Below, piece by piece: positions 1 to 64,000 of a stretch of 64,000 nt of DNA. The notes under the pieces are model-generated. The model made no database searches. It was not told the origin of the DNA and was given only the letters and a program-made list of their open reading frames with translations. Position 1 is the first letter of the stretch. Each line of letters starts with the position of its first letter. Position numbers and translations under genes: made by a program. Origin of the DNA: Butyriboletus loyo (taxonomy: Eukaryota; Basidiomycota; Agaricomycetes; Boletales; Boletaceae); the NCBI GenBank assembly GCA_038093515.1, contig JBBPSI010000075.1:1-64000 (forward strand). Reading direction: 5' to 3'.

Positions 1-844
1 GAGCCTCGATTTCCCAATCTTCTAAGGCAGCTAGAGCTAAGAGAATTCTAACGGTTTCAAACCTGGCAACTGGTGAGAAGGTTTCCTCATAATCAATTCC
101 GAAGATTTGGGTAAAGCCTTTTGCTACCCAGCGAGACTTGTATCGTCCATTGCTTTTTCGTACATTTATCCATTTCCCTTTAATGACTTGACGTCCCTTG
201 GGAAGATCTACCAGATCCCATACTCGTCGTTCTTGAAACGACTTGTATTCCTCTCCCATGGCGGTTAACCATAAGGATCTCTCGGCAGGAGGTAATCTCA
301 TTACTGCCTTGTGAGACTGTGGGATACCATCGACAGTAGCAGCAGCTAGAAGAGATTTAATCCACTTAGCGCTGTACATCTGTCCTAAGTCATCTTCTTC
401 ATTCGTGGGTCTCGGTTGATTAACCGGTTGTGGAGTAGGAATTAACTCCTCCTGAATAGGATCCAGTCCTCGATGTATCTCTCGTTCTATCTCGATCGGA
501 GGTCGATTCCCATAAGCATTATCTGGGACAATCCGTGGAACACGGATGCGAGTAGGACGAGGATTAAAGTCCTGACCAGTCTGCAAGAAATCTGGATCAT
601 TGATTGTTGGGATCGGAGCACCTTGAGATCGTAAATCCTGATCGAACTCATCATATAAGTCACGTTGGTGACCTCGAGCACGAATATCTCGAGTCGGATG
701 ATGTTGATGAGGACGATTGCGAAATTCAGTGATTCGTTCAGGATATACTCTTGTTGGAGGTAAGAAAGTGGAAGGACGAATCCGACCAGGATCTTCGAAT
801 GTTTCCAAAGTAAGGTAATGCTTACCAGCTGAGGATATCAAAAT
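1..844 (-). mobile_element. Ty1/copia retrotransposon pol fragment (start of reverse transcriptase)
   Basis: On the minus strand one frame stays open for about 281 codons, from a TGA at 847-845 down to the window edge, where it runs out. The last third matches the copia RT start: a W-D-L-V-D-L-P-K-G motif, then KWINVRKSNGRYKSRWVAKG and GIDYEETFSPVARFETVRIL in order. The upstream 150 codons are the proline- and arginine-rich spacer usual between integrase and RT. No integrase, protease, gag or LTR lies upstream, so the element is 5'-truncated at about 844 or entered by splicing. The frame is undamaged, which suggests it is young or constrained. A good acceptor (CCTCAG at 834-829) lies just inside it, in register with the upstream GTPase gene. 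Confidence 0.9.
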
Positions 845-3800
845 TCAAGGAATTATAGATTTTTGTGGGATTTGGTATGGTGAAATAACAAGTTCAATGA
901 GTAGAATGCAGATTTGCTGCATTATATCACCAACATTCTATTTTTGAAGAAAGAGTTAGGGAGAGGCATGTATGTATTAATGATCCACATTGTTCATGCA
1001 TATTAAATCATTTACCTCCTATGAAAATAAAATTTGATATTAATTGATCAATCACATTCTTGCTGTGATTTCAGGGCAGATCACTTACTTCCTATAGATA
1101 GAAAGGCAGTAAAGGAAATGAACATAAATTGATCAACAATCAGCATGCACTTGCTCATGCTTACAAAAGCACTTACAAACTATCAGTCATGGCAGCAGAA
1201 AGGATGGAAAGAAATCATTAGTAGTCTCATCAAATTCATACTAGACCACTTACAGCCTTCCAAGGGAAGGTAGCAGGAGATATGCTGATCAGCAGCATTC
1301 TCATTTCAAACCCATATCAAATTACTTACTTCCTATTGATGGGAATAGCAGGAGACATGTTCATCAGTAGCATTCTTGTTTTAAATTCACTTCAGATCAC
1401 TTACAAGCTATCAATTAGAGAGCAGCAAGATTGATCAGCAGCATTCCCATTTTGAATCCACATAGTAAGACCACTTACTCCCTATCAATGGGAGAGCAGC
1501 AAAAGGCAGGCTCATTATTAGCATTCTCATTTCAAAGCCACATCAGACCACTTACTTCCTATCAATGGGAAAGTAGCAGGAGGCATGCTAATCAGCAACA
1601 TTCTTTTTTCAAACCCACATCAGACCACTTACTTGCTAGTAATGGGAGACCAGCAGAAAGCATGCTCATCAGTAGTTTTCTTGTTTCAATCAAATTTATA
1701 TCAGACCACTTACTTGCTATCAATGAAAGAGTAGCAGAGACATGCTCATTAGCAATATTCCCATTCAAATCCACATCAAATTGCTTACAAACTATCAATG
1801 GGAAATTAGCAGGGGGAATGTTCATTAGTGGCATCCTTATTTCAAATCAACATCAGACCACTTACTTGCTATTAATGGAAGAGTGGTAGAAGGCACATTG
1901 ATCAGAAGCATTCTCATTTTCAAACCATATCAAATCACTTACTTGCTATCAAGGAAAGAGCAGTAGGAGGCACATTCATCATCAATATTCTCATTTCAAA
2001 TTCATATCAGACCACTTACTTGCTATCAATAGGATCACAGCAAGAGGCAAGCTCATCAGTAATATTTTCATTTAATCCATATAGACCACTTACTCGCTAT
2101 CAATGGGAGAGCAACAGAAAGCAGGCCCATCAGGTATTCTTTTTTCATAATGACATTGGAACACTTACAAACTATCAATGGAAAGCATGGAACAAAGATC
2201 CATGATTAACACTTTCCTTGAAAATGCATATCTGATCACTTACAAGCTATTGTTGGAATAGCAGTAAAAGTTATCAATAAAATTTCAGTTTTTATCCATA
2301 CCCTGACTTACTAGCTTTACATCCAATAATAGTTATAAATGGATATGAAACTCTCAGTTTTGTGCCTTCTATATGTATATCAGACCACCTACTCCCTAAT
2401 ATGTTATAATGAAACAAATATCAATTTATCAGTCACTTCTGAATACATTTCAGATCACTTACTGCCTGATAAGAAAGTGATAGCAGTATACATGAAATAA
2501 ATCCATCATGCTCATTTGCATGTATTTCTGTATGACTTACTCCCTTTGAATAATAAACATTTAATCAGTAACACTCTTATTCAAGTATTCATGAGATTAC
2601 TCACTTGCTATTAACACAAGAGCAGTAGAATAGGTAAATATGAATTCATCAATATCATTCTTGTTTTGATGCACCACTTACATGCTGCCATTGTAGTCAA
2701 GTGTGAGTTTATCATCATTTTTATAAATAATATATCACACACTTTCTATATAGAAAGAATCAAAACATCAGTCAATAAGCTCTTTTTTGAATTAATGTCT
2801 CAATAATTACCTAATCAATGATCCACCAATATCATTTAAGCATACAATCAATTTTTATCTTCATAAATTATTGTCCTGAAAAATCTTACCTGTGTGTGTG
2901 GAAACCAACTTGCCAATGCCCCAACTAGATCAAGATCTTCATTGTGAGTGAGCCTAAAGTCAACATAAGGCACCAATGCACTTCATGGCATCAATACACA
3001 CATCCTTTACAGTTAAAAACTATTTCACTTACCTTTTGACTGCATACCTAATGCATAGCAGAATATTCTTTTCCTGTGCTGTAACCAACAACATCTGCAA
3101 TGCTTCATTGTTCAATGCAGCAGCAGTCTGTTCCAGCAATGTGTTACAGTCTGCATCAGATGTATCCATGTCTAGCAATATCATTAATACCATGAAACAG
3201 ACATGAGAGCATATAAGTGTAAACAAACTTTCCAGTAGCACATATGCCTGTGGAGGAAATGTCATTTTGCACAAACTCCCCCATACATCTCTCTTGGCAA
3301 ATATCTCCTTGGTACGTTCTCTCTGCCTTGCAAGTTGATCTTCTAGAGGCAGTAGTAGTTCTTCAGGCTGGAATGCCTCCATCATGAGCAGATCACATTT
3401 AGTAAATAGCACTACAACTGGGACTAGCACCCAAACCAATGAGTTCAGAAAGTATCATCAAGAAGAATTGTTCACCAGTTCTAGTGTCACATTTACCGAA
3501 GAACCATTCCTCTGAAAAAGCAATAGCACGATGAAGTTGATCCATTGGAATACAATACCTGCCTATGTTAAAGCAGTCAGAACCAGCACAAAATGCCTGC
3601 TCACCATATGGCATGGATCCTCTTTTTGAGGAAAGTTGTATGTGCACGTTCTGCAATGAAGTCCTTTACCTTCTCATACTCGTCCTCGTGGCCAGCCTCG
3701 AAACCAGGAGAGTCATGGAAGACAAATTTCTGGTTGCTCTTAAAGACCATCTCATAATTGATATCATGGACTCCACGCTGTGAAAAGTGAGATGGATTGC

Positions 3801-4341
3801 AAAGATCCCAAGGTGACGCTCACTTCTCTGGTCCCCTGGATCACAAAATCAACCTGATCACATGTCGACGGCATTAGCATCCAACATACCCCAGCTTGGT
3901 CAACCGTACCTTTTTCCCTTCATGGTTGTAGATCTCCGGATCCTCTGTCGAGTTGCAGATTTTCTGAAGGATGGTCGTCTTGCCGGCATTCGCCCTGCCG
4001 ATGATGAGAATTCTAAATCGTCCGAATTTCTCCATGAGGTCCGGGTCAACGTCCTGCATGATGTCGGAATGGTCCGAAGCTTTCGACTGCGTGTTAGCAG
4101 TACTCGAGTTGTCGGAGCCTAACGTGAAAGAAACGAAATCTGTGACAGGTTTATCGGAATCTCTGCGCCGTGAGATAACATCGGGGTCTTTGGCCTGAGT
4201 CGGGAGACTTTTCGAGTCGGTGGGGACCGGGCTGGACTGCATGCTGCGTACATCGGAACCCTGGCCATGCCGCGGACACGAGTCTCTGCCGGCGAGGCGG
4301 GATCGGAGGTGTTTTAGTTTTCTCTTGATAGCAGCTTTCAT
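845..4341 (-). CDS. P-loop GTPase-like protein whose C-terminus appears to be encoded by single-codon exons
   Basis: Seven ordinary exons give an in-frame protein: complement of 3910-4341, 3824-3853, 3605-3777, 3497-3558, 3229-3423, 3033-3171 and 2890-2953 (1095 nt, 365 codons, ending in phase 0). Walker A is GRANAGKTT near residue 116. Downstream come FHDSPGFEAG (switch/Walker B region), YCIPMD and VVVLFTKCD (the TKxD guanine-specificity motif). These are hallmarks of the large agaricomycete P-loop NTPase family. After exon 7 a donor (GTAAGA, 2889-2884) leads into the 77-bp repeat array. Splicing each unit adds 24 single-codon exons (positions under the array entry) and a terminal exon 937-845 ending in TGA, for 419 aa. 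The conservative alternative is that the donor at 2889 is not used; the frame then stops at 2850-2848 and the array is 3' noncoding. I am confident of the GTPase. The tail is inferred from sequence only. Confidence 0.8.
938..2889 (-). repeat. Tandem array of ~75-bp intron-like units separated by single codons
   Basis: Read on the minus strand, each unit starts with a donor (GTAAGT in most; also GTAAGC, GTAGGT, GTGAGT, GTGTGT, GTAAAT). It continues with a branch-point match (CTAAT or CTGAT) about 30-35 nt before its end and a pyrimidine-rich stretch, and ends in AG, usually TTGATAG. Between that AG and the next GT there are always exactly 3 nt. Plus-strand positions of these triplets, in reading order, are 2743, 2682, 2605, 2541, 2463, 2393, 2312, 2244, 2169, 2094, 2020, 1943, 1866, 1789, 1714, 1633, 1556, 1479, 1405, 1330, 1254, 1177, 1089 and 1016 (lowest base of each). 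The triplets vary: CAA six times; GGA, TTT and GAA three each; CTT twice; and AAA, CAT, GCA, CTA, CGA, GCT, GAG once. None is a stop. Unit spacing varies from 61 to 88 bp while the slot stays at 3 nt. One further junction (2810/2811) has AG directly followed by GT. Confidence 0.9.
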
Positions 4342-4906
4342 TTAAGGATTGGCTAAGAAATCTGAAAGGTGAGTGAAGCACGACCGATCAGCGATAGCTC
4401 ACCCTTGGAGGTGGTGGATCTAAACAAAGATGGGCACCGCGTGGGATTCCAGCTACTGCAAACGGGACGATGCTGCGCCACTGGGCACATTACTTAATTG
4501 GGTAGAATGGCCCCTTTTTCTTCGAAGCCCGGGAGTCAAAGGGAGAAATAAACACTTTCGCTATGTGGAAAAGTCGTAGGATCACTGGAGGGGATGTGTA
4601 GTGTGGCTCGGACACATCACTTCGAGTACTTCGCCATGCCGCTGTGTAATACCTCGCACGTTCGCTTCCTGGTCTCGTAGCATGTCGTGCAACGATGTTA
4701 TTTCCTGGAAAGAAGCAACGACTGTCTTCATTCAAATCTTTGGTCGGCCCAGGGATTAGCTGTTTCTCCTATATAAGTTGTGCATGCTATTAGAATCATC
4801 CTCGAAACAACACCTGAAGCCATATAAAGTACAAGCTAACGATGCAGAATCTCGAGCAGGTCAGGTATGCAAAATATGATAAAAGGACTGTCACCAAACC
4901 CCAGCC
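4342..4906. other. Intergenic, no gene seen
   Basis: This is the presumed promoter side of the GTPase gene and the 3' side of the PPR gene. I see no convincing coding exon, RNA gene or repeat. Confidence 0.5.
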
Positions 4907-6799
4907 CTAGCGCTCAAAGTCAAATGCGATCTCCCGTCCACCCCGCGCACTCCGTCTCCGGCGCTTCATCCTCGCAGCCGCAAACGGCAAAACGCCGTCT
5001 CCGTCCCTCCGTCTCTCTGTTCGCCTTTCCAACGTCTCTAATGCCCCCATGATGACCTCCGGAACCATCTCTTGTTGGGTCTCCTCGACAATAGGCCCTG
5101 CAGCACCCTTCCAGTCCCAGTCCGCACCCCGATGCACCGCCTTGCGGAACAACTCACCCAAGAGCGCTTTGTAGACGATCCGAGCCAGAGGAACGGGTGA
5201 AAAGAACGCGCGCTGGTGTGGTACGAGGTCCTCGACACCAGTCAGCATCGCGACGGTCGGCGTCTGTGCATGTCGGCGTCGCAGATGGGTTGGTGAGGGC
5301 AAGCGGGGAAGGCTGGGTACGTCCGGGAGATCATCGTCTGTGGGCAGAACGTGTTCCCCAAGACTAAGGAGATGCGACATGGTTTCAGTCCCGACGGAGG
5401 ATGAGCCTATGCGCTCAAACGCGAACTGGTGTTGCCGGATACGATCTAGGAGGGTGTGCAGATCTGGATCTTCGTTGGGGTAGAGGTGGGTGAGGAAGTC
5501 GACGAGACGGTAGGTGCCTTCTGAACGGGGGAGATTCGTCTCGTGTTTCATGCGATGAAGGAGATTTACAAAGACGATGAGATAGGTCTGGAGATTGGGC
5601 TGAAAACCGAACGCGTGCAAGGCGTGGATGACGATGAATGCTGCGGCGTAATCCTCGCGTGCCATGAACGTTCGAAGTGCGAGATGGAATACAGACACGG
5701 AGACGACCGTAGACCGCCCTAATGGCCGACCCTTGGTCTGTTCTAGGTGGCACGCGAGCATCTCTCGGAAGAGGGTTCGAGGTGGAACGGCATTCTCTGG
5801 CTGTCTGGGTCTTCGAATCACGTGGGAGTGGCTCAGCAAGTTTGTAGCACGGAAGAGCATCTTGTAAGTGACATCGTTAGGCATTAGCTCGTCAGATCGC
5901 TTATCCATGAGAACGCGGTAGAGCGCAAACCCTTCCTGATACCGTCGCTGAGCGAGATTGACACGGATCAGGGCATTGAATACGCTTGCATCTGGGGAGA
6001 CGCCAGCTGATTTCATGCGAAAGAGCACATCCTGAATCGCGTCGCCATCTTTGGGATAGGTATCATTGAGGGTGCTGATAATGTCCGAATATGGGGTGAC
6101 GTCTGGTAGCATGCCTTGCGCGCCACACATGTCCTCAAAGACCTGGAGCCACGTTTGTGCGGCATCCAAACGGTGGGCCCGCATATTGATACTGGCGAGT
6201 TCACCGACCAGGTCTGGGTGCTCGCTGAGTTTAATCTGGCGGATGGACATGAATGCATGGGCAAGGTCGTCTACGAGTGCGCCCGACGCGCGTTTATCGT
6301 CGGTCAGATAATGGACGAGGTCCATGAACGCCGGGACGTCGTATGCCTTGTTCTCAAAGAGTTTTTTCAACGGGGGAACGATTTCCCTGAGATTGGTCGC
6401 TTTACGGGCGATATTGAGCGCGGTCATGCGGAGAGAGAGGGAATGAACAGCCAGGAAGCCCTCCTTGAGCATGTGGTCATACAAAGCGAGTGCGACGTCG
6501 AATAGATGTCTTTCCAAGCAAAAGCGGATCAGGCGCATAAACGCCATGGAACGGTATGTGTTGTAAAACTTGGCGTCGGAGAGTTTCGACATGAGGTAGG
6601 ATTCGAGCGTGTCGGCGCGCGGTGTGAGGAGAAGTCTGTCTGCACCAAAGAGGAGGGTGTTGACCCTTGCTCTGTAAATTTTTTGCGATGTTACTTCTGT
6701 GGGGGTGACTGGGCCAGCCAAGTTGTGGGCAAAACGTATCCAGTTGCGCGACACCATGACGGGACGAAACGAAGAGACACGTTTTAACGGTGAAAGCAT
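4907..6799 (-). CDS. Mitochondrial PPR-like protein, single exon
   Basis: An uninterrupted frame encodes 630 aa from the ATG at 6799. The frame stays open upstream to 6880, but 6799 is preferred because the protein then starts with a basic, Ser-rich, acid-poor presequence (MLSPLKRVSSFRP...) typical of mitochondrial import. The middle is helical with pentatricopeptide-like spacing, for example FNALIRVNLAQRRYQEGFAL, followed by a Y-K-M-L-F-R-A-T segment. Such proteins usually act in organellar RNA processing or translation; the target cannot be told. The Arg-rich tail is unusual. It is divergent from thymidylate synthase with 148 bp between the two ATGs, so the two probably share a bidirectional promoter. 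It has no introns, unlike most of its neighbours. Confidence 0.75.
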   Translation of the reverse strand: MLSPLKRVSSFRPVMVSRNWIRFAHNLAGPVTPTEVTSQKIYRARVNTLLFGADRLLLTPRADTLESYLMSKLSDAKFYNTYRSMAFMRLIRFCLERHLFDVALALYDHMLKEGFLAVHSLSLRMTALNIARKATNLREIVPPLKKLFENKAYDVPAFMDLVHYLTDDKRASGALVDDLAHAFMSIRQIKLSEHPDLVGELASINMRAHRLDAAQTWLQVFEDMCGAQGMLPDVTPYSDIISTLNDTYPKDGDAIQDVLFRMKSAGVSPDASVFNALIRVNLAQRRYQEGFALYRVLMDKRSDELMPNDVTYKMLFRATNLLSHSHVIRRPRQPENAVPPRTLFREMLACHLEQTKGRPLGRSTVVSVSVFHLALRTFMAREDYAAAFIVIHALHAFGFQPNLQTYLIVFVNLLHRMKHETNLPRSEGTYRLVDFLTHLYPNEDPDLHTLLDRIRQHQFAFERIGSSSVGTETMSHLLSLGEHVLPTDDDLPDVPSLPRLPSPTHLRRRHAQTPTVAMLTGVEDLVPHQRAFFSPVPLARIVYKALLGELFRKAVHRGADWDWKGAAGPIVEETQQEMVPEVIMGALETLERRTERRRDGDGVLPFAAARMKRRRRSARGGREIAFDFER

Positions 6800-6947
6800 G
6801 CATTCGCATTGACTTTGACTTGCTCCTCCTCGGGATACCTGATGTGACGTGACATACATCACGTGTTCTGCGTGACACACGCGTAATATTCATTATCAGC
6901 GCGTCGCGTCGCGTCTTCCTTCCTTCCGACCACCATCATCCCCCTCA

Positions 6948-7898
6948 ATGGCCGCCCACGACGAACACCAATACCTCGCCCTCGTAAAACGCGTTATTAC
7001 TGACGGCGAGCCCCGCAACGACCGCACTGGCACCGGCACACACGCCATCTTCGCACCCCCCGCCCTCCGCTTCACCCTCACCCACGCTGCCTTTCCCCTC
7101 CTCACCACCAAACGCACCTACCTCAAAGGCATCGTCGAGGAACTCCTCTGGTTTGTCCGCGGAAAGACCGACTCAAACATCCTCTCTCAACGCGGCGTCA
7201 AGATCTGGGACGGAAACGGATCCAAGGAGTTCCTCGAATCCCGCGGGCTGGGACATCGCCGTGAGGGCGATCTGGGCCCCGTATATGGCTTCCAGTGGCG
7301 CCATTTTGGGGCGTCATACGTCGATTGCGATGCCGATTATACAGGGCAGGGTGTCGACCAGCTTCAGGAATGCATCAACAAGATCAAACATAATCCCACT
7401 GATCGACGGATCATTCTGAGCGCTTGGAATCCTGCGGGTGAGCGAAACGTCTTGTAGGGTCGGTGCTGGAGAGATTGACGAGGGCGAGCAGCGATTCCAG
7501 AGATGGCGCTACCGCCGTGTCATATGATGTGCCAATTTTACGTGCATATGGCATCCACCCCGGATGGCAAAAACGGGCTCTCGTGTCTCATGTACCAACG
7601 GTCCGCCGACCTCGGTCTCGGCATCCCCTTTAACATCGCCTCCTACGCCCTTCTCACACACATGATCGCTCACGTCACCCACACCGAACCGCGCGAGCTC
7701 ATCATCCAACTTGGTGACGCCCACGTCTACAAGGACCACATCACTCCACTCCAGACACAACTCCAGCGAGAACCAAAACCATTCCCCACGATCCGTTTCG
7801 CGCGAGAAATCGATGGTATTGACAAGTTTGAGTACGAAGATATCATAGTAGAGGGATATGATCCACATCCGACGATAACAATGAAGATGAGCGTGTAG
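6948..7898 (+). CDS. CDC21: Thymidylate synthase
   Basis: Spliced from 6948-7437 and 7492-7898 (54-nt intron), giving 298 aa, normal for eukaryotic thymidylate synthase. The enzyme methylates dUMP to dTMP using methylene-tetrahydrofolate. Visible motifs are NDRTGTGT near the start, LLTTKR, the [13 protein letters not shown] loop, and the active-site MALPPCH with catalytic Cys. [13 protein letters not shown] and the C-terminal [13 protein letters not shown] follow. The acceptor at 7490-7491 was chosen because it restores [14 protein letters not shown]; the alternative AG at 7499-7500 would drop three residues. It ends 148 bp from the end of the convergent SAMHD1-type gene, which degrades the enzyme's downstream products. 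Confidence 0.97.
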
Positions 7899-8046
7899 CG
7901 ATAGGGTGGTATGTACCTGATACCACGTAACGGAATGCTTTGTGGTGTATGTACACTGGCCAGGCGATAGAACGACCAGGAGAAAGACCGGATGAAAATG
8001 ATGATTACTGTAGAAACCAAGACCGGGAAAACGCACGCGTGCAGGC

Positions 8047-10468
8047 TCAAGGCGTATCTGCACATTTCTCAGACAGCCTCAAACTCTTCCTCGGCCGCTC
8101 GCCCTCCGAACTATCGTTCCCATCTCGCCCTCGCTTACTCCTTGGCTTTCGCGACGGCGACTCGCCCCGAAAGTTGGGCGGCACAGCCGTAAACTGGTTC
8201 TCTGAAAAACTCGGCGTTCTCCCCACTGCCCGTGAGGACCGACGGTCGACGACCCCCAATCCTGACACCGACGCCGTACTGACGTTGCGCGAAAACGTAC
8301 GCGGCGTCGACGGACCTTCCCCGAACGTCGGCGTTCCGGGTCGCCACACCTTGAATGGCTGCAAATCCAAGTCCTCTCCCACGGTGCCATCCAGCACGTT
8401 CGGATCGAATCCCTCCTCCTCCTGCACCTCCTCCATCGACACAGCCGCAGCGGGAGCGGGAGGGCTTGCCGACACGAGGTTCTTCAAAATATGTCGATAA
8501 GCTGCTTGAATGAGGCCATGGAATGACCTGTCCTTGGTGTAGATCCGCAACCAGGCCTCTGCAAACGAGGAGGGCATCAAGAGCGATATGTCGCTGTAAT
8601 CCGCCTTGCTACACTCTGCAACGTCCACAACGTCAATAAGCCGAGCTTCCGAAACCGACACCGAGGAGCGGACGCACCATTTGGTTTCTTCTTGGAATAA
8701 AACGTCACCTCGTCCAACGGATTCCGCTCCCCCTTGCCATAATGTAACAGCGAACAGGTCACGACCACATGACTCGGCTTGAGTTGCGCCACCAGCTCAT
8801 CGTCCACGCCAGTCAACAAACCCGATTTCGCTACGGCGACGATCGCCTCCGGCGTCACGTTGGCTGCGATCATGGCCTTGTCTTCGTGCGAAAAGACCTT
8901 GAAGTCGACAACTGTGTAGAGATCGCGCGTGCGGATGCGTTCAATAATGGCGCGGGCCGGTTCGAGTTCCTGTGTATGCGTGCGTGGTGATGTGTGTGAC
9001 GAGGATGTGAGGATAAGGGCTCTTACCTTTTTTGTCGACTCCTCAATCCTGCTGAGGAGGTTATCCGTAAGATAGACGTAACGCTTTGGATTCTCGACGA
9101 GGGCTGCAATCTTGAGATAAGGCTCCGCCTCAAGCAACGCGTCGATGACCATGTGCTCGATCGCCCTCGCTGTGTCCCAGATCCATCAGCCCATACGCTT
9201 GACAAACTAGCAGTGACAAAAAGAAGACATACTCGTTTTGTGATTGTAAATTCGTTTGTGGAGGGAAAACCGGGTATAGAACAATTCGTAGATCTGGTTC
9301 GCGTCCTTGATGTCGTAGCATATCTTGCCTTCGACGACACGCGCAGAGTTGGTGAGTCTGGAAAGGGACACGTGACACGATGCACGGGAGCTCTCATGGA
9401 TGCGCACGCACCTCGAAATAGAAATGTTACCTCTATCACCTACCGCGTGACAATCCCGCAAGATATAATCGAATCTACCACATCGCACATCAGCAAAGAA
9501 ACATCACCGCTCAGACGACTTACTTGTCCACGTCAAGTCCATTCCGCTGGTTCGCTACGATCTCGAATAAGAATGGCATCGTCTCGCCAAGCCTATCGTC
9601 GTAGACACCCAGTCCGAAACAAAAGAAAATAGGGGAGAAGAGGAGACTTACGCGCAACGCCCCTTGTCCCCAGCGATGAGTGCCTTGACGAGCGTGATTT
9701 CTTCGAGCGTGATATCGAGCTGATACGTCTCCACCATATCATCAAACATCATCTCGCTCGCTTGCTCGTGCTTCCATTTCTTGCCCGGTCTGCCCGCAAC
9801 GAGGTTATGACATGAGGTCAAAGGTGGGTTTTAATTCCCAACAGCACGCGGAAGTTGAAACGTAAGAACGTCGAGGCGTAAAGGGACGGAGATAGGATGG
9901 GAAGGACGTACAGCGCCGCGGGGATAAATGCGCCATCCCAGACATGTGACCATGGACCGTGCCCGAGGTCATGACACAGCCCTGCCAGCTCGACGCACTC
10001 GATGTGTTGGTCGGTGATCCCGAGGGTGTGGTCCATGTCTCTGAGGTGTGTCGCCATGAGTCGTGCGAGGTAGCCTACGCCTGGTGAAACGCGTGTCAGT
10101 CGTCTTGACTATTTTTGATCTCTCCCCTGAGATCCAGGGACGCACCGAGACAGTGCTCGAAACGGTTATGCGAGGCACTAGGAAAGACATAGTACGAGAG
10201 GCCGAGCTGTTTGATGTACCGCAGGCGTTGAAAGTGTTTTCTAGACGTCTCCGATGAGGTCTTGCACTGGCGAGAAATGCATAGTCATAATACGCACGTA
10301 TCGATAAAAGAGCATATCCAGGGCGAAAATGAGACTAGTCGAGGTACGACGAATCAAGTGAGGATCCGGAAGGATGCATATAGACCGAAGCCCACCGTAG
10401 TCGTGCACGCTGTCCTTGAAATGCCGCGTTTGTAGTAACCGACTCCGCGTCGACTGCGCCTCTGTCAT
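8047..10468 (-). CDS. SAMHD1-type HD-domain dNTP triphosphohydrolase
   Basis: Eleven exons close in frame: complement of 10396-10468, 10298-10334, 10146-10240, 9912-10080, 9652-9789, 9524-9592, 9412-9474, 9233-9357, 9027-9169, 8678-8969 and 8047-8615, giving 590 aa. The HD metal site is complete: [17 protein letters not shown] and NGLDVDKFDYILRD supply the H, HD and D ligands. SAMHD1-like context includes [34 protein letters not shown] and the FHTR-like [16 protein letters not shown]. Family members cleave dNTPs to nucleoside and triphosphate and so limit the dNTP pool. The last ~190 residues are Ser-, Pro- and Arg-rich and end in basic clusters that look like a nuclear localisation signal. 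No SAM domain is visible N-terminally, so the allosteric set-up may differ from the animal enzyme. The start is the first ATG in frame; a longer N-terminus is possible. Confidence 0.93.
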
Positions 10469-10982
10469 GCTCGACGTGTTGGATGGCGTACACGTTGTCT
10501 GTACTGGTGGATAACCAAGAATTGAAGAAAACGTCAATGGTGTTATTATTCATCACACGTGTGCTACTCGTGCCAAACTACATAAAACTGAAGGGTTCGA
10601 CTCGGAGCATCCTTCATATATCTTAACCGACGGTCACCGAGTATGAGAAACATCAGAGGCGAGCGCTGATGACTGTCATATGGTACAAAGTGTGCACCAA
10701 CAAGGGCCCTGTCTCGATCCGTCTTTCCTAAAGCGCCGGAAATATAACTTACCGGAGAATTATCCAGGCGAATAAATGATGGTGCATGCGAGGACGAGAA
10801 GCCAGTGGATTCAATGCACGTGTAGGTCTATGCGTCTGCAAGACCGGCATCAAACCCAACGAGACTGGGGTCATGCGGTGGTGTACGTCCTGCGCAGCAT
10901 CAAGGGATCAGCGTCACCGTTCGGGGACTATTGCAGTCCTTGACACGATTAGAGCCTCTCACCGAACCTGACACGCATCACC
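10469..10982. other. Intergenic, no gene seen
   Basis: Upstream region of the dNTPase gene and 3' flank of the next minus-strand gene. I see nothing to annotate. Confidence 0.5.
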
Positions 10983-12354
10983 TCATTCACCTGGCTGCAT
11001 TGCCAAGTGTCCCATCGGAGCGAGAGTCATCGGGTCAGAACCCGTCTGACCCTGCTGTTCCTGCCCCATCCCCGTACCCTGTGCGTTTTGTCCGGGTTGT
11101 CCTCCCCCACCCGGCGTCTCGTCCCGCAGCCCCTTTTCATCACCCGACGCGCCCCCCTTGCCCATCGCCGGCCGTCCCTCCACCCGCCTCACAAACTCAC
11201 CCCACACAGCGCGCTCGTCATTGCCCATCGCCTCAAACAAGTTCCTCACGCTTGCATCCGCCTTGCGGTACACCCCCCGGTGTCGACAAACAGTGCTCTT
11301 CACATAACGACACCCAAACACGCGCTCAAATGCGGCTTTCTGTGTTGCGGTGGGTGACTGCGCCACCATCGCATCCATCGTACGGAAGCCAGCCGCGATC
11401 TCGGATACGGTATAGTCATTGGGCCAGCGCTTGAGCGGCGGGTGTGGATGTTGAGGAAAGGAAGTGCGTGTGGCAGTGTTGGGCGTGTTGGGACCGTAAA
11501 GCGGGGTTGGAGGTATCACGGAGGACCGCAGGTTCATAGTGGGGCCATGGAATGGGCTGTTGACAGGCGTCGTCATTTCGCTCGTCTCGGCCCCGTTTCC
11601 AGCAGGCGGGTGGGTGCTGAGTGCGGGGGCATAGGGTATCGTCTGGGTGGGGAGCATGTAGCTCATTGGAGGTGGGATATAGACATGGGCAGGATAGCTG
11701 TCGGGAATGTAAAACCGTTTGGCAGAGGACACCTCGGCGGTGTCCGCGATGGGCCGCTTGAGCTGTGCGGCGGCCGTGTGCAAGGGCACGGGGTGCGCGG
11801 CGGCGGGGGAAGCCTGCTTCTTCTTGACCAGCAAGGCAAGTTCCTCGGCGAGTCCTGCGCACTCATCATCGACCAAGCCGGCGAGGAGGCTCTTTCGGAG
11901 CTTGTACAGGAGGCGCTGCTCAGACTCGATCGTGCGGACAGTGGTGATCAGGTGTTGTTCCCAGTGTCCTGTCGCACTGTTGTAGGCGTCGACGTACGAG
12001 GTCGACGTCAGCTCGAGGTCGGACACGACCGAGGGGTAATGCGAGAGTGAGAAAAGGGGAAATGTTGATATCTCGTGCGTGAGCCGTATGGGGTCGCAAT
12101 TGGACTGTGGAGGGTAGTCAACGCCAGGCAAAGAGATCCATCAAGCGAGTGGTTTACCCTGTACCAGATGACGAGGGTGACAGAGCGTTTAAGGGCCTGT
12201 TCCATCTGGGATTGGCGGTCGTCGTGTGACTGGGTTTCTGGGGAGGGCGGTTTCGCATGGACACGCGTACCAGCATGCTGGAGAAATGATTGAGCATTGA
12301 CAACAGGTCTGGTTGCAGCGAGGGTATGAACGCGGTCGATCTGGATGGACATGT
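10983..12354 (-). CDS. Conserved-looking protein of unknown function
   Basis: Exons 12158-12354 and 10983-12104 join in frame; counting from the ATG at 12352 the protein is 438 aa. An acceptor precedes 12354 and a good donor lies at 12403, so a further exon (from 12404 upward, reading TELAKAVDQ into the ATG) is likely and the true start is not fixed. The N-terminal half is compact and helical (RLTHEISTFPLFSLSHYP, then RLLYKLRKSLL). A Pro-rich linker follows, then a second compact block (SEIAAGFRTMDAM, AAFERVFGCRYVKSTVCRHR) and a Gly/Gln-rich disordered tail. I do not recognise a named domain. The basic Cys-containing block could bind nucleic acid, but that is a guess. Confidence 0.7.
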
Positions 12355-12419
12355 CTGGCCATCGCTGTGAGTGGTGACGGGAAAAAGCAAAGACCCAACT
12401 TACCTTGGTCCACTGCTTT

Positions 12420-13904
12420 GGCGAGCTCGGTTTCGGCGGGACAAGCTACACGTCCACGAGGCCCGCCCGTTTCTCACGAGAACACGATCGACTCAAGCTC
12501 TGACGACGAACTGCGCAGTCTCTTCCATGTGGGGTGTTGATCGTTCTGGTATTAGACAAGTCAAGCTTTAATTGCAGAGGCGTGAGGGATCCTGACAAAG
12601 TCTTCAAGCGGGTTATGTGTTGTCGACGCCCGACGTCGGACTTGACCCTTCAAAGTTCACGTTCAACCGAGCAACCATTCGACACGGTTGGGTTAAATTT
12701 TGGAGGGGGTTGGTGTCTTGCCATGAGAGCTCATCTGATCGCCAACACAGATTGAAATTCATCTGCGCGCATTACTACCTCAGGCTCGTTCCTTGCCAGG
12801 TCTCTCCATTATTGAAGAACTTATCACGGCGCGTGCTCATTCACGCCAGCGACCCTGAACAAGAATCCAACTCAAAGACGAATTCGTTCTCCTGGGGTGG
12901 TGCCAGTGTTACCGTTGTTCGTATTGGGTGACACCCAGAACATGGTCCAGTTTTACCTCCTATGAATACCAACTATGTCTGGAACGCAGCCAACACAACG
13001 ACATACCCTGTGCATTCGGTGCTAAGAATGCTTGCTGCGAAACCGCGGAACTATCGCTCACTCGTCCGCCCAGCCTCGGTACGGACAGGTCCGTGCGGTC
13101 GTGCACAAAAACGATTCGCTTTTGGGGGACCTCGAACGACTCGTTCTAGAATCTGACGCTCGCTTCTCGACTCTGTTGTACGACCAAAGAATTACTGCAT
13201 GTAGGTTCATCGAGAGCGACTTCCCTACGGCGCTAGACACATTCTGTTGCGATCTACTGACAATGTCAGCACAATCCCCTAGAGTTGATTAACTTGATCT
13301 ACCAAACCATCTTATGCAATATCCCAGTTGGATACCACTCTTTTGAATGTGTCCAATGGAGTCATGAATGAAAGGGAAATTTGTTCAGTCAGCTCTGTAA
13401 TGTACTAACCTGATGGTGATCAAATTGTCAGTATTCAGGTAGAATGTAGTCCCAGCTTGGTCCATAATAAACCCATTCCAAATCACTAGGACATCATATC
13501 TTCAGTTGCATATCCACCTGATTGGATTCACATTGGCTACCTGACAGAGCCATTGAGATGAGGAATGTTAGCACTGATCAGTGTACCAGCCAGATACTGA
13601 GGAACACTCGCCTTATAGTCAGTTTGGGATAAGAAAGTCAAAGGATATAACACGACCAAACAAGCGCAGCACACCCGCTCAGTGCTCGCCGCTCGCTCAC
13701 ATTCAATCTATCATCAACTATCGCGCACGCAGTGGGCAGGTCTTTACGACTTCTTCTTGGTTGGTGACTACCCCGTTTGATCAAATATTGACGTGCACTA
13801 ACGTATAGCACCCTCCCTATTCTGGCGGTTCGATGTTGCGTCTGCAGTAGCCTTTCTCGTGGTTTTGTACAGTCCGGTATTGTCCAAACACCTTACCTGC
13901 AGCC
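12420..13904. other. Long intergenic stretch before the mannosyltransferase gene
   Basis: About 1.5 kb with no full gene, bounded by the possible upstream exon of the unknown gene and the ATG at 13905. The part at about 13290-13610 differs in composition and is listed separately. The rest holds only short random frames. Confidence 0.45.
13290..13612 (-). pseudogene. AT-richer insert with exon-like remnants
   Basis: The base composition is visibly lower in G+C than on either side. The minus strand contains two exon-like segments. One at about 13546-13611 reads VPQYLAGTLISANIPHLNGS and is followed by a GTAGCC donor. One at about 13405-13490 reads NGFIMDQAGTTFYLNTDNL and is followed by a GTTAGT donor. 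I cannot assign a family and see no start codon or full frame. It looks like a fragment of an inserted gene or transposon. Confidence 0.35.
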
Positions 13905-16900
13905 ATGTCTGCCAGCGTACGGGCGAGAAGACCAGCTTCTCCACCTCCCGGCCTTCCACACGCCATTCCTTCAACACACAAATACCCTCCAATTCCTTCA
14001 CGAAAACTTGACTTGGACGCGGACCAGCGACGGGAAGCAGCTACAAAGGGATATGGTCCCAGTCGGAGAAACCATCCTCCTGGCGGGCTAAAAATAACGC
14101 CTGGAGAGTGGAAGCTCCTCGTCCTCGTCCTTATAGTCGCAACTTTTGTCCGGCTCTTCCGTATATCAAAACCGGACAGTGTTGTGTGCGCTTCGAAATT
14201 AAGTTTCATGGGATGGTCTCCGTGCTAACGTCTCGTTGCGCGTGTAGGTTCGATGAAGTTCACTTTGGTAAATTTGCTACGCGCTATATCAAGACACGCT
14301 ATTTCGTGGACGTCCACCCACCCTTGGCGAAACTGTTAATAACAGCCGCGGCATTTCTATCTGGATTCGATGGGGATTTCGACTTTAAGGATATTGGAAA
14401 GTGGGTGTCGTTGGATATCTCAAAGTAGCTGACCCTTGAGCTGATTTCGTAGGATATTTGTAAACACACCATACGTCGCCATGCGTATGGTTCCTGCGGT
14501 GCTCGGCGTTGCCACCATTCCAGTTGCCTACTTTACACTACGCGCTCTCGATTGCAGAGCTACCACCTCCCTACTCGCCACACTCTTTTTAACTTTTGAA
14601 AATGGCTTCGTCACCCAATCGCGACATATCCTCCTTGATTCACCATTAGTGTTTTTCACCGCGCTGACGATGTTTCTATTCGTTGGGTTTTCGAACGAGG
14701 ACAAGCAAGAGCCCTTTACGGATCGCTGGTGGACGTGGCTCGTTTTGACCGGTCTTTCACTTGGTGCAGTCCTATCTTGCAAGTGGGTCGGCTTGTTCAC
14801 CGTCGCGACTGTCGGCGTGTGTACTGTGCTGCAGCTCTGGTTACTCCTTGGGGATTTGCGCGTCATGCCTCGCACGTGGGCGAGACACTTTTTCGCGAGA
14901 GCGTTGTGCCTCATCGCTATCCCCATCTTGTTTTACATGACCATGTTTGAACTGCATTTCATGATCCTTGGAAGCTCTGGCGAAGGGGATGCCTTTATGA
15001 GCTCCGAGTTTCGGCAGACATTGGGCCGTGGCATGCCTGATACCTATGCTGGTGCGTTCGCGTTCGTTGTCGAGGATAGCATAATTGACGTCGCCATCAG
15101 ACGTCGCTTTTGGTTCCGAGGTGACTATCCGTCATGTGAACACCCAAGGTGGCTATCTGCACTCACACTCTCACAACTATCCTGGTGGAAGCGGACGTAC
15201 GTGACTCTCCGTCAACTGGTCACAATTCAGGCTGACATTTCATTCAGAACAACAGATCACCCTCTACCCACACCGAGATGAGAATAACGTATGGCGTATT
15301 CTCAATGCCACCACCGACGACTATCCCCAGTACGACTACGGGGCACAGCCCATCGAGTATATCAAAGATGGATCGCGCATCAAGCTACGGCATATCTCTA
15401 CCGACAAGGCCCTCCACTCGCACGAAGTCCGTCCACCCGTCTCCGATGTCGACTTCCAGAATGAGGTATCGGGCTACGGTATGACCGGCTTTACGGGCGA
15501 TCTCAATGACGACTGGGTAGTTGTGATTGTTAAAGGTGACAAAAACGACAAGGGGTCGGACAAGCGTCTGAGGACGCTGCGAACACACTTCCGGTTGAGA
15601 CACTTGAATACGGGGTGTTATCTCTTTTCCCACAAAGTAAAGCTACCGGAATGGGGATTCGAGCAACAGGAAGTGACTTGCAACAAGAATGCGGTCAAGG
15701 CGAATTCGTTGTGGTACATCGAGACTACTGCCAAGCATCCACAGTGTATGTGACCTACATTTGCCCTAAGTTCGCGAGGTGTTGACTGTGACGATGGCGT
15801 GCAGCGCCCGACGATGCGGAGAGGGTCAATTACAGGATTCCAGGTTTTTTTGCCAAGTTTTGGGAACTGCAGCAGGTGATGTGGAGGACGAACGCTGGCT
15901 TGACGGATAGACACCCGTATGACTCTCGTCCGCTGACTTGGCCTCGCCTTCGCCGTGGTATCGTAAGTCGCATTTCGAACGATCTACCCTTGATAACTCA
16001 CTCGATCTCAGAACTTTTGGGGTAAGGACCATCGCCAGATCTACTTGATAGGCAACCCGTTCGTTTGGTGGTTAAGTACTGCCTCGGTCATCGCGTATAT
16101 CCTTGTTCGCGGATTCCTCATTTTACGTGCAAAGCGAGGATACAGGGACTTTGAGAACAGTAAGTATTGTGTTTGGCCCTGTGTTCAATCGTCATTGACG
16201 TGGGCTCGGTCGAATATCCAGCCAGAGTGGTCAAGTACGACTCGCTGTGTGGTCTCCTCTTTACCGGCTACTTTTTACATTACTTCCCGTTCTTCCTCAT
16301 GAGCCGCCAACTGTTCCTACATCACTACTTCCCTGCGCTCTACTTCGCGATCCTCTTGTCTTGTGCCGTATTTGACTTTGTGACATCGACATTGAAGCCC
16401 AGGATTCGACTCCAAATCGCGGCCGTACTCGCGATCGTGGCAATCTGGAACTTTTCCAAGTTTAGCCCCTTGGCGTATGGAAGTCCGTGGACGAAGACGC
16501 AATGTAAGAACGCGAAGTGGGTGAAGACGTGGGACTTTACCTGGTAGGCTTTCCCGCTTTTTTCTTGGCGACGCTGACTGTCATGAAAAATACTCTATTG
16601 CAAAGCAATGAATTTTTGGACGACGTGAGTCCCATTTCCTTGAGTGGGTTGAATGGAACATTGACGTGGATTCTCCACGGGTGATTGTACAGTATTCGCA
16701 GTACAATGGCACCCCGGCGCCAACGCAGGACAAGACGGCCCCTGTAGAGGCCTCGGTCGGCGGCGAGCCCGGTGCGATCGTCGCTGACGGCGCCCACTCA
16801 TCTGTTGTGTCCGAGCTGAACACAATCATGCCGTCGGTGATCGTTGCCGAGCCTGGCAAGGACGTATTTGCAAATGACGTGCGAGAGGCCAAGAAGAGCG

Positions 16901-17205
16901 TGGCGAGGCATGAATCGGATCAGAGGGATGAGGAGCGGGTGGTTAGTGTGGTTAGTGTGGAAGGGGTGAGCGGTACGGCCGTGGAGAGTGTTGAGGGTGG
17001 GGCGGCGGGTGCTCGTGAACATTTGGAAGTGGTCGAGACATCATCGGTGTCCGTGTTCTCGGTGGAAAAACAGACTGAGGTCCCGGCGGGGATAAAACCA
17101 GAGGGACCGTTGGACCACGAGGAAGCGCTAGCGGACCAAGTTGCCCATGAGCTGTACCCCGAGGCGAGGGACGTGCTAGAGGAGGGGCTTGTGCACGACG
17201 AGTAA
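13905..17205 (+). CDS. PMT4: Dolichyl-phosphate-mannose protein O-mannosyltransferase (PMT4 class likely)
   Basis: Ten exons close in frame: 13905-14185, 14248-14400, 14453-15051, 15101-15196, 15248-15745, 15805-15962, 16012-16159, 16222-16543, 16606-16624 and 16693-17205, giving 928 aa. The enzyme moves mannose from dolichol-phosphate to Ser/Thr in the ER membrane. The catalytic loop FDEVHFGKF with the DVHPPLAK motif is intact. Many hydrophobic segments follow, then a MIR region beginning near GSEVTIRHVNTQGG, with GGSGQQQITLYPHRD. A second membrane block contains NFWGKDHRQIYLIGNP. The PMT4 assignment rests on that stretch and on FDFKDIGK and is less certain than the family. The last ~170 residues are an acidic, Val/Glu/Ser-rich tail that I do not associate with the family and that may be lineage-specific. 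Exon 9 is only 19 nt. Confidence 0.93.
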
Positions 17206-17385
17206 CCTACCCGACTTGACATGTCGCATCCTCATTCTTGTATTATATATCAGACGGTCATTTTGCCTAGATCTCCTTGGAGGAACATTGAAGATGGACA
17301 AGGATATATACGTAGTGTGGCCAGTGCTACCAAGGACTGTATGTAGCTCCTGCACCCGTTCTAGATGGTGGTATGCATGGTTTAA

Positions 17386-18645
17386 TTAATCTGCAGAAGC
17401 ACTCTCGACTGCCTCTTGGACCTTGGCCCCATCTGCAGTCCAAGATGACCGCGGCAACTTGAACGCATCGCCGACCCGCGCGTACGAGTTATCGCCCAAG
17501 CGCCCGACCGGCTTGAACTTGGTGATGTCGACCGTCCCGCGCTCGGTCAACATGTCCTTGCGGACGTGAATGTATTTCACGTGTGCGAGGATGAGGGTGG
17601 TAGTGCACGTGCCGGAAGTGGGGTCGACGATGGGGGTGGTTTGGTAGAGTTGGCATTCCATGCTGAACGCGCTTTCTTTGACGCGGGACGCTTTGACGTG
17701 GATCTACGTCATGTCATGTACGTGAACGAATCATCGTATCACGGTGTGCGTTCGAGTTGCACCAAAGTACGAGTATGTCATGTGTGTGGATACGCACGCT
17801 AGGTAGTTTCGTGAGTCCGCTCGGGGACCACTCGCTCACGTCCGCTGGCGCATCGATCGACGTGGCGTTGGCGAGCTCGATAAAGGGCTCGCTGATGATG
17901 TTGATGACGAAACCGCCGGTACTGTTCTTGACGTTGTCGGTCGTATCCTTGAGTCTGTCTGGTGCTGCGTTGAGGCAGGAGAAGGCGACGACGGGGGGCC
18001 AGTTGCTTATCTGGACGATATCGATATCAATAGAATGGGTCGAGGCGGAGCGAGGAGGGTCGTGCGTTTACGTATGTCGTTGGATCATTGGATCATCAGA
18101 ATCGTGGAGAGGCTGAGACTAGTGACTCACCATCCCGAACCAGCTGTGGCATTCATTGAAAGAGCGACGATCGTCAAGATCAGGATCAGCGAGTGGGCTG
18201 TACCGGAACGGGAGCGCGCAAAACGAGGCCGCTACCGTACCTGAACAGGGCCAAGTTCTCGACACCTTCTTCTGAGATGGTAGACACGAGGGCGATGGGC
18301 CGCGGAACGATGCCACTGATCATGAGGGCATATAATGTGCTATTCGGGCCCGGGAACGACAGGTCGTATCGTGCATGTTTCGGAGCGGATAGATATCGAT
18401 CAGTATTTTTTTTAGCCAGTTTATGTAAATCGCGACCATGATCATCGTTCGGACGGACGACGGATGGGATTGTCTTACTTTGGATCCTCTTCTGCGGTGG
18501 CGACGGTCTTCCATCCTTGTTTCTCCCCCTCTATCCATTCCCGGCCGTCGGGCGTACTGTCGATCTTCTGGCACCACGACCAGCTTGGGTTGGGTGGGTG
18601 GGTGTACTTGCTACCGAGGTCGCGGTCAAAGGAGGGCAATGACAT
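17386..18645 (-). CDS. Flavin-reductase-like (FMN-binding split barrel) protein, copy A
   Basis: Multi-exon gene starting MSLPSFDRDLGSKYTHPPNP and ending at 17386. Recognisable pieces in order are DSTPDGREWIEGEKQGWKT, SGIVPRPIAFVST followed by ISEEGVENLA (the FMN-binding segment), WPPVVAFSC, and NSTGGFVINIISEPF. A long exon follows with KASRVKESAFSMECQL and HVKYIHVRKDM. Family members bind FMN and often reduce flavin with NAD(P)H or act in small-molecule oxidation; the substrate is unknown. Exon limits were not all fixed. It forms a tandem pair with copy B (19062-20093) on the same strand. It is convergent with the mannosyltransferase, 180 bp away. Confidence 0.85.
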
Positions 18646-19061
18646 TTTGTTGTTGTCGTCGTCCTGCGGTGTCGATGACGGATGGGCTTGAGAGGTTCAA
18701 TCGATTAGTTACGTCGCTCCATGCCATCAAAGCTGACACTCCCACAACTGTCGCTTGGCAGGGGCGAAGCATGGAATCTGGATGACTTGCCTCGGTTGGC
18801 GGCGGAGACGCTCTGGGATAACGACCGGATGCCGAGTCGGACAGTGCTCGAGAGACAACCTGTGTGCCAAATACGACCGGTGGCGCGGAGCATGGTCAGC
18901 GTGGCAGTTGGACGACGGGTATAAGTACCAGGCGCGAGAAGTTCGAACTCCCATTGACGAAACCTCACGCCTTGCCATAATCTTGGATTGACATGTCTAC
19001 ATACTTTCATCGGCTGTACGACGTTCTGACCGGTTCTATCGGTATCTGGTTAGACCACGTC

Positions 19062-20093
19062 CTAGAGCCGTTGTATAATTTCCTCCACTTTGCTCTCCTC
19101 TGTAGCCCAGACAGGGCGGGGTAACCTGAATGCATCGCCGACACGAGTATAGGATATATCTCCCAAGCGTGCGACGGGTTTGAATTTGGTAAAATCAATC
19201 GTCCCACGTTCGGTCAGCATGTCGTTGCGAACGTGAATATACTTGACATGCGCCAGCACGAGGGTGCTCGTGCATTCTCCGGTCGTGGGGTGGACGATAT
19301 CGATCGCTTGGAAGAGTTCGCATTCCATGCTGAACGCGCTCTCCTTCACCCTGGACGCCTTGACGTGCACCTGTGATACATGATCAGCCGAGAGTTCTAA
19401 CGAGAGAGGCAGGAAAACTACGATACACTGGGTGCTTTGGTCAATCCGCTGATGGACCACTCGTCAAAGCCCGGTGGGGCGTCGATCGACGTGACGTTCG
19501 CATTCTCTAAAAATGGCTCACTGATGATGTTCACTGTGAAGCCGCCCTTGCTGTTCTTGACATTGTTTGTCGTATCCTTGATCCGGGCAGGCCCGTTCGA
19601 GCAGGAAAAGGACACGAGGGGCGGCCAATGGGTCACCTGGATACCAGATGTACAGAGGGTCATACAATGTGCCTGCCAAGATATATAGTGACACACCATG
19701 TTGAACCAGCTGCGTGAGTGGCAAACATCAATATGGTGTACGAGATCGAGATACGATAACCACTATGCACCTAAAGGGTGCCAAGTTCTCAACGCCATCC
19801 TCGGAGATGGTGGAAACAAAAGCGATGGGCCGAGGCACGATGCCACTGATCATCAGCTTGTACAGTTTCCTGTGGTGCAGCGTTCAAGCCACGTTGATCA
19901 AACCGGACAAAGGTGGGGGGCCTTACATACGATCGTACTCTGCCGTGTTGATGGTCTCCCATCCTTGTTTCTCGCCTTCCAACCATGCGCGGCCTGCAGG
20001 TGTGCTGTCGACCTTTTGGCAATAAGACCACGTCGGGTTGGGTGCTTCGGTGAACTTGGCTTGGTTGTTGAGGTCAAAAGGTGGCAGTGACAT
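19062..20093 (-). CDS. Flavin-reductase-like (FMN-binding split barrel) protein, copy B
   Basis: Parallel to copy A exon by exon. It starts MSLPPFDLNNQAKFTEAPNP, then EGEKQGWETINTAEYDR, SGIVPRPIAFVST, NSKGGFTVNIISEPF, KASRVKESAFSMECEL and HVKYIHVRNDM, and ends at 19062. Both copies keep the flavin-binding segment and neither has an obvious break, so both are probably functional. The divergence is spread over the whole protein, which indicates an older duplication rather than a recent assembly-level repeat. Function is as for copy A, by family only. Confidence 0.85.
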
Positions 20094-20696
20094 CTTGGAT
20101 GATCTCCACGAGCTCTGTAACTGCTTATCAGCTGAGTGACGAACGAGCTCCGTCGGGGCTGTGTGTGTTCCCGGCTCTCGCGCACACCGAGCTGTCCGGT
20201 ATTCGCATCATTCTGGGTCTGAATTCCGAAATACCCACCGAGCTGGCCTCATTGGACGGATGGGTCGTCGTCGAACGTTGATGACAATCGTTCCCAATTC
20301 ACTTGTGCCACTATCTGGGCGTGCCAGAGAAGGTCAGTGAACGAAGTGAAGTCGCTGCGCGTTCCTCTTTTCACCCTTCTCACTTCTTTGTTCTTTGATA
20401 AGGTGCGACGATGGGCGGACGATTTAGAGATGCGGGCGATAGAGCAGTCCCAGGTCGCTTCGGTGCCGTCGCCGCATGTGAAGGAGTCTGCTCAAAGGGC
20501 TGACGTTTGGGGCGTGCCTCTAGTTCCTCAAGTGATTCAATTCTGCACATGAGCGTGGTGGGTAGGTCGTAGTTTATCTTAATACAGTGCAACAACAAAG
20601 TGGTCTTTCCAATCCTAATCGATATAAGCAGCTTTCAAAGCACGACATAGACGTGGTGTGGAGAACAAGTGCACGAGCCAGTGCTTATCGTTCTTT
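20094..20696. other. Intergenic, no gene seen
   Basis: This lies between flavin-reductase copy B and the cyclin C gene. I see no feature. Confidence 0.45.
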
Positions 20697-20931
20697 TTAC
20701 CTGGCCGCCTGTGCGCGCTCTAACCGCTTGTCGACAACGACAGGTCGCCCATGCTTCGATTGCGCCAGATCAGACAGCCTGTTCTCGCGCATCCGCGTCA
20801 ACAGCTGGACGAGCATCAGCGGCGTCACCATGCCCACGCACTCCATCTTCCCCAGGTCCGCCCCTTCAGCAGGCGTCCCCACACAACTGTAACTATGGCT
20901 CCTACTCCGTTTCAGACTCCCCCTTGTCGTA

Positions 20932-20966
<35 letters not shown>

Positions 20967-22286
20967 CGACGAATACGGCGTCCCCACATGCGTCTGCATC
21001 TGCAGGCCTTGTTGGAACGCGCCGCTCACATCCCCGTCTTCCCGATAGCGCTCCCACGCAGAATAAAGGGAGATCATCTCTTGCGCGATCGTGGAGACGA
21101 GAGACATGGACACGTTCAAGCCTGCGAAGAAGCCAATGATGTCCTGCGGTTTCTTGGATTCGGTGGACGAGATGGACGCTTGGCGGGAAGATCGACGGAG
21201 GGGATTGGTGTGGGCGTGGGCATCGTTGGGGATAGGGAGGTTCGGGGGTGATTTTTGGAGGACAAGGTCTTGCGTGGGAGCGTGGAGGACGAGAGTGAGG
21301 TAGAGGGCTGTGATGGCGAGGAGGTGTGGGGGGTGTAAGAGACAGAGGTCGGATCGGTAGGTATCGTTGATGATGGCCCTAAGGGTCATGTTGAGCGCTG
21401 TCTGGGGATACCCACAAACGAAGAAGAAGATAGGAATACCTCACCATGTGAGTTGGAGTGCGTCACCGCTCAACTCCAATTGTCCCTCCCCCGTGCCCCA
21501 ATGTCGTAGCCCATCGTCGACCTCTCCGCCTACCTCCCCCGCTTCGGCCGCACACTCCTTCCCGCTTTCTTTCTTGCACAATGCCATGAGCGTCCGGTAG
21601 GGATGGAATATGGTCAAGTCGCACTCCAGATCTGCGACGAGATAAAACTCCATCTCCGCCAGCTTCGAATTGTCAGAGGGAAACGACTTGACTCCATAAG
21701 GTTGTTCTGCATTCCAACAATGCACGCCATTGAGACCCGCCGTGCCACTTTAAAAATAAGAAGGGAGAGAGAGACGAGAGACTCGACGCACGGCTAAAGA
21801 ACAAACGGGCTTCCGCGACGACGTTCTTGATGTGCATGGGCGACTCTTCCGCTTTCCCAGCGACATAACAGCATGCGGCGATGACGACGAACGGGTCGGT
21901 TTCGCAGTAGGCATTCTTGATGTAAAACCGGCGAAAGAAAACGATCGCCGTCGCGATCACGCGTTGTCGAAAATTCAGCTTTTTGCCGAGCTTCGTGATG
22001 ACTGTGGTTTCGAACCAAAGAGTCCCGGTATCCGGTGCATATACCATTAGACGCCCCCACTGTGGTGGAGAAGAGAGATTTCGACGCACCATTGGCGAAG
22101 AAGATGGAAAAGTATGTAAAGTATTCGGGGTCATCGACGTACTGGAGGTCGTCGGCGCGAGCTTGCTGGAGTGTTGCACGGTCGACGATCCATCGCTTGC
22201 TAACACGGTCCGGTGAGCTGACTGTTCTGCAAGGACTTGACTTAACTCGCGCACTAGTGTGAACTTGCCCAGAAATCGGTGGCCAT
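20697..22286 (-). CDS. SSN8: Cyclin C (Mediator kinase-module cyclin)
   Basis: Five exons close in frame: complement of 22255-22286, 22090-22199, 21807-22001, 21445-21706 and 20697-21378, giving 426 aa. The start MATDFWASSHYKRWIVDR and DDLQYVDDPEYFTYF are diagnostic of cyclin C. The cyclin box (KKLNFRQRVIATAIVFFRRF, then YCETDPFVVIAACCYVAGK) follows. It is the partner of Cdk8 in the Mediator kinase module, regulating RNA polymerase II in the nucleus. The second fold includes KSFPSDNSKLAEMEFYLVAD. The ~200-residue C-terminal extension, with a run of Thr and a basic stretch, is longer than in animal cyclin C. Exon 5 uses the acceptor at 21379-21380 because it restores the frame into NDTYRSDL. 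Confidence 0.93.
20927..20970 (-). repeat. Trinucleotide-type repeat encoding poly-Thr in cyclin C
   Basis: Alternating ACC and ACG codons (minus strand) give a run of about 14 threonines in the disordered C-terminal part of cyclin C. The 6-bp period makes it prone to length change without frameshift. Confidence 0.85.
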
Positions 22287-22544
22287 GGATCTCGAGAAGG
22301 TGTGTCCCCAGCTCAAGGTCTACAAGCAGCCTCGGCTTCAAGTGTGTAAGAGATAACATGGACGCAGTTTCTCACGGACTCCCGTTTTCTCGACAACTGA
22401 TACAAGGTGCTGTACATCTTAAATGCCAAAGCATCCATGGGCATAGAGTAGAGCTAACAATCTGCGTAACCATTCGTTATCTCGACTACATCGTCTGTAA
22501 TTCGTGATGGGGTCTTCTCTCTCAGCAGTGTGCTACGGATGTGG

Positions 22545-23921
22545 TCAGAGCTTGCTTGAAGGGTCGCCGGGGGTAAGAAGTCTGCACCAGACGTCGAGAA
22601 GAACCTGACTCAATTCAGCCGGAATGTGCTGGGGGATCTGGGACGAGGGCGCGATCAGCAGATAATCACGGCCGGAGATACCCTAAACAGACCAAGTGCC
22701 CTATCCCTTCAATACGACTTACGGCCTGAATACGTCTTCCTGAAGCCGGGTCTACAAGGGCGTCTTGTATGTCGCGGGGTCTGTGATCCATCACCTTCAA
22801 GTTACGGTCAGTCGGGACAGACACACTTACATGTAGTCGTTCTTGTCACCAAATATCACCCCAACGGGTGTCGTTGCGGTCAGCTTGTTCAACGACTCAA
22901 TGCCCCTCTGAGGACCTGTCATGTCCCTATACATGGTCTAGGAGAGATTACACACATTGTGTCTTGCAAAGCACAGGAATACTCACTGCTTCCTCTTCTC
23001 GTGAGCATGCCAGAGTTACCGCGCGATTCTCTGGTTCGTGTTCGACTCCTTCGCATGTCCTTAGTCCATGTTGCTGCGCAACGACAGTCATATCGCGATT
23101 CTACTTCAGCATGTTATAACAGCAGATAAATTACCACGTAGCTGTCCAAGACTCCCGGATCCCAACGTGTTCTTTCACGAAAATATCTCGACGCGCTCTG
23201 CCGACTAGGCCACACGTCGTGCCGTTCGTATGCGCCATTGACGAGATAAAGTCGGAGGTCGCGCAACTTGTCTATCCCTTCAGGACTCAACAAAGGCTCG
23301 ATCAAGATCAAGGCACAGAAATTAAATGTAGGTGTGAGCGTCGGCAAGATCGATCTGGATAACACGTTGAACAAACGAACGTGCACGCGCTTAGGGTCAG
23401 ACAGACATGCCCACACCTCCAAGCGAATGGCCAATCCCGACGAGTTTTTCGCGCTGGAAATCGAATGGGGTGGAAAGTGTGGGGCCGTGTAGCATGAAAC
23501 GATGCGTTGCTTCGGCATATTTTTCGCACCCAACTGGACACGATCGGACCGCATCAGCGTTCCGAAAAATAAAGGCAATGTGAGTGGGTGTAGAAGGCGC
23601 ACAATTACGGTAAAATGGGGGCCGTTGGAGCGCGTGTTCATTCAGTGTAGCGGATTCCCCGTGATTGGGGCACTCGATGACCCATGCGCACTTGATCTTC
23701 AGGCGTATGAAGTGACTTCGATGCTTCAGGGCGTCCTCGAAGAAATGCCGCAACGTAGGCTCCCAGGTCTCCTTATGGAAGCTGGTAGAATGTAAGAGGA
23801 TCAGTGTGAATGCGTCGCGGTCGTCCCGATTCGCCTCCAACTCTGGGCGCCAGAACTGCTTGGCAGTGATATAGAGCGGGTAGTCTGTGTCAGGTTCGAG
23901 GATGAACTGACGCTGGAGCAT
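22545..23921 (-). CDS. Alpha/beta-hydrolase fold protein
   Basis: Starts MLQRQFILEPDTDYPLYITA with the ATG at 23921, where the first exon reads LILLHSTSFHKETWEP (the usual beta-strand/oxyanion start). Later come VIECPNHGES and GIGHSLGG, the nucleophile elbow with catalytic Ser, at an exon end near 23415. After further exons (LILIEPLLSPEGIDKL, then VGVIFGDKNDYI) a final segment ends with PGDPSSKL and a TGA at 22547-22545. The His and Asp of the triad were not placed with certainty. The substrate is unknown; the family includes esterases and lipases. Exon limits at the 3' side are approximate. Confidence 0.8.
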
Positions 23922-24378
23922 TACAGCTTAGTTGGATAGAGTTGGAGACAGCATGGGACTGATTCAAAGATGGATAGTATGAGATGCGGAGATATGCGGC
24001 AGGCAAATCAGGGCACGATCTGGCCTGGACCACCAGGCGACGGCAAAGCCGAGGCTATTTATTGCAGAAATTAGCGCTCAAGCCTGCTTGCCTGTTGCAG
24101 ACTATTCGTGAAACTTTGAAGTGAGTTTGCCTCGGGGGCCTCGACCTTTCTGTCTCCTTGTCGAGGAAAACGATGAACAATCGACGACGGTACAAGGTGT
24201 GACTCAATAATGTCAAGAAACTCCATGGCTGTCGCTCTTACTCGAGTCGTTATTATCTGAAGCCGCACAGAGGGAAGACCTCCCGATGGAACGTGCCAGC
24301 CGGGCGTGTTCTCATGCGACGGACGAAATCTCGTTTGGATTTCCCGGAGCCATAAAGTGACTCGATGCCAAGTACTGG
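23922..24378. other. Intergenic, no gene seen
   Basis: Upstream of the hydrolase. No supported feature. Confidence 0.4.
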
Positions 24379-25170
24379 ATGGTCGCAGAATGGGGGTCGT
24401 GGATGACGGACGCGAGTGCTGTCTCGCGCGACGGAAGGTGGCTCGTCGTCGGGCGTCACGGGTACGATCTCGGCACTAGACGTTTGACTGGGTTCGTCCA
24501 GGGTAGCTGGCAGTGCCTCACGCGACGGTACGGTCATCCTGTGGACTGTTCCCGTAGGGCGGCTGCTTTCGGGTCCGTTGAGGCTGCTCGACTGCCAGGT
24601 CTCACATCTCCAGTTCTCTCCCGCCTTGGCATGTTACGATGGACAACGGGTCTTTGTGGGATCTTGGAAGGCACTTGTCATTATTAAGGACTCCACCCTG
24701 GGGCACAACCAACTTGCGAACTATCTCGTCCGAACCTTCAGCTTCATGTCTCGGGCAACGACAGATTGGCAAATATTTTGTCAGCGGCGTCCAGTTCCGG
24801 GATATCTTGACGGGTACGCAGATTGGGCTCGTTCTTCAACTTGCATGATCATACCCCGCTCGCCATCTCCCTCGACGGGCGTCTTCTTGCAACTGCTTGC
24901 TCTGCCTCTAACACACTTTCTGTTTGGAGTTTGACAGAGATATCCTGGAGTCCGACTCGGACTATACCATCTCTAAGTACTCTGACTGCTCCGATATAGT
25001 ACCAAGCTCTTCAACGAAATATTTAAATTCAAACCCCCATACATACTCCAACCGTGCTCTTGCTCGTGCACGAATAGGGAATTTCGACGCGGCGCTGAAA
25101 GATGTGATGTCACCTTTCCTTCTCCTCATGCTATGCTTATCGGAGTCTACATCTAGGCCATAGACAGAGA
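24379..25170 (+). pseudogene. Relic of a WD40-TPR protein
   Basis: WD40-like blades appear in different frames: SRDGRWLVVG, then ASRDGTVILWTVP, then HDHTPLAISLDGRLLATA with a V-W-S-L tail, followed by a TPR-like piece SNRALARARIGNFDAALKD. This order (WD repeats, then a TPR-like region) matches a large agaricomycete family. Frame changes and stops between the pieces, only some of which could be introns, and the missing N- and C-termini indicate decay. I could not build a clean gene. Confidence 0.6.
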
Positions 25171-25954
25171 GCCAACCGTTGTTGCGCGCATCACAAAGAG
25201 CGTCGTACTCTGCAGACAGAGGGATGCGATCCAGGAGGTTACCCACGTACTGGGTATCCGTTCGAAGTCCAACTGAGTCAACCGGGAACGATGGGCCCAG
25301 ACGTGGTGTGCGAAACCTGAAGGAGAAACAGCGACATCGCGACCGATAACGACCACGAGAGGGGCTGGGAAACACGTGGGTACGGTACACTGGTCCCATG
25401 TCACCCAGGAGTCGAGTCCCTCTTATCACTGCTCGCTCGTTCGGCGATCGCCTAATATCACGAAAACGACTGACGGGGAAGTTGGATGATCCCGAGATCC
25501 GCGCAGCGAGAGGTAAGTATCCCGAAATAGGAGCTCGAGTGAGGAGCCTCGACTCATTGGCGGGCTTTCAGTTAATGTCGATTGGTATTCGATATAGGTG
25601 TTGCGAGTCGTCGTTTATCTCGGCAAGCCGCCGCATACACTGTCGCTCGAACAGTGACCTCAGAGAGAATGAAAACGACTCGCTTTGGACTTCAAGATCC
25701 TCAGCCGAGTCAACAGGAGATCACTTCATCGAATGCCCACAGATGTGTTGGGGAGATTGTAGCAGGTCGGCATATTGTGGAGAAGCTATAAAACAGTTGC
25801 GCAAACTGAAACCGACGAGGATACGTACCCAAACCCGTGGTGAAAAGACACCCTCTTTTGAAGCTAGGGGTCCCCTAGCTCGCGCAAATGGCTTTTGGTT
25901 TCAGAGAACCACGGAAAACATGTTTATAAGCAATGGATCGTAGTTAACTTCTGC
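25171..25954. other. Region without a supported gene
   Basis: Open frames exist on both strands but none shows a recognisable motif or consistent splicing. It may be the decayed remainder of the WD40-TPR relic. Confidence 0.35.
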
Positions 25955-27948
25955 TTATACTGCTTCTCGCTTTCGAGGGGTTGCGCGAAGGATGTCGTCC
26001 ACCCTATGATTGATTGAGTAGCTGAGGATATACAACAAACTTATTACAAACCGAATGATCATCTCTGCGGCCTCGGTGGCGCTGAGAACAACCTGCCGCT
26101 TCAGCTTGTAACTCTCTGTGATGCCAAGAGCCTTCATCGAGCCGATGGTACCCTCGTTCATGTCTGCAGGCGCATATGGATCAACCAAGCAGGAAGAACT
26201 CCGCGAAAATCTACATACCAAGCCCAGCGTCTGACTGACCCTCGTAGTGCGCCGCTCGCAACCGTGCTACAAGGTCGCTCGAGTCGTACCCGGCGTTATC
26301 GGCCAAGATGGTCGGAATTTGCCTGAGCGCCCGCCCGAACGCCTCCGCCGCGATAGCCTTCTTGCCCTTGACCTTGCGTGCTGCCTCGTCGACTGCGCAG
26401 CTCATCAGCATCTCAGAACATCCGCCGCCAAGGACGATCCGGGTTTCCTTCACTGTCTGTGACAACACTGAAAGTGCGTCGTGCAGGGAGCGTTCAGCTT
26501 CGTCGACCATCTGGTTCGTGGAACCACGTAGGACAACGGTGCAGGCTTCGCCAGCAGCAACGCCAGAGAACTTGATAAGCTACGACTCACAATCAGCGAA
26601 GAGGTCGTGGCAAGGATTGATCTGGTTACCTTGTCCTCGCCGATGATGACCTCCTCGATCAACTCGCACCTCCCAAGTTTCACAAGATCAGGCCGATCAA
26701 ATGTACTCGCGATCTCACCGCCAGTTACGAGTGACAGCCGCTCCACACCCTCGAAATCTGCATGCTCGATGACCATGATTCCTTTTTCCGCGAGCAGGGA
26801 CTCGGGGTAGTTGTATATGAGTTGCCGATTAACAAAACAATTGATGCCATGGGCTGCGATCGATTCCACTTTTTCCTTCATTTTTTCTCGTTCTGCGCGC
26901 TCGAGTTCGGCAAGTTTACCCGTAGAGTCGACCTTTACGCGGGCACCAAATACTTTGATCTTGTCTGTATCCATGGCTAACAACAGTGTCCATCAGCATG
27001 GAAAATTCTGCGATGTGGATGGCTCACCAGTGTTGGCGATCAAGATTTTAACGTTCTCCATTCGCTTCGGTGAGTTTACCGCGACCGATTTATCGAGAAT
27101 AAATCCTATCATGTCGTCAGAAATATGCACCTTATCCATCGACGGGTACCCCCACCTTCGTCAAGATATGAATCAGTCAGCTTGCCACCGACTTTTTTGA
27201 TGATCTGAATGTGCTCAAGGTCTGTCGAGCCCTAGAAGGATCATGTTCAGGCCAAACGCAAGGTGGTCTACGGTAAACATTTCTACCTTGAGCCGAAGGA
27301 CGGCATCGACAGCAAGATTTGCAAAGTAAACCTTGTCCTGCGAGAGCACTTTTGATGATAGAGTCGTCCGGGCAATATTGAACAAATCTTGGCGGAACTG
27401 TGCAGTATCAGATCTATGAAAAGTAAGAAGTCATGAGACATCAAGTAACAGGACAAGGAAACGTACGCGTGATCCACAGCCGCCTTTTCCAACGCGTCCA
27501 ACGCCGCCCTGCTTGCGAGCCGATACCCCTCGACGATCGTTTGGGGATGGATTTTCATCGCGATCAGCTTTTCTGCCTCTCTTAGTAGTTCCGAGGCGAA
27601 AACACAAACAGACGTTGTCCCATCTCCAACTTCGTCGTCTTGGACCTTGGAGATGTTGACGAGGATCTTGGCTGCTGCGTTGTCGAGTTGGATGGATTTG
27701 AGAATCGTGGCACCGTCGTTGGTCACACTTATGTCTCCGGACGACCCCGATTGCAGGATCTTGTTCATGCCCTTGGGTCCAAGGGTGGACTTGACGAGGT
27801 CGCCGACGGCGAGGGCGCCAACGAAAGAAGAAAGACGCGCATTTTCAGCCTTTTCTTCAGTTGCCTGATGATAACGCGGTCAGCATCGCGCATTATGACT
27901 TGTTTTTCGGAAACTGGTTACTTCGTCGCCGAAAATCTGCATCGACAT
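25955..27948 (-). CDS. CCT2: Chaperonin TRiC/CCT subunit beta
   Basis: The proposed start is MSMQIFGDE at 27948, joined by an intron to [20 protein letters not shown]. Then come [42 protein letters not shown] (the GDGTT nucleotide motif) and [12 protein letters not shown]. Later exons give [32 protein letters not shown] and [17 protein letters not shown]. The end is [16 protein letters not shown], then [15 protein letters not shown] with the stop at 25955. The protein is one of the eight subunits of the cytosolic double-ring folding machine for actin, tubulin and WD40 proteins. The beta subunit is identified by these motifs and not only as generic CCT. There are at least seven exons; boundaries were not all fixed. 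No damage seen. Confidence 0.93.
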
Positions 27949-28036
27949 TGCGATCGTGATGTAGGTTTTGGAGACGTTGATTCTGATATTACTGTACGCG
28001 AATTATCGTGTGACCCCACATGTACAATTTTGGCCA

Positions 28037-28962
28037 TTTCTTGAACAACCACACAACTATACGATTTACTCTCTTTGGATATGGAGGAGGTTGTGCCCTA
28101 AGCTTTCAGCTATGAGCTCGCGCGATAACTGAAATGAAAGGTGATGTTTTGAGGTGTCCGGCAAAGAATCAATGCGATGGGGTCGAAATCCACATCAAAT
28201 GTACAATATTGTCACAGAATGTTACGCGCGGCATGGAAGCCGTGTTGAAAGGCCAACATCCTCCGCTTCAAATACTCAGTCGCCGTATCCTTGTTGAAAA
28301 AAAACAGCAAAACCCTTCCACAGCTTTCATAGCCACACCTATTGGGCTTGGAAGCATACAGGCTACTCTATATGTCTAGTTCAGTAAACAGTGTATTTTT
28401 CTGGATTTTCTTTTGCTGTGAAATGAGAGACCGGTAATGGTGGATCTTGTCACACTCGGATCTCGGTGCTGCGGTAATTCAATAATTAAGCTCAGGCAAT
28501 TCGGCACTATGAATTGGACCCTTGCATGGCTGCTTATGTAAGAACTGTATTCAGCCTAGTCGACCACCAGGTTGAAACGCCCTGCCATATACTAGTGCAG
28601 ATCTTGTTCTGCCGGTAGTGGTGCAGCGCTCCGAACGATCAGTGGCCGGTGATTGTCAAATCATTGCAGTTTTTGTCCAGCCGCGATACTACTGTGTGGA
28701 AGATCAATGTTTCAACTTGTCAAGTTTGATTCCCGGGTGAGCTGAGCACTTCGTTGCGCACCTGTTCGCAAGGTCATCCTGATCGGGAACTCGTCGACTG
28801 CTGCGAATAACAACTTGACTTTGCATCACGGTCTGCTCCCATTAGGTATCGCTCTAATTTTGGTTGGTTCGAACGCCTCACACGGCCAGTGAGGCCGTGT
28901 CATGAGTTGAAATTCATCGAGACTGCGCAGCCGAGATACCTCCCTACTCCTACATCCTTCGC
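28037..28962. other. Intergenic region between CCT2 and the DUF6593 gene
   Basis: The two genes diverge from here, so it carries both promoters. An inverted repeat around 28878-28905 (arms ACACGGCC and GGCCGTGT) could form a short hairpin. I recognise nothing else. Confidence 0.4.
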
Positions 28963-29630
28963 ATGCGTCTCATCTTCAGCAATTCATACTATAAAAACAC
29001 GGACATATCCGATGAAGAAGGTAACAAGCTCTATACCATCTCTACCCCACGAGGACGGAAGCAAGTGACCACCATCACCAAGTATTACATGGGAAAGAGA
29101 AGTAACAGAGTGCCTAAGGAGCTCTGTGTCATCGAATGGCACACAGTCAAGCAGACCAAGTTCCGCTTTGGTGAGCGGGTGGTGGAAGCGGGTGGGATCT
29201 TGTATAGACGACCATATTCTTGGTATGCCAAGCGCACTTGCATCCTTTGCATCCAGGTTCACTCAACAAATGTGGCACGCAGGGGCCGATATTTCACAGG
29301 TCCGGATGGCAAGATATACAAGTGGAAAGTAGGGTTCAGGTACTGCTGGGTAATACAAAGTCATCTCTGCTTGTCTGGACGTATCTGAATTCACTTCGAT
29401 GGGATCTGCTCACGTTTTCTGCTTTCCGCCAGCTCAAGAACGAAACGAAACATGCTAGAACACGTCTTGTCAAGTTTCACAAACGGAATCTCGGCATCAG
29501 GAAACCGTCGCACCCACCGTTTCTCGAGGTCGCACAGGAGGTTGCACACATGCTAGATCATATCATCGTGACCTACATTTACATGGAGAGAATGCGTCGG
29601 GACGTTGAGGATGAAAAACATAATTTGTAA
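28963..29630 (+). CDS. DUF6593-family protein
   Basis: Exons 28963-29222, 29283-29349 and 29433-29630 close in frame for 174 aa, the usual size. The start MRLIFSNSYYKNTDISDEEG, IEWHTVKQTKFRFGERVVE, YFTGPDGKIYKWKVGFR, FHKRNLGI and AHMLDHIIVTYIYMER follow the family pattern in order. DUF6593 is a basidiomycete-expanded family of unknown function, and many copies per genome are normal. No signal peptide is seen. The last segment is hydrophobic enough to be a buried helix. Confidence 0.88.
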
Positions 29631-29764
29631 ATCTACAGATGGACGATCATTCAAATATTCAGTTCGACATCACGGACTTCAACGTCACTTCATGTACTGC
29701 AGTTGGACTGGAAATCCATGCTCATTTCCATGTCGTGATTGTCTATCGGCGTACGTCCTCCATC

Positions 29765-29838
29765 GGTCTGATGGCGTAGTTGGTTATCGCATCTGTCTAA
29801 CACACAGAAGGTCTCCTGTTCGAGCCAGGGTCAGATCA
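29765..29838 (+). tRNA. tRNA-Val (anticodon AAC)
   Basis: The 74-nt cloverleaf is complete. The acceptor stem GGTCTGA pairs with TCAGATC (one G-T) and is followed by discriminator A. The D arm contains TAGTTGGTTA. The anticodon stem TCTGT/ACAGA encloses loop CTAACAC with anticodon AAC. The T arm is TCCTG-TTCGAGC-CAGGG. There is no intron. The A and B box promoters of RNA polymerase III lie inside the D and T arms as usual. Confidence 0.96.
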
Positions 29839-29840
29839 TA

Positions 29841-29847
29841 TTTTTTT
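29841..29847 (+). terminator. RNA polymerase III oligo-T terminator
   Basis: A run of seven T starts two bases after the mature tRNA-Val end, the normal Pol III stop signal. Confidence 0.85.
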
Positions 29848-29996
29848 CCGACTAGTTCAGCATTCGGGTATTAGCTCGACATTCCTCGGCCGAATGCAAA
29901 ATGAACACAGTTCCCATATTATCATTAGTTACAACAAGTGTCTGAAGAGCTCGACAGTAGCACTACAACAACAAGTCAAGTAGCCATTCGGCTTCC

Positions 29997-31001
29997 CTAC
30001 TCAAACACGATCACGAGATCCATACCCTTGTTCTCTAACCAACCTGTCCACATCTCACTGTATTTCGTCGTCCCTTTCACTTTCCGAGCCCTTCCTTTTG
30101 GACCAAAGACCTGTTCGTCTGGCAACAACCTAGCAATGCGCTGAATCTCGCGCAAGTCACGATTTGAGTAGTACTTCATCTGCATCGCAGCCTGAGCAAG
30201 CGTCGGATGACACTGACAAGTCGCAAAGTCAGGCACAGTTCAAAATATCAAAAACGATAACGATCAAGAGTCGGACCGACCGAGTCCCGAAACACCATTC
30301 GGTGCCATTTGCAAAACGTTCTGGGCGATATCCGACCCTCTTGGGCGTCCGTGTCCGTTTCTCTTGACGCGCGCTTTCTGCCACTGCGGTTGCGGTAGAG
30401 AGGGAGTAGTCGAGGCGTATAGTACGTCACTAACGGGATTGCCGTAGCATGTCGCAATGCTGCGGAAATCTTCGATGGTGACTGCGCGGGCATTGGATCG
30501 TTACCACTATATAGGCGAATGTGATAACGTCCCGCGACACGCCAGTACTTTGCTTCGGCACGTGGCGTGGCATAGGTATGATCGCTCCGAAGTTGCCCGG
30601 CGTGACCTCGGTGAAAGATCTGTTGCCATTGAATCGGGACCCCGACATGAATCCGCACTCGGAGACAGACGGTATTGAGTGCACGGGTAACGATGTCGAA
30701 GAGGGTGTTTAAAATAAGAACGCCTTCTGACGCAGTGCTGGATTTCATGAGGGATTTCCCGAGCGGCATGGCAAGTGCGGATATAGATCCTGCCCTTCCG
30801 ACGATTTGGACACTGGAAAAGGTGACGAGTGCAGCAAAAAGCGAGATGGGTGTTCGAAAGTGTGTCAAGTGCTAACGAGCAGAGCAAAACTCGAATCGTG
30901 AGCGGACGAGAGTGGACTGCGGGGGCGAAGCATGAGAGAATGCTCACCTGGAGTTGAAGGTGCAACGTTCGTTCGACGACGGACCTGAAGTTGGGCGGCA
31001 T
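29997..31001 (-). CDS. Tentative multi-exon gene, function unknown
   Basis: Possible exon 1 reads MPPNFRSVVERTLHLQLQ and ends in a GTGAGC donor. It can join in phase to a segment HLTHFRTPISLFAALVTFSS continuing through SALAMPLGKSLMKSS. Further down, NGNRSFTEVTPGNFGAIIPM and a last exon with DEQVFGPKGRARKVKGTTKY, ending at 29997, also look coding. I could not splice all pieces in one frame and recognise no domain. It may be one gene, two genes, or partly chance. Confidence 0.35.
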
Positions 31002-34000
31002 TCTCGGGTTGACGATGGATCTTAACGCAAAGCAGGGTCGGGGAGTAGGTCGTACGAAACCGGGGGAGGGTGTTTAAGTAAATGCGGGGAAGGCTCACGT
31101 TGAAGCGAATTGATTATACATCACGCTCATTGAATACTGCGCTTGAGAAAAACGTCATCCAGTCGCCCTGAGGCCTGAGGCATAGCGTCCAATGATATAA
31201 CATTCTCGAGGGCATTCCGCATGGTCGCCTCAAGCCATGCCAAGTGAGTTGCTGTGGTTGTCCCAAAAGCCGCGCAATCTCTAATGATCGGGTGATTTGA
31301 GGATATCCTCCGACACGAATAGCAACGTGCGAAACACATGCTGGCCATTCAGCTGCGATTAGGGCACGATAACGGGAATGGTTGTCATCTTGATTAGCGG
31401 GTCCAAGGGAGTTTGTGTGTGCTAGGGTCTTCCATTTTTCGAAGCGCACTCGAGAGCAAACGTGTATCTGTGGGAGGCTCGATGATACGGAAGGCAAGAC
31501 AACGGCCGTCCGGTCTTCCCTGAGATAAAAATTAGAGCTCGCGCGTCATCTAGCTCACCTAGCGTACTCTCACCTGTGTCAAAATCTGAGGATATAAACC
31601 AGACGAACAGCCGTGTTACCCACCGCGTTCTCTTCCGATTCACAGGCCATCAGCTGGTGCCGAACAAGTTGTTCTAATTTTAAAACCGGGCAGGTAAAAA
31701 AACCTTGCCAGTCACAAAAGCGAACCAAAATCTTGTCGCCACAAGCTGGGCTGTAGCCACGAGGCCCACAAAGGCCCACCTTGCCGTACTGGATGGCGGG
31801 ACAAGCAGCAGGCTGAACAGTTTGCCCTTTGAGTTAGGCTTCAATCCATACATATATGACGTGATCCTGCCCACTTGGTCACTGCCAACTTGGCATGGCT
31901 TTGCCATAAGTTTCATGCACATCAATTCATGCAGTGACGATTCTCACTGGGTCTGCGTTTGTCACTTTGGTTTTATGTAAATTGGACTTAGATTGCCTCC
32001 CGGTCACTTTGTAGTAGTTGCGACTGCGCGGATGCCATCCCAACTCCCGGTTCCGGACCTACTGCTAACAGGCGAGTGTCCATCTGAAAACCACAACTCT
32101 CCGTAACTCGCAGTCAAAGAAGTCTGCGTCACGGGTCGGATGTCGGACCCATTTCATTAATTCGGTTCACCAGGGGCAAGCCAAGGGTTCTTTTTTCCAC
32201 CACTTGCCTTTTATCTTTGAACCATCATAATCTTCCTAACTGTCTTATTAGTTATTCAATTCCATTATCCCGGGGGGCGTGCGCACCTCTTAAACGCTGG
32301 ATCTCGTAGTCAAGGTATTTCTGGTCGCACGCCAATCATTCGATGGGCCGTACATCCCGCAATCAAACAGCAAACCATTGTATTTTTCCCCTGGCGCCAC
32401 CGGTCTCTCTCACACGTCTAGCCTTCTTGGCTCTGCTCAGAGGAATCATTGATGACCGAGGTCGGCGGATGGAAGAGATATACAGATCATGGCTTTAAGG
32501 GGTATGTCTGCGACACGATCCGTCCTTGTTCACTTCTGAGCACGAAGCACCTGAGGCACTACTGCATAACCTGCCAGTGGGCATAACCCACCATGTTGAT
32601 ATACAGGTCTCGGTAGCACCATCCCGTCGGGTTTGGGACTACCGTTTGCTGTGCTGTGATCTAATGGCTGGGTGTTACTATATAGGCTGCGACCTCTCGG
32701 TATCTTACCATCACCCTTACCTTTGCTTTCTGAATCACCCCTATTCTCCAACTCGACAGCGACCATTTCGCACCATGGATGCAACTACCTCATGTCAACT
32801 GCCTCGCTGGAACGGGGTGACCCTGGTCAGTACACAACATTGCTGATGATCGTGACCTCATTGTCATCTCGGTGTCTCTAGATCGACGCACGGTCCATGA
32901 GCTATCACTCCAAATACCTTGTTCTCCTAATGGAGACTGTCGTACGTTCAGCATCATCCGAGCAAAGACTGTGCTCGCTCACGAGTATATTGCGGCCAAA
33001 GTGCCCCGCAGACACGTTCTGGATATTGTTTCAGTCCAAATTGTATGTATTTGGACGACCACTATTATGGGCCATCTGCTTCTTCGTGAGTGCCTTCTGT
33101 GTGCACTGAATACCTCCTCTGACCCCGTTTCTAGTTTTCACCTATGATTTCTGACGTGATCTCGATGACCCGTATCATGTGCCAATTAACCTGGATATCT
33201 TCGTATTTCATATTTTCGGTCATCTTTGTTATGTCGCAATGTATCCGAAGACTTGCGCCATTACGACGTGGTTCGTGTTTTGGGGGCGAGTAGAGCGTGT
33301 GCCATGCTGAACGTTTGCGCAGCTAATTGCTCGGCTTGTTATCTTGTATTGCCGGGCTGACGGGCTGACGTTTGCTCGGTGGTATCATTCCCTGTGGAGT
33401 GCAAATGCAACTGCGGGTCAGTTGATTCCCCTCCATTGAATACCCTCACCAATCCACTCGTATCTGCGAATATAATTGTATACATGATGCATCTAACTTG
33501 AGAAAGTCTAATTACCTTTCCCCACTTATTACAGGGTGGCAACATAATCAGTTAATACTTTCTCGTCTAAATCGACTTTCACCTCTCCAATACCATTCGT
33601 TATCAAGCTTACTCACACCAACTGATTCATAACACCCGGTCATCAACATGACATGCAAGTGACTGGTGCAATCCAAAAGCCGGATTGGTTGCCTAATCAA
33701 ACACTTTGATCAGTAGCACATACCAGTGGTGTTCGTTGGCCAGATTCACCTGACCTACACAGTATTTTCATTTCCGACACAGCAAGTACAGCCCTGTACA
33801 GCAGCAGTACCTGACTCGACCAGGCGCTCATGGCTGTGGGTTTTCCTGGAGGTTTTCGCAGACTGAACTTCAAAGCTATGGTGTAGATGTCCTTTGTAAT
33901 CTTCATTCCATATTTCGAATGTATAAGGTTCCATCGCCACCCGTTGATTCAAGACCGCAATAATGGATGAACCGTGTACGAGATGCAGAACGAAGCTGTC

Positions 34001-34701
34001 TTGACAAGTCGCCAACTTTGAGAGCTGTTCGAGCGCCTTCCGAGGATCGTCGGATTTATTGTCCGGTGTCATGTTCCCGAATCCACGCCTCGACGTCCAT
34101 GTCTATTCTTGCAAGCACGCAGCGGCGGGCGTACACTGCTGGTTGCAATCATTGACCCCACGTGTGTGCACGAATTCGCAGCAAACGGGGTTTCTTGAGC
34201 CATAGCCACCCGGGGCACGCTCCCAGGATAGTGGATGACCGCGATCGCAGTCACAGCGGGCGTCGCTGTGGCATTGCTGTCTTTTCTGGGCAAGCAGGAC
34301 GCCGTGGACATGACGAGTCATGCCGGGCTATCTTTCAATCCGCGATGCCGAGCGACCTGTGAACATACGAGCGATAATGGCGGCTGACACTGGCCTTGGA
34401 CGGATATCTTCAATGGCCGTTAACACGGATCATGGGGCTCTGACTCACCTCGACGCGGCCACCGGTAGGAAATGGGAAATAGTCCAGTCACTGGTTGGAC
34501 CGGGCACGGGAATGTACGGGACAGCCTTGGGACAACACTGACACGTGACCGGGTGGGTAGATAATGACGGATCGATCTCGGAACGCAACTCTGACTTTTT
34601 CTTTCTCGGTAGGTCCAAGAAACTATCAGTTTGCCCACATCCCGACATTCTGTTTCGCTCTTGACTAGCATCTCCTACGATCCTGCAACTGAAGCATCGT
34701 C
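31002..34701. other. Gene-poor 3.7-kb region
   Basis: Only short frames are present. The best is 34072-33755 on the minus strand (next entry). A second possibility is a small spliced frame near 32775-32940 on the plus strand, starting MDATTSCQLPRWNGVTL. No repeats, RNA genes or transposon motifs were recognised. The region ends at the aldolase start codon and must hold its promoter. Confidence 0.4.
33755..34072 (-). CDS. Possible small orphan ORF, 105 aa
   Basis: A true ATG at 34072 opens a 105-codon frame starting MTPDNKSDDPRKALEQLSKL, then DSFVLHLVHGSS and a Trp/Tyr-containing block. The composition is protein-like and the first part is helical. I see no family, no homologue in the window and no splice extension. 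It could be chance. Confidence 0.25.
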   Translation of the reverse strand: MTPDNKSDDPRKALEQLSKLATCQDSFVLHLVHGSSIIAVLNQRVAMEPYTFEIWNEDYKGHLHHSFEVQSAKTSRKTHSHERLVESGTAAVQGCTCCVGNENTV

Positions 34702-36468
34702 ATGGGTGTCCTTGATATCGTTCCCGTGCGTGGTGATGCATCGTCGGATAAGCGCCTGGAGCTAACGGATCTTCTAGGCCGGTGTTTTGACTGGAGAAAA
34801 CGTTCGCAAGCTGTTCGATTATGCAAAAGCACACCAGGTACAGTCTGACCACTTCTCGATCAGGGTCATCCATCGCGCTGACGTCGCGTGCGTAATCCCA
34901 GTTCGCCATTCCTGTGAGTGACCCAGTTCCTAAGCAATGACTGGATGGATTTCCGATTCTTTGACCTAGGCTATCGTAAGTCGCAGGGTATCGCCATTGC
35001 GCCCCAATGTTGATTACTAATGTCACCAGAACATTACCTCTTCTTCTACGGCGAACGCCGTCTTAGAAGCCGCAAGGTCAATACATCCACCATGCGTGTC
35101 TGTCGTAATTGATATCGTCTCTTAGAGATATCAAAGCACCTATTATTCTCCAAGTTTCTCAGGGAGGAAGCGCCTACTTTGCAGGAAAGGGGCTTAAGAA
35201 CGACCAGCAGCAAGGTTCCATTGCTGGTGCGAGGGCAGCCGCCTTGCACATCCGAACGGTTGCCAAGGCGTATGGCGTGTTCGTGCTCCTTCTACCTTAC
35301 GCGAATACCTACTCTCATGACGCATTACCGTTTGTAGTCCCGTCGTGCTTCACAGCGACCATTGCGCGCAGAAACTCTTGCCTTGGTTCGATGGCATGCT
35401 CGCTGCTGACGAGGAGTATTACAAGGCACACCAAGAACCTCTTTTTTCCTCTCACATGCTCGATCTGTCCGAGGAACCTAAGGAGGAGAACATCGAGACG
35501 TGCGTCAAATACTTCAAGAGAATGGCTCCCCTCGGAATCTGGCTCGAGATGGAGATCGGTATCACGGGTGGAGAAGAGGACGGTGTGGACAACTCTGACG
35601 TCGACAATTCCGCGTTGTACACCCAGCCAGAGGACGTCTACGATGTCCACGATGCGCTGATCAAGATCAGCCCCAACTTTAGCATTGCAGCTGCGTTCGG
35701 GAACGTACACGGTGTGTATAAGCCAGGGAATGTCAAGTTGCACCCGGAGCTTTTGGAGAAGCATCAAGCTTACGCGCGCACGAAGCTGGGTGGAAAGGAG
35801 GAGAAGCCTCTGTGAGACCGTCTCGTCGTTTGTGTTGCAAGACGCTCCAGTGTGCTGACGGATCTCAGATACCTCGTTTTCCATGGAGGCTCTGGCTCGA
35901 CCAAGGAAGAAATCAAAACCGCTGTTAACAATGGCGTCGTCAAGATGAACGTCGACACTGGTAAGAGTGCGGACATCTCACGGTGCATAATCCAATATTT
36001 TCGTCCTGCAGACACCCAGTTCGCTTACTTAGCCGGTATCCGAGTATGTTAGATCGCTCGTTATCGTCATCATTTTTCTGACCTGATCGTATCTCTATAG
36101 GATTTTGTTCATAAGAAGAAAGATTACCTCCAGACCCAGGTTGGAAACCCCGAGGGACCCGACAAGCCAAACAAGAAGGCATGTTCGTCGTCTAGAATGT
36201 GACCGTACGCTTATCTCCAGTTCTTAGTTCTATGACCCCCGTGTCTGGGTTCGCGAAGGTGAGAAGACACTCAGCGAGCGCGTCAAGGAAGCATGCGCGG
36301 ATTTGGGCAACGTCAGTGAGTCGACCTGGGTCTGTCAATCCTGCGCGCTGGATTATTCACGTTTCTCCAAGACCGTCTTTAAATGCAAACGTCGTGAAGG
36401 ATACTTGGATCGTCGAAGCTGTAATATTTATCGTAGACTTTGTTTTCGCGAGAGAGGTGGTCGGATGA
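34702..36468 (+). CDS. FBA1: Fructose-bisphosphate aldolase, class II
   Basis: Exons: 34702-34725, 34778-34837, 34902-34913, 34970-34975, 35030-35076, 35126-35278, 35338-35811, 35869-35960, 36012-36043, 36101-36178, 36228-36315 and probably 36437-36468. The frame closes throughout. This is the zinc-dependent enzyme that splits fructose-1,6-bisphosphate in glycolysis. Key motifs are QVSQGGSAYFAGKG, VVLHSDHCAQK (zinc His and catalytic Asp), LEMEIGITGGEEDG, FGNVHGVYKPGNV and FHGGSGS. Exon 4 is a 6-nt microexon (GCTATC, Ala-Ile) needed to rebuild FAIPAIN. The intron after 36178 starts with GC instead of GT; no GT there restores NKKFYDPRVW. The last exon is the least certain part; reading through 36315 would add an unlikely Cys/Arg-rich tail. 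Confidence 0.92.
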
Positions 36469-36688
36469 GCTGTACAATCATGCATGCGTTATTCAGCGTC
36501 GACTGTTCCACTAGATCTGAAGTTGCATCCGGAGCTTTACTTTTTCGGGCAGCAGCATGGAAGGTCTTCCATTTAAATACGTTTCCTGATAAGCTTGTTG
36601 CCAAGAGCGCTTGCTGATTCGAAAGTTGAACTGTCCTCATCCGCCCGCTGACACCCACACCATAACGCGATCAAGTTGGAGTCTTGTC

Positions 36689-37204
36689 ATGCAAGGTGAG
36701 CGTTCTCAGCCCCCGTCCCCGCTCATGCACGCGACATGATGGTACAGTCCAAGCACAGGCTGTCCTGCTCCTCCCGGCTTTCCTTACCATCGAATCTACC
36801 CGGGCTACACTCTGGGCTGCACGTGCCGCACACGATCCAGACCACGACGGCGGGCTCCTACGCGCTCCCGTAGCGCTCTCGATAAGCATTCTGGGAATGC
36901 TGCCAAGTCCCGTGTGGACCATCATCACGTGCGTCGCATGGGTTGCATGGATCCCCGTCCGTGCGGTGTTGTGGTCGTGGGGGATCGGGCGGGGAGGTTT
37001 GAAGAAACGTGCGTGTCACATTTATTATCATTTTTCGATGCTGTGGAACGGAGCTTGACGTCTCTTCCTTTTTTTCTTTTTCTTTTTTTTTTTTTTGTGG
37101 GGGGGCCTTTCGGGATTCGTGCGTTAGGTTCTCCGACTGCGGTGACGCGTTGGTACGCGAAAAGGCGAAAGCGACGGGCAGAGACGCTCCGACGACGACG
37201 ATAG
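36689..37204 (+). CDS. Small predicted membrane protein, unknown function
   Basis: Exons 36689-36695 (7 nt), 36748-37008 and 37128-37204 close in frame for 114 aa. A hydrophobic stretch (VALSISILGMLPSPVWTIIT, continuing through CVAWVAWIPVRAVLW) gives one or two membrane segments. The C-terminus is extremely basic (WYAKRRKRRAETLRRRR), suggesting a cytosolic or matrix-facing tail. The second intron contains a 16-bp T run followed by a G run. I recognise no family. The tiny first exon lowers confidence. Confidence 0.5.
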
Positions 37205-37619
37205 CTACGAATGAATGAAGTTCTACTGCGATAACCTCCAAAGGAACAGGCCACGGTGGCGTGTACGGGTATCTTGAAGGACCTGGTTGAATTGTAAAGA
37301 GCAGGTGACGTTGTTGTGCTTGTTCATCTCGTCGTGTTTTGCCGCTTCGGACAGAGGGCACCGATCTTTGTTATTCAAATATTCCATAATGGTTGCTACT
37401 TAGAAGTTGTATCGGTACTCGACGAGAAGGTTTTCGTGTCCCCCCGTGTATTCGTCTGAATGTAGCAACGTGTTTGACGTCGCTGGCTCCGAGTGGGAGT
37501 GTCAGCCGCAAACTTGCCAGTTGGCTCGGTGGGGGCGGCTGACAGATTTAAATACGGACTCGCGAACTCCAGTGAACGGCCCAGACGTCTTTTTGTCGCA
37601 GACAGACATCACGCCTACA

Positions 37620-38865
37620 ATGTTCACCCTTGTGACACTCTTCCACGTTCTCGTCGCCATCTATCGCTCGATTGCGGTCCTGTGGAACGCGTGCATCGCC
37701 CTCCTGCGGGTCGTGCAGTCAGCGATGCAAGAAGCCAAACAAGAAGCGGCCGAATTGACGGCGTTGCTCGATGATGGCGCTCCCGTGATGGTCAGCCCGC
37801 GTCGATCGTCCGGCTGACAGTTATGTCGTTGCTGACTGGCTTCCACCCGCAGGACGCGATCACGTCGAGGGCGTTGCTACACGATGCCGGTGGTCCCGCG
37901 AACCCATGGCAAATGTTGGTCATCGCAAGAGCATCCTCGTTCGTGCTCCTTCTCCGGCTATCCAAGCGGCGCGTGCTCCACTTGGAAGTGGACGAGGTGC
38001 GTGCTATACGCCTGGTCGGCCGATTGAGCCCGTTGCTCCAATTCGTATTCGTGAATCATGATCGTTTTTAGAGATTCATTGTCGCCAAGCTGGAAGTGAT
38101 CCGGTCAGAGTTGGTGTTGCATGTTGAGCACATCCCGCGTTTGGTACGTCGTTTTTGGGACCCGAGCCGCCGAGCTGCCGGGGGCTGTGATAGACGAGAC
38201 GTGGCTGACGCAGGTGGTGTCGGTGGCAGTTGCAGATGCCGATCGGAATGCACGACACGCGGCTCGTCCGATATACGCCGATGAGATTGCCGTATCTCTG
38301 GAAGGAAGAACAGGCTGGCCCGCGGTGGGGAGGCGGGGTCGTTGAGAAGTCGGTTATATCTGCCCCGCCCACGTCTCCTGTCAGCACGGGAGGGGAAGGA
38401 CGTTCTCATAGGAAGAAGTACGTCCAGCTGCTCACGGAAAGTGCATTACGACGCCGGTTGCACATGGATCGGCTCGGGCGCGCTAGCGTGGACGCTGTGC
38501 CAAAGAGAGGGATGAGTGGAGTGAAGGCTCATGGGGAGAACGTGGTGAAGAGGAAGGCGCTGGCGAACGCGACGAACATGGGGATCACATACGGTGAGGG
38601 GAGCACGAATGCAGATGGGGCGTCGGACGAGACGCACGGAGCGGAGACGGGCGTAACGGACACACCCAAACAAGTGCGGATGGAGCGAAACATCCACGCG
38701 GCACTCAGTGAGAACTTGTCGATCCCGAACATGGTGCAGCCTGCGTCGTCGCTGCGAAAGGCGGTCGAGAGTCGTCGGGTGGGACCACAGTCGCTGCGAC
38801 GCAAGCGTGGACAGTTTGATTTGTATGCACAGGGGGTCTCCAGCGAGTTCAGTTTGCTGTCGTAG
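37620..38865 (+). CDS. Predicted membrane-anchored protein, unknown function
   Basis: The ATG at 37620 starts MFTLVTLFHVLVAIYRSIAV, then LWNACIALLRVVQ, a hydrophobic or amphipathic N-terminal anchor. In-phase splicing then gives DAITSRALLHDAGGP, HLEVDE joined to RFIVAKLEVIRSELVLH, and LPGAVIDETWLTQ. The last large exon holds MRLPYLWKEEQAGPRW, then a long basic, Ser/Thr-rich disordered tail with KRGQFDLYAQGVSSEFSLLS at the end. One junction near 38200-38340 is unresolved because two frames look possible. I recognise no domain. Confidence 0.55.
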
Positions 38866-39039
38866 ATCCAAGTCTTATCCTTACGATACTCGAACTGCTG
38901 CCATGCGACATTCGTAACTTTATGACTTTCAAAGTGACCGACCTTCCCACGAATTATTTACCCGACGATAGTGAGTAATCAGTCAAAGTTCGGATGATTT
39001 AAATCGACTGAGGTAATCGACTTGTACCAGTGCCAGCGG

Positions 39040-39048
39040 TATAAAAAA
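39040..39048 (+). promoter_or_regulatory. TATA-like box of the ABC transporter gene
   Basis: TATAAAAAA lies 48 bp before the ATG at 39096 in an otherwise GC-balanced upstream region. The position is close to the ATG, so the 5' leader would be very short. Inference from sequence only. Confidence 0.4.
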
Positions 39049-39095
39049 TCCCTACCAGTACGTTCGTTGTGACTTATACGCAGTCGTCGCACACG

Positions 39096-45137
<6,042 letters not shown>

Positions 45138-45540
45138 AAAGCAAGGACTCTACAGCTTTCAACGAAGGGGGTGAATGATATTCTGTCCTAGCTTGACTTA
45201 TCACTTGTTTATAAAGTTTTTATTTTCTTTATCGCTGCATGCCAGACGTTGGGTAGTAGGTACTGAAATGTTCTTGTCAACCGTCGGCGTCTCTAGTACT
45301 GGAAGAGCCAACAGATCTCTCCCTGCCCTGATCACAACTCATCCGTGTTTTTATGTCTCTCGGATCTCACGTCCATGCTGGCAGTTGGTTGGTGGTTCCT
45401 CCGAGTCTACAAGTTGGTCAAAGTCAGCCGCCTCAGACGTCATCATCGTCAACCTAGGTAGTCCAGCTCCGGCATATATAAGGCCAGTTCATCGATACCG
45501 TATCCTCGTCTTCAGTTCCTTCTCTCAGTGTACCCTCCCG

Positions 45541-46119
45541 GCATCTGCTCTCTTCTCTGCGCTCGACTCTCTTCTTGCTTTACCAATCGCTACTACGAGC
45601 TGCTGTCCCGTCGACGAGGAGCGTTTTCGTATTCGCGTGTGCCGTGTACCACTGTGTCGGTCTCTAGTGCCACCACTCTGGCGACGTGTACTAGGTTCTG
45701 GTTGCTTCCTTCCCGCTGGTGCTCGGTTCACGACTTTGATCGACATGCCAGTGCACGACGACGTCGTCATCTCCGAGTCGCAGTTCCGCTCCCTCGACCT
45801 CCGACGGTGACGAGAACGATGTGACCAAGCGCCACGATGCTCCAAACGTTTGGCATAGTAGTGCAACCGAAAGTCGGATTCGTTCAGTTGTTTTCAATTG
45901 GTCATTGCACTTGTCCTTGGCGTTCGGGTCACCGTCGTTGGCGTCGGATGTCGTCTCGCTCTAGGATCGCGTCCAAGGGACACAAACACCCGCGTTGGTT
46001 CAACTTCGTGGCCCAGGAAACGGAAGCGCTCACGCGACGACAAGTCAAGGAGTTGTGCGAACGAGTAGTATCTTGGCAAGATTCGCATCGCCGGTCTAGA
46101 GCGTTCGCAGCGCGCAGAG
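45541..46119 (+). repeat. Dispersed direct duplication, copy 1
   Basis: Matches 47884-48394 with many substitutions and small indels. Shared landmarks in the same order are TTTACCAATCGCTA, GATCGACATGC, AAGCGCCACG, GAAAGTCGGATTCGTTC, AATTGGTCA and a long common block around AAGCGCTCACGCGACGACAA ending in GCGCAGAG. One plus-strand frame in both copies encodes QETEALTRRQVK, then SLERSQRAE or GLERSQRAE, a coiled-coil-like peptide. In this copy it continues AGWYKKMIQELTTKVDDDKK. This suggests a duplicated small gene, now decayed in at least one copy. Confidence 0.75.
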
Positions 46120-46330
46120 GCGGGCTGGTACAAGAAGATGATCCAGGAACTCACCACCAAGGTCGACGACGACAAGAAGGGCCCGTGACGATGCATTCGA
46201 GAATCTTGCCAGCTCGGCTGCGAAGAAGGCACGGAAGGCATGGATCCTTGCAAGTATCGCCAGTGGATAGAGCAAGCAGAGATGGCAAAAGGTAGTGTGT
46301 GTTTCCTTGCTGCCGTTCGTTTGAACTTAC

Positions 46331-46567
46331 ATGAAGTTTCTGCTTGCCCTCTGCCTCCTGTTCGTCGCGCGAAGCTTAGCCTGCGCCGCAGTCTTTCAAG
46401 ATATGCCCGAAGCTTCGACCTCATCCGGTGGTTCATCAATTACACTTCCAAGCTGCAGTACGTCCAGTCTGACACTACACACTGTAGGTGAAGCGGAGGA
46501 ACGAACTCGAGATCACCAAAGGAGTCTCTTACCACTGCCACACCAATACTACTCAGCCCGGCGCTGA
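46331..46567 (+). CDS. Possible small secreted protein, 78 aa
   Basis: The ATG at 46331 opens MKFLLALCLLFVARSLACA, a textbook-looking signal peptide with a likely cut after the last Ala. A short Ser/Thr-rich mature part with two Cys follows, ending at 46567. No homologue is recognised. A chance hydrophobic frame cannot be excluded, and no promoter or intron supports it. Confidence 0.35.
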   Translation: MKFLLALCLLFVARSLACAAVFQDMPEASTSSGGSSITLPSCSTSSLTLHTVGEAEERTRDHQRSLLPLPHQYYSARR

Positions 46568-46645
46568 CAAGATACCCACGATATCCATGATACCCAAAAC
46601 TACGATACCCATGGAACCCCTGATACCCCTGATACCCACGAAGGG
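46566..46645. repeat. Short minisatellite, 9-bp-type unit GATACCCMY
   Basis: About eight imperfect GATACCC-containing units stand in tandem with spacings of 9 to 15 bp. On the minus strand they read as Gly-Tyr repeats (GYQGYQGFHGYRSFGYHGYR), but no supported gene uses that frame. Confidence 0.8.
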
Positions 46646-47883
46646 CAATGGTACAGAGAACAAGGCTCGATGGCGACGGTCCAATATACCCAACGTCCCA
46701 GCCTAGTGCTGGACAATCCCTGGACGTCAGTGACAAGCCCCCTACGGCGAGTCCAAAGAAGGTCGAGCCTGGTGTCGGAACACCTTCCAAGACCCCCGCA
46801 CTGGATGCTACTGGCATAGCGGAAGTTCTATCTCCGTCGTCTTGCTAAGCATGTTACTGTTGTCGATAGTACAACATTCCAACGGTGCGCCTATCGGTGA
46901 TCATACTGTTGCGGCTGATGTTTACCAGTTCCGCATCGATTATTAGAAGTCAAGACGGCTGACCGTCTACCTGGGGGGTCTGAGACCCAGACGGAACAGC
47001 CGAAGACTGTCGGGTTTTCTCCGACCTCCTTTGGAGTCTGCATGTGAGTAATTTGGTGCCTGTCTTGTAGATATTCGCATGACGAGCATTGGTATCGACG
47101 CTAGTTAAGAAGGAACCTCCCGCTGCGTTGTACGGCAATGGATGCTGCACTGTAGGCGATGCAGGTGGAAGGTCAGGACCTTTTTGACGCTCGTGCAGGC
47201 GCCAACTGTTCAATTAATAACGTGAGTTTCTTGGAAACGACTCCCATTACGATTGCATGGATTGTTCCTCGTTTGGTATATTCCGCGCACTAACACCATC
47301 TTGTGGTTTCAGAAACGAAACACAGCACCTATGCCTATCCTTTATCTATGCCTACCTTTCTACCTCATTGCTCAATCCTACCCCGGGGCCTTCCATGAAC
47401 ACAATGTGCTACGTGCGCCAAGCGCGTGCATGACGTGCTAACACACAGCAACGTCACCACTGATGTTCATCGTGTTTCTACCAGCAGGCATACATGTACC
47501 TTCTCGTTGGAAACTCACGCACGGAGAGCAACGACTACAAGGGCGCGATACAATCATTTGAGCGGTACGAGTCCGAGTGCGATACTACGAAGACCGATCG
47601 TTCCTGGTGACCTCATTGGTAGGCTCCGTTCTAACTCAGACGATCTTGAAATTGGTCACCGTCTTTCACGGATGTAGGCTGGAGGAGGTTTTATGATCTC
47701 GGCGTCATGATCCGGCAGCGTTTCTGAAGCCCTAAAGTTATATGCAGCGGGTCACATGAAGGAGGGAGTCGAGTCGAGTAAGTTAGGTCCAAATTTTTGA
47801 TTGATGGTCAGCGTCAAGTGGGCTGACAACCTCAATCTCTCGCATATATGATACAAGCCCATCGTAACCTTCCTTCTCTTGTC

Positions 47884-48394
47884 CCGCATCTCTGCGCTCA
47901 CCACTCTTCTTGTTGTCTCCTTCCTTTACCAATCGCTATTTCCTGCCACGAGCTATCACGTCGATCGCTTCCGCATTGGTCCTGGTTGCTTCCTGCCTGC
48001 CAGGTGCTGAGTCCACAACCTTGATCGACATGCACGACGACTCCATCCTCCCTCTGTTCCGCTGCCTCCACCTCTGACGATGACTGGAACGATATGACCA
48101 AGCGCCACGGTGTTCCAGTAGCGGAACTGAAAGTCGGATTCGTTCGATTGTAACCAATTGGTCACTGCACTTGTCGTTCAGGTTACCGTCGTTGGCGTCG
48201 AACGTCTAACTCGAGGATCGCATCACTACAGTCGAAGGTGCACTGGCACAAACGCCCGCGTTGATTCCGTTCCATTCCCTGGCCAGGAAACCGAAGCGCT
48301 CACGCGACGACAAGTCAAGGCGTCGTGCGAGCGAATAGCATCTCAGCGAGATGAGATTCGCTTCGCCAGTCTAGAGCGTTCGCAGCGCGCAGAG
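47884..48394 (+). repeat. Dispersed direct duplication, copy 2
   Basis: Second copy of the block at 45541-46119, about 2.3 kb away in the same orientation. It keeps the QETEALTRRQVK peptide but diverges after RAE, where copy 1 continues with a charged helix and this copy turns into ISVHGRGRG. An upstream similarity (CTCTGCGCTC to the start) may extend each copy a little further. Confidence 0.75.
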
Positions 48395-48932
48395 ATCAGT
48401 GTCCATGGTCGCGGTCGCGGTGCTCAATTTGAAGCCTGAAGCCCGTCGTCGTCTTATTCCTCCCTGGCCGAGACATCATCACAGGATGTCCCTACATCAG
48501 ATCTCAGATACGTTCGTTTGCATACCGGGATCGATTGTAGAGTCCATTTCAGCGCCGCATCGATGCTTTGTTATAGATGCCATCGGTCGAGTTGTTGTCT
48601 GTCCGATTGAATTACATAGAAGACCTCAGGCAATCTTACACACGTACGATGTCATGGTAAGTTGAATTATCTCTCGATCTCTTCCTCTCGAGCTACCTTT
48701 TCGGAACGCTTGGTCGAAGGAAGGCCTGACATCTCACTCCCCGTCCCAGGGATCCAGCTTGCCCTCCACGTTTTGCAGTGGGCTGTACTGGATGACCTTG
48801 CTCATGGGGTCTTGTTTCGGGTGTGACGCTGTTCTCGACTCTAAATTTCACATTTCGTATCGTTGTTTGAGTGGGGGTTACGTGCGATTACAGATACATA
48901 AAAAAACGACAGACTTTGCAGATTCCATACCG

Positions 48933-51183
48933 CTACACGACTCTCTTAACCAGCAAAGGTACCCGAGACCCCTCCTCACCCATTATCTTCGGACGTGGTA
49001 AAATCCCGCCAGTGATACCCAACTTCGTTTGATGTCCATCGCGGAACTCGAACGTAAAGTTCCGTATGAGGACAGAAACGACGACCTAGTTCCGGTTCGA
49101 TACGGCCAACGACATGTCAGGTCTGAACAGGGACAACTTGCGACCGGTGTGCACATACATACCTTGACTTCGGCGACAGCAAATCCTTTTCCCAAGCACG
49201 TCCTCGGTCCATCTGCAAACGTCAGCAAGTGCTTGTGCCCCTGTATCTCCTTTGCCTGCCGTGGGATGCCGTCTTCACGAGTCCATCGCGCTGGTTTGAA
49301 TTGTTTTGCATCAGGTCCCCATAATGCCTTGGAGCGGTTGATAGACGCGATGGGGACCGTGACGACCGTACCGCGGGGAATCGAGAAATGGGTGATCGGG
49401 GTTGGCGTGAATGGCGTGACGACGGGATGGCTTAGGGGGATCATGTCGTCTTCTGTGGCCTGCTCGACGGAACGAGGTGGGGATATGTACTTGGCAAGAA
49501 TCGGGAGAAACATACCACGCGCGACGATTCTCCTAGGAGGGCATGTAAGCGCAACGTTTCGTGCACTACCGCATCGAGGTATGGAAGTTCGTTCGTCAGT
49601 TGTTCCCATGTCGGATCTCCGTTGATCTGGGAAAGCTCCTCGCGTAGTTTGTTCTGAACGTCTTGATCTTTGCATAGTTCGACGAGTACCCACTGTAGAC
49701 AAAAGCACCTGAATTCGAAGAAGGCGAGCGAGAGAAAACCCGGTGTACACGTACAGTCAGGCTGACTGAAAGCAGTGTCAAAGCAGAAACGGATATCCGA
49801 GGGTTGGGACTTACTTGATGTTGTGTCGTAGCCAGCGAAAAGGAGTACCTTCATCTGCACCGTGGACATTGATTATTTGTTTTGTTGTTTTGAATCCTCC
49901 ACACACACCTGCGCGACAACCTCCTCTGGCGTCATATGGAGCTCCGAATCAGTGTTCTCCGCCTTGACTAATGCACCCGGTTATTCGAATCTTGAAGCCG
50001 TCATCCAGGACACTCACTCAACAGGCCGATTATGGACTTGTCCTGCTCTTCCTCTGCTAGGCCTTCTTCCTTTTCCCTCTTCGTTCTTGCGAACAGCTGG
50101 GCAGAAACTGCACCCATACTGTCGTTCAGCATCCTTGACAACTTCGTTCGAGGATTCGGCAATTTCAAGATCCAAGGGAACAGATGGGCAAAAAGAAAGA
50201 GATAATCGAAGACGGGGGATGGTCGAGTATTACTCATTTCCTCGAAAGCAGTGGCGACGACAGATTTTTCTCCTTTAAGCGAGGCAAAGTCGTGTGAGAA
50301 CCCGGCGATACCGATCGTATCGAGACTTCAAGTTGGCTTTAGACCTCAAAAATTGTGACATCGATGATGGACGTACGATATATGGTTCATCCTTATCATA
50401 TGTAAGTAATCGGATGGAGTCTGCACCAAAAACAGTAATCGAATATCACGTACCATTCCTGAACCTCGATGACTGCACCATCGGGACTATCCTGAAGAAT
50501 GTCATCCCAGACAGATTTTGTCTGTGTTCATGCGTTTTCATTCATTGATGATGAATGTGACAAGATGCCTACCTTGTAGGCAGAGTCATAGAACGTCGGC
50601 AATAGCTTCCGAATAGTTGCAACGCTAAATGCAGGGGTCAGAGACTTTCGTAGACTATGCAAACAGTCAACGATTGTGTAGGTTAGGACAACCAAGAGAG
50701 CACACAGACCGTTTGTGTACATCTCCATGTGTCGTCAACAAACTGTCTCTCCCAACCTACCGCACAACGGTCAAAAGACAGCGCATCGGTGGCCGATTTC
50801 AGGAAACGCACCACCATACTAGTCACGAATTTCCCAAGTGGTGTCAGTATGTATGTCGTAGTCTCCTTGGCGTAAAAGTGAGCAACCGCTTTCGGGTCAC
50901 ACAATACGATGCGCGTCGTTCCTAGGACGGATGGTATTTGGTATACTGCTCCGTATTTCTCAGCCCATGCTTCATAGATCTCTGGGCTGTCGGGGTTTGA
51001 GAAGAACTCGGGAAAACCTAACAAAGGATTCTTGGAAGGAGGTCCATTGAGAGGCGTGGTTCTGGCGCGGCGGCGAGCGGTGCGTGCGAGACGGATGAGT
51101 GTCCACGTGAAGAAGGAGATTGCGACCACGTCCAAAACGTAGAAAGACTTTACGTTCGGGAGTGTCAGACTCGGAATCATCAT
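48933..51183 (-). CDS. Cytochrome P450 monooxygenase
   Basis: Starts MMIPSLTLPNVKSFYVLDVV with an N-terminal membrane anchor (VAISFFTWTLIRLA), then the proline hinge NGPPSKNPLLGFPEFF. Downstream are RKSLTPAFSVATIRKLLP (C-helix region), the I-helix oxygen motif AGYDTTSS, ETLRLHALLGESSRVV (ExxR), FKPARW, and the haem loop FADGPRTCLGKGFAVAEVK with its Cys ligand. The last exon reads IRNFTFEFRDGHQTK and ends VPLLVKRVV with the stop at 48933. It is a microsomal class II enzyme needing P450 reductase. The substrate and CYP family are not assignable by eye. Around ten short introns; all key motifs are intact. Confidence 0.92.
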
Positions 51184-51913
51184 GATGTGATCAACGACTT
51201 TGAGTTTTCAGAGGCTGCTTAAATCAGTGGGATCTGTGCAACAGTGAAGTTACCTGCCACGAGAGGGAGGCCCCCATGCACTGGCAAGGCCTCTTCCATT
51301 CTGGTGGGCCTTGGGCGAGATGCGGCTTTGTACCTGTGCCGATGCGGAAGTAGTTTCTACTAGCCCACTCTGATATTACGACCACACAAAAACTGAACAG
51401 GCGTTGTCTGTTGTGCAATGGTGGGGCTTAAATGCCCTCACCTCGATGTCAGTATCAAGCGAGCGGGCGTTTTCTTCACCATTAGTAAGCGCCGCATCGA
51501 CTCAAGCCTGACATCGTGGAAGCCCTGCAATGCCTCCAATGCTTAATTCGGCGAGAATGACTCTTTCGTGAAGATCCTTCAGAGGTTGGTGTCAGTGACT
51601 CGGAGGCGAGTGCGCTGGAGGGGATCACGCCGAGCGAGGGTGGGAGTTGGGAGTCGAGGACTCTGATTTACAGGCTGGACTGAGGTAGATGGTTAATGAT
51701 AATGCTCGACTAGACTAGCCCCGGCTCACGATTTTGGTGGGCCCGAGCCCCCCAGAGCCTGGCACATCACTAAGACGGAAGTTAGTCAAACCAATTTCTT
51801 TGGAATCGGATTTGGTCTTTCTGAGGACTACGACAACTTTCAGTGCAACATTCAGGGTGACGAGCGATACCGGGCCATCCAAAGGGTCAAATGATTCGAT
51901 AGCCGCGGTAAAC
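51184..51913. other. Shared upstream region of P450 and TCF25 genes
   Basis: The two genes diverge, so this 730-bp stretch carries both promoters. No further feature recognised. Confidence 0.45.
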
Positions 51914-54882
51914 ATGGCACCAAGACTGAGCAAACGCCAACAACGAGAGCAAGAAGAACTCCTCGCGCTCAAACCTTCTCATGCATCCACAAGCACCGAC
52001 CAGCTCGAGTACAGTGAAGGAGAAGAGCCAGTGGCACCTGCAAAGGCTGGTTTCGCAGCAGTAAGTCTCACTCCGGAGACTGATGCGTGGAGATCGTGAC
52101 GATCAACCCAGCTTTTCACGCCAGAAGAGGAGCCGGAGGGTACAGAGAGCGGGGATGAAGACACCACGAGACCTGTCAAGTCTCGCAAGGTATGGGACCA
52201 AACCATTACGTGCATATACGGATCTCATCTTTCAGGCTATCAGGCGAAAAAAAGAAAGAAAAAGGGTACTGCTCCAGCTCACGACGACGAGGGTCTGCCA
52301 GCAGTAAAACCCGCTTCCCCACTGCCTCAAGCAGCTTCACGCCTCAAGCCTGTTTCGAAGAAGGCCAAAGTCAAAGACAAGAAGAAAGATGAGACAAACG
52401 ACTTGGACAGAGCCCTCGCGGAACTTTCCATCAAGTACGTCGTATCGGTTTTGGTCTTTCCCTCTATTATCTCATAGAATTCTTCAGGTATCCAGACCTT
52501 CAACAGACTGCGCTGAGTACCTCTACCGACACGCGGGCAACGAAACTTTCCGCCCTTTTCTCTGTTTCTGCTTCCCACCTTGATGCAGAGTCCGAGCTCA
52601 AGAAGTTCTTTGGCTCTAAAGCTGTCTCAGCTGCACAGGCCGACACATCTACATCGTCCCCCAACAAGAGACGTCGTGGGGTACAACCACAGTCACTGCG
52701 TTCTCAACTAACGCGCCCCCAGTCGTCCTGGGGTATGATTAAGCAACGGGAGGGCCTGTCAGCCCGACCACTCACGGACGAGGAGACAGTTAGGAAGACG
52801 AGCACGGGTCCGGCCGCCCATGGAAAGTGGTGGACAGTGGAGTACAGCAAGCGTTACAAAGGCGTCACAAAGACATTCATGCAGGCTGTTATGACTGGCG
52901 GTAGGTGTATATACGCGTCACGGTCGGTCATATCTCATAAGTATGATCGGTACAGACCCAGAGACATTCTGGCGGGTCATGCAGAGAATGCCTTGGCACG
53001 CAGATACGCTACTCCAACTTGCAGAAGTCTATCGACATCGTGAAGGTTTGTTGATCCGGATTTCGTATATCCATTCTCACTGAATATCACATTCTTCAGA
53101 GTACAGTCAGGCGGTGGACTACGTCTCACGAGCCCTTTATGCCTATGAGCGTGCCTTCATCGGTGCATTCAGTTTCACGAACGGAAGTAATAGACTCGAC
53201 TTTGATCGCGTGGAGAATAGACCATTCTTTCTTGCAATCCACAGACAAGTTATGTGAGCTAACTTGCAGGTTCTCGTTCCGTTGAACGAGCGCTCATCCC
53301 GTGCTTAGAGATCTGCAACGTCGCGGTTGTCCCCGAACAGCGTTTGAACACGCACGGCTACTCATCTCCCTCGAACCCCTGTCGGATCCCCACGGTGTCT
53401 GCTTACACCTCGACTATCTTTGCGTCAAGGCAGGCTTGGGTGATTGGTTGTTGGACGTGTGGACGGTTTACCGAAGCACATCTCATGGCGATTCGGGCGA
53501 GTATATAGACCCGAGCGTGTTACCTGGTTGGTCATATGCAAGAGCTTTGATTCTGAGAGCCAAGGAAAAGGAGAGGAAGAATCGAGGCGAGGTGCCAACG
53601 TTCTGTTGACCTTCGGACTATGTTTCTCACCATTTCCCTATTTTCCTTTAGGACGTCAAGGAGGAGAGTACAGAAGCGCTCCGACAAGCAATTCTTGCAT
53701 TTCCGTCGATAGTCCCCCTTCTAGCTGATAAATGCGAGATTTCACTCTCTGCAGATGTGCGAGGCCACAAGGCATTCCGCATTCACACGGATAGAATGTG
53801 GGTCCACGTTTTTCTAAGCTTATCGTAGGCTGACGATGCTCCAGTGGCCTGTCCCCTGAAGAAAGCATCCTCTATCTCCTTTCGTATCTCTACGTGCAAC
53901 GTTCCTCTCCACTCTGGAAGTCTTCTGGCCACGCTTTATGGCTTTCGAGCACAACAAACTCTCTTCTATCGACACTTTCCACCCAACGCACACATCCAAT
54001 CAGTGACCGATTCCTCCGTACCTTCTCCTCCCTCACCCTGCGGCACTCGATCTACCGCCACGTCTTCGTCCTCGAACAAACCCATGCTCAACCCCAAAAT
54101 CGCACTCTTACCGCTTTCATACCACCTGATATCACACAGGAACGACAGCTCGCATGCGATCCTCTTCCCCCACGTTCAGCCCTCTCGACGTACGACGCCG
54201 CCTTCTTCGCCGGTTCTGAAGACCCGTTTGCGCTCGGCGCGGCCCGTTCGCAGAGACGCACGCAAGCGGAGGAAAGAATGCTCGCGCGACTCATCCCCGA
54301 CGCTGCCACGCGCGCTCAGATTCTCGCATTCTTTGAGCAGAATCCGTGGCTTGTTGCACAGGTGCCGGGCGGAGTGGTCGAGTTCGTGCAAATGATGGCG
54401 GAGATGCCGGAGGATGCGCTGCAAGAATTGATGTTGGGCGCTGAGATGATGCGTGAGGCGGGTGCGGGTGCGGGTGCGGGTGCGGGTGCGGGTGCGGGTG
54501 CGGGTGCTGGTGCTGGTGTGCAACCAGGATTAGCAGATCGGGGAGCGATGCCCGGGGAGCTGCTGCCAGAAGAGGAAGAAGAGGTATTTTGGGAGGCAGA
54601 AGATAACGTGGATGACCTGCTACATGGCCAGCTGGGCCATCAAGGTGACAGAGTGGATACGGCGGACAATGAGGAAGAAGATGAGGAGGAGGAGGAGGAA
54701 GAAGAGGAAGTCATCTCCGTGAGTAATCTATCTCATATCTCCACACGGGGTTCTGTTTCTAAATTATAATGCTTCTCTAGCCGATGCCTATCCGCATGGT
54801 ACGCAACCTTCTCAACCGGCTTTGGGGAGGTACGCCGGCTCAGGAAGAATCGTCCGACGAAGACGGCGGCGATAGTGATTAG
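51914..54882 (+). CDS. RQC1: TCF25/Rqc1 homologue (ribosome quality control)
   Basis: The start MAPRLSKRQQREQEELLAL and the acidic segment GEEPVAPAKAGFAALFTPEE are typical of the family N-terminus, followed by a Lys-rich patch. The central domain is clear: MPWHADTLLQLAEVYRH, then VDYVSRALYAYERAFIGAF, NRPFFLAIHRQVMDLQRRGC and RTAFEHARLLISLEPLSDPH. The tail has acidic runs and ends PMPIRMVRNLLNRLWGGTP followed by an acidic terminus, as expected. In yeast Rqc1 works with Ltn1 and Cdc48 on stalled 60S-nascent chain complexes. Several short introns; exon limits between 53.0 and 53.9 kb are approximate. It contains an unstable Gly-Ala repeat, listed separately. Confidence 0.9.
54457..54517 (+). repeat. 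GGTGCG hexanucleotide repeat encoding Gly-Ala run
   Basis: About ten tandem copies of GCGGGT in frame give an alternating Ala-Gly stretch inside TCF25/Rqc1, between helical and acidic segments. Unit length is a multiple of three, so expansion keeps the frame. Confidence 0.9.
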
Positions 54883-55859
54883 TGAATGAAATCACAAACT
54901 CGGGACGATTGTGTCGACGACAATATGTGTACTACATGACAATGCAATGTATAGGGCCAACGTACGGTTCCTTCGTGACTCTGGAATCGGCTTCGTGTTT
55001 CAGCACATTGCTACGCTCGAACTGCGCGTCCTTTTTCGCTTCACCACGTGTCAACGACCTGCATAAAGCGTGCCATCAAAACTGTCTCGATCCACAAATG
55101 CCTCGGGCACCACTTCGAGTAGGTGAGTAAGTAAGTACATATGTACTTGGGATTTTAGACGAACGAATCTGCTGAGTAACGGCGTCCGAGGGTGTTACTT
55201 GGTTCGCGAATTTCGGTTCGCTCGATCGAGTTCGCAGATGGGTTTTTTTTAATTGCGATGATACCTCTCTGGCGGTCAACGAACTCTTAAGATGCTGTCT
55301 CAGATCCGACCCACCCTTTTCTGCATTCATGTGCACGGCGGCGGCAGCAGCCTGTCCGTCCGCCCGTCCGCCCGTCCGTCCGCGTCAGAAGACCCATCAG
55401 TGAATTGGATACACGTTGCGCAGGCGAGTTCGCAAACTTGGGGGTCCCCCCCCTCCCCTCCTGGCAGTTCGAGCTTTGCATATTATATAGCGTTGAAAGA
55501 TGAAAAGACGCTTATGGAGGTTATAAATCACGGGCCCAGGAATGTGATGCAGTAATGATATGTATATGAGGTCCCTTCGACTCTGGCGGGGGGAGACGGA
55601 GAATCGTCCCTACACGATCCCAAGGCTATCGCAAACTTGCACGCAAAAGGTGAATTATACGTTTCAACCCCCCTGTGGGCGAAGAAGTCCCTCCGAGTGG
55701 AGACGTGGTGCGAGTCCCTTGAGGGCACCGGCCTAGGCTTGTCGTCTGGCATCTCGTGTTCTGACATCGATATCTGACCACATTCACAATACATACGTAT
55801 GATACTTTATGACAAAAGGTCTGTTTTGGGCTGATGGAGAAAACAGAAAAGCACCTGGT
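54883..55859. other. Intergenic between two convergent genes
   Basis: TCF25 and URB1 end towards each other here. It contains the short CCGT/CCGCC repeat at 55351-55384 and a GTAAGTAAGTACATATGTAC stretch near 55127-55146 with a small palindrome. No coding feature supported. Confidence 0.45.
55351..55384. repeat. Short CCGT/CCGCC-type simple repeat
   Basis: Tandem CCGTC and CCGCC units over about 34 bp in noncoding DNA. Confidence 0.7.
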
Positions 55860-58800
55860 TCACGGAGCGTCACGGAGCGCAAGCAGGACCTCCTTCCTCG
55901 CCCACTCTCCAACTCGACTTGCCTCTTCCCCAACGAGCGCCCTCCATACGACCAACCTCGTCGTCAACATCGCCCATGCATGTCCGTCCGTCCCATCGTC
56001 GTCCAGAGACATGGCAACCCGCCAAAGCGTCTCCACGATCTCGCCCCAGCTCCGGAGCGGTTCGTCCGCGGTCGGTACCTCGTGCAGTCCTTGCGCGCGA
56101 TGCGGTGGTAGCGGGAGCGGGTTCGGCTCGATTAGCTGTCGCAATTGGCACAGGTGGATCGCAGGTTCGAGATGTTGCAAATACTCCGTGGCGCGTGAGA
56201 GGACACTGCAGAGGGAATGATTGGGTATGCCTTGAATCAGGCTGAGTCGTAGGGCGACCCTGACGCCCTGCTGCAAGACAGCCATTTCCTTGTCTTACAA
56301 AACGTATCATCGTCAACTGTTGGAATACCGAGGCGATGTGGATCGTCTTTACCTTTATTCCGCAGGAGAGAAGACAAGCATCGACAGACAGTCGAACACC
56401 ATTGGCTTCCCATCGCACGAGTCAACTTGGAGGGGTCGGCCACGACGAGAATATTTTCCAAAATGCGAAGCCACGCCATCGATTCCTTTCCATGGCTATT
56501 GTCCCCCACCTGCATCTCGATCCACGAGAAAAGGGACGACTTGAGGACGAGGGAAGTACATGCTTGCGCATTGCACGTCAGGTTTGCTAGTATCTATTTC
56601 GTCCCCCACCCCCAACCAAAAAAAACTGGTAGTCAGTTTGGGCGTTTCGACGGCCCCCCGACAAACGACCCCACTGACCTCCAAGATACCAGCGCGCACA
56701 GCGACGTCGTTCTTTGAGCTCTGGAAAAGACTCGCCACCAAATCCCACGTGTGTCGCCGCTGCAGTACTTTCCAATCTTGAGTGCTCGCCATACCATCCC
56801 CCAACATCTTCAACATCCACCCTCGTTCCTTCTTCCACTCGTCCGAGTTGCTGTAGAGCATGCCGAACAACATCGGTACGTCGGACACATCGAGTTCTGG
56901 GCGTTGGAGCAGGAAACGGGCGGTGTGTGGGTAAATAAAGTTCGATGGGTAAAAGATACCGCGAAGCGCGTGCAGCAGGATGAGCGTCGTAAACGTCGGG
57001 AGCCGCCGAGGTGGGTCGTCTGCATTCACGGGCGGATCTATCGCATGCTTGAGTAGGCGGAACACATATATGACTTGAGGCGCTTCGTGCATGTCAGATG
57101 TCTGGCCGTAACAAAAAACAAAGGGGGAGGGAGTTCTCGAATGAATCTACAAACTCGAGCCATATTTTCTTTGTCACTCACCTGTACGCTCTCCCAGAGA
57201 CTTGCGATTTGGCAGAGGGCTGTCTCGCGTATATTTGGGTCTTTCGAGGAGAGACATCGAACGAGCAAGCTGACGACGTTACTCCGGAAGACTTTGACCC
57301 AGCCTAGAGGAGTCGTAGGAGGACACTCTACAAGCATCTGTGCAGACAACACGATCGCCATCAGCGGGTCGTACATCGAATCATCCGCAGAGCCATTCCT
57401 CGTGTGTTTCTCCTCCCCAAACCGCCTCCACGAAGGGAATGCAAGACACGTTCGGAGCATATAGACAGGATCGAAATTCTGGACGACTTCGAGCACATCC
57501 GACACAGTTGCATCCGGAGACGGAGACCACAGGGAAAAGAATGCAGACAGGGACGTGCGCTTTTGCGCCTCGAATAGTCTCATGAGAGAGAGGATCCGTC
57601 TGTCGGGCGACGACATCGTTCCTCCATAGACCTGAAAAAGTGACTCGACGTGTGAAGGCTGACAGGTGTTGGCAGGATGGAGCCGGAAGAGCGCATCGAG
57701 CAAACGTGTTACTTGATTTCTTTGGGATGGACTACCATGCTTCCCGCAGACCGCGACGAAATGTTGATGTTGAAGCACGTTCTGCAGGAGTCGATTGACG
57801 ACAACAGGCTGAACGAGCAGCATTCGAAACGATGAGAGACCGATGATTGAAAGAGTAGCGTATGCTCTGGCTCACCTTGAGTGGTGTTTTGTTCACCAAT
57901 ACTACAGCAAAGCCCAGCATGCTGGCGTCTGAGAGGTGTCGTTGAACCAACGTGGTCAACAATGGCTCCACTAAATGCGATTTGAGCGTCTTCTGCTGGG
58001 TTGCAATGTATCCTGTGCTAGTCATTCAATCAGGGAACGAAAACAGGTTCTTAATCACCCACTGAGATTCCCTAGGGCCATTCTCAAGTCCCCCGAGTCT
58101 GAAGCGCCGCCAGAAAGTTGTCGGACAGCCCATTGCAAGGCACGATCGACGATACTCGTTGTGAGAGCACCGCAATCAGAGACCCCGAAGAGCTTGCGTG
58201 CAAGAAACGTCGTTTCGAACGCCAAGTCCATGATAGGGAAGCCATGTATGCGGTCTTGTAACACAGAGACAAGTCGAGCGCTCCTAGTGCCTGAAAGCTC
58301 CAAGATTTTGTGTATACACTCGAGATGCCGGGTAAGTCTAGAGCCGTGATGCCGCTCACCCATAATAAGGTGATTCAGTAAGCCGTCCAGAGCGTCGTCG
58401 TCTACCTGGGATAAGTCCCCACCCGTCAACCCAGTACATTCGAGGAAGGCCACGAGGACCAACGCGAACGTATGCATACTAAGTCGAGTCCATCGTTGGC
58501 TATTCAGCCAAGTCACGTAAGCTTGTATAGAGGTTGGGTTCGAGTACAACAGAGCGGCGATGGCGCTCGCCGTAGAGTCAGTCCAGGTTTCCTTTTCAAG
58601 CATCCGAGAAATTAAATTGAACGGGAGGGAACGAAGGTCATTCATGTGGGTTGGTTTACTGCTTGAGAGAACGGTGGAAAGGGGTTGTCCTTCGGTGAAA
58701 GCAATGTGTCCGTCGAGCCCTGGAGGAAGCTGAGACACAAGGGCCGCCGAGAGCATGTCCTCGAGGAGAGTAGACCCAGGGAGCACAGCCTGCAATTCCA

Positions 58801-61800
58801 AGAGCTTCGGCGCTGCAACTTTCGGAATGGAACCTTGAGGCGTTCTATACTGAAGAGCGCCGAGAATGTCCTCTAATATGTCAGAAGCCATCGTACTTTG
58901 TTGTCCAGAGTTAGCTTGGATAACATCGACCGCAGCAAGTAATTCTTCGGTACCCATGAACTTCACCCAAGGCCGTGGATGCCTCAGCTTATAGGGACGG
59001 TTTTAGTTACCTTTCCAGGCTCGAGAAAAAAGAGGTACAACTCACTTTGTCGAATTGACCCGATGAAAGCGCCTTTGTCATCCTTTCCACCCAATGAGAA
59101 CCGATAGACGACAACAATGTCTGGTCCTCAGCATCGCTAGGGTCAAACGATGCCAAAACGAACTCTCGAATCGCTGCGGAAACAAGTTATGGCTAAACAA
59201 TAAACATCATTCAACGCAAGACCACACCTTGATGGACATTGTCCGCGAGATCCTGTGATAGGCAAAGCCCTTGAATAGTATCGCATCGGATGACTGTCGC
59301 CTTGAGTCGTCGTTGGTCTTTCTCGCTCAGGTTGCCTTGCACCTTCGCCATTATATCGGATAAGAGTGATAGTAGCGCAGCCGTGAGGTCATGACGACCC
59401 GATGAGACACTGATACCGTGGGTTACAAGGCGAATCGCGTGCTCGAGACGAATCAGCGTCACCGGGTGCGCATAGAGCGTCGTCAAAAGTATACCGCGCG
59501 TTTGTCGGTCCTGGAACTGCAGAAGGGTGCAATGAAAGTAAAGCCAGCCGAACGCGCCGTCAACTGGAGGCCTGTCCAGTAGCATTGACCAAATGATCTG
59601 GGAAGAGCAACAAAGCATCACTTACCAGTCAGGCAAAAGCCTTACGATTTCTGAGTCCCACAAGTGACTATTGGTGGGATGGAGGTAGTCGATGAGAGCC
59701 CAAAGCGCGGGCTCGTAGAATCGTTGAACGACAGAAGCAAGACGAGAGATGTCGGCCGCAGAGGGCTTGACATCAACTAAACGAAGCCAATCCACTATTT
59801 CAAATGCGCTCGTCATGCGAGCACTCTCCGATGGAGCTAGATTCAAGACCGAAGCAGTAGCGGCGGTGAGCAACAACTCAATCAGTTTCTCCATATCGAG
59901 AAGTGGGACTCACGGACGGACACTTGCTCGATATGATCGAGGAAGGTTGTGATCGTCTCGTCACCCGGTCTCTCAATCGCACGATGACAGCGGTCTTCCT
60001 GGAGGTGGCGAAGACAGGCGCTCGCAATGGACAATTCTCGTTTTATGCCAAAACAAATACTTGGATGATCTGGGAACGGTTGTCTGGCCGCGACACAGCT
60101 CTCCAGTTGATCGAGTATCGTAAAGAGGTTATGGTATCCGGAACTGTCTTGCTTAGCTGCAAGTATAACCAGCAGTCGCCGAACGAACGTGAAGACAGCA
60201 AGCGTATCTGACGGTGTCATCAAACACCCACTCACTTTCGCAGTGACCTGCTCGAGTACTGTCATAAGCAAGGGGCTAGCAAAGAACTCTCCTTGGTGGA
60301 TGTCGGGGGTGGAAGCAGAGGACTGTACAAGTGCGGACGTGGCTTCCATGTAACGGTACGGAGTCTTGAGACACCGCTGGGCACAATCGTCCAGGAAATT
60401 TACGACGGCGTCGACCTCATCTGTAAGCGGCGCCCCATCAGGTGCTTCGGTACCTTGTCCCCTACGTACGAAGTGGAAGGGTAGTGCAGCAAGCCATATT
60501 TCTACTTCGTTTGGGTCCTCTTGGAATAGTACAGTCTCGGAAAGAATGTGCTGCAAAAGCTCTTTTAACGTTGTACGGAGAGCACGCACGCGGCTATTGC
60601 AGAACGTCCTTAAGAGAACATAAAGATATGTATGAGATGAAGAGGCTGGAGACGTGAACGGTCATTTCAGATGATAGTACAATAGGATAATTTCACTCAC
60701 CAACCTTGCCAGCCCACGCGAACTGGTCACTTCCATTTAGCAGACGGAGGACGTGCAGATGTTTCACGCTTTGCAGTGCCATAGAAGCGTCTTTCCGTTG
60801 GTCTTCCTGCTTCATTGAACCTCCTTCGTAGTCGCCGAAGAGCGAGGTGAAAGATCCCTCGACCAAGTTCGAGACCAACTTCCCAACTTCGAACCTAGCT
60901 TCAGCGACAACATCTGGCAAGCATTCCTGGTAGAGCCAAAGAAGCCTTTGAGAGCTCTCACTCAATAAAGCATGCTTGGTCGTGTTTGAAGAAGCTATAG
61001 GTTGTTGGGAAAACGCCACGATGACTTGAAACTCCGGTACACGTCGTCTTGCTTCCTTTTCAACTTCCCTTCGCTGGCGACTCCATTGGCCTTCTTCCTC
61101 GTCTTCTTCTAGTGCTGTCTCTACTATCCTGAACACGCGTACTACCTCGGCAAGTTTTCGCAGGCATTTAGCTAGTGCGAGTGCGGTACAGTGCTGAACA
61201 ATTGCAGTCGAAGTGGCTTGTAATCCTTTCGTAAACAGTGCCCTCGTGCCCACTGAGGGAAGTAAGTTCCCCATGATGGCTGATAGCGGCGGAGGAGTAG
61301 AGTTGTAAAGTTCGTTGCTACCCGGCAAGAGAAACGAATGCACGGGAACCGCTTGAGACAGGAGCTGTGCTGCGAAAGAGATGTTGGCGATCCATTTTGA
61401 GGAAAGTCGCGGCTCGAGAGTGAGCGAAGCTGCAGACCAATACCTAACAAATCATCGATGTCAGTTACTTTGGGTTGGCCCTAGAATGGACACTGCACAA
61501 GAATGGACAATGCACACACCCGGCAACGAGTTCTGGGCATGCTGCGGTTATCTTGAGCGCCAGCTCTTGCTGTCGAGGATCTTCGTTCACTTTCAACGCT
61601 CGTAGTACATTCGCCAGGATTTTGTTGTATATCCTGCCGCCGTGTGCACCCTTTTGTCGAGTGCCTGCAACGTCTTCTTGGTCGGCAAGCCCATCCTCGT
61701 CAGTCTCGCGAGGGTACCACCCACGGTCTCTAAAACAAATGCCTTGTCCGGGATGCGTGCATATAGCCAAGAGGAAATGGTGGACGATATCGGCTGGGAC

Positions 61801-62986
61801 GTGCCCTCCTGCCAGCTTTTCAGCGGCAACGCGATCATACACTTTCAGAAGCTAACGCATTCCTTAGAATGCGTGATGAATGCCACAGAAATCGAGTAGG
61901 GCTCACGTGCGAGATCGTCACCTCGTTGAACAAACCCAGTTTCGTGGTCCGCTTAATTTTCGGATCTGACCAAACGGCCTCCCAACACACTTGGAGGACC
62001 TTTTGTATGACGGTGTATTGGTCCTGAACCAGGCCCTTGAATATGCTCACGAACACTTCGCGACGTTGCTCCAGGAACGCTGCCTTGATCGAAAACGCTG
62101 TATCTCGATCGACCATAGATAAAATGAATAAAACGTAATACGTGCGGATGTCTTCCCCGTCCTGTTGAGATCAAGTTGAGCTGGCGTTGCGACTGGGGCT
62201 TACCAGGTCGGACAAGGATGTCATCTCCTTCGCTCTGCTTTCCCCTTCTACGCATGTAAAGTAACTTTGATTGACTCTACGCCAGAATAAGTCACAGAAG
62301 GGCAAGGTATTTACGAGCGCATACCTTGTTGTCCCAGGGAAAAGCTTCAAAGACCGACTTGCGTTCTCGTCCACTCCCGAATGTCGAGATGGCGTTGAAT
62401 AGCTTGAGCGTAGCCAGAATCTGCTCGTTATGACTGCCACTAATGTAAGAATTTAACTTTTGTAGCCATTGCGGAGAGAGGATCATCTTGATGATGGGAA
62501 CCCCATATGAGTGATCCGGGAGGTGGTACGAGAACAGCGAGAGCAACGAAGAAAAGAGCGACGTGACAAGGGCTTGTGTTGACATCTAGAAGGTGTCTTA
62601 GTTCGCGAAAAACGCGTCCAAATGAAGACGCACTTCGTTGATTGTTCTCCAAATATCGAAGAGGTCTTGAGCGGCAGGTGAGCTCTCCATCCAAAGCTTG
62701 GCCAAGGAGAGACGTTCATCATGCGGGGCTAAAATCTCGCCCGGCTTCAAGGACAGCTTTGATCGCAATGCAAAGAGGGCTGGACGAGTGATGAAGGAAC
62801 GAGACGATGGTCATAAACCAGCCACTGACCTTTTGAGACTACATTTGGATCCTGTGTAGCGCGGAGGGCTTGTTTTATGTCATGTGCGTTGGCAAATGTG
62901 AATCGATCAAGTATTTGAGAGCCAGACTTTGTCCTTTTGTTAGGTGGACCATTTTCAGGCTGAGGCATCGCTAGCCCCAAGCTCAT
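55860..62986 (-). CDS. URB1: URB1/NPA1, nucleolar 60S ribosome-biogenesis protein
   Basis: Very long armadillo-like protein over 7.1 kb in about 15 exons. The N-terminus (ATG 62986) reads MSLGLAMPQPENGPPNKRTK, with TFANAHDIKQALRATQDPN. Then come QKLNSYISGSHNEQILATLK, FNAISTFGSGRERKSVFEAF (the conserved Npa1 N-terminal core), AFSIKAAFLEQRREVFVSIF and YNKILANVLRALKVNEDPRQ. Middle and C-terminal parts are helical repeats, ending with the block up to EVLLALRDAP at 55860. Urb1 is a scaffold of early pre-60S particles in the nucleolus. The ATG at 62986 was preferred over the one at 62968 only because it is first; the MPQPENG start is equally possible. I could not fix every exon, but long frames follow one another without damage. 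Confidence 0.87.
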
Positions 62987-63147
62987 CAAACTTTGCGCTC
63001 AACGCCAGCGCGGGATGAACGGGTAGTTGTTTGGATCCAAAGCCTTTGCCAAACAACGCCCAATCGCTTGCCTTATTCAGTCACTAGGTAAGGATGATCG
63101 GAATAGCGAATACAGGTAGACCTTTGATTGTCCAAAACTTTTCAGGC

Positions 63148-63367
63148 TGAGAGCCAGTTCGGTATGCTCAGACAATAGGTAGCCGAAATAGTAAGGACTT
63201 AGCCGAAATAGTAAGAGTGCAAGCGACTTTGCGACATTCTCGGCGCAGCTGCAACTGAATGCTCGGAGCCTGAACCTTCACATGGCTGCGGGATGGTATC
63301 AATGCCGCGAGGTTGCTTGCACTCCTACTATTTCGGCTACTGTCTGAGCATACCGAACTGGCTCTTA
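63148..63367. mobile_element. MITE-like element with ~50-bp terminal inverted repeats
   Basis: The left arm begins AGAGCCAGTTCGGTATGCTC at 63150. The right arm ends with its exact reverse complement at 63346-63365. Inner parts also pair: TAGCCGAAATAGTA on the left with TACTATTTCGGCTA on the right, and GAGTGCAAGC with GCTTGCACTC. The left arm carries a tandem copy of the TAGCCGAAATAGTAAG block (63180 and 63200) that the right arm lacks. The total is about 220 bp with no coding capacity. No clear target-site duplication is visible. Confidence 0.75.
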
Positions 63368-63725
63368 GTAATGATGTACGGAAGATCATAGCATAAGCCA
63401 CTAATAGCTTTTCAGGGTCCGGATGAGTCGGGTCTTGAAGAATGCACTGTCGCTCAGTAATTAAATATACTGTGTTTACCATGGACCCAGATAGTTTGTC
63501 CGAGATTCAGATCATTTTAATGCAAAATATACACGTTAGGTGCTATTATGTAGAGGGGTACGCCGTACGAGTACTGTACGAGAGAGATCGAGACCCAGAC
63601 CCTGCTGCTGCGGTAGGCTGTAGAGCGGCTTCCGGATGAAATATATACTCGACATTCAACTTTGAAAATTTGGCAGACGGAGGTTATCTCCAGTATCACT
63701 TAGCTTATCCAGGCGGTATTTCGCA
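63368..63725. other. Unannotated flank
   Basis: Short frames only. A GTAC-rich stretch (63558-63582, with GTACGCCGTACGAGTACTGTAC) holds small palindromes. Possible promoter DNA. Confidence 0.3.
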
Positions 63726-63983
63726 CTAGGCCCCCGAAGCGGGGCCAGCAGCGTGTGAGTCGCTTCGAGTTCGCTGATAAAAGTCTTTCGACGTTCCACA
63801 GTTGTCCACCCGTTGACACAGTTCGCTCACACGCTGTCTGCGCCTAATCGGCCGCCGTTGGGGCCACGGTGGTAGATGAACAGTTTTGTAGGGGCCTTGT
63901 CGCTTGTGGGCCGGGTTCCACGATGCTGTTTCCATCCTCTTGAGTCTTGACGAAGCCATTCTGGGATCTCTAGCATAATCCAT
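63726..63983 (-). CDS. Possible short ORF at the window edge, unknown
   Basis: The ATG at 63983 opens an 85-codon frame starting MDYARDPRMASSRLKRMETA, rich in Arg, Pro and Gln. A larger gene could continue beyond the window by splicing. No family recognised. Confidence 0.25.
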   Translation of the reverse strand: MDYARDPRMASSRLKRMETASWNPAHKRQGPYKTVHLPPWPQRRPIRRRQRVSELCQRVDNCGTSKDFYQRTRSDSHAAGPASGA

Positions 63984-64000
63984 GCTGAATTAGATGTAGT

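What the first reader, a model, noticed from the sequence alone, without database searches (positions are those of the whole stretch)
938..2889. Run of about 24 consecutive one-codon exons separated by repeated introns
Seen in the sequence (minus strand): in 24 successive units the distance between an acceptor-like AG and the next donor-like GT is exactly 3 nt. The length of the rest of the unit varies (58-85 nt) and the triplet itself varies (12 different codons, no stop). Each unit also has a CTAAT/CTGAT branch-point match and a pyrimidine tract, so it looks like a complete, normal-sized fungal intron. The upstream GTPase exons end in phase 0 exactly at the first donor, and a terminal exon in the right phase follows at usual spacing (78-nt intron, 937-845). 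If spliced, a stretch of protein is written one amino acid at a time, each codon bought with a ~75-nt intron. A simple minisatellite would not keep a 3-nt variable slot between invariant AG and GT while unit length drifts. I know of isolated 1-10 nt microexons in other eukaryotes but not of an array like this.
Basis: partly seen in the sequence, partly recalled or inferred. Interest (0 to 1): 0.97.

Follow-up and report, generated by a model that had tools for sequence, protein, structure and literature searches.

The report
Fungal gene with single-codon exon array
In a bolete-type fungus, a family of GTPase genes appears to spell part of each protein one amino acid at a time, using dozens of 3-letter exons separated by near-copies of one intron, an arrangement reported before for an unrelated gene family in truffles.

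Summary
On the minus strand, 24 consecutive AG-NNN-GT units run from 2745 to 1016, and two more follow (AAT 937-935, CTG 828-826). The proposed terminal exon 937-845 is wrong: it is a triplet plus most of an intron. Window 1 to about 806 is Copia sequence; the gene's 3' end lies on contig C395, identical over 1,454 nt. The array is not unique: 17 stretches of this 30-Mb genome carry arrays, all tied to one P-loop GTPase family of Boletales type. The slot stays 3 nt (AG exactly 3 nt upstream of 442 of 466 donor-like sites) while introns range from 50 to 107 nt. Exons on both sides are in phase and under purifying selection. In long arrays the introns are nearly identical, yet slot positions 1 and 2 are hypervariable. 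Intron-free database proteins, probably from transcripts, read through the array region in relatives and share its NL-type ending. I conclude these are spliced single-codon exons (0.82). No RNA from this organism was available, and slot bases are not conserved overall. The kind is not new: papers citing Iotti et al. 2012 describe dozens of 3-bp exons in truffle NACHT-ANK genes. This is a separate case in another phylum and protein family.

The parts
3910..4341 (-). Exon 1 of the GTPase gene, from ATG, with the P-loop GRANAGKT
   Evidence: anchors and translation; homology to paralogs
3824..3853 (-). Exon 2
   Evidence: anchors
3605..3777 (-). Exon 3
   Evidence: anchors; dN/dS 0.12-0.26 in the C75 and C6 comparisons
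3476..3558 (-). Exon 4
   Evidence: start, end by eye against the 83-nt exon of paralog C159b
3229..3423 (-). Exon 5
   Evidence: start, end by eye against the 195-nt exon of C159b
3033..3171 (-). Exon 6
   Evidence: end by eye
2890..2953 (-). Exon 7, last GTPase-side exon, ends in phase 0 (WFPHTQ)
2805..2812 (-). Zero-length acceptor/donor AG|GTAATT inside the intron region between exon 7 and the first triplet; possible splicing step without an exon
   Evidence: 9 loci by pattern, C6 and C8 by eye; positions
1016..2745 (-). Main array: 24 one-codon exons AAA CAT CAA GGA GCA GGA CTA CTT TTT CGA CAA CAA CAA TTT CAA CAA GAA GGA CTT GAA GCT TTT GAA GAG (KHQGAGLLFRQQQFQQEGLEAFEE) with 23 introns of 58-85 nt between them
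935..937 (-).
826..828 (-). 26th one-codon exon, CTG (L)
807..825 (-). Start of the intron after CTG; sequence shared with C395 stops about here
2..806 (-). Copia-type pol sequence (frame 2-844), not part of the gene: rearranged allele or assembly chimera

Best explanation
This is one member of an expanded P-loop GTPase family in a Boletales fungus. The linker between its GTPase part and a conserved C-terminal part is encoded by a tandem array of units, each a spliceosomal intron of about 72 nt plus a 3-nt phase-0 exon. Shown from sequence: the slot is kept at 3 nt, donor and acceptor signals are kept, the phase runs unbroken from GTPase exons to stop codon in an intact paralog, flanking exons are under purifying selection, and slot positions 1 and 2 are hypervariable between nearly identical introns. 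Inferred: introns are recognised one at a time by intron definition with strong GTAAGT donors, and each splicing event adds one codon to the growing exon. Unequal exchange copies and shuffles whole units. Because every unit is frame-safe, residues can be added, lost, swapped or skipped without shifting the frame. The result is a hypervariable peptide whose repeat scaffold is intron, not protein. The most likely role is a rapidly diversifying recognition or interaction segment, as in fungal immune-type receptors; that last step is analogy only (about 0.35).
For: AG exactly 3 nt upstream of 442 of 466 donor-like sites found without using upstream sequence; longest chain in 1,000 shuffles 3, real 24. 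Paralog C159b reads ATG, seven exons, 42 triplets, 3' exons, stop, all in phase. C-terminal exon dN/dS 0.27-0.55 and exon 3 0.12-0.26 with C75 or C6, in the comparisons printed. No stop in 428 walked triplets, 13.1 expected if columns were independent. Array introns 50-107 nt; 309 of 409 donors GTAAGT; retention gives stop or frameshift in 397 of 409. Slot positions 1 and 2 pi 0.43-0.78 against intron mean 0.017-0.068. Residues N, L, D end the array in 11 of 11 arrays whose 3' end is covered (C8 by eye). Proteins P0003, P0121, P0004, P0009, P0068 from short intron-free contigs read through the region and end it with a similar NL motif. P0080, P0011, P0033 show array-like residues and then VS, as a retained GTAAGT would give.
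Against: No RNA from this organism. Slot bases are not conserved overall: between the two subfamilies 12-15 of 27 slot bases differ, more than in introns. C75-C6 is lower (3 of 27 against 130 of 502) but only p=0.06. The stop test is weak for NNT triplets, which cannot be stops, and one stop occurs in a four-unit chain on C164 left out of the 428. Three arrays hold one slot of 1, 2 or 5 nt, which would shift the frame if used. That the jgi contigs are cDNA is inferred. C159a has an in-frame stop in a GTPase exon.
Confidence: 0.82

Rival explanations
1. The array is removed as one large intron, or in a few large steps; the triplets never reach the mRNA and the repeats are neutral or selfish.
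For: Skipping any or all units keeps the frame. Some annotated homologs (P0051, P0096, P0097, P0124) pass from WFPH to the C-terminal part with few or no residues between. Slot bases are not conserved overall.
Against: Nothing would then keep the slot at 3 nt or concentrate variation in slot positions 1 and 2. Intron-free proteins in relatives contain a variable stretch at this place with an NL ending as in the array.
Confidence: 0.1
2. The triplets are exons, but each is used optionally: in-frame alternative skipping makes many peptides from one gene, as described for Tuber nank genes.
For: All 3-nt exons are symmetrical. The Tuber precedent is described as alternative splicing (passages). 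P0080, P0011 and P0033 look like partly spliced products.
Against: No isoform data for one gene here; P0068 and P0153 differ in the variable stretch but may be different genes. This is a version of the best explanation, not its opposite.
Confidence: 0.4
3. Slot positions 1 and 2 are changed by a targeted mutation process rather than by selection.
For: Only positions 1 and 2 vary in the 75-nt units; position 3 has pi 0.00 in all five arrays measured. A seems rare at position 1 in the variable stretches (by eye).
Against: I know of no mechanism that aims at the two bases after an acceptor. Diversifying selection plus a donor constraint on position 3 would look the same. Not tested further.
Confidence: 0.12
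4. The tandem introns host small RNAs (snoRNA-type) and the exons are by-products.
For: Tandem introns with tiny exons resemble snoRNA host arrays (recalled).
Against: No Rfam family at gathering score except one tRNA elsewhere; in 800-3000 with relaxed threshold only one match at E 0.77, far under its gathering score. Flanking protein exons are conserved.
Confidence: 0.03
5. The arrays are decayed or dead repeats in pseudogenes.
For: C159a has an in-frame stop; LTR elements interrupt the C8 array and LTR-like ends follow the units in C46a, C337 and C351; the window copy joins Copia sequence.
Against: Purifying selection in flanking exons, kept donors, acceptors and slot length, and an uninterrupted model for C159b.
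Confidence: 0.06

Closest known systems
[quoted passage not shown] 2012; paper not held, known from passages in PMC4986451, PMC3689799, PMC10197012, PMC9815663)
   Same: Tens to dozens of 3-bp exons in an expanded family of nucleotide-binding proteins; expected in-frame diversification of a region near the C-terminus
   Different: Ascomycete, NACHT and ankyrin domains, alternative splicing reported; here a Boletales GTPase family without NACHT or ANK matches. Whether the truffle introns are tandem near-copies with a hypervariable slot I could not check
Schistosome micro-exon genes (PMC4350168, passages; DeMarco et al. 2010 cited there)
   Same: Many tiny symmetrical exons that allow in-frame protein variation
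   Different: Most of the coding region there is small exons; here 42 of 522 residues in C159b, every array exon exactly one codon
Fungal NLR genes with hypervariable WD, ANK or TPR repeats (PMC4986451, passages)
   Same: Highly similar tandem repeats with few variable sites and repeat exchange
   Different: There the repeat is translated; here all but one codon per repeat would be spliced out
Single-nucleotide exon of Arabidopsis APC11 (PMC4674806, abstract and first paragraphs)
   Same: Shows that a very small exon can be spliced constitutively
   Different: One isolated exon, not an array

Membership tests
Tuber-type nank codon-microexon genes | Tens of 3-nt exons in tandem | tested here: met
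   At sequence level only:
Tuber-type nank codon-microexon genes | NACHT domain and ankyrin repeats | tested here: not met
   Pfam scan of the C159b model up to E 0.1 lists GTPase and other P-loop families, no NACHT or ANK
Tuber-type nank codon-microexon genes | Alternative splicing of the microexons | not testable with these tools
   No RNA data for this genome
P-loop GTPase of the MMR_HSR1 type | Pfam PF01926 above its curated cut-off | tested here: met
   23.9 bits against a cut-off of 21.9, residues 110-217 of the C159b model
Schistosome micro-exon genes | Most of the coding region in very small symmetrical exons | tested here: not met
   42 of 522 residues in the C159b model
Fungal NLR with translated WD, ANK or TPR repeats | Repeat unit translated as a WD, ANK or TPR motif | tested here: not met
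   No such Pfam match up to E 0.1; the unit is an intron plus one codon
Tandem snoRNA host introns | Recognisable snoRNA in the introns | tested here: not met
   Rfam

The most novel reading that the evidence does not exclude
A genome-encoded diversity system in which each tandem repeat carries one interchangeable codon and the repeat scaffold is removed by splicing. Unequal exchange, selected or targeted change of two slot bases, and in-frame skipping together let one GTPase gene write almost any peptide of tens of residues, used by mushrooms to recognise self, partners or invaders.
Probability: 0.3. Interest if true: 0.92.

Novelty: new variant of a known kind. Interest (0 to 1): 0.74.

Why it matters
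If the triplets are spliced as read, codon-sized exon arrays occur in two fungal phyla in unrelated nucleotide-binding protein families, which suggests a general way to diversify proteins. Such arrays also defeat gene prediction: of 141 held homologs with the WFPH-like motif, 112 end within 60 residues after it, so many members of a large Boletales family are probably mis-annotated. They also test how small an exon can be under intron definition, and offer a natural experiment in which the codon varies while its intron stays nearly constant.

Tried and rejected
Purifying selection on slot bases as general proof of coding: rejected. Triplets change as fast as or faster than introns between the two subfamilies; fewer changes were seen only for C75-C6 (p=0.06). 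For the N-L-D units (0-1 of 9 bases differ against 31-33% of intron bases, p 0.04-0.16) my search pattern itself fixed those codons, so that test is partly circular and I give it little weight; the unconditional walks and a reading by eye show N, L, D in 11 of 11 arrays whose 3' end is covered, while C75 and C111 show N and L before they are cut off. Non-coding RNA host: rejected. Spread of the unit in viral contigs: four single matches, longest chain 1, taken as chance. Window 937-845 as terminal exon: rejected. Arrays in more distant GTPase loci of the same genome: none in the stretches fetched for C20, C385, C209, C31 and C218 (5 of 5; longest chain 1-2 on either strand); C107, C146 and C274 are partial copies, also without a chain.

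Rows dropped: the C164 chain of four triplets, one a stop, was left out of the 428 walked triplets and not examined further. The 501 chain triplets also include four on C395 beyond the gene. The walk stops early at odd units, so C6, C111, C149, C158 and C254 are counted only in part there and in the 409 introns. All these patterns need a GT donor and miss GC donors; one is seen in C8. The pi values use only units with a 72-nt intron and a set motif (8-19 units in each of five arrays; C411 had 3 and was skipped). One search printed only comparisons involving C6, C75 or C395, plus C159b with C149, C46b or C411 where the order allowed, and left out gapped or short matches. The 201 proteins are only those listed by three searches (best 120 of 465, 2 of 2, best 120 of 157).

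Full report
WHAT IS IN THE WINDOW. The minus strand carries a P-loop GTPase gene whose exons run from 4341 to 2890. The last of these, ending in WFPHTQ, stops in phase 0 at a donor at 2889. After it come 24 triplets, each between an acceptor-like AG and a donor-like GT, from 2745 to 1016, and two more at 937-935 (AAT) and 828-826 (CTG). In order they would read KHQGAGLLFRQQQFQQEGLEAFEENL. In 1,000 dinucleotide shuffles the longest chain was at most 3, so the pattern is not chance.

THE 3' END. From about 807 down to 1 the window is Copia-type reverse transcriptase sequence (open frame 281 aa; Pfam RVT_2). Contig C395 is identical to this contig over 1,454 nt. It then continues with triplets GAT and AAA, further exons read by eye and the family's C-terminal exon. 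Window position 1 is the contig end and I recognised no LTR at the junction, so this is either a rearranged allele or an assembly chimera; I could not tell which.

A GENE FAMILY, NOT AN ISOLATED CASE. The genome (G000, 30.3 Mb in 420 contigs) holds 200 matches to the unit core with up to 3 mismatches, against 1 for the reversed control pattern. A looser two-unit pattern gives 265 against 7; in both calls only part of the places was listed. I fetched 30 stretches. Arrays lie on C75, C6, C395, C8, C46 (two), C111, C149, C152, C158, C159 (two), C254, C337, C233, C351 and C411: 17 stretches, several cut by contig ends. Twelve have GTPase exons upstream and five (C395, C158, C254, C233, C411) only the family's C-terminal exon downstream. 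Two subfamilies are visible: C75, C395 and C6; and the rest, with RGLGREKFLIQDDF-like starts and AQEDFARNLD-like ends. Between conserved ends lies a variable middle. Five more distant GTPase loci have no array in the stretches fetched. The best named relatives are Boletales (Butyriboletus roseoflavus 67% identity, then Imleria, Chiua, Rhizopogon, Boletus), so the organism is probably a bolete relative; this is inference.

THE SLOT. Donor-like sites were located without using upstream sequence: 466 sites, of which 442 have AG exactly 3 nt upstream. The other 24 are, by eye, mostly ordinary introns or unrelated sites. Inside arrays I count three odd slots, of 1 nt (C111), 2 nt (C149) and 5 nt (C254). 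A fourth, on C8, is explained by an LTR retrotransposon inserted at the slot (LTR match 428 nt, 97.4% identical, with a short target duplication read by eye); without it the slot would be 3 nt. One further unit on C8 uses a GC donor. Array introns counted range from 50 to 107 nt, median 72; 309 of 409 donors are GTAAGT and 312 of 409 acceptors TAG. Retaining an intron gives a stop or frameshift in 397 of 409 cases, whereas adding or losing a whole unit keeps the frame.

IS IT CODING? In favour: the paralog C159b can be read from ATG through seven exons, 42 triplets and the 3' exons to a stop codon, all in phase. In the comparisons printed, the C-terminal exon has dN/dS 0.27-0.55, exon 3 0.12-0.26 (one pair with no replacement change), exon 5 0.24-0.45 and exon 6 0.15-0.76. 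The C-terminal frame can be used only if the stop-rich introns are removed. No stop occurs among 428 walked triplets (13.1 expected if columns were independent), and 1 among 501 in the wider chain set, in a four-unit chain on C164 that I left out. This test is weak for NNT triplets, which cannot be stops. Against: slot bases are not conserved as a whole. Between subfamilies 12-15 of 27 differ, more than in introns (28-30%). C75 and C6 differ at 3 of 27 against 130 of 502 intron bases (p=0.06). Residues N, L, D end the array in 11 of 11 arrays whose 3' end is covered. One search compared them formally, but its pattern fixed those codons, so its p values (0.04-0.16) carry little weight.

EVIDENCE FROM RELATIVES. 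Several jgi-sourced proteins come from contigs not much longer than their reading frames (P0003: 438 aa on 1,529 nt; P0121: 298 aa on 1,094 nt), although the genes here have many introns. They are most likely spliced transcripts; this is inference, and their DNA could not be fetched. They run from WFPH through a variable stretch to the conserved C-terminal part. Their variable stretches end much like the array: P0121 NQLMNNLDE, P0003 FEFANLDRAV, P0004 DFKNLTE, P0009 DFMNLLK, P0068 DFDHNLFNG, against EDFARNLDR in C159b and FEENLDK in C395. P0068 and P0153 are nearly identical after the variable stretch but differ in its length and content. P0080, P0011 and P0033 show 23, 8 and 9 residues after WFPHFW or WFPQFW and then VS, which is what a retained GTAAGT would give. 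P0080's first 22 and P0056's 26 residues there contain none of K, E, Q, M, W (residues that NNT codons cannot give), against a background of 22%; P0111 has 1 of 43, P0011 1 of 8 and P0033 0 of 9 (the segments were chosen by eye). Of 201 held proteins 141 contain a WFPH-like motif; 112 of these end within 60 residues, and 82 of the 112 have V[RSK] within 12 residues after it, against 7.4% in random windows of the same proteins. I read this as gene models running into the first array intron. Some models (P0051, P0096, P0097, P0124) instead pass to the C-terminal part with little or nothing between, which fits skipping or absence of an array.

HYPERVARIABLE CODONS IN NEAR-IDENTICAL INTRONS. In C111, C149, C159a, C159b and C46b I compared units with 72-nt introns (19, 17, 13, 11 and 8 units). 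Slot position 1 has pi 0.43-0.75, position 2 0.64-0.78, position 3 0.00; the intron mean is 0.017-0.068. In 4 of the 5 arrays the two slot positions are the most variable of all 75; in C46b position 2 is, while position 1 is not among the top five. In C111 blocks of several units recur (for example the codons for PPGF), which suggests exchange of multi-unit blocks. Among nine loci of the larger subfamily, units 1-14, all codon differences counted were replacements, none synonymous.

HOW IT PROBABLY WORKS. Fungal introns are short and are thought to be recognised by intron definition (established knowledge, recalled), so a 3-nt exon need not be recognised itself. Each intron would be removed between its own GTAAGT and TAG, and each event adds one codon to the upstream exon. 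A zero-length site, AG|GTAATT, lies between the last GTPase exon and the first triplet at 9 loci by pattern and in C6 and C8 by eye, that is 11 of 12 loci with that side; on C351 the exon motif was not found. It may be a splicing step without an exon. Conserved end codons and a changeable middle suggest a linker whose ends matter for the fold and whose middle makes contact with something. A recognition role is an analogy with fungal immune-type receptors, not a result.

WHAT IS KNOWN. The listings of ten literature searches showed no such array in a basidiomycete or a GTPase; several listings were capped and I opened only a few papers. But passages in four papers (PMC4986451, PMC3689799, PMC10197012, PMC9815663) report, citing Iotti et al. 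2012, that Tuber melanosporum NACHT-ANK genes have tens to dozens of 3-bp exons whose alternative splicing diversifies the proteins. I could not read Iotti et al. itself. The present genes share that architecture but not the protein family, so I file this as a new variant of a known kind. Schistosome micro-exon genes (passages) and the single-nucleotide exon of Arabidopsis (abstract and opening) are more distant parallels. [quoted passage not shown]

LIMITS. No transcript of this organism was available. The assembly breaks at several arrays. The status of the jgi contigs as cDNA is inferred. The evidence that the slot is coding rests on slot length, phase, ends shared with relatives and lack of stops, not on slowed evolution.

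Noticed in passing
window 2-844 (minus strand): Copia-type pol frame running off the contig start, joined to the array at about 807 with no LTR recognised at the junction; C395 continues the gene instead.
   Followed up: partly
L010/L023 (contig C8), L011 (C46), L021 (C337), L025 (C351): Arrays are interrupted by LTR-type insertions: a full element with 428-nt LTR match on C8, and TGTTA-type ends directly after array units on the other three (the last three by eye). Arrays may be insertion hot spots.
   Followed up: partly
window 2805-2812 and paralogs: Conserved zero-length acceptor/donor AG|GTAATT before the first codon exon.
   Followed up: partly
L017 (C159, first array): In-frame stop in the fifth GTPase exon, so this copy may be a pseudogene.
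   Followed up: no
L013 (C111), L014 (C149), L020 (C254): Single units with a slot of 1, 2 or 5 nt, which would shift the frame unless the unit is skipped.
   Followed up: no
L019 (C164): Four-unit chain with one stop triplet beside matches to the unit core.
   Followed up: no
P0024 (Boletus edulis protein): Its end reads like two copies of one intron start in different frames, about 91 nt apart by back-translation by hand, hinting at tandem introns with a longer slot in Boletus.
   Followed up: no
window 20926-20966 and 54458-54518: Tandem hexamer repeats GTCGTG and GCGGGT.
   Followed up: no
window 29765-29838 (plus strand): tRNA-Val (AAC), the only tRNA gene found in the window.
   Followed up: no
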